Shown here: positions 1-55,142 of the stretch, piece after piece
How positions within the stretch are numbered: the stretch's first letter is position 1
Layout: each line of letters starts with the position of its first letter
From: a bacterium
Lineage (GTDB): Bacteria; Bacteroidota; Bacteroidia; B-17B0; Aurantibacillaceae
Assembly (NCBI GenBank): GCA_029945625.1
Contig: JAQSCW010000054.1
Location: 14,083 to 69,224 of the forward strand
Direction: 5' to 3'
DNA: 55,142 bases
Notes under the pieces: model-generated
Told to the model about the DNA's origin: nothing
The model's database searches: none
Seen by the model: the letters and a program-made list of their open reading frames with translations, nothing else
Program-made: the position numbers and the translations under genes

Positions 1-48
1 TTATGTTGAGCTTGCCGAAACAAGTCCCTTCATCCGCACTTTTATTTT

Positions 49-77
49 AAACCCGTTCATTTGAACGGGTTTTTTTT
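49..77 (+). terminator. Intrinsic terminator hairpin in repeat interval 1
   Basis: AAACCCGTTCA pairs with TGAACGGGTTT (49-59 with 62-72), followed by a run of T to 77. It sits between repeat copies one and two and may serve a gene ending left of the window. Confidence 0.7.
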
Positions 78-146
78 ATTCTCTGAAGAAGGGACGAGAA
101 GTTTATGTTGAGCTTGCCGAAACAAGTCCCTTCATCCGCACAAATA

Positions 147-176
147 AAATACCCGCCGTCAGGTGGGTATTTTTTT
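147..176 (+). terminator. Intrinsic terminator hairpin in repeat interval 2
   Basis: AAATACCCGCC (147-157) pairs with GGTGGGTATTT (162-172) with one G-T wobble, then a run of T to 176. The arms differ in sequence from those of the other two intervals. Confidence 0.65.
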
Positions 177-244
177 GCGGTGAAGGGACGAGAAGTTTAT
201 GTTGAGCTTGCCGAAACAAGTCCCTTCATCCGCACTTTTATTTT

Positions 245-270
245 AAACCCGCTTTTTAGCGGGTTTTTTT
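245..270 (+). terminator. Intrinsic terminator hairpin in repeat interval 3
   Basis: AAACCCGC (245-252) pairs with GCGGGTTT (259-266), followed by T to 270. The lead-in from 236 matches the lead-in of interval 1, so intervals 1 and 3 look like copies of each other. Confidence 0.7.
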
Positions 271-492
271 ATTTACTGTGGAAGGGACGAGAAGTTTATG
301 TTGAGCTTGCCGAAACAAGTCCCTTCATCTGCACAGAATAGAGAAACCCATGAAGACTAATGTTTTCGGGGGTTTTTCGCTTTTTGACCATTTGTTAAAA
401 TTGGCGGAGTAAGGTTTTGGAGTAAGGTAATTAATCAGACTTTTGAATAATTTTCCCATCCATACCAGTTGAATTAGCGTTTCTATGTAACT

Positions 493-551
493 ACTAATTG
501 TACGAATATCAAACAACATATTGTTTTATTTAGGTACAATTAGTATATTTG
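493..551 (+). promoter_or_regulatory. Promoter with flanking 11-bp inverted repeat (probable autoregulatory operator)
   Basis: ACTAATTGTAC (493-503) is the exact reverse complement of GTACAATTAGT (534-544). Between them, or touching them, are a TTGTTT at 521-526 and TATATTTG at 544-551, matching the Bacteroidota -33/-7 pattern (TTTG and TAnnTTTG about 19-20 bp apart). The right arm abuts the -7 element. An XRE-type protein is encoded directly downstream, so an autorepressor operator is the natural reading. The repeat is seen directly; the regulatory role is inferred. Confidence 0.7.
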
Positions 552-575
552 TATTACAAAAGGATAGATCAAAAA

Positions 576-1376
576 ATGATAAACCAACTAGAAATAGGAA
601 AACGAATTGCTAAACTGAGAAAATTCAGGGGGTACTCGCAAGAGGAACTTGCAAAAAAAATAGGCATTACCCGTCCTTCCTTAGCACAAATAGAAACGGG
701 AAACCGGAGCGTAAGTGCGGAAGAAATTCTTTTATTTTCCCATAGCCTCGAATTTTCTATTGATAGTTTTCTTTCACCACGGTTCGACATAGGCGCTGAT
801 AATATTTCAGATAAAGAATCCAACTCGAAAAAGATCAAAACAGAAGAACGCATCTCCATTCCAAAATTAAACGTTGAGAAATTCAAACAGGTAATACTGT
901 ATATATTAGAAAAATGCGCCGGTAAACCAAACGTAGGTGAAACGGTACTTTATAAGTTACTTTATTTTTCTGAATTCAATTATTATGAAGTATATGAAGA
1001 GCACTTGATTGGAGCCACATTTAAAAAACTTCCTTATGGCCCAGTTCCACAAAGATTAGATACCATCCTTCATCAAATGCAAGAAAAGGGCGAGCTGAAA
1101 CTGATTAAGACAGATTATTTTGATCTTACACAGAAAAGATATATTCCTCTCATAAAGCCTGATCTTACCTTACTAAAGGCAAGCGAAAAAGAAACCATAG
1201 ACCATGTAATAAATCAGCTAAGTGATTTTTCTGCAAAAGCAATAAGCGACTATTCGCATAAAGATATGCCTTGGAAGGCCACTAAAGATGGGGCCGTTAT
1301 TGATTATGAACTGGCTTTTTACCGCGAAACTCCTTTTTCTGCCCGGGTTTACGACAATGACGAGCGTGAGGAATGA
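576..1376 (+). CDS. XRE-HTH / Panacea (DUF4065, SocA-like) antitoxin and autoregulator
   Basis: The first 65 residues form an XRE-type helix-turn-helix (IAKLRKFRGYSQEELAKKIG, then RPSLAQIETGNRSVS). After a charged linker, roughly residues 100-260 match the Panacea/SocA-like domain, with the typical LYKLLYFSEF...GATFKKLPYGPVP segment. Panacea proteins are known neutralising domains of many toxin-antitoxin pairs, and HTH fusions add promoter autorepression. I chose ATG 576 over the in-frame TTG at 549 because the TTG lies inside the -7 promoter element, and AAAGGA at 558-563 is well placed for ATG 576. The stop overlaps the next gene as ATGA, implying translational coupling. Inference: DNA-binding antitoxin. 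Confidence 0.85.
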   Translation: MINQLEIGKRIAKLRKFRGYSQEELAKKIGITRPSLAQIETGNRSVSAEEILLFSHSLEFSIDSFLSPRFDIGADNISDKESNSKKIKTEERISIPKLNVEKFKQVILYILEKCAGKPNVGETVLYKLLYFSEFNYYEVYEEHLIGATFKKLPYGPVPQRLDTILHQMQEKGELKLIKTDYFDLTQKRYIPLIKPDLTLLKASEKETIDHVINQLSDFSAKAISDYSHKDMPWKATKDGAVIDYELAFYRETPFSARVYDNDEREE

Positions 1377-1717
1377 TATTTGAAGAGCTGAACGAGTTTG
1401 AGAAAGATCTTAAAAAGCTTCTTAAACGATATAGAACACTGGGTAGCGACCTGGAAGTGGTAAGGAAAGTTCTGACTGCGGAACCCAGAGAACGTCCACC
1501 ATTCAGTTACCGCATCGATGGACTTGGAATCGAATCCTGTGTTATAAAAGTAAAAAAAATAGCTTGTAAAGCTCTAAAGGGTCGTGGGGCTAATTCAGGA
1601 TTAAGACTTATTTACGCGCATTTTGAAGAAGAAAAACGAATTGTGCTAATAGAGCTTTACCATAAAAGTGATAAAGAACTTGAAGACAAAGAAAGGATCT
1701 TGAAAAATTTTAAATAA
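1373..1717 (+). CDS. RelE/ParE-superfamily-like toxin
   Basis: A 114-residue basic protein whose start overlaps the antitoxin stop by four bases. Two N-terminal helices (FEELNEFEKDLKKLLKRYRT) precede a beta-rich half containing SGLRLIYAHFEEEKRIVLIE and an ending ELYHKSDKELEDKERI, the usual RelE/HigB-type layout (helix pair, then a strand with a conserved arginine, then a charged tail). RelE relatives cut mRNA on the ribosome and ParE relatives act on gyrase; the sequence alone does not decide between them. Pairing with a Panacea antitoxin rather than a small RHH or PHD antitoxin is the notable feature. The 48-bp gap to the convergent gene shows no clear terminator. Confidence 0.75.
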   Translation: MIFEELNEFEKDLKKLLKRYRTLGSDLEVVRKVLTAEPRERPPFSYRIDGLGIESCVIKVKKIACKALKGRGANSGLRLIYAHFEEEKRIVLIELYHKSDKELEDKERILKNFK

Positions 1718-1764
1718 GCACGATAGACATGCCCACTTCAATACCCTTTTTCAATTGGGGCCAC

Positions 1765-4026
1765 TTACAAAAGGCTGTGTTTCTTCCTAAAAAACATCAG
1801 CAGCAATAAAGGGGTTAAGGTCAAATCGGCAATGAGCGCAAATACAAGACAAAAACTAACAAGCACCCCAATATAAAATGTGCCTCCAAAGGAGGAAAAT
1901 ATAAGCGTCATAAATCCCGCAAATAATATCAGCGTGGTCACAATCATCGCTTTACCAATGGAAAGATAGGTCCGCTTTACGGCGTAAGCCACGCTTAGTC
2001 CCCGATCCACCTCGAGTTTAAACCTACTTACAAAATGAATGGTATTATCCACCGCAAGGCCAAGAGCAATAGAAAAAATAATGGAGGTGTCTTCTTTGAG
2101 CCAAATGCCCAGTAAACCCATTACCCCTGCCAATAATAATAGGGGAATTACATTTACGATAAACACAATCACTGCTACCCTTAAAGAACGAAGCATAAAA
2201 AATCCGATCAAGGCGATGAGTACAAAACCAATCACAATGCCTTGCACCATGTTTACGATCAGAGAGTCGGATACTTTATCGAATAAAATGCTCGATCCCG
2301 TTTCTTTATAGCTAAATTGAAAAGGGACTTTCCGTAAATTAAAGAACTCGTGCAGTTTTTCGCTTAGTACTTTATAGTCCTTTGTATTCAGGTCCGGTAA
2401 TTTTCCGCTAATTCTTGCGTAGCGTCCATCCTGAGAAACAAAACGCGAAAGCTCACTTCCGAAAGGAGACATCAAAATGGATTGAAAACAATAATCTACA
2501 TCTTTTTGCGAGTAAGGAAGTGCGTAAAAGGATTGATCTCCGCCCATAAAAACTTTGTTCGCACTTTTTACAAAAGGAACCGGCGAAAATATCAAGCCAA
2601 CATTTAAACTATCTTCCACATATCTTTCAAGTTCATTTACTTCCCTCAGTAAATCGAGTTGGTAAAATGATTTGTTTGCATCAATGACAGAAAGTTGCAC
2701 TTCAAACAAACGCGTTCCTGAAAATTGCGTTTCAAAAAACTTGTATTCTTTCAAAATGGGGTTATCCTTCGGTATTTCCTTCAGCAAACTTCTGTTGATC
2801 TCGATCTTTCCGGAATAATACACAGAAATGAGCACCACAAGAAATGATACAGCCAATACATAATATTTAAATCGAATCAAGTGAGAAAAACAATGGCGCA
2901 AAAATTTCTGCCAACCCACAGTCCTAACCCTTAATGTGGAGGGAGCCGGACTCAAGTAATTAACCGACCACATAAACCCCATGGTGATAAAAAACTCGAG
3001 CATAACACCAATGCCGGCAAAAAATCCAAACATTTTTATGGGGAGGATATTAGTGATGCATAAGGAGAAGAAACCAACTGCAGTAGTAAGTGAAGTAAAG
3101 AAAATAGCAGGTCCAATATCTTTGAAGGTCCGCTCAAGGGCTATTTCTTTTGAGTGCCCCTCTTTAAGTTCTTCTTTATACCGGATGGTGATGTGAATAA
3201 TATCCGACATACACACAATGGCAAGAATGGGTGGCAGCAAACTGGAAATAATATCTAAGGGATAATTAAGGAGACCGATGATGGCAAGGGTCCAGATGAG
3301 AGAAATGAGAATCACAGCAAAAGGGATCAGGATGTCGCGAAGAGATCGGAAGAGCAGGAACAGTGTAAAAGCGATAATCAGAAAAGACAAGAGCAGGTAG
3401 GTTTTCAAGTTCTTCTCTGTTTCCGAGATATATGTTTTTTCTACTCGGATCTTTGCCGTAAAATAGGAATTGTCAAAATGAAGTGAATTTATTTTTCGGT
3501 CAATGCTGCTGATAATCTCTTCCTTTTGAGCAGAGGTAAGTTCATTTTCGTGAAAAGCTGAAATAAGAATCGATTTCCCGTCCTTCGAAATTTGGGTATT
3601 CCTCACTTCAGACGATTGAAAAAGTTTGACGGAATCGCTTCGATACAGTTGGGGTTCCTGAATATGGATAAATAGGCTTTGACCCATTTTTCCATCTTTT
3701 GAATAATAGTAGGAAAGATCGGTAATAGAATAAACCGAAATAATGTGGTCGATCCACTTAATATACTTTGCCAAACTATCGGCCTTTTGAAGGAAACGCT
3801 GGTCGAAAATGCCTTTATTGTTTGTAAGGCCAATAAAAATATAATCGTCGTCGAGTTCCGACCGAAACCGCTCATTAAATTTCTGAAAAAATGCAAGGTC
3901 AGGATCCTTCTCGGGAAAAAAATTCTTGATATCAAACTCAAACCTAAGATTTCGGAGAGGGAAGAAACAAAGTAAAGTAATAAGGATGATGGCAGAAAGA
4001 GTAACCCGACTTAACTTTTTGTTCAT
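1765..4026 (-). CDS. RND-superfamily (MMPL-type) exporter
   Basis: A protein of 753 residues with the duplicated MMPL/RND layout. There is one N-terminal membrane helix (about 8-26), a soluble loop of about 180 residues, and a block of helices at about 210-375 with the sterol-sensing-like stretch LDIISSLLPPILAIVCMSDI. A further helix near 390, a second large loop, and a final helix block from about 590 to the end (IFSIALGLAVDNTIHFVSRF) follow. This family moves lipids and other hydrophobic molecules across or out of the inner membrane using proton flux. It lies 72 bp downstream of the U32 gene on the same strand, so co-transcription is likely. The substrate is unknown; a lipid is a guess based on family. 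Confidence 0.85.
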   Translation of the reverse strand: MNKKLSRVTLSAIILITLLCFFPLRNLRFEFDIKNFFPEKDPDLAFFQKFNERFRSELDDDYIFIGLTNNKGIFDQRFLQKADSLAKYIKWIDHIISVYSITDLSYYYSKDGKMGQSLFIHIQEPQLYRSDSVKLFQSSEVRNTQISKDGKSILISAFHENELTSAQKEEIISSIDRKINSLHFDNSYFTAKIRVEKTYISETEKNLKTYLLLSFLIIAFTLFLLFRSLRDILIPFAVILISLIWTLAIIGLLNYPLDIISSLLPPILAIVCMSDIIHITIRYKEELKEGHSKEIALERTFKDIGPAIFFTSLTTAVGFFSLCITNILPIKMFGFFAGIGVMLEFFITMGFMWSVNYLSPAPSTLRVRTVGWQKFLRHCFSHLIRFKYYVLAVSFLVVLISVYYSGKIEINRSLLKEIPKDNPILKEYKFFETQFSGTRLFEVQLSVIDANKSFYQLDLLREVNELERYVEDSLNVGLIFSPVPFVKSANKVFMGGDQSFYALPYSQKDVDYCFQSILMSPFGSELSRFVSQDGRYARISGKLPDLNTKDYKVLSEKLHEFFNLRKVPFQFSYKETGSSILFDKVSDSLIVNMVQGIVIGFVLIALIGFFMLRSLRVAVIVFIVNVIPLLLLAGVMGLLGIWLKEDTSIIFSIALGLAVDNTIHFVSRFKLEVDRGLSVAYAVKRTYLSIGKAMIVTTLILFAGFMTLIFSSFGGTFYIGVLVSFCLVFALIADLTLTPLLLLMFFRKKHSLL

Positions 4027-4098
4027 AAAACAAATCTACAATAAAATCAATCTGAAAATGAACCTGGTCAAAAATCGGGGAAGCAAAAACAGCGCATT

Positions 4099-5307
4099 CT
4101 AAAACAAATCCCCATTAATAAGCACTTGTTTCGATCTTTTGAAGAGTTCCATGTTTACTTTATGCTCTTCAATAGGAACCAAATAACTCACGGCTTTATC
4201 GGCAAAATCGTTGCAATAAGTACAAGCGTCGCAATTTCTTGGACACTTATGGCTATGGAAGAGATCCATGAAACCATCCAACTTCTTATTGTCAATGTAG
4301 AGATCAAAACTCTCATTAAATTCTTTTTTCTCTCTTAACTTCATCAACTCAAACAATAAGCCTCCCAATTTAAACACATTTACTTGTGAAGGCTGAAACA
4401 GGTATTTTTTTCCTTGGAGCAGCGTCTCCCCTGTTTTATGGATGATGTATTTTGAAAACCCATGGATGAGATTCATCATATTTCCCTCGTATTCGCGATT
4501 CGTGTAAGCCTTCACAATGGTAGAAAGGTGATCGGTAGTCATGCTTCTTTCCACCAATTTCATATTATCTACACCTTCCTCTTCGTATAAATGAATGTCC
4601 TCAGGACGGATAAACGCCGATTTAAGAATTTCGGCAGGATCGGAAAGTAATTTGGTGGCGCAATTCGAAAGGTAATAATCGAGTCCGAAATGGTTTGAAC
4701 AATGTCCGTTTTGCGTGGTATGCGCATTGTAATTTGCATGAAGGGTCACAAAAGGACAGCGGTTCATGCAAATAAGATTGGCAATAGTTTGGATCTTACA
4801 TTTTACGGCCTTCCGTATTTTTCTGATTTCTACAAAGTCCTTATTCAGATCCACATACGAAATGTTCAGTTTGTCTGCACCGAGACCTTCCCAGTATTTT
4901 GCCCTTTCCAAATTATTGATGACTACTTGAATGGATACTGAGGCTGATAAATTGGGATAGTGTTTTTTTACAATTTCCAGAAGCATGGGAAGCGAAACGG
5001 TAACTACATCTACACCCATGTTGCTGATCCAGTCCAGTTGTTTCCTTATTTCGCGGTATCCTTTTTTGGTAACTTCCAAATTGTCGAAACAAGTACCATT
5101 TAACAAGTAATTAAATTTCATTCCCCTTTTATGGGTTTCATTTACAAATTGCACCACCTGTTTCTCTTTCACGGGGGGAAGGGTAAAGGCAGCTCTGCCA
5201 CCTCCAATAAGGTCGGTATTCATTTTTCCGTAAATTTCCTCTGTTTGGGAAAAGTCGATCTTTTCAAAATAATCATCCGAAAAGTTGGTGGGAATAACTA
5301 GTTTCAT
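4099..5307 (-). CDS. Peptidase U32-family Fe-S protein
   Basis: A 402-residue protein resembling the U32 family (COG0826). The N-terminal TIM-barrel half includes KFNYLLNGTCFDN and MGVDVVTVSLPMLLEIVKKHYPNL-like steps, a SVSIQVVINN strand and YWEGLGADKLNISYVDLN. Cysteines occur where the family binds iron-sulfur clusters: LICMNRCPF, NGHCSNHFG, LSNCATK. There is an additional C-terminal cluster, HKCPRNCDACTYC. Characterised relatives are not proteases but O2-independent hydroxylation or tRNA/rRNA modification factors (UbiU/UbiV, TrhP, RlhA). The specific role here is not evident. The downstream MMPL exporter suggests a joint job on a lipid or quinone-like molecule, which is inference only. Confidence 0.75.
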   Translation of the reverse strand: MKLVIPTNFSDDYFEKIDFSQTEEIYGKMNTDLIGGGRAAFTLPPVKEKQVVQFVNETHKRGMKFNYLLNGTCFDNLEVTKKGYREIRKQLDWISNMGVDVVTVSLPMLLEIVKKHYPNLSASVSIQVVINNLERAKYWEGLGADKLNISYVDLNKDFVEIRKIRKAVKCKIQTIANLICMNRCPFVTLHANYNAHTTQNGHCSNHFGLDYYLSNCATKLLSDPAEILKSAFIRPEDIHLYEEEGVDNMKLVERSMTTDHLSTIVKAYTNREYEGNMMNLIHGFSKYIIHKTGETLLQGKKYLFQPSQVNVFKLGGLLFELMKLREKKEFNESFDLYIDNKKLDGFMDLFHSHKCPRNCDACTYCNDFADKAVSYLVPIEEHKVNMELFKRSKQVLINGDLF

Positions 5308-5890
5308 ATCCTCTTGGTTAAATTCCTAACTAATGGTCCGGCGATCGTAACTCTTGGTGCAGGATGCAGGACTAAAAATGTGTTTGAATTAAATTGTGAG
5401 TTAAAATTAGTGAGCCAGAGCACGTCAGCTGCTGACTTTGGTCATGTTTAATTCTGATTTTGGTTATTCACCTACTCAGAAATGATCCCTTAAGCAGGTG
5501 ATTGTGGCTCAAATGGCCCTAATTTTGCTGATTTTGATCTATTATGCGTCAAAAAATGAACATAATTATCGGTTTAGGCTCAATAACGACCTAAACACCC
5601 ATATCCTGATATTTAACCCTAACATGCTTTGAAAAAGCATCTGCCTGCGATGTAAGGGTTTAATTGATATTAAAAGATTCGAAACCCTAACAAACGCTAA
5701 ATCGGGATTAACCGCACTAGGACAGTTAATCGCCTTAAAGAAGGCTCCTACTGCGGTGCAGCAATCACCTATGCTACTTTTTCCCACGACACAAACATAG
5801 GACCTAATTGCGGTTTAAAAAAGATAACCGAAAGGGCAACAATTGTTATATTTGCGACGCTAAGAGAAACAATTTTTTGTTGTTTTATTT
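5308..5890. other. Gene-free, strongly foldable interval upstream of tRNA-Leu
   Basis: No convincing coding sequence. The stretch contains several inverted repeats: 5424-5436, 5468-5501 (one mismatch), 5572-5596 (GTTTAGG/CCTAAAC), and 5615-5660 with an inner perfect hairpin 5624-5640 (ATGCTTT-GAA-AAAGCAT). At 5711-5757, ACCGCACTAGGA pairs with TCCTACTGCGGT around an inner GCCTT/AAGGC stem. The same ACCGCACTAGG arm can instead pair with CCTAATTGCGGT at 5803-5814, and GATTAAC/GTTAATC (5706-5712, 5725-5731) offers a third fold. I see none of the signature sequences of tmRNA, RNase P RNA or SRP RNA. It could be an undescribed structured RNA, a leader, or decayed repeats. Confidence 0.5.
5847..5854 (+). 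promoter_or_regulatory. Probable -7 promoter element for tRNA-Leu
   Basis: TATATTTG fits the Bacteroidota -7 consensus TAnnTTTG and lies 36 bp before the mature tRNA. A matching TTTG at -33 is not evident. Confidence 0.5.
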
Positions 5891-5974
5891 GCCCGCATGG
5901 CGAAATTGGCAAACGTTGCGGTCTCAGAAGCCGTTGGTGTAATTACCTTGGGAGTTCGAGTCTCCCTGCGGGCA
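5891..5974 (+). tRNA. tRNA-Leu(CAG)
   Basis: A complete cloverleaf. The acceptor GCCCGCA pairs with TGCGGGC at 5967-5973, with discriminator A at 5974. The D arm contains TTGGC. The anticodon stem GCGGT/GCCGT encloses the loop CTCAGAA with anticodon CAG. A long variable arm, as expected for class II leucine tRNAs, precedes the T stem GGGAG-TTCGAGT-CTCCC. CCA is not encoded. The tRNA reads leucine CUG codons. Confidence 0.96.
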
Positions 5975-6000
5975 CAAACCCTCTTTGGAGTTAAATTGGA

Positions 6001-6026
6001 AAACCATCCTTGTGAGATGGTTTTTT
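6001..6026 (+). terminator. Terminator after tRNA-Leu
   Basis: AAACCATC (6001-6008) and GATGGTTT (6016-6023) form a stem with a 7-nt loop, followed by further T residues. It lies 26 bp after the tRNA and also faces the convergent regulator gene. Confidence 0.8.
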
Positions 6027-6061
6027 ATGTTTTCAACATTTGGATTTTATTTGGGTATGAA

Positions 6062-6745
6062 TTAAAATTCGAATTTGTACCCTACTCCCTTTACGGTTTT
6101 AAAATATTCCTCGCCTATCTTTTCCCGTAACTTTCGAATATGAACATCAATGGTGCGATCGCCCACCACCACTTCGTCTCCCCACACCTGATCGAGAATG
6201 TATTCGCGGGTAAACACCTTGCCGGGTTTACTGCAGAGCAGCGAGAATAATTTAAATTCTTTTTTGGGTAAGGCAATTTCCACGTTGTTTTTGAATACGG
6301 AATGTTTTTCCTTATCAATTCTTACCTCACCAAATTCATCGTTCGACGCAGAAGCCGCAGCGGCCTGCAAGCGGCGCAAGAGTGCTTTCACTCTGCTGAT
6401 AAATACACGTGGCTTAATTGGTTTAGTTATATAATCATCTGCCCCCACTTCAAATCCTGCAATTTGTGTATAGTCTTCGCTGCGCGCCGTCAGAAATGCG
6501 ATAATCACATCCTGAAGTCCCTTTTGTTCACGAATTTCGCGACAGGTTTCAATACCATCCATATCGGGCATCATTACATCTAACACGATTAAATGCGGAT
6601 GTTCCTTTTTCGCTATCTCAATGGCATCTTTCCCATTACCGGCTGTTAATACTTCATAACCTTCCTTTTTAAGGTTATAGCCCAAAAACTCCACAATATC
6701 CGGCTCGTCATCCACCAACAAAATTTTAAAGGCTGAATTACTCAT
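6062..6745 (-). CDS. OmpR/PhoB-family response regulator (PhoB-like)
   Basis: A 227-residue protein with a full receiver (about 7-120) and a winged-helix effector domain (about 136-226). Receiver chemistry is intact: acidic pair D12-D13, phospho-acceptor D56 in LIVLDVMMPD, T86, and K108 in ITKPIKP. The effector domain has the KEFKLFSLLCSKPGKVFTRE and RTIDVHIRKLREKIG helices of PhoB-type DNA readers. No histidine kinase is adjacent. The gene is divergent from the TonB receptor across 161 bp that carry phased TTAAC-type repeats, so it may control that promoter. Closest named relatives are PhoB/RprY-like; assignment to phosphate control is inferred from the neighbouring sites and genes. Confidence 0.88.
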   Translation of the reverse strand: MSNSAFKILLVDDEPDIVEFLGYNLKKEGYEVLTAGNGKDAIEIAKKEHPHLIVLDVMMPDMDGIETCREIREQKGLQDVIIAFLTARSEDYTQIAGFEVGADDYITKPIKPRVFISRVKALLRRLQAAAASASNDEFGEVRIDKEKHSVFKNNVEIALPKKEFKLFSLLCSKPGKVFTREYILDQVWGDEVVVGDRTIDVHIRKLREKIGEEYFKTVKGVGYKFEF

Positions 6746-6792
6746 AAGTAAATTTATGATACAAAATTAACAAAATTGGGGCGTTTTGAAAG

Positions 6793-6860
6793 TTAACTAA
6801 TTATTAAGTTATCCGAGATAAATGACCTTTTAGTTAAGCTTTTGGTAACATGTACTTTAA
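6793..6860 (+). promoter_or_regulatory. Phased TTAAC-type direct repeats upstream of the TonB receptor (Pho-box-like)
   Basis: TTAAC at 6793 and TTAAG at 6804 are 11 bp apart. A second group has TTAAG at 6834, GTAAC at 6845 and TTTAA at 6856, also at 11-bp steps. PhoB/OmpR-class regulators bind tandem direct repeats with one-turn spacing. The two groups are out of phase with each other (30 bp). Confidence 0.5.
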
Positions 6861-6906
6861 GTAGTAGTAATTTTAGAGTCCGTCTTTTGCATCGTAAAAT
6901 TTACGT

Positions 6907-9813
6907 ATGCAAAAAATTATTATCCTTCTTTCTTTATTTGTTGCCAATTATATGATGGCACAAAATGGCAGGATCTCCGGAACTATTGTTGACTCAAAAA
7001 CCGGAGAAACCCTACCGGGAGCCACCATTATGGTAGAAGGCACCTTAAAAGGGGGTCAATCGGATTTTGACGGCAACTTCTCCATCAATCACGTGCCGGT
7101 TGGCAAGGTGACGCTGCTTGCCACTTATATTTCATATACTCCACTAAAAATATCAGACGTTATTGTTAAAGATAAAGAAGAAACAAAAGTTCATATAGGT
7201 TTAGAGCCGTCCTCTTCCAAAGATTTGGAAGAAATAACCGTAGTGGTTACCCTCAATAAAGAGAACAATACGGCGTTGGTACTTCAGCAGAAAAACAGCG
7301 CAAGTGTTAGCGATGGCATAAGTGCCGAAACCATTAAACGAACACCTGACAGGAACACCAGTGATGTTTTAAAACGCGTAAGTGGAGCTAGTATTCAGGA
7401 CAATAAATTTGCTATTGTGCGGGGTCTTAACGAACGTTACAATGCCGCTTACCTGAACGGGGCGCCATTGCCAAGTTCGGAGAGCGACCGAAAGGCGTTT
7501 GCATTTGATATATTTCCAAGCAACATGCTCGATAACCTGGTGATTACTAAAACAGCCAGACCCGACATGCCCGGAGAATTTGCAGGAGGCATCATTGATA
7601 TTTCCACAAAAAGTATCCCCGAAGCTAATTTTGTTTCTGCTTCCTTTTCGAGTGGTTATAATACAATCACCACCGGCAAAACAAAATTCTATTACAAAGG
7701 GGGAAGTACCGATTGGCTTGGAATTGATGATGGCACACGTCAAATGCCATCTCAGATTCCTTCAAGTACTGATTTTCCCACCAACCCTACCGGTAAAGCT
7801 AACCTTGCGAAATCACTTCCGGAGTCAGATTGGGGAGTTTACAACAAGAAATTTGCGCCCAACACCTCCTTCCAACTAACGGGTGGGTATAATTTCAAAA
7901 GGAAGGAAAAGGATTTTTTTGGGGTAATTGCCTCTGCAAGTTATAACAGAAATAACTCCTACTCAACCGCCCTGCGTAATTCATATTCCGACAACAATGA
8001 TCCCAACAGGCCTTCACAACTCGACGCGGTGTTTGAAGATAAGACTTACTCCTCGCAGGTATTAGCGGGCGCGCTCTTAAATCTGTCCTGTAAAATAAAT
8101 CCGAACAACATGCTGAGTTCGAAGAATCTTTACAGTATCAATTCTGATGATAGAACTATTTTGCGAAACGGAACGTCAAACCTTACGGAAGATAACAAGA
8201 ACCTTTCCAAATCGTATCTGTATTGGTTCACCGGTAACCAGATCGCTTCCTCTCAGTTAATCGGCGACCATTTTTTGCCATTTTTAAAATTGAAAGTAGA
8301 TTGGGTAGGCTCCTATAGTAAAGTAAAGCGGGAAGTCCCCAATTTAAGAAGAAATACCTATGGAAAATCTGAGACCTTCAGCGACCCTTCCAACCCTGAT
8401 CCGGCCGACACTACCTACCGCGCCATAATATCTCCAAGCAGTGTGGGGAACGATTATGGTGGGTACATGTTTTGGTCGAGCCTGGCTGAGAATATCAAGA
8501 GTTTTAAGTTTGATGTTTCCCGATCGTTTAAGGTCTCAAAAGATCTTATCATTGATGGAAAAACCGGAATGCAATTACAGGATCGTGCACGAACTTTTGA
8601 AGCACGACAGTTTGGTTACACCGAATACAATTCAGGAGCCACAAGGTTTTCGGGTGATTTATTATACCTGGATCAAAGCACTATTTTTGCCAATGAGAAC
8701 ATGGGCGAAATAGCCCCCGGTAAAGGTGGTTTTAAATTAACAGAAGGAACACACCCACAGGATTCGTATAAAGCCTCTTCCAATCTCAAAGCAGGTTATT
8801 TGATGGCTGACGTAAGATTAAAGCAGTGGTTTCGTGCAATTGTAGGAGCCAGAATAGAATCCTATAATCAAAAACTCACGTATCCCGATGAATCCTATCT
8901 CATTAATCAACATGAAGTAACAAAAGACACTACTGTTGTGGACGTTCTTCCTTCCGCTAATTTCATATTTTCCCTTACCGACAAACAAAATATCCGTCTC
9001 AGTTATTCTCAAACTCTAAATCGTCCGGAATTCAGAGAAATAGCTCCCTTCGGGTTTTATGATTTTAACACTCTTTTTTTTACCAGCGGAAATGACACGT
9101 TAAAAAGGGCCAAGATTACGAACTATGATTTTCGTTACGAGATCTTTCCGGGGAGAGGCCAATTATTTTCGCTTTCAAGTTTCTATAAAAATTTTGAGAA
9201 TCCCATTGAACAAATTGCAAGAACCAACGCAAATGAAATTTCTTATGCCAATTTGCCGCGAGCCATTTGTTATGGATTTGAATTGGAATACCGAATCATT
9301 TTAGGGACAATGTATCAAAATGACTCCAGCAAATTTGGTAAGTTCCTCGACAACCTCACGTTTTTTACCAATTTTGCGTACATCAAATCTGTGGTGGATG
9401 TTTCAAAACAAACCTCTAAACCCGCTGATGCGCCTAATACAAGAGCTCTGCAGGGACAATCTCCTTACCTTATTAACGCAGGAATATCATACATTGATAA
9501 TGAAAATGGTTACAGTTTAAGTGCTATTGTTAATCGCGTGGGACAGCGCATTTTGGTAGTAGGAAATTACGGGACGCAACTTGATATTTGGGAAAACGGA
9601 AGAACTGCTCTCGACCTCCAAGCCTCGAAAAGTTTCCTTAAAAAAAGGCTGGAAGTTCGGATCACGGCCAGAGACATCCTGGCGCGTACGCAACTCCAGT
9701 ACTTGTATAATAACAAAGACAACGACACGCGTCTAAACAAAACTAAAGATGATGTTATCCGAACGGTAAGGTGGGGCTCCACCTTTGCTTTACAAGTAAC
9801 TTACAAATTCTGA
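6907..9813 (+). CDS. TonB-dependent outer membrane receptor
   Basis: A 968-residue protein with a signal peptide ending near MMAQ (about residue 19). A carboxypeptidase-regulatory-like domain follows (about 22-105, ISGTIVDSKTGETLPGATIMVEG). A TonB-box-like segment (EEITVVVTLN), the plug (about 125-235, with TSDVLKRVSGASIQ and IVRGLNERYNAAYLNG) and a long beta barrel ending in the aromatic VTYKF complete it. It imports a scarce nutrient across the outer membrane using TonB energy. There is no SusD partner beside it; instead the next gene encodes a secreted beta-helix protein under a similar promoter. The phased repeats upstream and the PhoB-like regulator suggest control by phosphate or a similar starvation signal (inference). 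The ligand is unknown. Confidence 0.92.
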   Translation: MQKIIILLSLFVANYMMAQNGRISGTIVDSKTGETLPGATIMVEGTLKGGQSDFDGNFSINHVPVGKVTLLATYISYTPLKISDVIVKDKEETKVHIGLEPSSSKDLEEITVVVTLNKENNTALVLQQKNSASVSDGISAETIKRTPDRNTSDVLKRVSGASIQDNKFAIVRGLNERYNAAYLNGAPLPSSESDRKAFAFDIFPSNMLDNLVITKTARPDMPGEFAGGIIDISTKSIPEANFVSASFSSGYNTITTGKTKFYYKGGSTDWLGIDDGTRQMPSQIPSSTDFPTNPTGKANLAKSLPESDWGVYNKKFAPNTSFQLTGGYNFKRKEKDFFGVIASASYNRNNSYSTALRNSYSDNNDPNRPSQLDAVFEDKTYSSQVLAGALLNLSCKINPNNMLSSKNLYSINSDDRTILRNGTSNLTEDNKNLSKSYLYWFTGNQIASSQLIGDHFLPFLKLKVDWVGSYSKVKREVPNLRRNTYGKSETFSDPSNPDPADTTYRAIISPSSVGNDYGGYMFWSSLAENIKSFKFDVSRSFKVSKDLIIDGKTGMQLQDRARTFEARQFGYTEYNSGATRFSGDLLYLDQSTIFANENMGEIAPGKGGFKLTEGTHPQDSYKASSNLKAGYLMADVRLKQWFRAIVGARIESYNQKLTYPDESYLINQHEVTKDTTVVDVLPSANFIFSLTDKQNIRLSYSQTLNRPEFREIAPFGFYDFNTLFFTSGNDTLKRAKITNYDFRYEIFPGRGQLFSLSSFYKNFENPIEQIARTNANEISYANLPRAICYGFELEYRIILGTMYQNDSSKFGKFLDNLTFFTNFAYIKSVVDVSKQTSKPADAPNTRALQGQSPYLINAGISYIDNENGYSLSAIVNRVGQRILVVGNYGTQLDIWENGRTALDLQASKSFLKKRLEVRITARDILARTQLQYLYNNKDNDTRLNKTKDDVIRTVRWGSTFALQVTYKF

Positions 9814-9820
9814 ACGTAAC

Positions 9821-9869
9821 TTAACTCTGCCGTAACACAAACTTCATTGTTATTTAATTTCTGCGTAAT
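9821..9869 (+). promoter_or_regulatory. Five phased pentamers at 11-bp period (Pho-box-like)
   Basis: TTAAC 9821, GTAAC 9832, TTCAT 9843, TTAAT 9854 and GTAAT 9865 fall exactly 11 bp apart, starting 8 bp after the receptor stop codon. The phasing matches tandem PhoB-type binding. The region is AT-rich, so chance matches must be excluded statistically. Confidence 0.55.
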
Positions 9870-9937
9870 GGTAGGTCCATCTTCCGTTACGACATTTGTG
9901 GCATACTAAATGACATAATTATAAAAACACAAAACAC

Positions 9938-11914
9938 ATGAAGAAAATTTTATTTACGGCGCTATGTGCCATTACCTTTACGGGTAGTTTTTCGCAAACA
10001 CCCTTTCTAACAAAGACCTGCTATCGTGGCGCATTTGCTCCTGCTCCAACTCCTATGTGGACAGATACTTGGACCGAATGGGATCCGCAGAACAAAGTTT
10101 ATCCGGCACCCACCCAGAGCATCAGCTCAAATATTACCAGCAATACCACCTTCTCAACCGGTATCACCTATCTGTTGCAAGGACCTATATACGTTACCGG
10201 AAATTCAATTTTAACCATTCAGCCCGGTGTTGTGATCAGAGGAGCTACAATTCCTGCAGGTTCAGGTTTGTTTATAACAACCGGCTCAAAGTTAATGGCG
10301 ATGGGTACACGTACTGCTCCTATTGTGTTCACTTCCGACCAAGCACCGGGGAGCAGAAATCCTGGTGATTGGGGTGGTGTCATTTTATTGGGATTGGCCA
10401 ATAACAATAACCCATCGGGTATCAATAACATTGAAGGGATTACGCCAAGCTCACTCACTCAGTATGGTGGCGGTACAACGCCAAACGACAATGACAACTC
10501 GGGTGTTCTCAATTATGTAAGGATCGAATTTGGAGGGTATATCTATGCTCCTAATAAAGAAATTAATGGTTTAACCTTTGGAGCGGTAGGCCGCGGAACC
10601 ACCATTGATTATGTTCAATGTTCTTTCACCAATGACGATTCATTTGAATGGTTTGGTGGCACTGTGAATTGTAAACACCTGGTTGCTTACCGAGGTGTGG
10701 ATGACGATTTTGATACAGATAACGGATTTGGTGGTGCTGTTCAATTTTGTCTCGGCGTGCGCGATCCGCTTTTAGCTGACCCTACTTATGCGGCGGCTTC
10801 AGGTGCTTCAACCTCCGAAGGGTTTGAATCAGATAACGATCCAAACGGATCTACTTCAGATCCCAACACAAAAGCTATTTTCTCAAATGTTACGGATATT
10901 GGTCCGCTCAGGGGTGTGATTACCGCAACGGTGCATCCCGGTTTTCGTCGTGGTGCCCGAATTCGTAGAAATTCCTCTTTAAAGATCATCAACTCCATTT
11001 TAATGGATCATAAAACCCGTGGGGTATACATTGATGGCACTTTGAGTGAAAATAATGCAGCAGGCACTTCCACAAACACCTTATTGTTTAAGAACAATAT
11101 CGTGGCCAACTATGGTCAAAAAGCCTGTGAATCACAAACTGCATCAACGGCTTTTAACGCAACCATCAATGCGTGGGTAAAAGCCGGTGGTAACGACACC
11201 CTTCCATTCATTGGAGGAACTGCTTCCAACACTATTTTGGTAAATCCCTACAGCTACCTTAATCCGGATTACCGTCCCGCTCCGGGATCGCTGGCATTAT
11301 CGGGTGCAAGTTTTACCGATGTTTTAGTTGCTGCCGAAACCGGTACTTCATCTCCGCAAGTTGCACAAACTATTCCTTCTTCACAGTGTATTGGAAATGG
11401 TATCACTAACACGCCATTCACATTTGTGCCAAGCTCAACAGTATCGGCCGGATATTGTTCACTTACTTGGAGTGCTTCAGCCGGAGCTGTGCTTTCCAGC
11501 TCTACCGCACTTAACCCGAGTGTTACAATTTCAACTACTGGAACTTTTACCGTGTTTTTGATAGTAACCAACGAAAATGGCACAAGTTCAGTGCCACAAT
11601 CTATCACTACAACTACCTGTACAAATGTTGGTTTGAGCACGTTCGCTAAACAAAACGGTTTAGTTTCACTTTATCCTAATCCAAGCAGCGACCTCACTTC
11701 GTTGAAAGTTTCTGCAGAAAAAGCAGGATCGATAAGCATCTCAATTTATGATCTTACCGGTAAACTAGTTCAAAAATTGGTAGAAAACGGGGTAGTAGTT
11801 GCAGGCGAAAACACCTTCACTATAAATACGGCTGATTTCAATAACGGTATTTACTTTGTTACCTTAAATCATAGCGGCAGTAAGGAAACTGTTAAATTAG
11901 TTGTCAATCACTAA
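9938..11914 (+). CDS. Secreted beta-helix-like protein with type IX sorting domain
   Basis: A 658-residue protein with a signal peptide (MKKILFTALCAITFTGSFSQ). The body from about 60 to 440 has short repeated beta steps, such as ILTIQPGVVIRGATI, DWGGVILLG, SGVLNYVRIEFGG and TIDYVQCSFTNDDSFEWFGG, which suggests a right-handed parallel beta-helix. HLVAYRGVDDDFDTDNGFGG is an acidic loop that could bind a cation. A short Ig-like region follows. The C-terminus is a type IX sorting domain beginning at SLYPNPSSD and ending VKLVVNH. Proteins of this appearance often sit next to TonB receptors. With phased repeats in its own promoter, it probably captures or processes the same nutrient at the surface. 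Function is not established. Confidence 0.8.
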   Translation: MKKILFTALCAITFTGSFSQTPFLTKTCYRGAFAPAPTPMWTDTWTEWDPQNKVYPAPTQSISSNITSNTTFSTGITYLLQGPIYVTGNSILTIQPGVVIRGATIPAGSGLFITTGSKLMAMGTRTAPIVFTSDQAPGSRNPGDWGGVILLGLANNNNPSGINNIEGITPSSLTQYGGGTTPNDNDNSGVLNYVRIEFGGYIYAPNKEINGLTFGAVGRGTTIDYVQCSFTNDDSFEWFGGTVNCKHLVAYRGVDDDFDTDNGFGGAVQFCLGVRDPLLADPTYAAASGASTSEGFESDNDPNGSTSDPNTKAIFSNVTDIGPLRGVITATVHPGFRRGARIRRNSSLKIINSILMDHKTRGVYIDGTLSENNAAGTSTNTLLFKNNIVANYGQKACESQTASTAFNATINAWVKAGGNDTLPFIGGTASNTILVNPYSYLNPDYRPAPGSLALSGASFTDVLVAAETGTSSPQVAQTIPSSQCIGNGITNTPFTFVPSSTVSAGYCSLTWSASAGAVLSSSTALNPSVTISTTGTFTVFLIVTNENGTSSVPQSITTTTCTNVGLSTFAKQNGLVSLYPNPSSDLTSLKVSAEKAGSISISIYDLTGKLVQKLVENGVVVAGENTFTINTADFNNGIYFVTLNHSGSKETVKLVVNH

Positions 11915-11933
11915 AAATTTCTTGACTTCTTAA

Positions 11934-11968
11934 AATACTCCTGCTAATTTAGCAGGAGTATTTTTTTT
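11934..11968 (+). terminator. Strong intrinsic terminator abutting the next start codon
   Basis: AATACTCCTGCT (11934-11945) pairs perfectly with AGCAGGAGTATT (11951-11962) over 12 bp with a 5-nt loop, and the T run extends to 11968. The ATG of the next reading frame begins at 11969, with no space for a separate promoter or ribosome site after the hairpin. Confidence 0.9.
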
Positions 11969-12370
11969 ATGACTCAAAGAAAGATTACCTACGCGCTTAA
12001 TAAAATCAAAGTCGCTAAAAAAGCAGGGTTTCATATAGAAGCCCTCATTCGAAGCTATCATCTGAATGTAGAGCTCTTGCGTTACATGATGTTAATTGCC
12101 AACCCTGAACATTCTGCGAAAGACAAAAAAATAAAGGTGTTGGTAAAGCATTTTCAACAAGAAATAAGCCTTCACCCTGAACTAAAATCGATCATACATA
12201 ACAAATCCCTAAAATCACTGACTCCCTGGTTAGTTAAAATGGACCAGTTTTTCAAGGCCGCTAAACTTTCACATTTCTTTGAAACAAACGCATTACAGCA
12301 GGAAACAGAAAAAATATTCGGGATCCTGAATATCTCCGCCAACAAATTGTTTGTTAAACAAAAAGCATGA
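11969..12370 (+). CDS. Small basic helical protein of unknown function
   Basis: A 133-residue protein, lysine- and histidine-rich, with no signal peptide or membrane helix, predicted mainly helical (NKIKVAKKAGFHIEALIRSY, KVLVKHFQQEISLHPELKSI). I do not recognise a family. It starts directly after the T run of a terminator, so it is either expressed by read-through from the beta-helix gene, starts at a later codon, or is weakly expressed. It is followed by a promoter region with phased repeats and the second PhoB-like regulator, so it sits inside the presumed regulon. The start at 11969 is uncertain; there is no ribosome site to test it. Confidence 0.6.
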   Translation: MTQRKITYALNKIKVAKKAGFHIEALIRSYHLNVELLRYMMLIANPEHSAKDKKIKVLVKHFQQEISLHPELKSIIHNKSLKSLTPWLVKMDQFFKAAKLSHFFETNALQQETEKIFGILNISANKLFVKQKA

Positions 12371-12415
12371 AACCTCCGGTTTTATGATAACCCAAGGTAA
12401 GTAAACCTGTATCAT

Positions 12416-12453
12416 TTAATATTTAGTTAACGTTCTATTATCTCAGGCTTAAA
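12416..12453 (+). promoter_or_regulatory. Four phased pentamers at 11-bp period (Pho-box-like)
   Basis: TTAAT 12416, TTAAC 12427, TTATC 12438 and TTAAA 12449 are each exactly 11 bp apart and end 27 bp before the start of the second PhoB-like regulator. This is the third such site in the region. Confidence 0.55.
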
Positions 12454-12480
12454 CTTAAAGGTGAAACTTTACCTTTTAAG

Positions 12481-13164
12481 ATGAACCGGGAGAAGCATAG
12501 TATAGTTATAGTTGATAACAGCATTCAGGCCATGTTTAAAACTATAGAGAGCCTACGACTCTACTTCGAATCGGTTGTGGTTTTTAATTCGGAAGATGAT
12601 TTTCTAGAACACTTGAAGCATCAATCTGCCGACATCATTCTTCTAAATCTTGATCTTCAGCCAAACGACGCTCTTGCCATTTTGAAAGATGTACGAAACC
12701 GCAAATTAGAGCCGGCACCATTTGTTATCATTTACAGTGAAAAACAGGATGATTTTTTGCAGGAATTGGCCTTTAATTCAGGCGTAGACGGCTTTATCAA
12801 CTTTCATTTAAAAGGTTCTGTTATGCAACTGTTCCTGCGAAACATACTCCGTAGAAGAGTTAGTTCAGCACCACTCAAAACACGCGAAGTGCAATTGGAT
12901 GCTGACAAACATCTGGTGTACAAAAACGGTATACCTATTCAATTACCTAGAAAAGAATTTAAGCTTTTTGAGTTACTCTATAATAGTTCTGACAAATTTT
13001 TTAGCAAGAGAGAAATTGCTGCTATGATCTGGCAAGATGAGGCGGTTGCGGCCAAACGCACCATAGATGTTCATGTTTATAATATCAGGAGATTTTTTGG
13101 GAAACGGATTATTCAATCGAAAAAAGGTCGAGGGTACCGCATCAATAAAAAATTAACTGGTTAA
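12481..13164 (+). CDS. PhoB-like regulator with degenerate receiver domain
   Basis: A 227-residue protein of the same length and layout as the regulator at 6062-6745. The winged-helix half is close to it (LPRKEFKLFELLYNSSDKFF, RTIDVHVYNIRRFFGKR, KKGRGYRINKK). The receiver half has lost its chemistry. The acidic pair is reduced to a single aspartate in IVIVDNS, the phospho-acceptor position reads IILLNLDL (N for D), and the conserved lysine in the usual TKP position is replaced (FINFHLKGS). It therefore probably works without phosphotransfer, as an atypical or pseudo-receiver regulator. Phased TTAAC-type repeats directly upstream suggest control by the typical PhoB-like protein, or self-control. 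Confidence 0.85.
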   Translation: MNREKHSIVIVDNSIQAMFKTIESLRLYFESVVVFNSEDDFLEHLKHQSADIILLNLDLQPNDALAILKDVRNRKLEPAPFVIIYSEKQDDFLQELAFNSGVDGFINFHLKGSVMQLFLRNILRRRVSSAPLKTREVQLDADKHLVYKNGIPIQLPRKEFKLFELLYNSSDKFFSKREIAAMIWQDEAVAAKRTIDVHVYNIRRFFGKRIIQSKKGRGYRINKKLTG

Positions 13165-13177
13165 ATAGAGAGATCGC

Positions 13178-14128
13178 TCACAAGAGGATCAATTTCAATA
13201 CCTGCCTATTCGCATCAGAGCTCAAAATAAGATAATAAATTCCTTTAGCAAGTCCATCTACATTTACCTCGCCGGTATATTGAAGTGCGTCATAAGATGC
13301 GGCAACTAGTTTATGCCCGTTTACATCCCTCAACTCCATGTTCAAAAACGCCTCCACCGACGTTACGGTGACGGAGCCTCCGCACGAAGGATTTGGAAAA
13401 CACATCAATTTCCTATCAACTCCTGAATTACTGCACACTTCTTGTAAGGATGTAACAAGTGAAACGCTGTCCTTCACTGCACCGCTGATAGCCACATTGT
13501 CAATGCTGAAGTTACCGCCATTTGTCTCCGCATTCCATGCATAAAAACGCAAGGTAGTGGTGCCTGTCAAATTGCTAAATGCACTTCCGAAATTAATGAG
13601 ACTCCCTTTTTGATCAGATGCAGTTGACACACTATCGTAATTCCAAAAAAATACATTTGTTGGGATCACCGACAATTTTGTGCTACTCCCCGTGGCAGCA
13701 GTTAAGTCATTGCTGAAATTATCGAGACTGGACCGCACGCAGTAATTTCGTATGCCGGTGCCCGAGCGGCGCACAGCAAAACTAAGCGCATTCAAACTTA
13801 ATGTATACCCCGGCAGCACAGCTACACTCACTTCATAATACATCATTGCTGAAAGAGCGCCGGTATAAGCAGAATAAGAATCCACGGCATCAATGCCGCC
13901 AAGGGGCCAATCACTGAAAGAAAATCGGCCCGAGGCGCTTGGATTACTAGGTCCTCCAACGGCAGTAAAAGATCCAAATGCTAAGCCTACAACATTAGGG
14001 GCAGGTGTAGGGTCCACAATGCCGCTGCTACTTGTCACGTCAGTAAAGCCATAATTCACAAGAAAAGTCTGTGCATTTTGTGGGTTACAAAAAAATGTTA
14101 AGGCAATTATGGGTAAATTTCTTATCAT
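13178..14128 (-). CDS. Secreted protein with type IX sorting domain
   Basis: A 316-residue protein with a short hydrophobic leader (MIRNLPIIALTFFCNPQNAQ). The middle is a beta-rich, Ser/Thr/Gly-rich region with no recognised catalytic domain; FYAWNAETNGGNFSIDNVAISG resembles PEP-CTERM-like or jelly-roll surface modules in Bacteroidota. The C-terminus starts MCFPNPSCGG and ends VLKLILL, a type IX sorting domain. The protein is expected outside the cell or anchored on the surface. It is convergent with the preceding regulator (13 bp apart) and divergent from the thioredoxin-like gene across 56 bp, so both must use a compact shared promoter region. Confidence 0.75.
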   Translation of the reverse strand: MIRNLPIIALTFFCNPQNAQTFLVNYGFTDVTSSSGIVDPTPAPNVVGLAFGSFTAVGGPSNPSASGRFSFSDWPLGGIDAVDSYSAYTGALSAMMYYEVSVAVLPGYTLSLNALSFAVRRSGTGIRNYCVRSSLDNFSNDLTAATGSSTKLSVIPTNVFFWNYDSVSTASDQKGSLINFGSAFSNLTGTTTLRFYAWNAETNGGNFSIDNVAISGAVKDSVSLVTSLQEVCSNSGVDRKLMCFPNPSCGGSVTVTSVEAFLNMELRDVNGHKLVAASYDALQYTGEVNVDGLAKGIYYLILSSDANRQVLKLILL

Positions 14129-14184
14129 GCCAATAAGTTTTTAAATTTATACAAAAAAATACAATTCTGTTACAACAAACGCAC

Positions 14185-15213
14185 ATGGTGAAGACATCAT
14201 TTACTTTTTTAATTGCCCTTTTGATGGCAACACAGGCTTATTCGCAGCAAGAGGGGGGCCTCGTGAACTGGCTCAGTTTTAAAGAGGCTCAAGAAAAAAA
14301 CAAATTAGTTCAGCGGCCACTCTTAATCGATCTCTACACGGATTGGTGCGGGTGGTGTAAACACATGATGAAAACCACCTATTCCAATCCGGGCATCGCT
14401 AACTATATTAACACCAACTTTTATCCCGTAAAATTTGATGCCGAAACAAAAGATACGGTAGAGTATAACGGTAAGATCTACAAGCCCTTGTCGCCTGCTC
14501 CAAAAACCGCTCATGAGTTAACCATCAAGTTTTTGGGAAACAATCTCAGTTACCCTTCCACCATTTTCACCACCAATAAATACGACTATAATCTGTTGGT
14601 ACCCGGCTTTATTGAAGACAAGAAATTAGAACCACTACTTATTTTTATGGTTGAAAATGCTTGGCAAACGGCGGTATATGATGAGTTCAATAAGCACTTC
14701 CTGAATACCTTTTACGATACCGGTTTTGCAAAAACACCGGTTAAAGTGCATACCTTCAAAGAGCTTCAACTGTTACAGAAGAAAGCGCCAAAAAAGGTGC
14801 TCGTTTCTATCGGAACTGAGTTTTGTAATTCATGTAAGGTGATGAATCAAACTACATTTGTTGACACCACCATTGGCAAATACCTTAATAAGAATTTTTA
14901 TCTGGTGAAATTTGATGCCACCTCAACGGATACGATCCTGTTTAAAAACGAAAAATATTACAATGCCATCGTTAATAATTTCCCAATGCACACGCTTAGT
15001 TTGAAACTTAGCAACAACCGTTTTGCACTCCCTACCTTATGCGTACTCGACGAACAGTTAAATACCATTGATGCGCTCAATTTTTATCAGAGTCCCGAAA
15101 GACTGAAACCTATTTTAACCTATATTGGCAGTAACAGTTACAAAACAAAAACGTTTAACGATTTTATGCAGGAATATATGAATCCCGGTGCGCCGGCAAA
15201 AAAGAAAAAATGA
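14185..15213 (+). CDS. Secreted protein with two thioredoxin-like domains
   Basis: A 342-residue protein with a signal peptide (cleavage near QAYSQ, residue 21). The first thioredoxin-like domain has CGWC at 55-58 (DLYTDWCGWCKHM). The second has CNSC at 214-217 (IGTEFCNSCKVM). Each is followed by the same NTNFYPVKFDAET / NKNFYLVKFDATS segment, showing an internal duplication. The domains belong to the DUF255/thioredoxin_7-like group, acting in periplasmic disulfide or protein-folding redox work. The stop overlaps the next start as ATGA, so the membrane protein that follows is probably a partner, possibly supplying electrons or anchoring; this is inference. Confidence 0.82.
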   Translation: MVKTSFTFLIALLMATQAYSQQEGGLVNWLSFKEAQEKNKLVQRPLLIDLYTDWCGWCKHMMKTTYSNPGIANYINTNFYPVKFDAETKDTVEYNGKIYKPLSPAPKTAHELTIKFLGNNLSYPSTIFTTNKYDYNLLVPGFIEDKKLEPLLIFMVENAWQTAVYDEFNKHFLNTFYDTGFAKTPVKVHTFKELQLLQKKAPKKVLVSIGTEFCNSCKVMNQTTFVDTTIGKYLNKNFYLVKFDATSTDTILFKNEKYYNAIVNNFPMHTLSLKLSNNRFALPTLCVLDEQLNTIDALNFYQSPERLKPILTYIGSNSYKTKTFNDFMQEYMNPGAPAKKKK

Positions 15214-16169
15214 AGCCGGCAACCATTCACCATCTAAATAGTGGGCTAATACTCTTGTCATGCCTGGTGGCCTTCTACATTCCTTTTGAATTGTTTTTGT
15301 TTTCTTACGCCATTTTGGGTCCCTTACACTATTTAACGGAAATAGGATGGCTTCACAAGAAAAATTACTTCACAAAGGGAAAATATGATTTTGTGTTTCT
15401 GTCCCTTACCTGTGTTATTCTGGTTTACTGGACCTATAAGCCGCCAAAAGATTTTGGACTTACCGCCGATATCATTTTATTCAGTTTATTATCCTGTATT
15501 GCTTTTGTATTCATGAAAGACTGGCTTTACCGCTTTGTCATTATTGGTATGACGTTTGTGTGTGTTGGATTGCTGAACAACCTCCCGATGTATTACGTTT
15601 GGGTGGCGGTTTTTCTTCCTACTATTATTCATGTGTTTATTTTCACCTGGGCATTCATGCTTTATGGTGTGCTAAAAGAGCGATCCATTCCCGGTTTGAT
15701 TTCGGTTTTCACGTTGATTCTATGCACTTTTCTCATTCTTTTTTTTCAGCCAAGTTCCCTTAATTACGAAGTAAGTGAGTATACTCAGAAAAGTTATGTG
15801 CGGTTTGGCGATTTAAACGCAAACCTGATCAATTTTTTGGGGATTGACAAGCTTACCAGCATGAAACAGATCTTTACGCATAACGCCGGATTTGTGATTA
15901 TGCGGTTTATCGCTTTTGCCTATACGTATCACTATTTGAACTGGTTTTCAAAAACCTCCGTAATTAAGTGGCATCTGGTGCCTAAAAAGGTGCTGATGGG
16001 GACACTTTTGCTATGGCTCATTTCTGTGGCGCTCTACGTGTATGACTATAACCTGGGCATGAAAGTGCTTTTCTTTTTGAGTTTTCTGCATGTATTTTTA
16101 GAGTTTCCCCTCAACATTGTTTCTTTCACCGGCATCGGAAAAGAAATAATAGCATTGGGGAAACGCTGA
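15210..16169 (+). CDS. Polytopic membrane protein of unknown function
   Basis: A 319-residue protein with about eight to nine hydrophobic helices from residue 10 to the end. A histidine-containing stretch PLHYLTEIGWLHKKNYF lies near residue 35, and further histidines occur in HVFIFTWAFMLYG and YTYHYLNW. I recall similar uncharacterised Bacteroidota membrane proteins with the HYLTE motif but no assigned role. The four-base overlap with the double-thioredoxin gene implies translational coupling and a shared process in the cell envelope. The conserved histidines could bind heme or metal, which is speculation. Confidence 0.7.
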   Translation: MKPATIHHLNSGLILLSCLVAFYIPFELFLFSYAILGPLHYLTEIGWLHKKNYFTKGKYDFVFLSLTCVILVYWTYKPPKDFGLTADIILFSLLSCIAFVFMKDWLYRFVIIGMTFVCVGLLNNLPMYYVWVAVFLPTIIHVFIFTWAFMLYGVLKERSIPGLISVFTLILCTFLILFFQPSSLNYEVSEYTQKSYVRFGDLNANLINFLGIDKLTSMKQIFTHNAGFVIMRFIAFAYTYHYLNWFSKTSVIKWHLVPKKVLMGTLLLWLISVALYVYDYNLGMKVLFFLSFLHVFLEFPLNIVSFTGIGKEIIALGKR

Positions 16170-16214
16170 ATTGAGCCCCTGTGATTTTTGACTTGTTAAA
16201 ACATCAAGACTCAT

Positions 16215-16244
16215 AAAAAAGCCTTTATTATTTAGGGTTTTTTT
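16215..16244 (+). terminator. Weak terminator-like hairpin
   Basis: AAAAAAGCCT (16215-16224) faces AGGGTTTTTT (16234-16243) with one mismatch. This is an A/T-dominated stem with a T run, 46 bp after the membrane protein gene. Confidence 0.4.
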
Positions 16245-16286
16245 AATATTTTATTATCTTTATGATTCAAAAGAAAGTTCACACGC

Positions 16287-17294
16287 ATGCGCTTTGTAAC
16301 ATTATTACTTTTTTCTTTTTCATTTTTGCTCTTTAAAGCGGGGGCGACCGACGATTCTCTTGCCCGAAAACGCGATACACTTGCAGTGTTTCAACCGGTG
16401 AACGGTGCTCAATATTGCAAATGCGTGATAGGTATACTTAATCCGGTAAACAATTGCAATGAAAATTACGTTTTTGACCGTTCCTTGTATGATTATAAAG
16501 TAGACACACTCCCTCAGGTAAGATTTTGGCGCAACATTATGAATTTGCACCAGGACAGCGCAATTATTTGCTTTGCCGATTCAAGAGAAGAGATTGAAAA
16601 GATCTGCATCACTAATTGGAACTGTAAATCAGAACTAGAAAAAAAGACCTATCGCGACAGTATTCGATGCGGTCGAAATTTAGACTCCACCAGTCGTATT
16701 TTGCTAACTACCGGAAAAAAATTCTTTTACGATTTTGACCGCACCTCACAAAATTTCCATCGGGGTATTAATTGTTTCGTAGCCAATAATGTGGACCCTT
16801 GGTATGCTCAGGCAATTTTACTGATTGAAAGTCCAAACAAACTTCAAAAATCTCATGTTGGTGCGTATGGTCCATTTCAATTGATGAAAGATGTGGCGCG
16901 AATGTATGGACTCAAAGTGAACAAATACGTAGATGAGCGCGCTGATTTTGACCGAAGTGCTTTTGCTGCCAGTAGTCTAATTAAATCCATTTGTATTCCT
17001 CAGGCCCATAAAATGCTCGATTCCATGAACATTAAAGGGTTCTCCGACGAAGAATTATGGTTCCGTTTATTTGTGATGCACGTTTACCATGCCGGCGCCT
17101 ATAATGTTCAAAAAGCGCTTTACGCCATTCATCCTACAGCGGGGGACATGGACCTCATTTACACCCTTTGGAGAACGCAAACAGCACGCTTCAAGAGCGC
17201 TTCGCAAAATTATTCGCAGCTCGTGCTAGCGGCCATGCTGGAAATGAACGAGCGCAACCACGCACTTGCCCGCATTTCGCCTTCAGGAAACTGA
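16287..17294 (+). CDS. Lytic transglycosylase-like (SLT-domain) protein
   Basis: A 335-residue protein with a signal peptide (about 1-20). An N-terminal region of about 120 residues carries six or more cysteines (CKC, NNC, IICF, KICITNWNC), probably disulfide-bonded in the periplasm. Residues about 160-320 match the soluble lytic transglycosylase fold: E181 in AILLIESPN is the expected catalytic glutamate, followed by GAYGPFQLMKDVARMYGLKV and HVYHAGAYNVQKAL. Such enzymes cleave the glycan strand of peptidoglycan to 1,6-anhydro-muropeptides during wall turnover. The cysteine-rich N-terminus is not a usual part of the family. Confidence 0.78.
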   Translation: MRFVTLLLFSFSFLLFKAGATDDSLARKRDTLAVFQPVNGAQYCKCVIGILNPVNNCNENYVFDRSLYDYKVDTLPQVRFWRNIMNLHQDSAIICFADSREEIEKICITNWNCKSELEKKTYRDSIRCGRNLDSTSRILLTTGKKFFYDFDRTSQNFHRGINCFVANNVDPWYAQAILLIESPNKLQKSHVGAYGPFQLMKDVARMYGLKVNKYVDERADFDRSAFAASSLIKSICIPQAHKMLDSMNIKGFSDEELWFRLFVMHVYHAGAYNVQKALYAIHPTAGDMDLIYTLWRTQTARFKSASQNYSQLVLAAMLEMNERNHALARISPSGN

Positions 17295-17351
17295 TTCATT
17301 ATTCAGTCCAATTCTACCGTCTTTTATGTAACTTCGTGCAAATTATTTTTT

Positions 17352-18326
17352 ATGGACATCAGTCATCGCCCACGTCGCAACCGAAAAAACGCTTCAATTC
17401 GCAAGCTGGTTCAGGAAAATACGGTAAGTGTGAACGACCTAATTTTTCCCTTGTTTTTAATTGAAGGAAAAAACAAAACGTCTGAGGTAAAATCCATGCC
17501 GGGCATTTACCGTTTGAGTCAGGATTTGTTATTGAAGGAAATTGAAACCTGCATGAAACTCGGAATCAGCACCTTTGACCTTTTCCCCAATCTTGATGCA
17601 AAATTAAAAGATAAAACCGCTTCCGAATCCTTGAATACCAAAGGACTTTACCTCTCTACCATAAAAAAAATAAAGAAAGAATTACCCGAAGCAGTGATTA
17701 TGACGGATGTGGCCATGGACCCTTATAGCAGCGACGGGCACGACGGGTATGTGAAGAATGGGGAGATCGTAAATGACCTCACTCTTGAAATTTTAGCAAA
17801 AATGGCAGTGGCGCAAGCGCAAGCGGGGGCCGACATTATTGGCCCAAGTGATATGATGGACGGCCGGGTAGGCTATATCCGTGAGGCCCTCGACGATCAG
17901 GGTTTTAGTAACGTGTCCATTATGAGCTATACGGCCAAATATGCCAGTGCGTTTTATGGTCCTTTCAGGGATGCCTTAGACAGTGCGCCGAAATTCGGAG
18001 ATAAAAAGACCTACCAAATGAATCCTGCCAATAGCAAGGAGGCGCTTCTCGAAGCTGATCTCGATTACAACGAAGGAGCGGACTTTCTAATGGTAAAGCC
18101 GGCTATGAGTTATCTGGATATCATTAAGTTGCTGAATGATAATTTTAACATTCCCATTGCGGCCTACAATGTAAGCGGTGAATACGCCATGGTGAAAGCG
18201 GCCGGCGCAAAGGGCTGGATTGATGCCGCCCGCATCAGAGATGAGATACTGCTGAGCATTAAACGGGCAGGAGCCTCCGTGATCCTTACTTACTTTGCAA
18301 AAGAATTTGCTTTAGCAAAAAAATAA
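17352..18326 (+). CDS. hemB: Porphobilinogen synthase (delta-aminolevulinic acid dehydratase)
   Basis: A 324-residue protein, the normal length. It joins two molecules of 5-aminolevulinate into porphobilinogen in tetrapyrrole (heme) synthesis, in the cytosol. The two Schiff-base lysines are K196 in SYTAKYASAFYGPFRDA and K249 in DFLMVKPAMSYLD. The metal-site loop TDVAMDPYSSDGHDGYV lacks the cysteines of zinc-dependent enzymes, so this is the magnesium-type site. A -7-like TAACTTCG at 17329-17336 lies just upstream. The gene stands alone among unrelated neighbours. Confidence 0.97.
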   Translation: MDISHRPRRNRKNASIRKLVQENTVSVNDLIFPLFLIEGKNKTSEVKSMPGIYRLSQDLLLKEIETCMKLGISTFDLFPNLDAKLKDKTASESLNTKGLYLSTIKKIKKELPEAVIMTDVAMDPYSSDGHDGYVKNGEIVNDLTLEILAKMAVAQAQAGADIIGPSDMMDGRVGYIREALDDQGFSNVSIMSYTAKYASAFYGPFRDALDSAPKFGDKKTYQMNPANSKEALLEADLDYNEGADFLMVKPAMSYLDIIKLLNDNFNIPIAAYNVSGEYAMVKAAGAKGWIDAARIRDEILLSIKRAGASVILTYFAKEFALAKK

Positions 18327-18366
18327 AGTACATTCGTGTTTGGTTTCATAGCTAAAAGCTTTTTGT

Positions 18367-18882
18367 ATGAAAACGTTAATAGAAGACCTGCATGATAATA
18401 ATGTTATTTTCAGCTACTACGGCTTCATTGATGCCAATGTACTTACGGAAGTTTTACTAATTACTAAAAGCAAGTTAGAAAGTAATAACGAAAGTGACCA
18501 TGTGGTAGAACGGGTAAGCGACGCCATCAATAACTGCGTTGATAACATCATTAAACATAATTTTTACCCCGACGATGAACGGGTTCATTACAAATCCTTG
18601 CTCGTGGTGTCAAAACAAAACAATTTCTATTTAATTGATACGATCAATGTGGTTACTCCTACACAAAAAGAAACACTGAGCGAACAACTTGAATTTATTA
18701 ATTCACGAACCAAGGAAGAAATTAAGGCCCTTAAGAGCAATTTAGTCTTGAGTAATTCCGTGAAAGTAGGAACCGGATTTGTGGACCTTATTTTAAAAGC
18801 TGATAATTGCGAATGCACCTTTAAAGATCTCGATGCCAATCATCTCGTAAATATCAATTTTAAAATCAATTCGTTAAACTGA
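18367..18882 (+). CDS. SiaB-family protein kinase (DUF6272)
   Basis: A 171-residue protein matching the SiaB-like family of small proteins with a GHKL-type ATPase fold: IFSYYGFIDANVLTEVL at the start, AINNCVDNIIKHNFYPDDE (N-box region), and GTGFVDLILKADNCECTF near the end. In Pseudomonas, SiaB phosphorylates SiaC as part of a partner-switching circuit controlling aggregation and c-di-GMP synthesis. Bacteroidota carry similar proteins, often near SiaC-like genes. No SiaC-like or PP2C gene is visible here. It begins 40 bp after hemB and may be read through from it. Confidence 0.75.
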   Translation: MKTLIEDLHDNNVIFSYYGFIDANVLTEVLLITKSKLESNNESDHVVERVSDAINNCVDNIIKHNFYPDDERVHYKSLLVVSKQNNFYLIDTINVVTPTQKETLSEQLEFINSRTKEEIKALKSNLVLSNSVKVGTGFVDLILKADNCECTFKDLDANHLVNINFKINSLN

Positions 18883-18924
18883 CCTCTCAAGGATTTTGTT
18901 ACAGAAGCAGTTTAGTTCAAATTT

Positions 18925-19449
18925 CTGGAACTCACACAACATATTTTTTTAACAGGTTTTATGGGTAGTGGCAAGACCACACTCGGAAAAAAACTAGCCC
19001 CCCTCCTAAATTATCCATTTATTGATCTGGATGCCTTCATTGAAAAAAAGGAGAAAACAAGCATTCCACTACTTTTTAGAAAATGGGGTGAAGATTATTT
19101 CCGTGAACTTGAAAGCAAGTACCTCTTAGAAGCCATACAATCTTCCCCTTCTTCGGTACTTTCGCTAGGAGGTGGAACTGTTTGTAATACCGTAAATCTC
19201 TCACTCATAAAAACAAATGGACTTTTGATTTATATTGACCTTCCTGTAAGCGTTTTGGCCGACAGGATTCGTGACAGTAAAACAGAACGACCCCTGTTGC
19301 AAAACCTAAGAGATTCAGAACTGAACCACTTCATCGAAGAGAAATTACAGGAACGAAAACCTTTTTACGATCAGGCACACATAAAAATAAATGGCTTAAA
19401 TTTAAATTCACACTATATCCTTCAAATCATAAGTGCCTTTGTTCCGTAA
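18925..19449 (+). CDS. aroK: Shikimate kinase, start codon uncertain
   Basis: It phosphorylates shikimate at the 3-OH using ATP, in the route to chorismate and aromatic amino acids. Visible motifs are the P-loop GFMGSGKTTLGKKLA, the shikimate-binding FIDLDAFIEKKE and REL, SLGGGTV, and the lid arginine in TERPLL. The first ATG at 18961 would cut away the first beta strand, since the codons before it read QHIFLTGF, exactly the usual lead into the P-loop. The frame is open back to a TAG at 18913. I place the start at CTG 18925 as the best candidate, with ATT 18943 as an alternative. The length would be 174 residues, in the normal range. Confidence 0.88.
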   Translation: MELTQHIFLTGFMGSGKTTLGKKLAPLLNYPFIDLDAFIEKKEKTSIPLLFRKWGEDYFRELESKYLLEAIQSSPSSVLSLGGGTVCNTVNLSLIKTNGLLIYIDLPVSVLADRIRDSKTERPLLQNLRDSELNHFIEEKLQERKPFYDQAHIKINGLNLNSHYILQIISAFVP

Positions 19450-20374
19450 TATAGTCGCCTCCGTTCTTCTCGCTTTTATTCTGTTGCCTGCTTTGTATCG
19501 CGCACAGGAACTGCCCATCAAAAATGCAAATGTGGGCTTTAACATAGGTCTCAATTTGGCATTTGGCACGCATTTCCAACGCGCAGGGTTAAACTTTAAT
19601 TTTTACTATGTGAATTCCTTTTTTCAAACAAATTCCGAAGTGCGTGTCTATTACAGTTTTAAGAACTTGGGGCCGAAATTCAGATGCCCTGAACTTGTGC
19701 TCTCACAAGGCATCGTTTTTGGATATGGAACACGAGACACACTTTTTAATCCATTTATTAACTCTATATCTAACCAAACAGGGTGTCGTAATTCCTTTTC
19801 ATACTCCTATAACGCCTATTTTAATACGATTGGCACTTCTCAGCAAACGGGTCTTGTGGCCTTTCAATTCAATACAATCAGTGTAATTTCTGAAAACGAC
19901 CTGTTGGCCAGGCCGGGTTTGGATCGTTACAGAACCGGGGCCGTTCTTCTACAGTATCAATATGCTGATCAATTTCAAGCGGCACTTAATTGCAGCATGT
20001 GGACGGGAAAAATGGGACACAAAATTCCTACATCAGACCCCCATTTCTTGTCGGAATGCTACATGGATACAACAGGAGGGAAATACTGTAAGTTTTCACA
20101 CGGTTTATTAAGCGCGCAGTTTAAGTACAATTTGGGTTACTCACAAAATGTGCAAGCTACTGTGGGAGTGGATGCTGAACAAGTGCGCAATGCGCTTCAA
20201 AACCATTTTTTACACGATGCACCCTTGCTTCCCGAAAAACTTCATCGGGGAAAAAACTGTCATATTCCTATGGTTGACCAAGAAGGGCAACAGTTTCTTT
20301 ACAAAGAAGGACAAGAACCAAGAAAAGCGAAATTCTTGTTAAATGTGTATACCAATGCCTCTGTTTTTTATTGA
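19433..20374 (+). CDS. Secreted beta-rich protein, possibly related to polymorphic toxin type 23
   Basis: A 313-residue protein starting from GTG 19433 and overlapping aroK by 17 bases. A hydrophobic leader ends near YRAQ (residue 25). The body alternates aromatic and polar residues as in beta sheets (NFNFYYVNSFFQTNSEVRVYY). Distinct motifs are ISENDLLARPGLDRYRTGAV, KYCKFSHGLLSAQFKYNLGY, NHFLHDAPLLP and QQFLYKEGQEPRKAKF. These resemble my memory of the polymorphic toxin type 23 family, whose members in Bacteroidota often stand alone with a signal peptide. The resemblance is not verifiable here; an outer-membrane beta-barrel is the other reading. Confidence 0.5.
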   Translation: MPLFRNIVASVLLAFILLPALYRAQELPIKNANVGFNIGLNLAFGTHFQRAGLNFNFYYVNSFFQTNSEVRVYYSFKNLGPKFRCPELVLSQGIVFGYGTRDTLFNPFINSISNQTGCRNSFSYSYNAYFNTIGTSQQTGLVAFQFNTISVISENDLLARPGLDRYRTGAVLLQYQYADQFQAALNCSMWTGKMGHKIPTSDPHFLSECYMDTTGGKYCKFSHGLLSAQFKYNLGYSQNVQATVGVDAEQVRNALQNHFLHDAPLLPEKLHRGKNCHIPMVDQEGQQFLYKEGQEPRKAKFLLNVYTNASVFY

Positions 20375-20377
20375 GGT

Positions 20378-20710
20378 TCAAGATTTCTTTAATTTGCGGT
20401 TTTTCACATGTCTTTTACTATCGCGAGCTGTCTTTTTTTTAAGATTTTTTAAAAATGCCTTTTCTAAATTAATGCCGGTTTGGTTGGCAAGACATATTAC
20501 TACAAAAAGCACGTCGGCCAGTTCCTCTTCCAGTTTCTTTTCCTTGTCTGCGGCCTTCTCGCTTTGTTCACCATAGCGGCGCGCAATGATCCTAGCCACC
20601 TCCCCCACTTCTTCAGTGAGCATGGCCATATTGGTGAGTTCGTTAAAATACCTCACCCCGTATTTTTTTATCCATTCATCTACTTGTTTCTGTGCTTCGG
20701 ATAACGTCAT
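20378..20710 (-). CDS. MazG-like nucleotide pyrophosphohydrolase
   Basis: A 110-residue protein, single-domain length. The all-alpha NTP-PPase signature is present: LTEEVGEVARIIAR (ExxE) and KKLEEELADVLFVVICLAN (ExxD), which together bind magnesium and the NTP. It hydrolyses nucleoside triphosphates to the monophosphate and pyrophosphate, commonly as house-cleaning of damaged nucleotides. Here it resembles the short MazG-like enzymes of Bacteroidota rather than the two-domain MazG. The lysine/arginine-rich C-terminal tail is not part of the domain. It is convergent with the previous gene, only 3 bp away. Confidence 0.88.
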   Translation of the reverse strand: MTLSEAQKQVDEWIKKYGVRYFNELTNMAMLTEEVGEVARIIARRYGEQSEKAADKEKKLEEELADVLFVVICLANQTGINLEKAFLKNLKKKTARDSKRHVKNRKLKKS

Positions 20711-20838
20711 AGGTTTAATGCTTTGAATAGCCGTTTACATTTGCGGCCAGGATGTGTTTTGTTGCCAAATTTTATTTTCAGGGACAAACTGCTTGCAAAT
20801 AAAATAGAAATTAATACCTTCACAAAGCTAGTTAAAAT

Positions 20839-21879
20839 ATGAAGTATATTTTCCCATTTTTACTCATGGTATGTTCATTAGCTGCTCAGGAAAAAGTAAG
20901 CTGGGACACAACTCGCTACCAAAAATTTAAGAGCAACCTGATTATAGGTGTTTTTCAATCCTACTACGATTTTAATAATGAAATTAATCAGAAGAGCGTT
21001 CCCGATCCGGATGGCTTTTCGCACCATCATTACAAGGCTGAATCAAACTTAATAACAGGCGTTGCGCTTACCTACGACAAATTCTCTCTGTCGCTGGGCT
21101 TGCAGTCAAAACCCCAGGATGGGAGCGCGGGCAAGGGGGTAAGCACTACCTTTGCGGCTAATTTTAACATTGGCGCCAACCGCTGGTTCATCGAGAATTC
21201 GATTCGTTATTTTAAGGGTTTTTATGATGATAACACCCCCAATTTAGACACCTCCTTTAAGAAAACAGGAGTTTACCATTTTGAGCCCGGTTTTTCCAAT
21301 ACTCTGGTGAGGAGTAAATTTATGTACTTCACGAACCATCGCCGCTATTCTTTTAGAGCAAACAGCAGTTGCAATTACCGCCAGCGCCGATCGGCCGCTA
21401 CCTGGATCCTGAGTGCCAACACCAATTATAACTTCATCCACAACGACAGTTCTTTATTTCGCGGCAGCGACCTCTCTTATTACGGCGATTATTCGCAATT
21501 GATGGGCCTAAGCAGCTTTGGTCTCTCTTTAAATGCAGGGGCAGCTGTCACTTTCGTGATCTGGCGTTCAGTCTTTATTAGCAGCATGTTTATTATTGGT
21601 CCGGAACAGCAATGGAGAAAGTACCTTTATCCCGACAGAACCACAAATCTTTCCTACCTCTCAGTATCGAGCGATTTTCGAATAGCATTTGGTATGAATT
21701 TGAAACGATTTTATTTTATTTCTTACGCGTGCCGGGATGTCGTTTTTTACAACAGTTCCTTTCTCCAACTCACCAATCGCTCCATTTCGGGGGGATTAAT
21801 TATGGGGTGGCGATTTAATTCACATGTTCCCGGCTTTTATAAGAAATTTCAGACAACAAAATTATACCTTGCTCTCTGA
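20839..21879 (+). CDS. Secreted or outer-membrane protein of unknown function
   Basis: A 346-residue protein with a signal peptide (MKYIFPFLLMVCSLAAQ). The rest has many alternating hydrophobic/aromatic segments (SNLIIGVFQSYYDF, LITGVALTYDKFSLSLGLQ, GMNLKRFYFISYACRDVVFY), as in a small outer-membrane beta-barrel. The end is IYLAL-like rather than the classic terminal phenylalanine (TTKLYLAL). I do not recognise a family. It lies 18 bp before the UbiD gene on the same strand, so they may be co-transcribed, though no functional link is apparent. Confidence 0.65.
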   Translation: MKYIFPFLLMVCSLAAQEKVSWDTTRYQKFKSNLIIGVFQSYYDFNNEINQKSVPDPDGFSHHHYKAESNLITGVALTYDKFSLSLGLQSKPQDGSAGKGVSTTFAANFNIGANRWFIENSIRYFKGFYDDNTPNLDTSFKKTGVYHFEPGFSNTLVRSKFMYFTNHRRYSFRANSSCNYRQRRSAATWILSANTNYNFIHNDSSLFRGSDLSYYGDYSQLMGLSSFGLSLNAGAAVTFVIWRSVFISSMFIIGPEQQWRKYLYPDRTTNLSYLSVSSDFRIAFGMNLKRFYFISYACRDVVFYNSSFLQLTNRSISGGLIMGWRFNSHVPGFYKKFQTTKLYLAL

Positions 21880-21897
21880 TTTGAGACCATAATTTTT

Positions 21898-23757
21898 ATG
21901 TCCTACAAAAGTTTACACGAGTGCATTGATGATTTGGAAAAAAACGGTCACCTCATCCGTATCAAGGAAGAAGTGGATCCCAGTTTGGAAATGGCTGCCC
22001 TACATTTGAAAGTGTTTGCACAAGGGGGTCCTGCCCTTTTATTCGAGAAGGTAAAGGGAAGTAACTACCAAGCAGTAAGCAATCTCTTTGGCACGTTAGA
22101 AAGAAGTAAATTTATGTTTCGTCAGCGGTTCGAAAAAATGCAGGAATTGGTGCAATTACGCAATAACCCCATGCAAGCACTTCGCCATCCTTTAAGGTAC
22201 TTATCTACCGGGCTTGCCGCATTTAAGGCGCTGCCGAAGCGGGGATCTTTTTCATCGGCGGGATTTAAGGAAATTACTATTTCAGATCTTCCCCAAATTA
22301 AACACTGGCCAATGGATGGGGGGGCCTACATAACGCTGCCGCAGGTATATACAGAAGACATAGAGAAACCGGGAGTGATGGCCTCAAATGTAGGTATGTA
22401 CCGCATTCAACTGAGTGGCAATGATTTTATTAAAGACAAAGAGATTGGTTTGCATTACCAAATTCACCGGGGTATTGGCGTGCACCAGTCGAAATCGAAC
22501 AAAAAAGGACTGCCTTTAAAAGTGAGTATTTTTGTGGGTGGTCCGCCTTCGCATCACCTGGCCGCTGTAATGCCCTTGCCGGAAGGGGTGAGTGAACTTA
22601 CTTTTGCCGGAGCGCTGGGCAACCGAAGGTTTCGCTACGATTACAAGGACGGGTATTGTATTTCACTTGACGCGGATTTTGTAATTACCGGAGAAGTGTA
22701 CCCCAATGAAACGAAACCCGAAGGTCCTTTTGGAGACCATTTGGGCTACTATAGTCTGAAACATCCTTTTCCCCTCATGCGTGTGCATAAAGTGTATGCA
22801 AAAGAAAAGGGAATCTGGCCATTTACCGTGGTAGGAAGACCACCGCAAGAAGATACCGCCTTTGGAGCCCTCATCCACGAGATCAGCGGAAGTGCCATTC
22901 CTCATGAAATACCCGGTGTTAAAGAAGTACATGCCGTGGATGCCGCCGGTGTTCATCCGCTCCTCTTGGCCGTTGGGAGCGAACGGTATACGCCTTATCT
23001 TGCCAACAAACGACCTGCCGAATTGCTTACTCAGGCGAATCGAATTCTGGGAACAGGTCAACTTAGTTTGGCAAAATACTTGTTTATTAGTAGCGACGCT
23101 ACAAAAGAACTTAATTGCCATGATCTTGGTGGTTTTTTTAAGCATGTATTTGAACGGATCGATCTGCAACGCGATCTGCATTTTTATACCAAAACCACCA
23201 TCGACACACTTGACTATAGTGGCGACTCCCTTAACGAAGGAAGTAAACTGGTGATAGCCGCCTACGGGGACCCACTCAGAGAACTAAGTACAGTATTGCC
23301 CGAGTCGATTCACCACTGCAACTTTATTTCTTCACCGGTGATGTTATTGGGAGGAGTGATAGGCCTTAAGATGGACAAGTTTACAAGTTACAGTGCGGCA
23401 AGAATAGAAATTGATAAATTGGAAGAATGGATCTCTTCGGTTAGCGGTGAATTTAAAGGCATTGTTCAGGTGGTGATCTACGATGATTTTGAATTCAAAC
23501 AGACCACAAAACTTTTGGAAGATTATATTTGGATCACCTATACGCGCAGTAATCCGAGTCACGATATTTATGGAATACATGAACGCATGGTAAACAAGCA
23601 CTGGTCCTGCGATGCCCCCATGATCATTGACGCACGCAAGAAACCTCATCACGCACCTGAATTAAAGATGGACGAGGAGACAACACGAAAAATCGAGCGC
23701 TTCTGTAGTAAGGGGGGCAGTTTGAACAGCCTCAGGAACAATAAAAATTTACAGTAA
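21898..23757 (+). CDS. UbiD-family decarboxylase
   Basis: A 619-residue protein, the long form usual in Bacteroidota. UbiD enzymes use prenylated FMN, made by UbiX, to remove carboxyl groups from aromatic or unsaturated acids. Motifs: PQIKHWPMDGGAYITLP, VGMYRIQLSGND, HYQIHRGIG, PEGPFGDHLGYYS and the catalytic region PPQEDTAFGALIHEISG. The long Bacteroidota form is commonly annotated as a menaquinone biosynthesis decarboxylase, which is plausible here but no other menaquinone gene or UbiX is in the window. The following membrane protein starts 11 bp downstream. Confidence 0.9.
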   Translation: MSYKSLHECIDDLEKNGHLIRIKEEVDPSLEMAALHLKVFAQGGPALLFEKVKGSNYQAVSNLFGTLERSKFMFRQRFEKMQELVQLRNNPMQALRHPLRYLSTGLAAFKALPKRGSFSSAGFKEITISDLPQIKHWPMDGGAYITLPQVYTEDIEKPGVMASNVGMYRIQLSGNDFIKDKEIGLHYQIHRGIGVHQSKSNKKGLPLKVSIFVGGPPSHHLAAVMPLPEGVSELTFAGALGNRRFRYDYKDGYCISLDADFVITGEVYPNETKPEGPFGDHLGYYSLKHPFPLMRVHKVYAKEKGIWPFTVVGRPPQEDTAFGALIHEISGSAIPHEIPGVKEVHAVDAAGVHPLLLAVGSERYTPYLANKRPAELLTQANRILGTGQLSLAKYLFISSDATKELNCHDLGGFFKHVFERIDLQRDLHFYTKTTIDTLDYSGDSLNEGSKLVIAAYGDPLRELSTVLPESIHHCNFISSPVMLLGGVIGLKMDKFTSYSAARIEIDKLEEWISSVSGEFKGIVQVVIYDDFEFKQTTKLLEDYIWITYTRSNPSHDIYGIHERMVNKHWSCDAPMIIDARKKPHHAPELKMDEETTRKIERFCSKGGSLNSLRNNKNLQ

Positions 23758-23768
23758 GTCCGCACTTC

Positions 23769-25304
23769 TTGAAAACAAGCCTAAATACAACCTGGTATAA
23801 CAAGCCACTAATTTTAAACTCTTTGTTTATCATCTTTGTGCTTCTAATCATTACTACAAGGGTAGTGATGTTCTTTAACATCAACACCTATATTGATTCC
23901 GACCAGCCCTTTATGTGGATTGGGGCCAGTGATTATGCAAAGGGTTTATTTTATGAACCTCGTTTTTATGGTCAGAATTATAATTCCTTCATGGAAGCAT
24001 TCTTTGCGGTGCCACTCCTTTGGTTAAAAGTTCCGGTGTATTATGCGGTGCCTCTTGCCACGCATATCATTTTTTTGTTTCCATTTTTGTTTACCGCCTC
24101 CTTCTTGTTTTTTTCCGGTAAAAAAGAGAATGCGCTGCTTGTTTTAGCCATCGTTCTTTGCATGACACCTGCTTATGACATCCTGAACAGTTTGCCTCGT
24201 GGTTTTGTGACCGGCGTATTTTTTGGTAGTTTTTTTGTAGTGACTTTTTTGCAGCCTAGGAAGATGAAGTACTTCTTCCTAAATATTCTGCTTTTGGAAA
24301 TCGGCTACTTTATTAATCCCAATTCGATCATTGTCTCTGTGCCCTTCCTCCTCTTTTCTTTATTCACTAATTACCGTGAACGCAGGTTTTACTTGGTGCT
24401 ACTAGCGGGCCTGGCCTTTGTTTACCCGCTGTATACCCTTTTCGATCAGTTTTATTTAGATCATCCCTCTTACGTTATTTACGGACTTCAACACAGTTTT
24501 TCATTCGACTATTTTCTGCAAAACATCACACATCCCGAGCAGGCATTTGGGCATATCAATTTCTTTGTGGAAGAACAGTACCTTTTCTTGTGCCTCGCGG
24601 TGGTTTTACTGGCAGCCGCATTATTCAAAACAAATCGAATGGCATTTTTTGCCTTCGCGGGTTTTATGGTGATTGTTGTTCTTTCACTTTTTTCAGGAAA
24701 AACCAGAGAAGGTTCGTTTTGGCCGTTTTATTCTTACAGCCGCATGTATCTCGGAATTCCTCTGGTAATATGCCTTTTCACGACCAAACTTAGTTTCAGC
24801 CGACGTCCCTTCATCATACTCATTGTTCCGCTAACTCTAATTTTTTCAAGCTACAAACTTCTGTCTTTAAAAAATAAGGTGGCTTATCATACAATGGACA
24901 GCCATGCCATAGGCGTTCATTTGGTGAAATTGGAAAAGGTTCGTGATGCCATTGACTTTTATAAAGGCGTTTGCAAAAAGAATAAGGTGGACCGCTTGTT
25001 GATCTCAAATACCTTTTGGCTAAATACCTACCTCGCCTATGGAGGGCCGGCAGTTTACAACGATTTTCCCAACACAGAGGAAACACGTTCGGAAAGACGT
25101 TACAAAGTATGGAATGGCAATAAGGATAAGGTGTTTAGATCTTTTGTTCTTATAAGTGTGGCGTCGAATTTCGATAAGTTGACTCAATCACGATCAGAGT
25201 TTGAGTGCGTGCGACTTGACGAATACGGATTATTTCTTATCAAGAATAATACCCTCAGTAATGCCTCATTTATTTCGCTGGTGAATAAAACTGAACGATT
25301 ATGA
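23769..25304 (+). CDS. Polytopic membrane protein, GT-C glycosyltransferase-like
   Basis: A 511-residue protein from a TTG start 11 bp after the UbiD stop. About ten to eleven membrane helices occupy residues 15-370, followed by a soluble C-terminal part of about 140 residues. The first loop contains DSDQPFMWIGASDYAKGLFYEPRFYGQNY, placed like the acidic catalytic loop of GT-C (PMT/ArnT-type) enzymes that transfer sugars from lipid carriers. No acceptor or carrier gene is adjacent. The glycosyltransferase reading rests on topology and the loop and is not certain. The stop overlaps a 45-codon reading frame as ATGA. Confidence 0.65.
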   Translation: MKTSLNTTWYNKPLILNSLFIIFVLLIITTRVVMFFNINTYIDSDQPFMWIGASDYAKGLFYEPRFYGQNYNSFMEAFFAVPLLWLKVPVYYAVPLATHIIFLFPFLFTASFLFFSGKKENALLVLAIVLCMTPAYDILNSLPRGFVTGVFFGSFFVVTFLQPRKMKYFFLNILLLEIGYFINPNSIIVSVPFLLFSLFTNYRERRFYLVLLAGLAFVYPLYTLFDQFYLDHPSYVIYGLQHSFSFDYFLQNITHPEQAFGHINFFVEEQYLFLCLAVVLLAAALFKTNRMAFFAFAGFMVIVVLSLFSGKTREGSFWPFYSYSRMYLGIPLVICLFTTKLSFSRRPFIILIVPLTLIFSSYKLLSLKNKVAYHTMDSHAIGVHLVKLEKVRDAIDFYKGVCKKNKVDRLLISNTFWLNTYLAYGGPAVYNDFPNTEETRSERRYKVWNGNKDKVFRSFVLISVASNFDKLTQSRSEFECVRLDEYGLFLIKNNTLSNASFISLVNKTERL

Positions 25305-25438
25305 AATGGAATTATGATGAAGATGGGAAGAGGCTTCGGCACCTAACGAAGAAAAAACAGAAATACTTTTCAAGTCCTGTACTCACCATAAAACAAATCC
25401 TTACATTCAATCCTGAAAAATTGATGCCACCGAGATGA
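25301..25438 (+). CDS. Candidate 45-residue basic small protein
   Basis: An open frame from ATG 25301 to TGA 25438. Its start overlaps the stop of the membrane protein by four bases (ATGA), and its stop overlaps the ATG of cinA (25435) by four bases in the same way. The predicted peptide begins MKWNYDEDGKRLRHLTKKKQ and ends FNPEKLMPPR. It is strongly basic in the middle, with no signal or membrane helix. The double overlap is the pattern of translationally coupled operon genes, and the frame fills the gap between two real genes completely. I recognise no family. It may also act only as a coupling leader for cinA. Confidence 0.55.
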   Translation: MKWNYDEDGKRLRHLTKKKQKYFSSPVLTIKQILTFNPEKLMPPR

Positions 25439-26697
25439 AAGCCGAGATCTTAACTATAGGAGACGAAATATTGATTGGACAAATTGTAAACACCAACAGT
25501 GTTTGGATTGCGCAGCAGTTGAATTTCGCAGGCATTAAAGTAGTGCACATGGCAAGTGTAGCCGATGAGGAAGCAGCCATCGTTAAGGCCTTTGACGACG
25601 CCATGCAAAGGGCAGATTTTGTTTTTATCACCGGTGGCTTAGGTCCCACCAAAGACGACATCACAAAAAAAACATTTGCCTCTTATTTTAATACTGAGCT
25701 CGTAATGGATGAGGAGATCTTTGCAATTTTAGATTCGTATTTTTCGAGACGCGGCCGGCGCATCAACGAAATCAATAGCAAACAGGCGCTCGTTCCTAAA
25801 GGAAGTATTGTATTTAAGAACGCGCACGGCACAGCGCCGGGCATGTGGATGAAAAAAGACAAGTGTGTGTTTATTAGTATGCCGGGCGTACCCTATGAAA
25901 TGAAGGCAATGATGGCGGACAGTATTCTTCCCAAGATTGTACGCGAAAACGAATTACCCTTCATTTATCATCGCACAGTTTTAACACAGGGCATTGGCGA
26001 AAGTGCCCTTGCTGAACTAATTGAAGGTTGGGAAGACGCCTTGGCTTTAAAAAATATTAAATTAGCGTACCTTCCACAGCCCGGTTTGGTGCGACTCCGC
26101 TTATCCAGTTATGGAAAGAACAAAGAGATTCTCGAAAAAAACATCAATGAAGAGATTCTAAAACTCGAGGGTCTGGTTGGAAAATTTATTTTTGGCTACG
26201 AGAATTACGGAGAAGAGTCTCCAACTATTGAAAAAGTAGTGAGCGATTTGTTACGGGAAAGAAACAAAACCGTAGCGCTTGCTGAGAGCTGCACCGGGGG
26301 CTATGTCGCCTCCTTATTTGCCTCGGTTCCGGGTGCATCCGAAGTATTTAAAGGGGCCATCGTGCCCTATTCAAACATAGGAAAACACGAACTGTTAGAA
26401 GTAGATTACAAAACATTTGAAACGGTGGGTGCAGTGAGCAGGGAATGCGTGGAACTACTCGCCGCCAATGTGCTTAAGAAGTTTAAGAGTGACTATGCTA
26501 TTTCTGTATCAGGAATAGCGGGACCAACGGGTGGAACTCCGGAAAAGCCGGTAGGAACCGTTTGGATTGCCGTAGCAAACCGCGAGAAGGTGCTTGCCTT
26601 TAAATATCAGTTCGGCGACAATCGCCAGAGAAATATTATCTCTACAGGAAGCGCTGCCATTAACCTGCTTAGGAAATTCATGTTAAAGGAACTTTGA
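25435..26697 (+). CDS. cinA: CinA-family nicotinamide-nucleotide amidohydrolase / competence-damage protein
   Basis: A 420-residue two-domain protein. Residues 1-170 form the molybdopterin-binding-like (MoCF) domain (EILTIGDEILIGQIVNTNSVW, FVFITGGLGPTKDDITKKTF). After a linker, about 265-418 is the PncC deamidase domain (VALAESCTGGYVASLFASVPG, YAISVSGIAGPTGGTPEKPVGTVW). It removes the amide from nicotinamide mononucleotide for NAD recycling, and the N-terminal domain hydrolyses ADP-ribose in studied homologues. The length is normal and the start is supported by family alignment (MKAEILTIGDE). Confidence 0.95.
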   Translation: MKAEILTIGDEILIGQIVNTNSVWIAQQLNFAGIKVVHMASVADEEAAIVKAFDDAMQRADFVFITGGLGPTKDDITKKTFASYFNTELVMDEEIFAILDSYFSRRGRRINEINSKQALVPKGSIVFKNAHGTAPGMWMKKDKCVFISMPGVPYEMKAMMADSILPKIVRENELPFIYHRTVLTQGIGESALAELIEGWEDALALKNIKLAYLPQPGLVRLRLSSYGKNKEILEKNINEEILKLEGLVGKFIFGYENYGEESPTIEKVVSDLLRERNKTVALAESCTGGYVASLFASVPGASEVFKGAIVPYSNIGKHELLEVDYKTFETVGAVSRECVELLAANVLKKFKSDYAISVSGIAGPTGGTPEKPVGTVWIAVANREKVLAFKYQFGDNRQRNIISTGSAAINLLRKFMLKEL

Positions 26698-26919
26698 TCA
26701 CGCCCCGTGATCCCCCACAAATTCATAATCAACATTTTTCTTGCCTACCCAACTAAATTGCAACCAGTAATGTAGAGTTATTCGGGAAGATTAGCGACCA
26801 ATGGTGTAATATTTCATAAATTTGGTAGAGGAACGGATTTTCTGATTCCACACTTAAATGACGAGGCACCCAACCATTTTGGCTTTAAGGCTGTAATGGC
26901 TTGAGGGCACAACCTATTT

Positions 26920-27489
26920 ATGACTATTCAGCCGGAACTGATATCTTCCTGTATTAAGGGTGAGCGAAAGGCTGAGTACGAACTTTATAAGATCACCTAT
27001 AGTTATTTAATGAGTATTTGTATCAGATATACACGAAACGCCGATAAAGCAAAGGAGGTTCAAAATATGGGGTTCCTTAAAATCCTCACCAACCTCAACA
27101 AATATGACGCCAATGCCCCTTTTAAACCCTGGATCAGAAGGGTAATGATTAACACCCTCATCAACGAATATAAGAAAGAGAAAATTCATTATGGAAATAT
27201 CATGTATGTGGAGGACTACTATGAAACCGAACAGTATTCGGCCCTAAATGACGCCATCACCAAAATAAATGCAGATCAGATTTACGAGTTCATCGCCAAA
27301 CTGCCTCCGGCCAGCCAACAGGTATTTAACCTGTATTTTGTTGATGGCTACAAACACAAAGAAATCGCTGAACTATTGGGCATCAGCGAGGGTACATCCA
27401 AATGGCACCTCAACGCTGCACGAGAAAAACTCAAAGGAATGATCTTAGGTTATGATCAAAAAGTTAAAACTCCATTCTATGAAAAGTGA
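26920..27489 (+). CDS. ECF-type RNA polymerase sigma factor
   Basis: A 189-residue protein with sigma-70 region 2 at about 10-80 (AYELYKITYSYLMSIC-like start, YTRNADKAKEVQNMGFLKI, FKPWIRRVMINTLINEYKK) and region 4 at about 122-175 (LPPASQQVFNLYFVDGYKHK, EIAELLGISEGTSKWHLNAAREKL). It directs RNA polymerase to envelope or stress genes when released from an anti-sigma factor. The downstream gene starts inside its last codons, so the two are translationally coupled and form a sigma/anti-sigma pair. The 222-bp gap upstream contains a TAAATTTG (26816-26823), a possible -7 element, but no clear -33. Confidence 0.93.
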   Translation: MTIQPELISSCIKGERKAEYELYKITYSYLMSICIRYTRNADKAKEVQNMGFLKILTNLNKYDANAPFKPWIRRVMINTLINEYKKEKIHYGNIMYVEDYYETEQYSALNDAITKINADQIYEFIAKLPPASQQVFNLYFVDGYKHKEIAELLGISEGTSKWHLNAAREKLKGMILGYDQKVKTPFYEK

Positions 27490-28960
27490 AGAGCAATTTA
27501 AGGAGTCGTTGAACGAATTGCTGGAATCGAAAACATTTTCGTTTGAGGAAAGCAACTGGACTGAAGCACGACAGGTTATCGATGCTTCCAGAAAAAGAAA
27601 AAAGCGAGCTATTCTCCTTTTTTTCTCGGGGTTGCTGTTCCTTTCGATTGGAGTGGTCAGCTATTTTATTTTTCAACCTACAAGAATTCGAGTACAGGCA
27701 AGCCCTACCATGTCTGAGGGGAATTTGTCGTCTACTAACGCAACGCCTTCCGTTATCGAAAATACTGAGGTTATTAGCGGCAGCGGAAAAAACAAATCAC
27801 CTGAAACCGGGGTTGAAGAAGCAACTTCAGAACCTATTTCTACCGGCCGCATGGAAGTTACATTGAAGAAAATGACCCCTACTTCAAACGGGGTTAATCA
27901 TGAACCCCCACAAACACCCGGCAACACTACAAAATTTGTAGCGAATACCCCAAACCCCGTAATGGGAAATCAGGGCACGAAGGTCCTTTCTTCGGCCCCT
28001 AACAGTCCTGTGATTGTCGCGCCTCCAGCCTCACTAATTCCTCCCTCTGGAACGGAAAAACCAGCGGAAGAAATCAACATGAGCCCTCAAGTTGCAGCTA
28101 GTGTACCAATTACTCGCGAATCTGAAAAATCCTTGGGTGCAATTGAATCTACAGTATCCATCACTCCAACAATTCCCGGAACATTGATGGCTATGGAACC
28201 ACTTACGGATAATTCGGTAGTCTTTAACAAAACATCTGACTCCCTTGCAAAACGCTCAGAAGAAACGAATCCGGCTGCTACCAATTCCATCCCCAGTTCC
28301 GCAGTAGCTAAGCCCGACACAGACTATGTTCGTGGAAAAAAACCCACCCTGCTGGTGGAAGCGGGAGTAAGTTATTTGTTAGGTTGGAAAACATCTGAAC
28401 ATAAGGAGGCTTCAGGATTAAATCCGGTGCTGGGAATCAATTATCTTACGTCCATAAGTCCTCTGTTATCGCTCGGCTTTGGGATCCAATATTCTTCAGT
28501 TGGACAACTTACCTATAATTCCTATACTTCGAAAGTGAGCAAATTAAATTTCGGTGAAGAAAGCGACGTCACCGTGTATACCCCCACCACCCTGCATTAC
28601 CTTATTGTGCCCATGCGGTTGCTTTATAAGCTGGATCAAAAAAACAGTATCGGACTTGGTTGTAACATTGGCTACCTTTTAACCGTGAGCGGCACAATTG
28701 AAAAATACAGCGAAACCATACAAGGTCGTTCAGAAATTCAATCCTCCAAGTCAATTGGTTATTCTCAGGGGTTTAAGCCTTTTGACGCTCAATTAGCCGC
28801 ATTTTACCAAAGGAAACTGTACAAGAATTATTATGGAAAAGTTGAGTTCTTTTATGGTATAAATTCTGTAAAAGACGCCACTCTATTTCAATCAAGCTCC
28901 GCAAGCCGCAATGTAGGTTTCAAATTCACCTTGGTTTATGATATTTTTAAAAATTATTAA
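27479..28960 (+). CDS. Dual membrane-spanning anti-sigma-like protein (inner-membrane helix plus outer-membrane barrel)
   Basis: From ATG 27479 the product has 493 residues. A short cytoplasmic segment (about 1-43, with FSFEESNWTEARQVIDAS and then RKRKKR) precedes one membrane helix (about 44-66). A low-complexity Pro/Ser/Thr/Asn linker of about 220 residues follows (67-288). The C-terminal 205 residues show beta-barrel strands (LLVEAGVSYLLG, LLSLGFGIQYSSVG, NSIGLGCNIGYLLTV, AQLAAFYQRKL, NVGFKFTLVYDIF). One chain could therefore link sigma binding in the cytoplasm to the outer membrane, as described for Dma proteins of Bacteroides. I prefer 27479 over ATG 27452 because it gives the short overlap with the sigma stop and a normal cytoplasmic N-terminus. 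Confidence 0.8.
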   Translation: MKSEEQFKESLNELLESKTFSFEESNWTEARQVIDASRKRKKRAILLFFSGLLFLSIGVVSYFIFQPTRIRVQASPTMSEGNLSSTNATPSVIENTEVISGSGKNKSPETGVEEATSEPISTGRMEVTLKKMTPTSNGVNHEPPQTPGNTTKFVANTPNPVMGNQGTKVLSSAPNSPVIVAPPASLIPPSGTEKPAEEINMSPQVAASVPITRESEKSLGAIESTVSITPTIPGTLMAMEPLTDNSVVFNKTSDSLAKRSEETNPAATNSIPSSAVAKPDTDYVRGKKPTLLVEAGVSYLLGWKTSEHKEASGLNPVLGINYLTSISPLLSLGFGIQYSSVGQLTYNSYTSKVSKLNFGEESDVTVYTPTTLHYLIVPMRLLYKLDQKNSIGLGCNIGYLLTVSGTIEKYSETIQGRSEIQSSKSIGYSQGFKPFDAQLAAFYQRKLYKNYYGKVEFFYGINSVKDATLFQSSSASRNVGFKFTLVYDIFKNY

Positions 28961-30082
28961 ATGAAACTCTTACGCATATATGTCCTTTTGTTTTTTGTAG
29001 GCCTGGGGCTTTCCTGCGCCAAGAAAAAATATCCCGAGTCCGTGGTCTTGAATCATGCCATTTATTATACTTCGTTTAATGTAAACGGCGTACAAAATGT
29101 GTTTCAAGCCGGCGTTAATAATTATTATATCTACTCAGACATTGTGCAGGACTCAAACCTTGTGTATAATTTTATGGCTACTTTTCGGAAGGTAGATTGC
29201 CAAACCTGTCCGCTTGCTCTTTCCATACAAATAAATGATTATAAGACCTCTGCACTTAATGCACCAGTTACTACAGACTCCTCCCTGATGATCAAACCTT
29301 ACGTTTATTTGCCTCAAAATGCGAGTCCGGGCTATTCAGTAAATTTCACCTCATCTTATACCCGTAATGATCCCGGGGCCACTTACTTTTGGAGTTTTGG
29401 TGATGGGCAGACATCTAATGTTAAAGATCCTGTGCACAACTATAACACGGCAGGCACTTATCAGGTATGCCTTAGTATCAAAGGTTCAAATTTCTGTGCA
29501 AGCAGCATGTGTACAAAAATCAGAGTAAGTTCCTCGGGGTTCAACACGTCCATTTCAACTTTCAATTTTACAGGTAACACCATGACTTTTAGTCATTCTA
29601 CCATAGGAGGATTTGCCCCCTATAACTTTTTGTGGAATTTTGGTGACGGACAAACTTCCATTGCTCAAAACCCTTCGCACAATTACCTCATTCAAGGGGC
29701 CTACCCTGTGTCGCTTCGAATCATTGACAGCCACGGTGATACTGCCATTGCAAATTACAATGCGGTTACCAAAACCGATCTTTCGTCTTGTGCAGCTAAT
29801 ATAGGCGCTTCCGTAATTTCACTTTTGCCTGGTTCACAATTCGAACATTCAAAAATTAAAATCAGTTTTACGGATGAAAACGGAGTTGTTTTTCAGTCAA
29901 ATGCAATTGCCCAGCCATCTGGCTCTGTGTTCGAGATTCTTTCCGTTGAGCCGGGTGATAGAAATGAAAAAGGTGAACTCACTAAAAAGTTGCATGTAAA
30001 ATTTAACTGCAAACTTGGAAACGGGAGCAAAATAAAAACAATTGACGGTGGTGATGCCGTTATATGCGTGGCATATAAATAA
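28961..30082 (+). CDS. Lipoprotein with two PKD domains
   Basis: A 373-residue protein starting one base after the anti-sigma stop. The signal ends in a lipobox with C19 (GLGLSCAKKK). About 100 N-terminal residues of unknown type include a CQTC. Two PKD domains follow (YFWSFGDGQTSNVKDPVHNY and FLWNFGDGQTSIAQNPSHNY). The last 100 residues form another beta-rich region. There is no type IX sorting domain, so it is probably held in the outer membrane by its lipid. Its place directly behind the anti-sigma gene suggests it takes part in sensing or is an output of the circuit. PKD domains bind proteins or polysaccharides. Confidence 0.82.
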   Translation: MKLLRIYVLLFFVGLGLSCAKKKYPESVVLNHAIYYTSFNVNGVQNVFQAGVNNYYIYSDIVQDSNLVYNFMATFRKVDCQTCPLALSIQINDYKTSALNAPVTTDSSLMIKPYVYLPQNASPGYSVNFTSSYTRNDPGATYFWSFGDGQTSNVKDPVHNYNTAGTYQVCLSIKGSNFCASSMCTKIRVSSSGFNTSISTFNFTGNTMTFSHSTIGGFAPYNFLWNFGDGQTSIAQNPSHNYLIQGAYPVSLRIIDSHGDTAIANYNAVTKTDLSSCAANIGASVISLLPGSQFEHSKIKISFTDENGVVFQSNAIAQPSGSVFEILSVEPGDRNEKGELTKKLHVKFNCKLGNGSKIKTIDGGDAVICVAYK

Positions 30083-30114
30083 ACGAGTGCGCAAGAATTG
30101 AAACAAAAAGGAAA

Positions 30115-32034
30115 ATGAAAACTAACGTTAGGATCAGCATCTACCTTTGTTTATTTATGATCATGCTTTTGCCGGCGGCTAAAACACAAATTTGTCAGGC
30201 CAAATTTTCGTACACTCTTGGTCCCGTGGGACAAGTTAATTTTCTGAGCACTTCTACAGGAACAACCGGCACCACTTCGTATACATGGAATTTTAGCACA
30301 CCAAATCCTCCGCCGGTGAGTGGAGTTGGAACGGTTGCTGTTTTTCAAAATGTAACTTTTACGGCCGCTGGAACATACACCGTTGCGCTGGGCATCAGCA
30401 ATGCTTCGCTGGGATGCTCTTCCTCCACCACGCAGTTGGTTATTGTTACTCCTTCATGTTCCATAAACTTTTCTACCTCGCCCGCTGCGTCTTCAGTACT
30501 TTGCAGCGGCAGCGCAACGGCGAGTGCTCTTGGATTTTGTGGACCCGTTACTTATAGTTGGTTCCCCTCCGGCACCGGTGCCGCTCAATATTCATTGTGC
30601 ACCGGTAACCATACGGTGTTCGTATCAGGTACTACCAGTACAGGACTTTGCTGCCCAACCACCTCGGCAGTAGTTACTGTACCCTTATTCAGCTGCGCCT
30701 TAAACGCCGGCTTCACACAAACTATTTCCCCGTCGAGCGGGATCGTTAACTTTGCGAGTACCACCAGTGGCACCGCCTCTTCATCCACCTATACCTGGAA
30801 TTATGGCGATGCTTCCGCGAACGGAGCAGGAGTTACATCCACACATACCTACAGCACTAGTGGCACCTATTCTGTAAAACTAATTGTAAATAATAATTCT
30901 TTTCCTTCCTGCACCGACACCATCATTCAGCCCATCAGTGTAAACGTGGCCACATGCAATCTGGTGGCAAATTTTGTTTACAGTGTTGCGGCCAGCACTT
31001 CTATGTACTATAAAAATACATGCACCGGCACGCTTAGCACCAGCAGTTATAGCTGGAACTTCGGAGACGGCTCAACTGCTTTTGGGCCCTCTACTACCCA
31101 TTCTTATTCCATCCCGGGCACTTATACTGTCACCCTCAACGCTACAAACAATGCAACTCCTTTCTGTACTTCTGCAAAGTCACTCGCTGTTCAGGTGCCC
31201 TCGGTAATCTGTAACATTAGTTCTGCATTTAACCATACCGTAGGTTTGAATGGCGTAGTAACATTCAGTAGTAATTATTCGGGAACCCAGGCCAATCATT
31301 TTTGGAATTTCGGGGATGGCTATTCCGCTATAATTCCAGCGCCCACTCATACATACACAAATGCGGGCACGCATTACGTAAAATTGACAGTAACTGATAC
31401 CGCCTATTATTTTTGCAAAGACAGCGTTATCCAATCCATCAATATTACGGGCGTGCCTTGCGTGGCCAATTCTGTTTTTACCTTGGTGCCTACCGGGACA
31501 CCAAAATTCTGGAATGCCATTCCAAATTATCCCTATAATATAAGCACGGCTGTGTGGAGCTGGGGAGACGGTTCTACCAGCAACGGACTTTATACATCAC
31601 ATGTGTATTCGGTTTCGGGCACCTATACCATTTGTTTGAGCACTACTGTTTCATGCGGAGCTAGTTCGTCGTACTGTTTCCCTTATGCCATTTCAAAACC
31701 GGCGGGCGGTGGCAGCGGCTCCGATGTGTACAGCATTAATGTAGTAGCCCCTGCTCTGAGCGTTAATATTCAACAATTCGCGAATGAGGAATTGGAGTTC
31801 AATATATTTCCAAATCCGAGTAGTGGACTATTCACGTTAAAACTAAATAGAAATGAGGGATCAGCTTGCACAGTAACTATCTACGACCTATGCGGTAAAA
31901 GCGAATTTCATTCTGTATTTTTGGGCGAGACAGAGCAGAAAATAGAGGGTGTCGATATGCAAAACGGCTTGCATTTTATACAAGTGATACAGGGAAATAA
32001 ATCAGCTACCAAGAAATTACTGATAATTAAATAA
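30115..32034 (+). CDS. Secreted multi-PKD protein with type IX sorting domain
   Basis: A 639-residue protein with a signal peptide (about 1-24). About six repeats of 80-90 residues follow, each opening with a cysteine then an NAxF-type strand. The clearest carry the PKD core (SSYSWNFGDGSTAFGPSTTH, NHFWNFGDGYSAI, AVWSWGDGSTSNGL). The second repeat is divergent and resembles SprB-like repeats (CSGSATASALGFCGPVTYSW). The C-terminus begins FNIFPNPSSG and ends KKLLIIK, a type IX sorting domain. It is expected on the cell surface, likely adhesive. It follows the PKD lipoprotein by 32 bp and is probably part of the same transcript. Confidence 0.85.
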   Translation: MKTNVRISIYLCLFMIMLLPAAKTQICQAKFSYTLGPVGQVNFLSTSTGTTGTTSYTWNFSTPNPPPVSGVGTVAVFQNVTFTAAGTYTVALGISNASLGCSSSTTQLVIVTPSCSINFSTSPAASSVLCSGSATASALGFCGPVTYSWFPSGTGAAQYSLCTGNHTVFVSGTTSTGLCCPTTSAVVTVPLFSCALNAGFTQTISPSSGIVNFASTTSGTASSSTYTWNYGDASANGAGVTSTHTYSTSGTYSVKLIVNNNSFPSCTDTIIQPISVNVATCNLVANFVYSVAASTSMYYKNTCTGTLSTSSYSWNFGDGSTAFGPSTTHSYSIPGTYTVTLNATNNATPFCTSAKSLAVQVPSVICNISSAFNHTVGLNGVVTFSSNYSGTQANHFWNFGDGYSAIIPAPTHTYTNAGTHYVKLTVTDTAYYFCKDSVIQSINITGVPCVANSVFTLVPTGTPKFWNAIPNYPYNISTAVWSWGDGSTSNGLYTSHVYSVSGTYTICLSTTVSCGASSSYCFPYAISKPAGGGSGSDVYSINVVAPALSVNIQQFANEELEFNIFPNPSSGLFTLKLNRNEGSACTVTIYDLCGKSEFHSVFLGETEQKIEGVDMQNGLHFIQVIQGNKSATKKLLIIK

Positions 32035-32130
32035 CGATCTTCCCGGCAATAAACATATATCTTAACTGTTAAAATCGGGTCGAATGCAGGAACAACCCAA
32101 CCATTACTGAATTTGAATGTATAGTATAGC

Positions 32131-32167
32131 GGGGGATGCTGAAAACCCGAAAGTGTGAGAGTAGGCC
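32131..32167 (+). other. Short segment resembling the 3' part of 5S rRNA
   Basis: Within the 163-bp gap between two PKD genes, GATGCTG at 32135-32141 is followed by GTGTGAGAGTAGGCC at 32153-32167. In bacterial 5S rRNA the loop E region reads GATGGTACTG, then GTGGGAGAGTAGGTC, at similar spacing. The preceding bases do not align well with the rest of 5S, so at most this is a degenerate fragment. It may instead be coincidence or part of the leader of the next gene. Confidence 0.3.
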
Positions 32168-32197
32168 ATTTTACATAAAACCAAAAAACAAACCAAC

Positions 32198-33892
32198 ATG
32201 AAAAAAATTACAACTTATTTGAAAACACTGGCTCTTGCAGCGCTGATTATTGGCAGTTTTAATGCCAGATCACAGGTTTGCGTAGCCAGCTTCGTGTCTT
32301 CAAACATGGCCAACGGCTTAGTAACATTTACCAGCACTTCCGCTCCGGTTACCTCTCTCACTACCTACTACTGGACATTCGGGAACAATACTACCTTTTC
32401 GGCCACGGGAACTGCAGGCATGTTTCCCACATGCACGTACACCGCTAATGGCACGTATTCAGTGACACTTTTTATCATGTCAATTCCTACATGTTCAAGT
32501 GGCATTACGGTTGTAGTTACGGTAACAAATACGAGCGGTTGTGCTTTGAATGCAAATTTTAACTACACCCAGGGTTCAAACGGATTGGTAAACTTCAATA
32601 ATACCACAACGGGAATCATTGGCACCACCTATTCCTGGAATTATGGTGATAACAACACCCTCGGTACCGCGTTTGCAGCACCTCATACCTATTCGGCCAA
32701 CGGCGCCTATACTGTAACTTTAATTGCGACGAATAACCCCACATGTACCTCTACAAAAACTCTGGTCGTGAACGTAACCTCCTATTGTAACGTGAATGCC
32801 AGCTTCTCTGCCACCCAGGGATTAAATGGAGTGGTGGGTTTTATAAGCACCTCAACGGGAACTCTAGCGGGCTATGTATACACCTGGTCTTTTGGTGACG
32901 GAAATACTACCACGTTTGGTCCTTCCATTACGCATAACTATATAAATGGAACTTATTTTGTGACCTTAACCGTAAAGAACAACAGTATCAGTCCAACTTG
33001 TCAGGATACCGCCGCCATGACTTTGGTTATCACTTCCAATACCTGCAATATCTCAGCGAATTTCACACATTCGGTGGCGCCATTAGGACTTGTTAATTTC
33101 TACAATACCTCAACGGGGACTACTTCCAGCACCACTTACACATGGAATTTCGGAAACGGATTTACTTCCAATACCGCTAATCCAAGTATCACTTATCTAA
33201 GCGGTGGCATTTACAATGTAACGCTCATCGCAAGAAACTCTGCTTCATGTACCTCTGCCATTTCAAAAACAATTGCTGTAACAACGGCATCCTGTGTGGC
33301 AAATGCTAATTTTTCTCTGGTACCAACCGGTACTCCTCAATACTGGAACGCCATTCCTGCCAGCCCTTGGAACGTGAGCAACGCCACTTGGTCGTGGGGA
33401 GATGGAACCAGTACTAATTTCTCGCTTTATGCCGCTCATCAGTATACGGCCTCAAACATGTACACCATTTGTTTAACCGTAACTGCTTCTTGCGGAGCAA
33501 CTGCTACCGCCTGCAATTCTTATTCAGTGTATAGGACTTCTGAGGCTATGAGCATCATTAACATCAATGTAGTGCCACCAACACTTCAAAATTTGGACGG
33601 AACAACTACCACAGGCCTGGCTAATTCCTCAATCGCTGCTACCGAACTAAACGTGTTCCCAAATCCAAACACCGGTGCGTTTCATGTGCAACTAGATGGT
33701 GCATCTTCCGCAAAGGCGCTTATCAGCGTGTATAATTTGGTTGGAGACCTTCTCTACCAAGCTGAGGCAGACCATGCAGACGGACAACTGTTCAAGAATG
33801 TGAACATCCCGGGAATAACAAATGGTATTTACTTTGTAACTCTTAAGAACGAAAATCAAACTCTAACCCGAAAGATTATAGTGAACAATTAA
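32198..33892 (+). CDS. Secreted multi-PKD protein with type IX sorting domain (paralogue)
   Basis: A 564-residue protein with a signal peptide ending near FNARSQ (residue 26). Five PKD-like repeats of about 80 residues each begin with cysteine (CVASF, CALNANF, CNVNASF, CNISANF, CVANANF) and contain cores such as TYSWNYGDNNTLG, YVYTWSFGDGNTTTFG and ATWSWGDGTSTNF. The last repeat (VPTGTPQYWNAIPASPWNVS) closely matches the last repeat of the upstream gene, showing a shared origin. The sorting domain begins LNVFPNPNTG and ends RKIIVNN. It has its own 163-bp upstream region. Role: surface display, probably adhesion; no enzyme domain is seen. Confidence 0.85.
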   Translation: MKKITTYLKTLALAALIIGSFNARSQVCVASFVSSNMANGLVTFTSTSAPVTSLTTYYWTFGNNTTFSATGTAGMFPTCTYTANGTYSVTLFIMSIPTCSSGITVVVTVTNTSGCALNANFNYTQGSNGLVNFNNTTTGIIGTTYSWNYGDNNTLGTAFAAPHTYSANGAYTVTLIATNNPTCTSTKTLVVNVTSYCNVNASFSATQGLNGVVGFISTSTGTLAGYVYTWSFGDGNTTTFGPSITHNYINGTYFVTLTVKNNSISPTCQDTAAMTLVITSNTCNISANFTHSVAPLGLVNFYNTSTGTTSSTTYTWNFGNGFTSNTANPSITYLSGGIYNVTLIARNSASCTSAISKTIAVTTASCVANANFSLVPTGTPQYWNAIPASPWNVSNATWSWGDGTSTNFSLYAAHQYTASNMYTICLTVTASCGATATACNSYSVYRTSEAMSIININVVPPTLQNLDGTTTTGLANSSIAATELNVFPNPNTGAFHVQLDGASSAKALISVYNLVGDLLYQAEADHADGQLFKNVNIPGITNGIYFVTLKNENQTLTRKIIVNN

Positions 33893-33918
33893 TTAGATTG
33901 TTAGTTTTTTGCTCAAAG

Positions 33919-33952
33919 AAAGAGCTGTCTTATTAGGCAGCTCTTTTTTTTT
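33919..33952 (+). terminator. Terminator between convergent genes
   Basis: AAAGAGCTG (33919-33927) pairs with CAGCTCTTT (33938-33946), followed by a T run to 33952. It ends the PKD gene cluster and may also serve the opposing holB-side transcript. Confidence 0.85.
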
Positions 33953-33971
33953 CTCGGTGTGCGAATCGAAA

Positions 33972-35093
33972 TTATTTTAGATTAATGAGTTCATTGGTAG
34001 TCAGCAGCAGGTCGGTAAACAGGATTTTTGGATTGGCGTTCCTTTCGATGTAATAATAATTGCTATTGAATTCTTCTACCAGACGTTCGTAATTCTTTTG
34101 ATTCACAAATGGTGCAAATTTTTCAAGAAATTGCCTTTCTTGTCCGCTTAATCGCACCAAATCTTTCGCCCCATAGTTATACATCAAACAGTCGCGAAAC
34201 ACTTCTAAGGCGTATTGCAGAAATTGTTTTTGACGTTCACGACCCGTCACTGCATTTTCTTCCACCCACTGCAAAGCCTTCCCACAATCAAACCTTAAGG
34301 CCAAGCGCATAAAACTTTGAAAATTACTTAGGAACGAAATGCTCTCCTCATTTTCGTTCAATAAACTCATGGCTTCAGAATAGCTTCCGTGCGCCAACAT
34401 GGCGGTTTGTGAAGCCACTTCAGAGCTCACGTTGAATTGCTCCATCAGTGCTTCTGAAATTTCCTTTTCGCTGCAATCGTAAAACTGAATCAATTGAACG
34501 CGTGATAAAATAGTTGCTAATAATTGTTCGGGATGATTGGCTACCAAAATAAAAATTGTTTTTTCAGGAGGTTCCTCTAGAATTTTCAATAATTTATTGG
34601 CCGACTCGGCATTCATCTTTTCGGGTTGCCAAATGAGCATGATCTTATAGGAGCCCTCATAGCTGGTGTAGCTTAACTTCCTTAAGATATCATTGGATTC
34701 CTCAACAGGGATTATAGGTTGTTTGTTCTCGGCGCTTATCTCACTAAACCAACCGTTTAAGGTGAGGTATGGATTTTGAAGAAAGGCCTCCCGGAACTCC
34801 TTAAGCAGATCATTGCTGCTTTTCACTTCTTTGTTTTTAGCAATGGGAAAAACAAAATGCAAATCGGGATGAATTAATTTGGAAACTTTATTGCAAGACA
34901 AACATACGCCACAAGGTCCGTTCTCCTTTTTGTCGCTACAATACAAATGCTGGGCGAAAGCAAGAGCGGCTGGCAAATTCCCGCATCCTTCCTTACCACT
35001 AAATAATAAAGCATGGGGCACGCGCTCCTCTCTCACCATCTTTGCGAGGTGAAGTTTAGGTTCTGTTTGACCAATAATTTGTGAATACAACAT
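33972..35093 (-). CDS. holB: DNA polymerase III delta-prime subunit (clamp loader)
   Basis: A 373-residue AAA+ protein that sits in the clamp loader placing the sliding clamp on DNA. Features are the opening IIGQTEPKLHLAKMVREERVPHALLFSG, a zinc-type cysteine cluster (YCSDKKENGPCGVCLSC), and the DnaX-like strand YKIMLIWQPEKMNAESANKLLKILEEPPEKTIFIL with a sensor SRVQLIQF. The nucleotide loop reads GKEGCGNLP instead of GxxGxGKT, so it does not bind ATP in the usual way. That is normal for delta-prime subunits, which distinguishes it from DnaX. The peptidyl-tRNA hydrolase gene lies 20 bp upstream on the same strand. Confidence 0.9.
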   Translation of the reverse strand: MLYSQIIGQTEPKLHLAKMVREERVPHALLFSGKEGCGNLPAALAFAQHLYCSDKKENGPCGVCLSCNKVSKLIHPDLHFVFPIAKNKEVKSSNDLLKEFREAFLQNPYLTLNGWFSEISAENKQPIIPVEESNDILRKLSYTSYEGSYKIMLIWQPEKMNAESANKLLKILEEPPEKTIFILVANHPEQLLATILSRVQLIQFYDCSEKEISEALMEQFNVSSEVASQTAMLAHGSYSEAMSLLNENEESISFLSNFQSFMRLALRFDCGKALQWVEENAVTGRERQKQFLQYALEVFRDCLMYNYGAKDLVRLSGQERQFLEKFAPFVNQKNYERLVEEFNSNYYYIERNANPKILFTDLLLTTNELINLK

Positions 35094-35113
35094 GCCTGCA
35101 AAAATTAGAGAAG

Positions 35114-35680
35114 TTACTTGGTATTATATTGATTCATGCATCGCTCCAAACCCATAAAGGTAAACGCCCTCACCGACTCTGCCGCCACATGAACTCTGTC
35201 CTGCAGTGTTATTAGTTCCTCGTCATTCCAGGTACCTAAAACATAATTCACCTGAGCGCCTTTATTAAATTCGTTACTGATCCCAAATCTTAAGCGCGGG
35301 TACTGGTTTGTACCGATGGTTTCCTGAATGCTTTTTAATCCATTATGTCCGCCATCACTCCCTTTCGGACCTATCCGAATTTTTCCAAAAGGCAAAGCCA
35401 ACTCATCCACCAATACCATCATGTGCTCTACTTTGATCTTTTCGGCCTGAAGCCAATAGTTGACAGCCTTACCACTTAAATTCATATAAGTAGTGGGTTT
35501 TAACACGACCAAACTTTTTCCTTTGTGTTTCACTTCGGCCACATCGGCATAACGTCCTGAACTAAATATTCCCCCTGCTTCCGAAACAAGTTTTTCGGCG
35601 ATCTTGAAGCCAATATTGTGACGCGTTTCCGCATATTCATCACCAATATTGCCTAAACCTACGATCAGGAATTTTGCCAT
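35114..35680 (-). CDS. pth: Peptidyl-tRNA hydrolase
   Basis: A 188-residue protein of normal length. It frees tRNA from prematurely released peptidyl-tRNA in the cytosol. Signature segments: FLIVGLGNIGDEYAETRHNIGF, with the catalytic H21 and N11, then VVLKPTTYMNLSGKAV, MVLVDELALPFGKIRI and GSDGGHNGLKSI. All expected active-site residues are present. It is followed by holB on the same strand and preceded by the SET-domain gene, 40 bp away. These are probably one transcript without functional linkage. Confidence 0.97.
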   Translation of the reverse strand: MAKFLIVGLGNIGDEYAETRHNIGFKIAEKLVSEAGGIFSSGRYADVAEVKHKGKSLVVLKPTTYMNLSGKAVNYWLQAEKIKVEHMMVLVDELALPFGKIRIGPKGSDGGHNGLKSIQETIGTNQYPRLRFGISNEFNKGAQVNYVLGTWNDEELITLQDRVHVAAESVRAFTFMGLERCMNQYNTK

Positions 35681-35720
35681 GTGTTTTGTGCTTTGTTACA
35701 TCAGAAAATACCTGCCCAAC

Positions 35721-36146
35721 TTATTTTACAACTTTACCATGGTAACCGTGCTTTATGTTGTAACGAATACAGGCCCAATATTCTTTGGTATAATCTACGA
35801 AAATTTCTTCTCCTGCTTTGATCGCTCGTTCCGCAACGATATAACATTTATCGTCAAAAATCTGGTACGAGGCATTGTTCTTACATCCTGGCACTTTACT
35901 CAATCCTGCCGCATCATTGGCATATCGGGCCTTGTGTTGAGGGGTTGAAAAAGCATCGATACAACGTTTTTTATTAACAAAAAACAAATACCCATCCTTG
36001 TTTTCTTTCACACGTTTTTCATATTCTTTCCACTCAATGATCTCTCCTTTATATTCAATGATCTTTTTGTTTTTTCTAATCGCGGTGGTCGTGAACAAAC
36101 CTTTTCCTGCATTTGGTAAAAGGGACTTCTTAACTTTTAGTGCCAT
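35721..36146 (-). CDS. SET-domain protein (putative lysine methyltransferase)
   Basis: A 141-residue protein, little more than a single SET domain. The first part (AGKGLFTTTAIRKNKKIIEYKGE) is the SET entry motif (G-K-G-x-F). RYANDAAGLSKVPGCKNNAS corresponds to the NHS/pseudoknot region, with N in place of the usual NH. EEIFVDYTKEYW gives the ELxxDY motif with the catalytic tyrosine. Bacterial SET proteins use S-adenosylmethionine to methylate lysines; the substrate here is unknown. It lacks pre-SET and post-SET cysteine clusters. It is upstream of pth on the same strand. Confidence 0.85.
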   Translation of the reverse strand: MALKVKKSLLPNAGKGLFTTTAIRKNKKIIEYKGEIIEWKEYEKRVKENKDGYLFFVNKKRCIDAFSTPQHKARYANDAAGLSKVPGCKNNASYQIFDDKCYIVAERAIKAGEEIFVDYTKEYWACIRYNIKHGYHGKVVK

Positions 36147-36299
36147 AATGGCGACAAAAATAAATTTTTATTGGATACAAAAAGGTGCTTTTAATAAATG
36201 TTGGTAAATATGATCTAAGTACGATGCGGGTGGCGCTAAAACATTTGACATCGCTAAAACCGCCCGATAAAACGCAACATGAGTATAGCGGGAAAAGCG

Positions 36300-37043
36300 T
36301 TAAAGAAAGCCCCCGGTCAATTGTATAAACGCAGCATTCTGCCGGGCCTCTTCGCGGGAAATCAATTCGACGCCATTTGGTGAAATAACTAGTAATTTAG
36401 TGCAATACTTTAAAAGTATTTCCAATTCATGTGAACTTACTACTACGCACTTCCCTTCTTTATGAGTAAGTTCCTGCAATAATGAGAACAGATCGTGTTT
36501 TGACGCATAATCCAAAAATGCACTGGGTTCATCAAACAAAAGAATGGGCGTTTGCTGGGCAAGTGCTTTTGCAATCATTGTTTTTTGAAACAACCCGTCG
36601 CTTAATTCCGTCACCGGTTTCTCTGTAAATGACTTAATTCCGCAACGATCAATGGCAGAATTAATAATGCTCCTATTTTCATTTGTAAGTCGATGAAAGG
36701 AATCGGTATAGGGAATCTGTCCCGCTGCCACTACATCAAACAAAGTCAAATTAAAACCTCCAATTTTTTCAGTAAGAACCACCGCAATCTTCCGGGCAAG
36801 ATCTTCAATTGACAATTCCCTTATTTCTCTTCCCTCAATAACTACTTCACCCTCCAAAAGAGGTAACAGGCCACATATGCTTCTTAAAAGTGTTGATTTT
36901 CCAACACCATTCAAGCCAACTATTCCCACCAGATCACCGGCATAAAAACTGAGATTCACCCGATGTAAAATATCCACCGTATGACCCGGCTTTTTATAGC
37001 CCATCCGAGCATTCACTATGCGTATATACTCTTTACGACTCAC
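36300..37043 (-). CDS. ABC transporter ATPase (metal-chelate/heme/B12 type)
   Basis: A 247-residue ATPase of the FecE/BtuD/HmuV class. Walker A is GLNGVGKST (43-51), Walker B is PILLFDEPSAFLDY, and the H-loop is VVSSHE. The C-loop reads ELSDGLFQKTMIAKAL rather than LSGGQ, as in several importer ATPases of Bacteroidota. It energises uptake through the permease encoded next to it, whose stop it overlaps by four bases. It is the last gene of a five-gene minus-strand run. Substrate class is inferred from the permease and binding protein: iron-siderophore, heme or cobalamin. Confidence 0.9.
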   Translation of the reverse strand: MSRKEYIRIVNARMGYKKPGHTVDILHRVNLSFYAGDLVGIVGLNGVGKSTLLRSICGLLPLLEGEVVIEGREIRELSIEDLARKIAVVLTEKIGGFNLTLFDVVAAGQIPYTDSFHRLTNENRSIINSAIDRCGIKSFTEKPVTELSDGLFQKTMIAKALAQQTPILLFDEPSAFLDYASKHDLFSLLQELTHKEGKCVVVSSHELEILLKYCTKLLVISPNGVELISREEARQNAAFIQLTGGFL

Positions 37044-38026
37044 CAGTGTTTGTTTTTAAACATCAAATAAATAACCAGTGGGGCACCAATAAACGTGGTG
37101 ATCATATTAATTGGCAGGCTAACTCCCACAACAACGGAATGACATAAAGTGTCAGAAAACAGCAAGATGATGGCTCCCAGGATCATGCTGGAAAAAAAGT
37201 GGACCTGCTGATGCGATGTAGAAAATATCATGCGGGATAGAATGGGCACCGCAATTCCCACAAAGGCAATGGGTCCACAAAAGGCGGTGGTAACACCTGT
37301 AAGCACGGAGGAGATCAGAATCAAATAAAATCGATTCGTGTTAAAATTAATTCCTACCCCTTGAGCATAAGCCTGGCCTAATAACAGGGCATTAAGAGGT
37401 TTCATAAAAAACACCAGTGCCAGCATCGAACCTAGTGCTACAGGAACATAAATTAGGAGGTCGGAGCCCGTAGTATTCGCCAACGAGCCCATGCCCCAAA
37501 CCACAAAACTCTTTAAACTTGTTGGATCCGAAAAGTACTCGAGTGAGGTTTGAATAGCACCGCAAATTTGTGAAAACATTAATCCAATCAATAACAACAC
37601 AATGTTACTGTTTACCTTTTTGGAAACAAGGAGAATAAGAAACGTAACGAGCAAACTGCCCGTAATAGCTGAGAGTACCAAAAAAGTCTTTCCAATAAAC
37701 AAATCAGACACCAAAAACACCGAATTGCCAGCCAAAATTCCGAGGGCTACCATCAAGGAAGCTCCCGAACTAATTCCCAATACATAAGGGCCCGCCAGTG
37801 GATTTCTAAAAATAATCTGTAAAATGAGTCCGGCTACCGAAAGTGTACTCCCTGCCACAATTGCCGTGATGGTTTTGGGAAAACGGATTTCCCTGAAAAT
37901 GAAATTCCCACTATTCAATGAATGCCAGCTAATGGTTTCGCTCCCACCATACATCAAACTGAGAAAGCACCCGATCAGAAATAGAGCGATAAGAATCAGA
38001 AATCGAATGAGGTTTGACTGTTTCAA
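37040..38026 (-). CDS. FecCD/BtuC-family ABC permease
   Basis: A 328-residue protein with about nine to ten membrane helices. Family segments are RFPKTITAIVAGSTLSVAGLILQIIFRNPLAGPYVLGISSGA in the first third, FLILLVSKKVNSNIVLLLIGLMFSQ, and AFCGPIAFVGIAVPILSRMI (the coupling region contacting the ATPase). It forms the inner-membrane channel of a type II importer for iron-siderophore, heme or vitamin B12. One base separates it from the binding-protein gene, and it overlaps the ATPase gene by four bases. Confidence 0.93.
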   Translation of the reverse strand: MKQSNLIRFLILIALFLIGCFLSLMYGGSETISWHSLNSGNFIFREIRFPKTITAIVAGSTLSVAGLILQIIFRNPLAGPYVLGISSGASLMVALGILAGNSVFLVSDLFIGKTFLVLSAITGSLLVTFLILLVSKKVNSNIVLLLIGLMFSQICGAIQTSLEYFSDPTSLKSFVVWGMGSLANTTGSDLLIYVPVALGSMLALVFFMKPLNALLLGQAYAQGVGINFNTNRFYLILISSVLTGVTTAFCGPIAFVGIAVPILSRMIFSTSHQQVHFFSSMILGAIILLFSDTLCHSVVVGVSLPINMITTFIGAPLVIYLMFKNKHW

Positions 38027-38027
38027 A

Positions 38028-39185
38028 TTACTTTAATGGTTGGTAATAATATAGGTCCTTGTTTATTTGCGACTTGAGCTCGGGGTGAAAGATCTGCGAA
38101 AGATCACTTAAAATGCGCTCCGGATGAATCATGCCCGTTTCCCAATAAATACTATACCCCTTGCTATTGGAATGTTTGGTGTTGTTAAACAACATTCCGC
38201 TTTTATAGGCCTTAAATTCGCCATAACGTGTTTCGTAACTAATTAACTCCTTTTTAGATTTTACCAGCGGTAAATTGATCCAGTAATCTGCCTCCTTTGC
38301 TTTGGCGTATACTTGCTCAAAACTTAAAGGTAAACTTCCCACATCGTTATTATCGGCCCACAGGTAATGAGCTCCTGCATCTCGTAAGATGCGGGCAACG
38401 TAACTTTTCCCCCCCGGCATATACCACACATCACCAAATTTTGTTTCACTAAATACCGATGGTTTCGTACGAGTAGCTGTACTCAATTTCAAGATCTTCA
38501 AATAGTTTTCTTCAACTTGCTTAAAAATAGAATCGGCCTCCTTTTTTCGATCTACAAAAGCCGCAAAAAATTTGATCCACTCGGCGCGCGCCAGCGGACT
38601 TTCTTCCAAATGATCCACACTTACGGCCACGGGAAGGCCGCTGAGTTTTAATTTCCGATCCACATCCTGTAGACCATCTCCCATGCCGAATGTAAAAATA
38701 ATATCCGGCCCCAACGTCACCGCTTGCTCAAGATCCAAAACGGGAGTTTTTGCAAGTTCCTTCAATTGCCCCCGTTCAAATTTTCTAATAATCTCCTCAT
38801 TATTTATATAATCAATATTATCAATAGCTGCTACACGCTCACTTTCCCCTAATTCGCAAAACATGGCAGCGTATATACTGCTTAAGGCAGCAATTTTTTG
38901 ACATGGCCTTTTAATGATCTCGTAGTTCTTATACCGCTGCCTTAAACCCACAGTGTCTTTAGACAGAACATACGCTGCTGTTGTATCATGGTTTTTTCGA
39001 TGGCCAAATAAATATACCAAGGCTATTTCACCGGTATTGACGATTGAAAAACGTTTGGCGTATTTGATTCCGGAATCTTCTACCGGTTGCTCAAACCCCG
39101 GACTTCGCGAAGCCTTTGGGTTATTACACGAAAGGAATAACAACCCTGTTAGGAACGAACAATATAGTAGTCCTTTAACTAACAT
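38028..39185 (-). CDS. ABC substrate-binding lipoprotein (BtuF/FepB type)
   Basis: A 385-residue protein with a lipobox at C20 (GLLFLSCNNPK). The two lobes of a type III binding protein are visible: RPCQKIAALSSIYAAMFCELGESERVAAID, TPVLDLEQAVTLGPDIIF, and in the second lobe PSVFSETKFGDVWYMPGGKSYVARILRDAG and LPLSFEQVYAKAKEADYWIN. It delivers the chelate to the permease in the periplasm. The first 18 bases of coding overlap the end of the histidine kinase gene by 11 bases. The exact ligand cannot be read from sequence. Confidence 0.9.
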   Translation of the reverse strand: MLVKGLLYCSFLTGLLFLSCNNPKASRSPGFEQPVEDSGIKYAKRFSIVNTGEIALVYLFGHRKNHDTTAAYVLSKDTVGLRQRYKNYEIIKRPCQKIAALSSIYAAMFCELGESERVAAIDNIDYINNEEIIRKFERGQLKELAKTPVLDLEQAVTLGPDIIFTFGMGDGLQDVDRKLKLSGLPVAVSVDHLEESPLARAEWIKFFAAFVDRKKEADSIFKQVEENYLKILKLSTATRTKPSVFSETKFGDVWYMPGGKSYVARILRDAGAHYLWADNNDVGSLPLSFEQVYAKAKEADYWINLPLVKSKKELISYETRYGEFKAYKSGMLFNNTKHSNSKGYSIYWETGMIHPERILSDLSQIFHPELKSQINKDLYYYQPLK

Positions 39186-40149
39186 GCATCTTTAACTCAA
39201 ATACAGTACCCGCGGGTGTATTGTCTTTTATTCCGATTTTTCCTTTATGTTTTTCTACCAGGTAATTTACAATAAACAATCCCAAACCGGTGCCTTTTGT
39301 CCTTCTGGTTTCCTCATTGCCGGCTCTGTAAAATTTGGTAAACACATATTCTTTGTCCTTATTTGGAATGCCGCAACCCTTGTCTGTCACAGTAATAATT
39401 GCCTCGTTCCTCACCCTGTGCAAGCCAACACGAATATCTATTTTCTCCACAGAGTATTTAATCGCGTTGTCCACCAAATTGGTAATTATGCTTGGAAATG
39501 CATGCACGTCAATAGTGCAAAACACGTCGGGTTCAATGTCAACAACCAAGTCTCCGCTCGTAATCTGTGGCAAATAATAACGGTTCAATACTTGAGGAAT
39601 AATCATGCTCAAATTCTGTTTCTCCTTTTTCAGCAGCACTTCGTCACTTTCGAGGCGACTGGCCAGAAGTATGTTATCAATAAGTCCGTTAAGGCGTTCT
39701 GTCTCTAATAATGCATTTTGGAGAAGGTGCTTCTGCGTATTTTCATCGAGCTTTTGTTTTTGGAGGGTTTGCAACTGCAATTTGGTAGCAGCAATTGGCG
39801 TTTTTAATTCATGGGTCACACTTAAGAAGAAATTTCGTTGTCGCTCATTGAGAACTGTTTCTTTGTCCATGGATTGTTTGATCTTGTAAATTCCGAACAG
39901 TAACAGGAGCAAAAACACTGTACCCTCGCTCACTATCATGACCGTTTGCGTGGTTTTTTTACGATGCAAGACAGAAAGATCGTGTAGGAGTTGCTGTTCA
40001 TTAGTAGAAGATAATTCCGTAAGTTTTTGCTTTTCATCAATGATGAGGCCGTTTTGTTTTACCAATAACAATTCCCACCACAAAAATTGCAGAATGATAT
40101 ACCCGAACAAAATGCTCAATATGACGATGGAGCGCGATTTAGTTTTCAT
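39175..40149 (-). CDS. Membrane sensor histidine kinase
   Basis: A 324-residue protein with two membrane helices (about 9-29 and 69-90) flanking a small periplasmic loop of about 40 residues. The DHp domain has H113 in SVTHELKTPIAATK. The ATPase domain has N-box NLVDNAIKYS, G1 DKGCGIP and G2 GTGLGLFIV. No response regulator gene is adjacent; the nearest PhoB-like regulators are more than 25 kb away. It overlaps mfd by 11 bases upstream and the binding-lipoprotein gene by 11 bases downstream, so it is made together with the importer. It may sense the nutrient or the state of the envelope. Confidence 0.92.
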   Translation of the reverse strand: MKTKSRSIVILSILFGYIILQFLWWELLLVKQNGLIIDEKQKLTELSSTNEQQLLHDLSVLHRKKTTQTVMIVSEGTVFLLLLLFGIYKIKQSMDKETVLNERQRNFFLSVTHELKTPIAATKLQLQTLQKQKLDENTQKHLLQNALLETERLNGLIDNILLASRLESDEVLLKKEKQNLSMIIPQVLNRYYLPQITSGDLVVDIEPDVFCTIDVHAFPSIITNLVDNAIKYSVEKIDIRVGLHRVRNEAIITVTDKGCGIPNKDKEYVFTKFYRAGNEETRRTKGTGLGLFIVNYLVEKHKGKIGIKDNTPAGTVFELKMHVS

Positions 40150-43100
40150 GCGGTTTCACTTCCGGGAATTGGATGAGGTTCTCAATTTGTGTCAGCACTT
40201 CCGACGATCGTTTCACAGAACCCACATCTTCAATAGCTAAATATAACTTTTTGTTCTGTTCTTTAAGCGTACATAAATTGGGATATTTTTGGGTGAATAA
40301 AAGTGCCGCCTGAAACATGGGACTCGAAAAATAAGCACTTTCCTGTTTGTACAGGAAATAAGCCAGCATTTTATTGTTCTTCAGAGTGAGTTTCTCAAAG
40401 CCAAGTTTCATCGCTTTCCAACGTAAGCGCACCACGTTTATCAATTCTATAGCTTCTGAGGGCAGTGGTCCAAATCGATCTCTGAGTCCTGCTTCAAAGG
40501 TAAAAAGTCCCTCTTCTTTTGTAATATTATCCAACTCGCGGTACAATAACAATCGTTCCGTTAAACTAGTTACATAGTTATCGGGAATTAGCAATTGCAG
40601 ATCCGTGTCCACCACAGTGTCTTTTACAAACTGCCGCGAAAACACAGAGGTATCGCTTACTTCATTTTCTTCCTGAATTTCTTTATACCAATCTTCTTCC
40701 TTCAATTCTTCCACCGCTTCGTTGAGAATCTTCATGTACGTATCAAATCCCATATCGTTGATAAAGCCGCTTTGTTCTCCGCCTAGTAAATTTCCGGCGC
40801 CTCTAATATCAAGATCCCGCATCGCGATCTGAAACCCACTGCCCAGATCACTAAAATCAACGATCGCCTTTAACCGTTTTCGTGCTTCAGTACTTAAGAG
40901 AATCTGTGATGGCGCTAACAAATAACAAAATGCTTTTTTATTGCTTCGTCCCACCCGGCCCCGCATTTGGTGTAAGTCACTCAAACCAAAATTCTGAGCA
41001 TCGTTAATAATAATGGTGTTTGCATTGCTGATATCGAGACCGCTTTCAATGATGGTGGTGGCCACCAGCACATCGTAATCTCCTTCCATAAATCCAAGCA
41101 TCACGTCTTCCAACTTATCACCATGCATTTGCCCGTGTCCAATAGCAATTCGTGCATCGGGCACCAACCGTTGAATGATGCCGGCAATGTCGCTGATGTT
41201 TTCCACTTTGTTGTGTACAAAAAACACCTGTCCACCTCTAGCCAGCTCATAACTCACGGCATCCCTTATCAGTTCTTCGTCAAATGTGTGTAGTTCGGTT
41301 TGCACAGGGTATCTGTTAGGAGGAGGTGTTGAAATGGCAGAGAGATCGCGTGCGCCCATTAAACTGAACTGAAGGGTCCGTGGAATTGGCGTGGCGCTTA
41401 GGGTGAGGGTATCCACATTGCTCTTAAATGTTTTTAATTTGTCTTTCACCCCCACGCCAAATTTCTGTTCCTCATCAATTACCAGCAGGCCCAAATCTTT
41501 GAATTTTACTTCTTTTCCAACCAGTTTATGCGTGCCAATCAAAATATCAATTCGACCTTCTTCCAATTTCTTTAAAATTTCCTTCACCTCCTTGGCACTT
41601 CTAAAACGGTTAATGTATTCTACGTTGCAGGGAAGCCCTTCCAAGCGGTCCTTAAAGGTTTTATAATGTTGATAGGCCAGAATGGTAGTGGGTACCAAAA
41701 CGGCCACTTGTTTGCTGTCGCACACCGCTTTAAATGCAGCGCGAATGGCGATCTCCGTTTTTCCAAAACCCACATCGCCGCAAACCAGCCGATCCATGGG
41801 ATGCGGACGTTCCATATCTCGTTTTACATCACGGGTTACTTTGATCTGATCGGGCGTATCTTCATAAATAAAAGAGGCCTCGAGTTCGTTCTGCAAATAA
41901 TTGTCTTTGGGAAAAGAATGCCCCGGTTTTGCTTTTCGTTCGGCATATAATTTAATAAGATCGTACGCGAGTTCCTTTACATTTCGTTTTGTTTTGTTCT
42001 TCAGATTCTGCCAGGTACTGCTTCCTAACTTATCAATACGGGGCACTTGCCCTTCTTTGCCGCTGTATTTGCTGATTCGGTGTAAACTGTGAATGCTTAC
42101 ATATAAGGCATCATTATCTTTGAACAACAGTTTTACACTTTCCTGTTCTTTGCCATTGATGTATAATTTTTGTAAACCTGCAAAGCGTCCAATGCCATGA
42201 TCGATGTGCGTCACATAATCTCCCGGATTTAGTGTAAGAAGCTCCTTGATGGTAAATGCCTCTGAAGTTTTGTATTTTAGTTCTTTAAGTTTAAACCGGT
42301 GGTAACGCTCAAAGATCTGATGATCGGTATAGATGGCGATTTTAAGATCATCGTCAATAAATCCTTCATGAATATTAAGTGACACATGGTGAATGAGTGA
42401 CTCATAGGTGCGGTGTTCATTTACCAGAAGGTCGTTAAAGATCGAGATCAGCCTTTGGGCTTGTTTGGCATTGTCGGTCAAAAAATAATTCTCATATCCT
42501 CTAGTACGATTTGCCTTCAGATTTCCTAGGAGCAAATCAAAATTTTTATTAAACCCCGGTTGAGGTTTCTGATTATACATTAGCACCTCTCCACCCAAAC
42601 TTGACTGAATTCCAAACTCAATACATCGAAACTCCTTCAGTTGATTCTTAAGATCAAGTCCCTGTGCAAATAATTTATCGGGCAACACTTGTTTTATTTC
42701 TCCGCCGTAAGTGACAAATGCCTGTTGGGCCTTTTCAAATTTTTTGTCAAACACATCTGCGGTATAGCTCAAATCATCCAGCAAAACGATGGTTGACTGC
42801 ACATCAAAATAATTCAACAGCAGGGCTTTTTCTTCGGTGAACACCGATGAGTTGATGTTGGGAATAACAGTAACAAAATCAAAATTAGCGGTAGATAATT
42901 GCGACACCGGATCAAAGGTGCGAATGGCTTCTACATCGTTGCCAAATAATTCGATGCGATACGGAAACTCATTTGCAAAGGAATAAATGTCGATAATGCC
43001 ACCTCGGATACTGAATTGTCCCGGCTCAAACACAAAATCAACGGAGGAAAACTGAAACGAATTCAAAAATTCAGAAATAAAATCAATCGATAATTTTTCT

Positions 43101-43525
43101 CCCTTTTTTATGAGGAGTGTGTGCTGGTGCAATTGTTTTTTAAGTGTCACCTTTTCGCAAAGCGCCTGAGGATAGGTGACCACAAAGCCACGAAACTGCT
43201 CCTTCGACAGAAGATTCAATACTTCTGCCCGTTCCTGAATGTTTGCATTGGTAGTTTTTTCTTCCTGATAGGGTTGTTTATAGCTTTCGGGAAAGAAGAG
43301 GACTTTTTGATCAGGCAGCAAGGCCGAAATATCATTCAGCAGATAGGCCGCCTTTTCTTTATCAGAGGCGAGAATAAAGATGTTCTGTTTTTTTTCTGTA
43401 AATAGTGAACGGGCCAAAAAAGACAAGGAGGATCCGTTTAAACCCTGAAACCAATAGTTTTGGTTAAGGTTTAGCCCCTGTACTTTCGGGTTAAAAATCC
43501 CACCCGGCAGGTTATTGAGAACCAT
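40139..43525 (-). CDS. mfd: Transcription-repair coupling factor Mfd
   Basis: A 1128-residue protein of normal length. It removes RNA polymerase stalled at DNA damage and recruits UvrA. Domains in order: UvrB-like homology region (about 1-350); RNA polymerase-interacting CarD-like domain (about 430-520, PGDYVTHIDHGIGRFAGLQK); SF2 helicase (about 560-900) with Walker A CGDVGFGKTEIA and the DEEQ box VIDEEQKFGV, motif III TLSATPIPRTL and motif VI QMRGRVGRS; C-terminal TRCF domain (about 960-1090). It leads an overlapping run of five minus-strand genes ending in an ABC importer. Confidence 0.97.
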   Translation of the reverse strand: MVLNNLPGGIFNPKVQGLNLNQNYWFQGLNGSSLSFLARSLFTEKKQNIFILASDKEKAAYLLNDISALLPDQKVLFFPESYKQPYQEEKTTNANIQERAEVLNLLSKEQFRGFVVTYPQALCEKVTLKKQLHQHTLLIKKGEKLSIDFISEFLNSFQFSSVDFVFEPGQFSIRGGIIDIYSFANEFPYRIELFGNDVEAIRTFDPVSQLSTANFDFVTVIPNINSSVFTEEKALLLNYFDVQSTIVLLDDLSYTADVFDKKFEKAQQAFVTYGGEIKQVLPDKLFAQGLDLKNQLKEFRCIEFGIQSSLGGEVLMYNQKPQPGFNKNFDLLLGNLKANRTRGYENYFLTDNAKQAQRLISIFNDLLVNEHRTYESLIHHVSLNIHEGFIDDDLKIAIYTDHQIFERYHRFKLKELKYKTSEAFTIKELLTLNPGDYVTHIDHGIGRFAGLQKLYINGKEQESVKLLFKDNDALYVSIHSLHRISKYSGKEGQVPRIDKLGSSTWQNLKNKTKRNVKELAYDLIKLYAERKAKPGHSFPKDNYLQNELEASFIYEDTPDQIKVTRDVKRDMERPHPMDRLVCGDVGFGKTEIAIRAAFKAVCDSKQVAVLVPTTILAYQHYKTFKDRLEGLPCNVEYINRFRSAKEVKEILKKLEEGRIDILIGTHKLVGKEVKFKDLGLLVIDEEQKFGVGVKDKLKTFKSNVDTLTLSATPIPRTLQFSLMGARDLSAISTPPPNRYPVQTELHTFDEELIRDAVSYELARGGQVFFVHNKVENISDIAGIIQRLVPDARIAIGHGQMHGDKLEDVMLGFMEGDYDVLVATTIIESGLDISNANTIIINDAQNFGLSDLHQMRGRVGRSNKKAFCYLLAPSQILLSTEARKRLKAIVDFSDLGSGFQIAMRDLDIRGAGNLLGGEQSGFINDMGFDTYMKILNEAVEELKEEDWYKEIQEENEVSDTSVFSRQFVKDTVVDTDLQLLIPDNYVTSLTERLLLYRELDNITKEEGLFTFEAGLRDRFGPLPSEAIELINVVRLRWKAMKLGFEKLTLKNNKMLAYFLYKQESAYFSSPMFQAALLFTQKYPNLCTLKEQNKKLYLAIEDVGSVKRSSEVLTQIENLIQFPEVKPHEN

Positions 43526-43630
43526 AGAAAGGTTAAAATTACGGATAAATTATTGTTTTTGCCGGCCTTTTTCCAATTGCTGAACTTCAAATTTTAACAG
43601 CCTTCCGGGTCTTTTCAATCATTAGTTTCC

Positions 43631-43638
43631 TATATTTG
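43631..43638 (+). promoter_or_regulatory. -7 promoter element for the CPPC secreted protein
   Basis: TATATTTG fits TAnnTTTG and lies 35 bp before the start at 43673, in the divergent gap from mfd. A TTTT at 43612-43615 is the only -33 candidate. Confidence 0.5.
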
Positions 43639-43672
43639 TTTCCCTCAAGGTAAAATAATAATCTAAATTAAT

Positions 43673-45667
43673 ATGCAGATGAAAAAAAATCTACTTGGTC
43701 TGGGCTTATCTTTGTTAGCAGGACTAAACCTTATTGCTCAAACGCCGCGCATGTCGCTTTTTGAAGAATTCACCGGTGAAAACTGTCCTCCCTGCGCTTC
43801 TACAAACCCGGGCTTGAACGCGATTTTACTTTCTCCGCTCAACGCCACAAAAGTAATTCCATTAAAATGGCAAGTTCCCATTCCTTCGGCACCAACTAAT
43901 ACATGGTCGCTGTACAAAACGAATCAGGTTGAAATTGACTGGCGTTATAAATCTACCTCACTTGGCGGATACGGGTACTTTAGTCAATGGACCTCAGGCA
44001 CCGCCCCTACAAGTGGCATCAATGCCGCACCAACGGGATTTTTTGACGGTCAACACCAATGGGTATTTGGCGCGGCTTCTGATCATCCTGCTTACGTAAC
44101 CAATGCGGTTATTTCTGCTGCACAATCCTATACTTCTGCATTTTCAATCAGCATGCTACACGACTGGAACATTGGGCAGAGCGCCGTAGTAGTGACGGTT
44201 AACATCACTGCTTCCGCTAATTTCAATTCCGTTGGGCCCCTGATCTTCCGTTGTGTGATGGTAGAACGTTTAATACAGTTTGCTACGGCACCGGGAACTA
44301 ACGGCGAAAAGATCTTTGAAGATGTGGTAATCAAATCTTATCCTTCACTTCAGGGTGGCACGTCCATGGCAACCGGTTGGATTACCGGTCAAACTCAGAG
44401 TTTTGTCTTAACCTGCGCCGTACCTTCCTACATTAGGGACATTAAACAAATCAGCATGGTAGGATTTATTCAGGATGACGGAAACAGAACAGTAGCTCAG
44501 GCCACCCGCTCACAGGCAAATAATGATGCAGTGGCTGTATCTACAAAACTAGACCCCGTATGCACGTCCACCGCGGCCCCTTTAATCACCGTTTCGAATA
44601 GTGGCGCGAGTTCTATTTCAAACATGACTATTGCTTCTTATGTTGATGGAATTGCGGGAGGAACTACTACCTGGGCCGGCAATCTTGCTTCGGGTGCCAG
44701 CACTACCATTTTGCTAAATTCGATTACAAGTCCGGCCGGAGCCGGCGCTCATACCTTTTCGTATAACATTACGGCCATGAATGGCGTTGATTTTAATATG
44801 GCAAATAACGGCAATAAAGTTTCTTTTGTTGTGGGAACAGGTGCCAGTGGTAATACTATTGCTGAGGGTTTTACTTCAACTGTTTTTCCTCCAGCAGCTT
44901 GGACTTCCGTAAATGTTAACGGCGGTATTACCTGGTCGCGATCAACTGTTGCGGGCGGGTATTTTCAAACGCCTTACCAATCCGGTAAATATGATTTTTA
45001 CAGCAATACGGTGATTGGAGATGTAGATGAACTTTATTTGCCACCCACTGATTTGCGAGGTGGAAATTCTGTTATTATGACTTTTGATTATGCTTATGCG
45101 CAACGCGACCTGTCGAGTAACGACCGCCTTGAAGTATTGGTGTCGAGCGACTGCGGCGCCACTTGGACCAGTGTGTTTGACAAAGCGGGTGCTGCTTTAA
45201 AAACTGCTCCCCCGGCCGGTGGACTGGTATATGTTCCGGATCCAACCGATTTCGCACAATGGCAAACCGCCATGTTAAGCCTTCCGGGCTTTAATCAGGC
45301 GTCGGTACTTTGTAAATTCAGAGTTACCAACGATAATGGGAATAATCTGTACATCGATAACGTAAATTTGGTGCAGTCAAGTCCTTCGGGAATTACGGGG
45401 CACCCTACTTCAGGAATCAGTGCTGAGATTTACCCTAACCCTTCAAACGGGGTGGCAACAATTGAGTTAAACGGTGTTGTTTCAGGTTCAACGAAGATTA
45501 CCATTCTTAATGCACTGGGCCAGCGCGTATACAGCAGTGAGAGAACTTTAACGGAGGGCGACAACATACTCCCCCTCGACCTGCAAACTTTTCCGAGTGG
45601 TCTTTATCATATAACGCTTGAAAACAAGGGCCTTACCTGCACTAAGAAACTTACCCTGATCCGCTAA
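43673..45667 (+). CDS. Secreted Omp28-like protein with CPPC motif and type IX sorting domain
   Basis: A 664-residue protein with a signal peptide ending near LIAQ (residue 23); ATG at 43679 is an equal start candidate. MSLFEEFTGENCPPCASTNPG carries CPPC (38-41) in a thioredoxin-like fold, as in Omp28-related surface proteins. Central beta-sandwich regions follow, including AEGFTSTVFPPAAWTSVNVN and DELYLPPTDLRG...VIMTFDYAYAQRD, a choice-of-anchor-like module. The sorting domain begins AEIYPNPSNG and ends KKLTLIR. It is thus a surface protein with a possible redox centre. The neighbouring gene is a paralogue over its full length. Confidence 0.82.
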   Translation: MQMKKNLLGLGLSLLAGLNLIAQTPRMSLFEEFTGENCPPCASTNPGLNAILLSPLNATKVIPLKWQVPIPSAPTNTWSLYKTNQVEIDWRYKSTSLGGYGYFSQWTSGTAPTSGINAAPTGFFDGQHQWVFGAASDHPAYVTNAVISAAQSYTSAFSISMLHDWNIGQSAVVVTVNITASANFNSVGPLIFRCVMVERLIQFATAPGTNGEKIFEDVVIKSYPSLQGGTSMATGWITGQTQSFVLTCAVPSYIRDIKQISMVGFIQDDGNRTVAQATRSQANNDAVAVSTKLDPVCTSTAAPLITVSNSGASSISNMTIASYVDGIAGGTTTWAGNLASGASTTILLNSITSPAGAGAHTFSYNITAMNGVDFNMANNGNKVSFVVGTGASGNTIAEGFTSTVFPPAAWTSVNVNGGITWSRSTVAGGYFQTPYQSGKYDFYSNTVIGDVDELYLPPTDLRGGNSVIMTFDYAYAQRDLSSNDRLEVLVSSDCGATWTSVFDKAGAALKTAPPAGGLVYVPDPTDFAQWQTAMLSLPGFNQASVLCKFRVTNDNGNNLYIDNVNLVQSSPSGITGHPTSGISAEIYPNPSNGVATIELNGVVSGSTKITILNALGQRVYSSERTLTEGDNILPLDLQTFPSGLYHITLENKGLTCTKKLTLIR

Positions 45668-45686
45668 CGTGCTTTGTGATTTTTGA

Positions 45687-45719
45687 AAGCCCTGCCGCAT
45701 CTACCGGCGGGGCTTTTTA
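45687..45719 (+). terminator. Intrinsic terminator
   Basis: AAGCCCTGCCG (45687-45697) pairs with CGGCGGGGCTT (45705-45715) with one G-T pair, then T residues to 45718. It ends the first CPPC gene. Confidence 0.88.
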
Positions 45720-45825
45720 ATGCTTTTAAACTGCCACTTATGGTGGGAGATTCGCCATTTATCTTAAAAACCGGCAACAATCCCGCTTTTAACATTAATC
45801 TTATGGTAGATTACAAATACATAAG

Positions 45826-45833
45826 TATATTTG
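45826..45833 (+). promoter_or_regulatory. -7 promoter element for the second CPPC gene
   Basis: TATATTTG matches TAnnTTTG, 40 bp before the start. It lies in an imperfect palindrome around ACAAATA (45813-45819) and TATTTGT. Confidence 0.5.
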
Positions 45834-45873
45834 TTATACACTTAAACAATTAACAATATTAATTTAACACATC

Positions 45874-47856
45874 ATGAAAAAAAATCTACTAGCCTTTGGT
45901 TTGGTGATAATGGGAGCGAGTTTGTTAGCTCAGACGCCGCGCTTATCATTATATGAAGAATTCACCGGCGAAACATGTCCGCCCTGTGCCTCCACTAACC
46001 CTGGTTTGAATATTAAGTTGGCTGCTAATTACAACTTAATTGCAGCTATCAAATGGCAGGTGCCTATTCCAAGTGCGCCTTCTAATACTTGGTCTTTGTA
46101 CCAAACCAACAAAACCGAAATCGATTGGAGATGGAGAACAACTGCTAATGGAGGTTACGGTTATACGCCGGCTATTAATTCAGCTCCATCAAGCAAAATT
46201 GATGGGCAGGAAGCTACTGTCTTTGGCGCTTCTTCGGGTCATCCCGCCAATTTAACTAATGGCGTGATTGCTACCGCGCAATCGTATACATCGGCATTTT
46301 CTATTACGATGCAACGGGATTGGAACTACAACTGTAGTGCCATCACTTTAACAGTGAATATCACAGCGAGTGCACCTTTCTCAGCTTCTGCTGCCGGAAA
46401 GTTGAAATTTCGTTGTGTTATGGTGGAGCGTTTGATCCAGTTCTCGGTGCAACCGGGTACTAACGGCGAAAAAGATTTCGAAGATGCTGCTATTAAGTCA
46501 TTCCCTACACTTCAGAATGGAACAGCCATGGCTGATAACTGGACTATTGGCCAGAGTATGACCTTCACCATGAGTTGCGCGATTCCTTCTTATACCAGAA
46601 AAAAATCAGAGATTGCCTTTGTAGGATTTATTCAGGATGATGGAAACCAAAAGATAGCGCAAGCTTGCAGAGCGGCTAAAGCTCCACTTCCTCCGGATGG
46701 ACTTTCCACCCTTGCAGCAAATGTGAACGTAACCTGTTCTAATGCCATCACTCCTAAGATTACCGTAAACAATACCGGCGCCAATGCCATTACTTCAATT
46801 GACGTGATGCCATACATTGACGGAGTTGCCGGTGCCTTAATCAACTGGACCGGTAATATTGCGATCGGAACCACTACCACCATTTCGCTGGGCTCTGTTC
46901 CTGCACCAACAGTTGCTGGTGCACATACGTTTTCATATAATGTCGTTAACATGAATTCTCCTGTATTTAATATCACAGGTAATTCAAGTAAAGTTTCATT
47001 CTTAGTGGTGGGTAGTTATCAAGGAACTCCGGTTGCTGAAGGCTATACTTCTACTGTTTTTCCTCCGACAGGCTGGGCACTTTCCAATGCTGATCAGGGT
47101 GGAGCTACCTGGAACAGAAACACCCTTACCGGTGGGTACTTCCAATTACCAATGATGTCGGCTAAATATGATTTCTATTCCAACTCAGTGGTTGGGGACA
47201 TGGATGATTTTTACTTGCCGCCAATGGATCTTTCCGGAACTGCTGCGCCGGATATGACATTTGATTATGCCTATTGCCAACGCACCACTGCTAGTAATGA
47301 TAAATTGGATGTGTTAGTATCTGACAACTGCGGAAATACCTGGACCAGCGTTTGGTCCAAGTCAGGAGCTGCCTTAGCCACTTCTGCACAAAGTCCGTTA
47401 AGCAATGCTCCGTACCTGCCTAATACCTCTGATTTCGGTGATTGGCAAACTGCATTGGTAAATTTAAGCGGTTACAATAAAAACAATTTATTGGTGAAAT
47501 TCCAAACCACTTCCGATAACGGAAATAACCTGTATTTGGATAACGTGAACCTGAGCCAGAAATCACCATTGCCAAATGGAATTTCGAAAAACAGCAATTC
47601 AGCGTTTAACCTTAACATTTACCCTAATCCGGCAAATGGTACTGCAAACCTAAACATCACAGTTGCTACTGCAGGTGATTCAAAGGTAACCGTGATAAAT
47701 ACACTTGGTCAGATTGTGTTTGAAAAGAACTCCACATTGACCGCCGGCTCAAATGCAATTGCAGTAGATGTGAAAGAATTTGCCAATGGTGTGTATTACG
47801 TGGTGGTTGATACAAACACCGGTTCACTCACCAAAAAATTAACAGTATCTAAATAA
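45874..47856 (+). CDS. Secreted Omp28-like protein with CPPC motif and type IX sorting domain (paralogue)
   Basis: A 660-residue protein, collinear with the preceding one. The signal peptide ends at LLAQ (residue 20). LSLYEEFTGETCPPCASTNPG holds CPPC at 35-38, and IKWQVPIPSAPSNTWSLYQT and the later CRVMVERLIQF-like and VGFIQDDGN segments are shared with its partner. So are AEGYTSTVFPPTGW and DDFYLPPMDLSG...MTFDYAYCQR. The sorting domain begins LNIYPNPANG and ends KKLTVSK. It has its own promoter and terminator, so the pair is a tandem duplication with independent expression. Possible role: extracellular thiol-disulfide work or structural surface protein. Confidence 0.82.
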   Translation: MKKNLLAFGLVIMGASLLAQTPRLSLYEEFTGETCPPCASTNPGLNIKLAANYNLIAAIKWQVPIPSAPSNTWSLYQTNKTEIDWRWRTTANGGYGYTPAINSAPSSKIDGQEATVFGASSGHPANLTNGVIATAQSYTSAFSITMQRDWNYNCSAITLTVNITASAPFSASAAGKLKFRCVMVERLIQFSVQPGTNGEKDFEDAAIKSFPTLQNGTAMADNWTIGQSMTFTMSCAIPSYTRKKSEIAFVGFIQDDGNQKIAQACRAAKAPLPPDGLSTLAANVNVTCSNAITPKITVNNTGANAITSIDVMPYIDGVAGALINWTGNIAIGTTTTISLGSVPAPTVAGAHTFSYNVVNMNSPVFNITGNSSKVSFLVVGSYQGTPVAEGYTSTVFPPTGWALSNADQGGATWNRNTLTGGYFQLPMMSAKYDFYSNSVVGDMDDFYLPPMDLSGTAAPDMTFDYAYCQRTTASNDKLDVLVSDNCGNTWTSVWSKSGAALATSAQSPLSNAPYLPNTSDFGDWQTALVNLSGYNKNNLLVKFQTTSDNGNNLYLDNVNLSQKSPLPNGISKNSNSAFNLNIYPNPANGTANLNITVATAGDSKVTVINTLGQIVFEKNSTLTAGSNAIAVDVKEFANGVYYVVVDTNTGSLTKKLTVSK

Positions 47857-47868
47857 CAATCCACTTCT

Positions 47869-47902
47869 AAAGCCCTGCTGTTAAAGGCAGCAGGGCTTTT
47901 AT
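47869..47902 (+). terminator. Intrinsic terminator
   Basis: AAAGCCCTGCTG (47869-47880) pairs perfectly with CAGCAGGGCTTT (47888-47899), then T and A/T residues. The 12-bp stem ends the second CPPC gene, 15 bp before the next start. Confidence 0.9.
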
Positions 47903-47916
47903 TTTAAACACCATCC

Positions 47917-48690
47917 ATGAAAAAATCGTTTTTATTTCTAGTACTTGCTGCTTCGTTTAAGTTTTCTGCACAAACCAGTATTGCCCTCTCAGTGCAAAGC
48001 ACCAGCGCAGCCATTCCTGCAAGTTCTACCCTCTCAACCACAACTGTTCCTCTTCAAAAGAACACCATTACCGTGGATGTTAAAAACACCAGCGCTGTTA
48101 CACATACCTATGATGTGAAGCGGTATGATGTGGTCATCAACATGAAAGGACGCGGCGACAGCGCCGTTGCAAACTTTTGTTTTGCCACCCTGTGCACCGG
48201 TAAAGAAGTGACCTTATCTTTAGTTCCATTAATTCTTAAAGCCGGGGAAAGCGCTTCAACAGACACCAGCGCAGATTATAACATGCTGGATGCCGATCTT
48301 ATTGAAGCTTCGGCACTAGGGTTTTCCAGCGTAAAGTATACCGTTTTTGAATCAAATAATCACAACGATTCTGTTCAGTTCACCATTAAATACAATGCTA
48401 ATCTAATGCTCACAGGTTTGAAAGAACTTAGTCAGAACCTGTCAAGTTTTGGTGTTTTTCCAAATCCGGCAAAAGGAAATACAACCATTTCTTTTATGAG
48501 CAACAAAGAAAACACAGCAAACATTTTTGTGGTGAATACCATCGGCCAAACTGTAATTTCTAAGGAAGTGACTTTAGTATCCGGCAAAAATTCCGTTCCA
48601 CTAGACCTTCAAGGTCTGCCTTCGGGAGTGTACTTTGTGCAAGTAAAGGATGGTGAAATTAACCTTAGCAAAAAGCTAATTATAGAGTAA
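47917..48690 (+). CDS. Small secreted protein with type IX sorting domain
   Basis: A 257-residue protein. The signal peptide ends near FKFSAQ (residue 19). Residues 20-165 form a single beta-sandwich-like region (TITVDVKNTSAVTHTYDVKRYDVVINMKGRG-type segments and two cysteines, FCFATLCTG). The sorting domain begins FGVFPNPAKG and ends KKLIIE and is very similar to that of the two CPPC proteins. It lacks the CPPC domain. It begins directly after the terminator of the previous gene, so expression depends on read-through or an undetected promoter. Confidence 0.78.
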   Translation: MKKSFLFLVLAASFKFSAQTSIALSVQSTSAAIPASSTLSTTTVPLQKNTITVDVKNTSAVTHTYDVKRYDVVINMKGRGDSAVANFCFATLCTGKEVTLSLVPLILKAGESASTDTSADYNMLDADLIEASALGFSSVKYTVFESNNHNDSVQFTIKYNANLMLTGLKELSQNLSSFGVFPNPAKGNTTISFMSNKENTANIFVVNTIGQTVISKEVTLVSGKNSVPLDLQGLPSGVYFVQVKDGEINLSKKLIIE

Positions 48691-48739
48691 ATGGCGGCCC
48701 AAATGCCCGATTTTCTTAGTTTGACATCATAAATAAGTG

Positions 48740-48768
48740 AACCCCGGTTTTTCCGGGGTTTCTTCTTT
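48740..48768 (+). terminator. Intrinsic terminator
   Basis: AACCCCGG (48740-48747) pairs with CCGGGGTT (48753-48760) around a TTTTT loop, followed by a T-rich tract. Confidence 0.85.
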
Positions 48769-48828
48769 TAATTACTCTCCCATCTTTCATTTTTTTTTAG
48801 TTTCTTTGCGTCTTAATTAGAACGTGTT

Positions 48829-49839
48829 ATGGAATTATATTTAGACTCAGCCAATTTAAAAGAAATTGAAGAAGGTTTTAAATTGGGCTTTTTGAACGGT
48901 TTAACCACCACGCCTACTTTTATGCAAAAAGAAGGCATCACCGATATTGACGGTACCATTGTAAAACTTAGCAAGATGGTGCCCGTGCTTCAAATTGAAG
49001 CGCTTGGGAACTCAGCAGAGGAAGTGTTAGCGGAAGCAGAACGTCAACTGGCACTGGGTCTTGATCCAAAAAAAACAGTATTTAAAATCCCTGTTTCCCT
49101 TGAAGGTGTTCGTGCCTGTAAACTGCTGCGCGACAAAGGGTATTTGGTGAATGTGCATTTGGTTTACACCTTGCAACAAGCCTATATGGCCATGCAGGCC
49201 GGGGCCTCTTACGTTTGTCCACTGGTAGGACGATTACAAGATCAGGGACATGATGCACTGGCGCTGGTGCAACAATGTATCGACGCAGTAGACCTTTATG
49301 GCTACGATACCAAGATCATGTTCTCTTCGGTACGACATGCCGAACACGTGAGAAATGCCATCAATCTGGGCGTTCACACCATCACTGTTCCACTTAAAGT
49401 GTTAAAACAACTCACCGAAAATAACTTCACCACTCTGGGAACCGATCAGTTCATCAGCGATACCCGCCTCATGATGGTGCGTGTGAAAGAGGCCATTAAT
49501 GGCATTAATCCAATTGTGGCAGAAGACACGAGCATTACCGATGCCATTATAAAAATGACCGAATATAATTTTGGTGCTGTCACCGTTATTAAGAAAGACG
49601 GCACTATTAAAGGTGTGTTTACCGATGGCTCATTAAGAAAACTATTAATGGACAAGGGCCGCGACATTCTTTCAAAAAAATTGAGCGATCTCGAGTACCG
49701 CGCTGCCATCACTATTGAAGGAAACGTACTTTTAAATGATGCCAGCGGACTCTTCAAAAAAACGCAGGTAGATACCATTGTGGTGACTGAGAACGGCAAA
49801 CCAATAGGAATGCTGGATATTCAGGATTTAAAATCTTAA
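48829..49839 (+). CDS. Transaldolase/fructose-6-phosphate aldolase-like protein fused to a CBS pair
   Basis: A 336-residue protein. Residues 1-220 are a TalC/FSA-type barrel (MELYLDSANLKEIEEG, FKIPVSLEGVRACKLL with the Schiff-base K86). Residues about 225-336 are two CBS motifs closest in pattern to those of arabinose-5-phosphate isomerase KdsD (IKGVFTDGSLRKLL, GMLDIQDL). By hand alignment to E. coli FSA the active site is altered: N28 is T28 (GLTTTPT), Q59 is E57, T109 is H110 and Y131 is L132 (CPLVGRLQDQG). It should still form a lysine imine but probably on a different sugar. The next gene is a KdsC-like phosphatase, suggesting a sugar-acid or octulosonate-like route regulated by a nucleotide on the CBS pair. 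Confidence 0.85.
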   Translation: MELYLDSANLKEIEEGFKLGFLNGLTTTPTFMQKEGITDIDGTIVKLSKMVPVLQIEALGNSAEEVLAEAERQLALGLDPKKTVFKIPVSLEGVRACKLLRDKGYLVNVHLVYTLQQAYMAMQAGASYVCPLVGRLQDQGHDALALVQQCIDAVDLYGYDTKIMFSSVRHAEHVRNAINLGVHTITVPLKVLKQLTENNFTTLGTDQFISDTRLMMVRVKEAINGINPIVAEDTSITDAIIKMTEYNFGAVTVIKKDGTIKGVFTDGSLRKLLMDKGRDILSKKLSDLEYRAAITIEGNVLLNDASGLFKKTQVDTIVVTENGKPIGMLDIQDLKS

Positions 49840-49846
49840 CATTAGT

Positions 49847-49869
49847 AAGCCCTGCAAAGGGCTTTTTTT
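49847..49869 (+). terminator. Terminator hairpin abutting the next start codon
   Basis: AAGCCC (49847-49852) pairs with GGGCTT (49859-49864), then T to 49869. The ATG of the HAD gene begins at 49870. The short 6-bp stem may allow read-through. Confidence 0.7.
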
Positions 49870-50577
49870 ATGACAGAAATTGAAAATTTATATTCGTTTA
49901 TCGGGGGCCGCTTTGTAAGTCCTTCTAACGAAATTCAGGCCAAACTGTATAACATCAGAGCTTTTGTTTTTGATTGGGACGGTGTGTTTAATGATGGTCA
50001 AAAGAACGCGCATGGCAGCAGCAATTTTAGTGAAGTGGATAGCATGGGCACCAATTTATTGCGCTTCTCTCATTTTTTAAAACAAGGTGGCTTGCCCATC
50101 ACCGCCATCATTAGCGGAGAAAAAAATGAAACCGCATTTTTTTTCTCCGAACGCGAATGTTTCCATTATTCCTTTTTTAAAGTGCCCCACAAAAAAGCAG
50201 CACTTGATTTTATTTGCGAAAAAGAAAATATCAGTCCCGACCAAGTAGCGTATTTTTTTGATGATGTATTGGATCTTCCCATTGCAGAATTATGCGGCAT
50301 TCGCATCTTAATTAATCAAAAGGCAAATCCTTTATTTACACATTACTGCATAAAAAATAAATTGGTTGATTATCTCACGGCTAATTGCGGCGGACATTTT
50401 GCCGTTCGTGAGTCGACTGAGCTGCTGTGCGGACTAAACGATAATTTTAATGAAGTGATTGAAGACAGAGTAAAAAATTCGGCACATTACCAAACCTATA
50501 TTCAGGCGAGGCGACAAATAAAACCCGAATTTTTCACCCTAAAAGACGGGGCCATCCTTCCTGTGAAGATGGCGTAA
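49870..50577 (+). CDS. HAD-superfamily phosphatase, KdsC-like
   Basis: A 235-residue protein. HAD motif I is D35-x-D37 in AFVFDWDGVFNDG, motif II is ITAIISGEKNE, and the KPxxx lysine of motif III lies in FFKVPHKKAALDFICEK. Motif IV is VAYFFDDVLDLPI. This is the cap-less C0 layout of Kdo-8-phosphate phosphatase, but with a C-terminal extension of about 55 residues and an N-terminal extension of about 25. It is likely to dephosphorylate a sugar-acid phosphate made with the upstream aldolase. Its start follows directly on a terminator T run, so the first codon is uncertain. Confidence 0.82.
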   Translation: MTEIENLYSFIGGRFVSPSNEIQAKLYNIRAFVFDWDGVFNDGQKNAHGSSNFSEVDSMGTNLLRFSHFLKQGGLPITAIISGEKNETAFFFSERECFHYSFFKVPHKKAALDFICEKENISPDQVAYFFDDVLDLPIAELCGIRILINQKANPLFTHYCIKNKLVDYLTANCGGHFAVRESTELLCGLNDNFNEVIEDRVKNSAHYQTYIQARRQIKPEFFTLKDGAILPVKMA

Positions 50578-50597
50578 TCCTTTTTAATTTTTTGTGT

Positions 50598-51134
50598 ATG
50601 CAAACAGAAAACCTGCGGTATCCCATAGGGCATTTTGTGGCCCCTGCCCACTATGCAACGGACGACATAACTAATTATGTTTCAACCATCGAAGCATTTC
50701 CTGCCAAACTAAGGAAAACAGTTGCTTCCTTATCTGAAAGTCAATTGGACACTGTTTACCGCCCCGGAGGCTGGACGGTGCGGCAAGTAGTGAATCATTG
50801 TGCCGATAGCCACATGAATGCCTTTATCCGTCACAAACTGGCTGTAACAAGCCATGAACCCACTATAAATCCCTATCCGGAGGCGCTGTGGGCCGAATTA
50901 GCAGATGGTAAGAGTTTGCCTATTGAAGCGTCTATTAAGATCCTCGAGGGGCTTCATCTACGTTGGGCAGTTCTTTTAAAATCGCTTCAGCAAGAACAAT
51001 GGCAACGGAGCTTCTATCATCCCGAAAAGGGGAGAAAGATCAGCCTCGAAGAAAGCGCAGGTTCATACGCCTGGCATTGTAACCACCATTTGGCGCATAT
51101 CACAGAGCTCAAGAAAAGGATGAATTGGCTATAA
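50598..51134 (+). CDS. YfiT/DinB-like metal-dependent transferase
   Basis: About 178 residues from ATG 50598 (a TTG two codons earlier is less likely). A four-helix DinB-like fold: opening YPIGHFVAP, the first metal histidine in WTVRQVVNHCADSHMNAFIR, and the pair in YAWHCNHHLAHITELKK. Relatives in Bacillus (YfiT, BstA) are bacillithiol S-transferases or metal-dependent hydrolases. Bacteroidota make bacillithiol in some lineages, so a thiol-transferase role is plausible. It lies 20 bp after the HAD gene on the same strand without obvious link. Confidence 0.85.
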   Translation: MQTENLRYPIGHFVAPAHYATDDITNYVSTIEAFPAKLRKTVASLSESQLDTVYRPGGWTVRQVVNHCADSHMNAFIRHKLAVTSHEPTINPYPEALWAELADGKSLPIEASIKILEGLHLRWAVLLKSLQQEQWQRSFYHPEKGRKISLEESAGSYAWHCNHHLAHITELKKRMNWL

Positions 51135-51162
51135 ATTCCTTCCTCATTTTCCCTCTTCTTCG

Positions 51163-51170
51163 TAACTTTG
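51163..51170 (+). promoter_or_regulatory. -7 promoter element for the hydroxylase/helicase pair
   Basis: TAACTTTG matches TAnnTTTG and lies 7 bp before ATG 51177, so the transcript would start at or very near the start codon. Confidence 0.45.
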
Positions 51171-51176
51171 CGTCCA

Positions 51177-52079
51177 ATGAACGAGTTAAGAGAAATCTTA
51201 CTATTTAAACTTTCTATTCCAATATACGCCTTTGTAATTGGACTTGAACTCATATATAGCTATTGGCACGAAAAAAAATACTATTCCGCAAAAGGAATAG
51301 CCGCCAACCTTTACCTTTCTTTATTGAACGGCGGACTCGATCTACTGGTTCGAGGATTGTGTTTGGGAGTACTTTGGTATTTCTACCAATTCAAAGTTGT
51401 AAGCATCGACGCCGGCATTCATCCAATTTTATATTGGGTGGTCCTTATTTTAGCGGAAGATTTTATGTTTTACTGGCTCCATCGGGTTGATCATTATTGT
51501 CGGTTGTTTTGGGCCGTACACATAACGCATCACTCCTCAGAAGAATTTAATTTAACAGTAGGTTTCCGTTCTTCCGTGCTCCAGCCACTTTACCGCTTTA
51601 TTTATTTTATTCCGCTCTCCTTTCTGGGATTTAATCCTATGGATGTTATTTTTGTTTATGCCGCCACCCAAATTTACGGCATTCTCTTGCACACAAAATC
51701 GGTTGGTAAATTGGGTTTTATGGAATGGATCTTTTCAACTCCATCGCACCATCGCGTGCATCATGCCAGTAACGCGAAATATTTGGATAAGAACATGGGC
51801 ATGGTATTAATTATTTGGGACCGTTTGTTTGGAACCTTTCAGGCCGAAGATGCCGAAGAACCGGTAGTATTTGGACTTACAAAAAACATTGAAACTCACC
51901 ATCCCCTAAAAATGATATTTCATGAATGGCAAAATATGGCGCATGATATTTCACACCTAAACGTACCGTTTAAAACCAAACTAATGTACGTGTTTGGCCC
52001 TCCGGGCTGGAGTCACGATGGCAGCCGCAAAACATCAGCACAATTGCGTGCCGAACTCAAAAAGAAAGAATCTTTCTAA
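51177..52079 (+). CDS. Fatty acid hydroxylase / sterol desaturase-family protein
   Basis: About 300 residues from ATG 51177. Four to five membrane helices carry the three histidine clusters of the di-iron family: FYWLHRVDH (HxxxH), FWAVHITHHSSE (HxxHH) and HHRVHHASN (HxxHH). The family hydroxylates or desaturates lipids using O2 and a di-iron centre in the membrane. In bacteria the substrate may be fatty acids, carotenoids or sterol-like lipids; the sequence does not decide. Its stop codon overlaps the start of the helicase gene by one base (TAATG), so they are coupled in translation despite unrelated functions. Confidence 0.88.
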   Translation: MNELREILLFKLSIPIYAFVIGLELIYSYWHEKKYYSAKGIAANLYLSLLNGGLDLLVRGLCLGVLWYFYQFKVVSIDAGIHPILYWVVLILAEDFMFYWLHRVDHYCRLFWAVHITHHSSEEFNLTVGFRSSVLQPLYRFIYFIPLSFLGFNPMDVIFVYAATQIYGILLHTKSVGKLGFMEWIFSTPSHHRVHHASNAKYLDKNMGMVLIIWDRLFGTFQAEDAEEPVVFGLTKNIETHHPLKMIFHEWQNMAHDISHLNVPFKTKLMYVFGPPGWSHDGSRKTSAQLRAELKKKESF

Positions 52080-54007
52080 TGGCGAAGATCTCTGCTATTG
52101 ACCGTTTAAAGGGTTTAAAAGCCTTATTAAAAATTGAACGGGACGAAGATTTCCGATTGTATAACGATTTGTTTTTACGCGCGAGTATTGAACTGCGAAA
52201 AAAGAATGGCCTTACCTGGTATCCGGTAAAAATAAACAATGAAGAGCTGGGTTCGGGAGATCTGCTACATCTCGATATTGAGCGTACCTCTCAAATAAAC
52301 ACGCCTCATCAATTCAGCTCCGGTAAAAATATTAGTCTGTTCAGCAACCAACACAATGAACAGTTTGAAATAAGCGGCACCATTAAGTCTGTTTCAAAAA
52401 ATTCATTAAAACTCATTATCAACTCCGATGAATTACCCGACTGGTGTTACGATGGAAAATTGGGTCTTAATATTCAGTTCGACGATAATAGTTACAACGA
52501 GATGCAACGTGCCCTGGATGTAGTGATAGATGCCAAACACAACCGGGTAGCGGAACTCCGGGAAATGATTGAAGGAGTTCTTCCACTCACTTTTGAGAAA
52601 GCAAACGATGAACTCATACTTCCTCAATTGAACCTCTCGCAAAACAGAGCCATCCGGCACATATTAAGTACGAACGATATCGCCGTGGTGCACGGTCCAC
52701 CCGGCACCGGAAAAACAACCAGCCTCGTCCATGCCATCCGATTAACACTTCAGGAAGAGAACCAAGTATTGGTATGCGCTCCCACCAATTCGGCTGTTGA
52801 TTTGCTTACTGAAAAACTTCTAGCAGTCGGCGTAGATGTATTGCGGCTGGGGCATCCCGCACGAATTTCAGAAGAATTGATGACGAGTAGTATGGATGGA
52901 CGAATTAGTGCTTCCCCGTATTATAAGGACATTAAAAATTTACGTCGCAATGCGGAAGAGTATTTTAGACTGGCGGGAAAATATAAACGCGTTTTTGGAA
53001 AAGAGGAAGCTCAACAACGCGCAGCTTATTATACAGAAGCAAAAACCTGCATCAAAGAAGCCCGTTTGCTCGAAGATTTTATTGTGGATGAATTATTCAA
53101 AAATGTTCAGGTCATTTGCTGCACACCGGTAACAAGTACTCACAGGGGCCTGAGCAGGAAACGTTTCGGGACTTTATTTTTCGACGAAGCCTCTCAAGCA
53201 CTTGAACCAATGGTGTGGATTCCGATGCTGAAATGCAAACGCCTGATTTTGGCGGGAGATCATTTTCAATTACCTCCTGTGGTAAAAAGTATGGAAGCGA
53301 AAAAAGGGGGTTTGGATCTCACCTTGTTGGACCGCTGCATCGAATTAAAAGGCACCATGGTATTACTGAACCGACAATACCGAATGAATTCGGTGATTAT
53401 GGGATTTAGCAATCACTATTTTTATGGCAACGAATTAATTGCCGATGAATCGGTGGCCACACATGCTTTATTAAACGATGATGGCAATTACCTCAGCATG
53501 GCCATCGAGTTCATTGATACCGCAGGTTGTAGTTTTGACGAGATTCAAAATCCCGAAACATTAAGTTATTCAAATCCCAAAGAAGGAGAAATACTCTTCA
53601 AACATCTTAAACAATTGTTGGAGGATTATACTACTCATGCGCTATTGCCACCCATAGATATCGGTATCATTGCGCCCTATAAAGAACAACGTGAATGGTT
53701 AAAAGATAATCTTTCGGGTTTGGAATTAAATTCAGAAAAACTGGCTTCCCTCAGCATTAAAACGGTTGACGGATTTCAAGGAGAAGAACGTGATGTGATT
53801 TATATTAGTTTGGTACGAAGCAACGACAAACATGAGATCGGATTTTTGAGTGATCTTCGGCGGATGAACGTGGCCATTACCCGTGCGAAGAAAAAACTGG
53901 TGGTGATTGGAGATAGTTCGACACTGGGCTCGAGCCCTTTTTATCAATCGTTTTTAGAGTATTGCGAGAAACATGGTTTGTACCGCACAGCTTGGGAATG
54001 GGCATAG
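52079..54007 (+). CDS. SF1 helicase of the UPF1/IGHMBP2-like group
   Basis: A 642-residue protein. The N-terminal 180 residues resemble the beta-barrel region of UPF1-like helicases. Walker A is GPPGTGKTT (206-214), motif Ia is VLVCAPTNSAVDLL, Walker B is LFFDEASQALEP, motif III is LILAGDHFQLPPVV, motif IV is LNRQYRMN, motif V is IKTVDGFQGEERDVIYISLVRS and motif VI is RRMNVAITRAKKKLVVIGD. It unwinds RNA or DNA with 5'-3' polarity in known relatives. It is widespread in Bacteroidota as a single-copy protein of unclear role. It is coupled to the preceding hydroxylase gene. Confidence 0.93.
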   Translation: MAKISAIDRLKGLKALLKIERDEDFRLYNDLFLRASIELRKKNGLTWYPVKINNEELGSGDLLHLDIERTSQINTPHQFSSGKNISLFSNQHNEQFEISGTIKSVSKNSLKLIINSDELPDWCYDGKLGLNIQFDDNSYNEMQRALDVVIDAKHNRVAELREMIEGVLPLTFEKANDELILPQLNLSQNRAIRHILSTNDIAVVHGPPGTGKTTSLVHAIRLTLQEENQVLVCAPTNSAVDLLTEKLLAVGVDVLRLGHPARISEELMTSSMDGRISASPYYKDIKNLRRNAEEYFRLAGKYKRVFGKEEAQQRAAYYTEAKTCIKEARLLEDFIVDELFKNVQVICCTPVTSTHRGLSRKRFGTLFFDEASQALEPMVWIPMLKCKRLILAGDHFQLPPVVKSMEAKKGGLDLTLLDRCIELKGTMVLLNRQYRMNSVIMGFSNHYFYGNELIADESVATHALLNDDGNYLSMAIEFIDTAGCSFDEIQNPETLSYSNPKEGEILFKHLKQLLEDYTTHALLPPIDIGIIAPYKEQREWLKDNLSGLELNSEKLASLSIKTVDGFQGEERDVIYISLVRSNDKHEIGFLSDLRRMNVAITRAKKKLVVIGDSSTLGSSPFYQSFLEYCEKHGLYRTAWEWA

Positions 54008-54103
54008 TGCAAAAGGACGGGGAAGCAGGAGACAAGACAAAAAGGACAAAAGACAAATCCTTATACTAAAAATATAAATAAACTTTTTTTAATTTTAAAT
54101 TGC

Positions 54104-54637
54104 ATGATTTCTAGAAATTATTTCTTTGTCTTAGTATTATTTGTATTAACCGCCTGCAAAAGTCATCAAGCGTCTGTGGCCATCAGCAATACCTACGACC
54201 CGGTTACCAATATTACGACCCTGATACAAGTGCCATATGGAAACATCGCCATTCCTGGCAAGTGGATTGAAGTAAACTTTAATACATCGCGTCAGCAAAC
54301 TTTTCTTAAGAATGCCGACAGTGTCAGCATCGCGGTTGGCAAGAATCCTCAAAAAAATTACAAGGTACATTCCTCAAATCAAAACGATAAACAATTTGTA
54401 AGTGCATTTTATAAATGGGACAGTAAGCAGCAGAAACATAAAGGGGAGATCATTGAGCTCTTAAATGATAATTCTGACAATGGCTATATTATTTGGCGAC
54501 TTAAGGGCCAGAACATTAATACAATTTTTTTATGTGGTGCAAAAAAATCGTTGTTCTATAATTTCGTCTGCTTCAGTCCTACTTGGACGGATCAACAAAG
54601 AATTCAGTTTTTGGTAAATCTTTTTTACACGAATTGA
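54104..54637 (+). CDS. Small lipoprotein of unknown function
   Basis: A 177-residue protein with a lipobox at C18 (FVLTACKSHQ). The mature part is a single compact domain (NITTLIQVPYGNIAIPGKWIEVNFNT, then QQTFLKNADSVSIAVGKNPQKNY). I recognise no family. The downstream end shows no clear terminator. It stands at the edge of a gene-free stretch that runs to the end of the window. Confidence 0.75.
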   Translation: MISRNYFFVLVLFVLTACKSHQASVAISNTYDPVTNITTLIQVPYGNIAIPGKWIEVNFNTSRQQTFLKNADSVSIAVGKNPQKNYKVHSSNQNDKQFVSAFYKWDSKQQKHKGEIIELLNDNSDNGYIIWRLKGQNINTIFLCGAKKSLFYNFVCFSPTWTDQQRIQFLVNLFYTN

Positions 54638-55142
54638 ATTAATCATAAGTCCGCACAATTGGACTATCTCTCCCAATCTCTAGTGCTTCTTCAAAGGAAC
54701 TGAGTTTTTTTAACACAGGACAAGGAGAAGCACAAATCCACTCTGTGTGCTCTGTGTTTTTTCCCGTGCGCTCTATGCCTGCCCGCCCGAAATAATCATC
54801 CATTTTGTCGTTCGGGCAAGGTTTATGCCTATTTTTTAAACACAGGGGCACAGAGAATAACAAAGGATTGTGAAAATCAATGTGCAGGAATAAAGAAAAT
54901 AATTAAACTGTTATTGTATATGCACGGATTGGCTGGCGCACAGACTAAGGCGCAAATCCGCGCAACCGGGGACAAGAAGTTTATACTTGGAAGATTGTGG
55001 TTTCTGCAACAACGGGAGAACAGAGGGTGCTGGCGGGGAGTGTGATGTTGATGAGGTAATTACTGTTTTTTTTTAACACAGAGGGCGCCTGACTTGTCCG
55101 GCTGATTTTTTGTAAATTATAACTCATTGATTATATGACAAT
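54638..55142. repeat. Gene-free end with dispersed CACAGAG-type repeat fragments
   Basis: T-run plus AACACAG fragments lie at 54705-54722, 54832-54860 and 55066-55088. The complementary form CTCTGTGTGCTCTGTG, followed by T, lies at 54741-54762 in inverted orientation. GCCCGAA (54785-54791) and TTCGGGC (54811-54817) form an additional inverted repeat. The pieces look like decayed copies of a dispersed intergenic element. I see no gene, RNA or recombinase here. Confidence 0.55.

Follow-up and report, generated by a model that had tools for sequence, protein, structure and literature searches.

How a change at the outer membrane might reach an ECF sigma factor in the cytoplasm through a single protein chain is the question raised by this locus. 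In FecIR-type cell-surface signalling, a surface signal reaches the ECF sigma factor via a single-pass anti-sigma protein, and the signal is sensed in the outer membrane by a TonB-dependent receptor that is a protein of its own, whereas here the anti-sigma chain itself carries a predicted barrel. In clostridia, anti-sigma proteins of the RsgI type also unite a cytoplasmic anti-sigma module, a membrane helix, a linker and an outward sensor in one chain; their hosts are Gram-positive and have neither an outer membrane nor a barrel. We analyzed the whole stretch of 55,142 nucleotides around the locus (the window), which is part of contig C54 of a 4.1-Mb genome in 55 contigs. The best explanation, to which we assign a probability of roughly three in four, is an autoregulated Dma-type trans-envelope anti-sigma switch that controls T9SS-delivered surface proteins. 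Its fold-and-regulon part is likely, and the anatomy, the kinship, the gene unit, the promoter and its placement were established computationally.

The gene order, all on the plus strand, is ECF sigma factor, anti-sigma protein, PKD lipoprotein and two PKD proteins with a T9SS tail (Table 1). The initial annotation had described a sigma factor gene and an anti-sigma gene overlapping it, and both reading frames were recovered at the positions in the table. The overlap is 11 nt with the anti-sigma start at 27479, which was favored by the alignment of relatives; a longer open frame from 27452 exists. The first PKD/T9SS gene begins 32 nt past the lipoprotein stop. A second cassette with identical gene order was found in the same genome (C2:322488-323984), its anti-sigma protein being 27% identical to that of the window. 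For comparison, 60 sigma/anti-sigma pairs were drawn from the genus of the window and 34 other genera. L050 was omitted as the same place as L094, and L142 and L145 stayed outside the 60 pairs because no sigma factor was labelled there.

Table 1. Positions of the features of the locus within the window, with the basis of each assignment.
Feature	Position	Strand	Basis or remark
Predicted autoregulatory ECF promoter, ACCCAACC-N16-TGTA	26868..26895	+	Ends 24 nt 5' of the sigma ATG
ECF sigma factor, Das-like, 189 aa	26920..27489	+	Pfam Sigma70_r2, Sigma70_r4_2; f33 best matches
Whole gene of the 493-aa anti-sigma protein (Dma type)	27479..28960	+	ORF, alignment of relatives, AlphaFold2, hhalign
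N-terminal module of two helices (residues 1-43), predicted to bind the sigma factor	27479..27607	+	AlphaFold2; invariant columns; alignment of Dma N-termini
Residues 43-64, single inner-membrane helix, basic cap RKRKKR on N side	27605..27670	+	Hydropathy, AlphaFold2
Disordered tether rich in Pro/Ser/Thr (residues 65-285), predicted to lie in the periplasm	27671..28333	+	pLDDT <50; no invariant columns
Residues 286-493, predicted 8-stranded outer-membrane beta-barrel	28334..28957	+	AlphaFold2, Foldseek, VIA-align
373-aa PKD lipoprotein, predicted to be a partner or sensor subunit	28961..30082	+	Pfam; invariant Cys19; cassette position; AlphaFold2
639-aa PKD surface protein ending in a T9SS sorting tail, predicted operon member	30115..32034	+	PF18962, PKD_4
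Second predicted promoter, ACCCAACC-N15-TGTA	32095..32121	+	About 100 nt 5' of the second PKD/T9SS gene
564-aa PKD surface protein ending in a T9SS sorting tail, the second of the two	32198..33892	+	PF18962, PKD_4

The architecture of the 493-residue protein was examined with an AlphaFold2 model built on an 11-row alignment, so that the barrel model, too, comes from just 11 sequences. The mean pLDDT of the whole model was 55.6 because the tether is disordered. Two helices were found near the N terminus (residues 4 to 16 and 24 to 38), in a segment where Phe22 and Trp27 are invariant across the 33 rows of an alignment of the window protein and its relatives. They are followed by a single membrane helix, as the initial annotation had it, on which hydropathy and AlphaFold2 agreed (residues 43 to 64). 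The same annotation had called the N-terminal segment basic, a property that was rejected for the segment as a whole: with 10 K/R versus 9 D/E in the first 43 residues it is near neutral, and a basic cap lies next to the membrane. The linker of about 220 residues rich in Pro, Ser and Thr that it had described was borne out by 221 residues (65 to 285) with a pLDDT below 50, a Pro/Ser/Thr fraction of 0.37 over residues 66 to 285, and no invariant column among the aligned relatives. This tether was never short in the cassette proteins, ranging from 133 to 352 residues with a median of 201 in 60/60; in the window protein, it would span about 80 nm at full stretch and, coiled at random, about 13 nm, as computed from per-residue figures.

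The C-terminal part, for which barrel-type strands had been noted, was modelled as ten strand elements between residues 290 and 488, which we read as eight strands of a predicted barrel. When the barrel model was used as a query, Foldseek returned OmpA (E 1.4e-7, probability 1), together with Ail, NspA, OmpW and OmpX, and VIA-align gave a Z score of 16.5 with NspA (rmsd 2.8 over 154 residues) and of 15.2 with OmpA (1bxw). An even strand number places both ends of a barrel in the periplasm, as the tether requires. The whole architecture recurs in 32 relatives at 17 to 33% identity and, given also the long tether in all the cassette proteins, is not a matter of chance. No Pfam or NCBIfam family matched the protein above the cutoff, including FecR and the curated anti-sigma models (zinc-binding, RseA and others). 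A sequence search of the PDB gave two matches, confined to the membrane helix and the linker, which were taken as meaningless.

This layout had been compared in the initial annotation to the Dma proteins of Bacteroides, of which Dma1 was reportedly defined in a 2024 PNAS paper. As described, Dma2 binds its sigma factor through an N-terminal domain, which is followed by a membrane helix, a disordered tether of considerable length and a barrel at the C terminus, and the adjacent gene encodes an ECF21 sigma factor (PMC13088901). The pairs Dma2/Das2 (BT_1558/BT_1559) and Dma1/Das1 of Bacteroides thetaiotaomicron thus resemble the window pair in domain order and in the sigma factor next to it. Reference loci were sought with DUF4943, which matched in 7/295 genomes and pointed to L039 and L040, two loci whose genes are arranged as in the Dma2 operon; these are called Dma2 orthologues by their gene order, measured against the description in the paper rather than against BT_1558 itself. 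A search from one locus with this order within family f33, which by inference we take for Bacteroidaceae, gave matches in 61/101 genomes. The resulting set comprised 27 Dma-type proteins, after L158 had been dropped as near-identical to L159 and L171 and L177, among 30 loci, had proved to lack a Dma-type frame.

The barrel profile of the window family matched the 27 Dma-type proteins with a probability of 98 and an E value of 1.3e-13 by hhalign, and the Dma2 pair alone with a probability of 95 (E 1.7e-8). The N-terminal profile matched the Dma N termini modestly (local probability 77, E 2e-5; global only 29), and a common N-terminal Trp was present in 60/60 rows (33 from the window family and 27 Dma-type). 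When the sigma factor of the window was searched against five f33 genomes, each with 9 to 18 matches at an E value of 0.001, the eight best matches were exactly the sigma genes beside Dma1-like or Dma2 loci (8/8). This search was rated the cleanest of the kinship tests. An ECF sigma gene adjoins the anti-sigma gene here as in the Dma loci. The window pair is therefore a Dma-type sigma/anti-sigma pair by homology and not by layout alone, with restraint of the sigma factor as its predicted function; the barrels are homologous, and the Das proteins are the closest relatives of the window sigma factor in the comparison. The kinship first proposed on layout is backed by sequence, and the association with PKD surface proteins stood as well (see below). 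What fell away was the suggestion that a host outside Bacteroides would make the family broader than described, since the discussion of the Dma2 paper already calls it "found solely amongst Bacteroidota" (PMC13088901); spread beyond Bacteroides is thus not new by itself. A census from the 33-row profile (232/395 genomes) was set aside because many weak matches cover just the N terminus and the linker.

The third gene encodes a lipoprotein with two PKD domains according to Pfam. Its Cys19 is invariant in 11 rows, and its AlphaFold2 model (pLDDT 79.5) consists of nearly all strands; with the whole model as the query, Foldseek matched PKD and PKD-rich proteins. A homologue of about 370 residues occupied the third position in 54 of the 60 cassettes. 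The label was missing in L127, L128, which stops at a contig end, one of the two cassettes in L134, L135, L138 and L154. Over 54 cassettes, distances correlated at 0.83 between sigma factor and barrel and at 0.82 between barrel and lipoprotein, the latter value falling to 0.51 once the sigma distance was removed. Such correlations show joint inheritance and are no proof of contact between the barrel and the lipoprotein. When the lipoprotein profile was searched across the phylum, 135/296 genomes gave matches; the listed rows were PKD-only matches except for the genome of the window, whose two full-length matches were the two cassette copies.

We then scanned the neighbors of the cassettes, taking the last 110 residues of the next same-strand gene within 600 nt at an E value of 0.01 (20 more complete neighbors downstream and 13 more upstream were ineligible). 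The T9SS sorting tail PF18962 was found in 27/37 downstream and 15/46 upstream neighbors, compared with 3/115 control genes elsewhere on those loci, one of the original 116 control rows having been removed because it was an anti-sigma C terminus. The downstream enrichment had a Fisher p of 1.7e-18, to be read with the caveat that loci from the same genus are not independent of one another. When every genus other than that of the window was represented by a single locus, the tail was still found in 8/17 downstream (p 1.8e-6) and 13/29 upstream neighbors (p 2.5e-8). CHU_C, another T9SS family, matched 9/37 downstream, 2/46 upstream and 7/115 control proteins, and one protein may match both families. 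The genome also encodes SprA, a T9SS core protein. With a lipoprotein in most cassettes and T9SS tails in most downstream neighbors, the association with PKD surface proteins holds up and is stronger than had been suggested.

The upstream regions of the sigma genes in the genus share CCCAAC[C/T], followed 16 nt on by [C/T]GTA. The form CCAAC-N17-YGTA preceded 27 of the 28 sigma genes examined (exception, L054; mean in shuffles, 0.03), a count made on the very set in which the motif was found, after 7 of 35 loci had been left out for want of a usable sigma upstream. It lies mostly 40 to 56 nt 5' of the sigma start and resembles ECF promoters, and we treat it as a predicted promoter. Cassettes near that of the window mostly have TGTA and those near the second cassette have CGTA, so the two groups may differ in promoter specificity. 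Beyond the genus, a CGTG form was enriched (12/41; at most 7 in shuffles), and the exact form of the genus occurred in 7/41. It was absent before all 22 f33 sigma genes, whose upstream regions share other letters, and in this the window differs from the Dma loci. A sigma-70/terminator scan stayed at about shuffle level (17 versus 18.3; 11 versus 9.2).

The stricter pattern ACCCAACC-N15/16-TGTA occurred three times in the 4.1-Mb genome and not once in a reversed-pattern control. Two sites are those in Table 1, before the sigma gene (26868) and the second PKD/T9SS gene (32095), and the third, on contig C25, lies 86 nt before the gene for an unlinked protein of 760 residues that has DUF7619 and ends in a T9SS tail. 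No site precedes the first PKD/T9SS gene of the window, which would be read from the operon promoter.

Across 37 genomes of the genus, 68 sites were found in 26 genomes and none in the other 11, a moderate enrichment over the 40 sites in the reversed control. Fourteen of the 68 lie before cassette sigma genes, two of them as second, tandem sites, and nine before PKD/T9SS genes beside cassettes; the T9SS status of these nine was judged by the look of the tail, not every one having been scanned with Pfam. The other 45 are elsewhere: 27 inside genes, which look like background, 2 intergenic without a start, and 16 before a gene. Of 13 complete genes behind these unlinked intergenic sites, 7 carry PF18962 and 2 carry CHU_C. 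The genes behind unlinked sites also include those for two lipoproteins, from two genomes, that resemble each other in sequence (L258 and L296). In 20 loci of the genus collected before the motif was discovered, a site was present within 250 nt of 4/21 T9SS-tailed genes (tails called by pattern), 0/224 other genes and 14/18 sigma genes. Seven of 16 such cassettes had a site before the linked T9SS gene; the remaining nine would depend on read-through.

From these results we infer how the switch might inhibit and release its sigma factor. The N-terminal module would hold the sigma factor at the inner membrane, the tether would cross the periplasm to a barrel fixed in the outer membrane, and barrel and lipoprotein would work together. 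A change at the outer membrane, such as a ligand, missing surface cargo, or failed assembly of the barrel or the lipoprotein, would lead to release of the sigma factor, most likely via proteolysis of the tether or, alternatively, because the module lets go. To name any particular one of these triggers is a guess, possible but with odds well short of even. The freed sigma factor would transcribe its own operon along with linked and unlinked cargo genes, and fresh anti-sigma protein and lipoprotein would turn it off again, so that the circuit would act as a homeostat for surface proteins. A bolder version, in which the barrel and the PKD lipoprotein gauge the T9SS-delivered PKD protein on the surface and the chain feeds this count to the sigma factor, would make it a closed adhesin feedback loop widespread in Bacteroidia; we offer it as speculation that is rather unlikely to hold in full.

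Part of these data could be explained otherwise. The barrel may have no ligand at all and serve as a sensor of assembly: on failed assembly or lipoprotein transport, the unfolded barrel would be degraded in the periplasm and the sigma factor freed, the T9SS genes being one output of envelope stress. Judged from its predicted anatomy, a chain that needs assembly in both membranes would indeed report on assembly. However, the switch is predicted to act on T9SS cargo and on its own operon, none of the three sites in the own genome precedes an assembly factor, and more than half (7/13) of the complete unlinked target genes of the genus have a T9SS tail; we therefore hold this explanation to be unlikely, though far from negligible. 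It could also be argued that the connection with T9SS reflects neighborhood only, T9SS genes being abundant and the sigma operon the sole regulated output. The 9/16 cassettes without a site before the linked T9SS gene would fit such a coincidence, but the near absence of the tail from control genes on the same loci (just 3/115) and the sites before unlinked T9SS-tailed genes on other contigs make it improbable.

Two further alternatives concern the chain itself. Its N-terminal module has no family match above the cutoff, as might be expected if the protein were no anti-sigma factor and instead an OmpA-like envelope anchor merely cotranscribed with the sigma factor. This is very improbable in view of the sigma gene adjoining in 60 cassettes, the overlapping reading frames in the window and the coinheritance of sigma factor and barrel (correlation, 0.83); the protein is, moreover, kin to Dma2, whose deletion phenotype, according to the Dma2 paper, requires the cognate sigma factor (PMC13088901). 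A disguised FecR-like relay, in which a TonB-dependent receptor encoded elsewhere talks to the tether, is hardly credible, as the chain carries its own predicted barrel and neither TonB-dependent receptor nor FecR families were found in the C-terminal 110 residues of the 83 same-strand neighbors. The proposal that the signal travels without such a receptor or relay is consistent with this outcome.

The trans-envelope switch differs from its Bacteroides relatives in several respects. The Dma2 operon likewise has a third gene, BT_1557, whose product is a DUF4943 protein and is lipoprotein-like in the orthologous loci L039 and L040, whereas the window lipoprotein has PKD domains and no DUF4943 match. 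The tether is about 221 residues long, compared with an estimated 125 in the Dma2 orthologues. As for output, T9SS surface proteins are predicted here, and the Dma2 paper reports effects on vesicles and polysaccharide loci (PMC13088901). Control of T9SS machinery by ECF sigma factors is known in Porphyromonas gingivalis (PMC7712824) and has been proposed in Flavobacterium psychrophilum (PMC9723704). SigP/PorXY of P. gingivalis is alike in that an ECF sigma factor controls T9SS genes, but it runs via a two-component system, its targets are components of T9SS, and SigP is not among the sigma factors to which the part of that paper on anti-sigma genes assigns a possible downstream anti-sigma gene (PMC7712824). 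SM6 (sigma-ECF) of F. psychrophilum is similar to the present system in its ECF promoter with CGT in the -10 element, its ECF sigma/anti-sigma pair and its T9SS targets; the targets named in the account of SM6, however, are machinery, namely GldN and PorU (PMC9723704).

As far as the searches show, the new elements are the PKD lipoprotein that regularly takes the third place, the promoter, and a predicted regulon of T9SS cargo under a Dma-type pair. In the literature covered, which did not include the 2024 PNAS Dma paper, no paper was found that joins a Dma-type anti-sigma protein, a PKD lipoprotein and T9SS cargo, or that deals with the targets of Dma control outside Bacteroides; a search for the motif letters was unspecific. 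The Dma2 paper calls for finding what Dma proteins sense (PMC13088901), and this locus offers a conserved candidate partner in the PKD lipoprotein, a promoter sequence, and a small predicted set of T9SS-delivered surface proteins as targets. It would join one-chain outer-membrane signalling to T9SS, the route of the Bacteroidota for adhesins and gliding proteins, and would separate the control of T9SS cargo from SigP-type control of the machinery. Among named records, those closest to the anti-sigma gene were metagenome assemblies of uncultured Bacteroidia, e.g., UBA2475.

A second promoter-like match lies in the window (see the table), and tandem promoter sites were also found at two other loci, L048 and L049. 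Promoter sites were likewise present 37 and 52 nt upstream of the genes for similar lipoproteins of 310-315 residues in two genomes (L258:3929-4876 and L296), which makes this lipoprotein a candidate further regulon member. The second cassette of the window's own genome, near which no T9SS-tailed neighbour was seen, is probably a second circuit, separate from that of the window. In family f33, taken for Bacteroidaceae, the sigma genes adjoining Dma-type genes (L157-L163 and others) have different upstream letters in common, TGCAG and ATTT-like or CTGCGTCTAA; these are a candidate for the promoter type used by Das, the sigma partner of Dma.

Promoter-like match and second cassette
Feature	Location	Remark
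Second, weaker promoter-like match	window 26748-26774	172 nt upstream of sigma gene
Second cassette	L002 / L057, G000:C2	same genome as window; CGTA-type promoter

Two anti-sigma-like proteins, at L016:1501-3054 (-) and L105:3793-4818 (-), seem, on inspection by eye, to carry two N-terminal modules in tandem. This arrangement suggests that the module is a self-contained binding unit. At L041:2330-5345, a protein of the DUF4943 type, known here as the third-gene family of the Dma2 operon, adjoins an anti-sigma-like gene of a different kind, whose product has an N-terminus with Cys and one membrane helix. Therefore, the association of DUF4943 is not limited to Dma.

At L102:3422-5783, a sigma gene is followed by the genes for a 243-residue protein and for a PorP/SprF-like protein. 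The 243-residue protein has the N-terminal module and membrane helix, and its length is insufficient for a barrel. This arrangement is possibly a two-chain version of the sigma/anti-sigma switch. Similarly short frames (243-256 aa) were among the matches in further genomes of genus g21. Longer proteins with related N-termini, in frames of about 560-770 residues, were observed in another lineage, family f9 (L097, L098, L099, L100 and L101).
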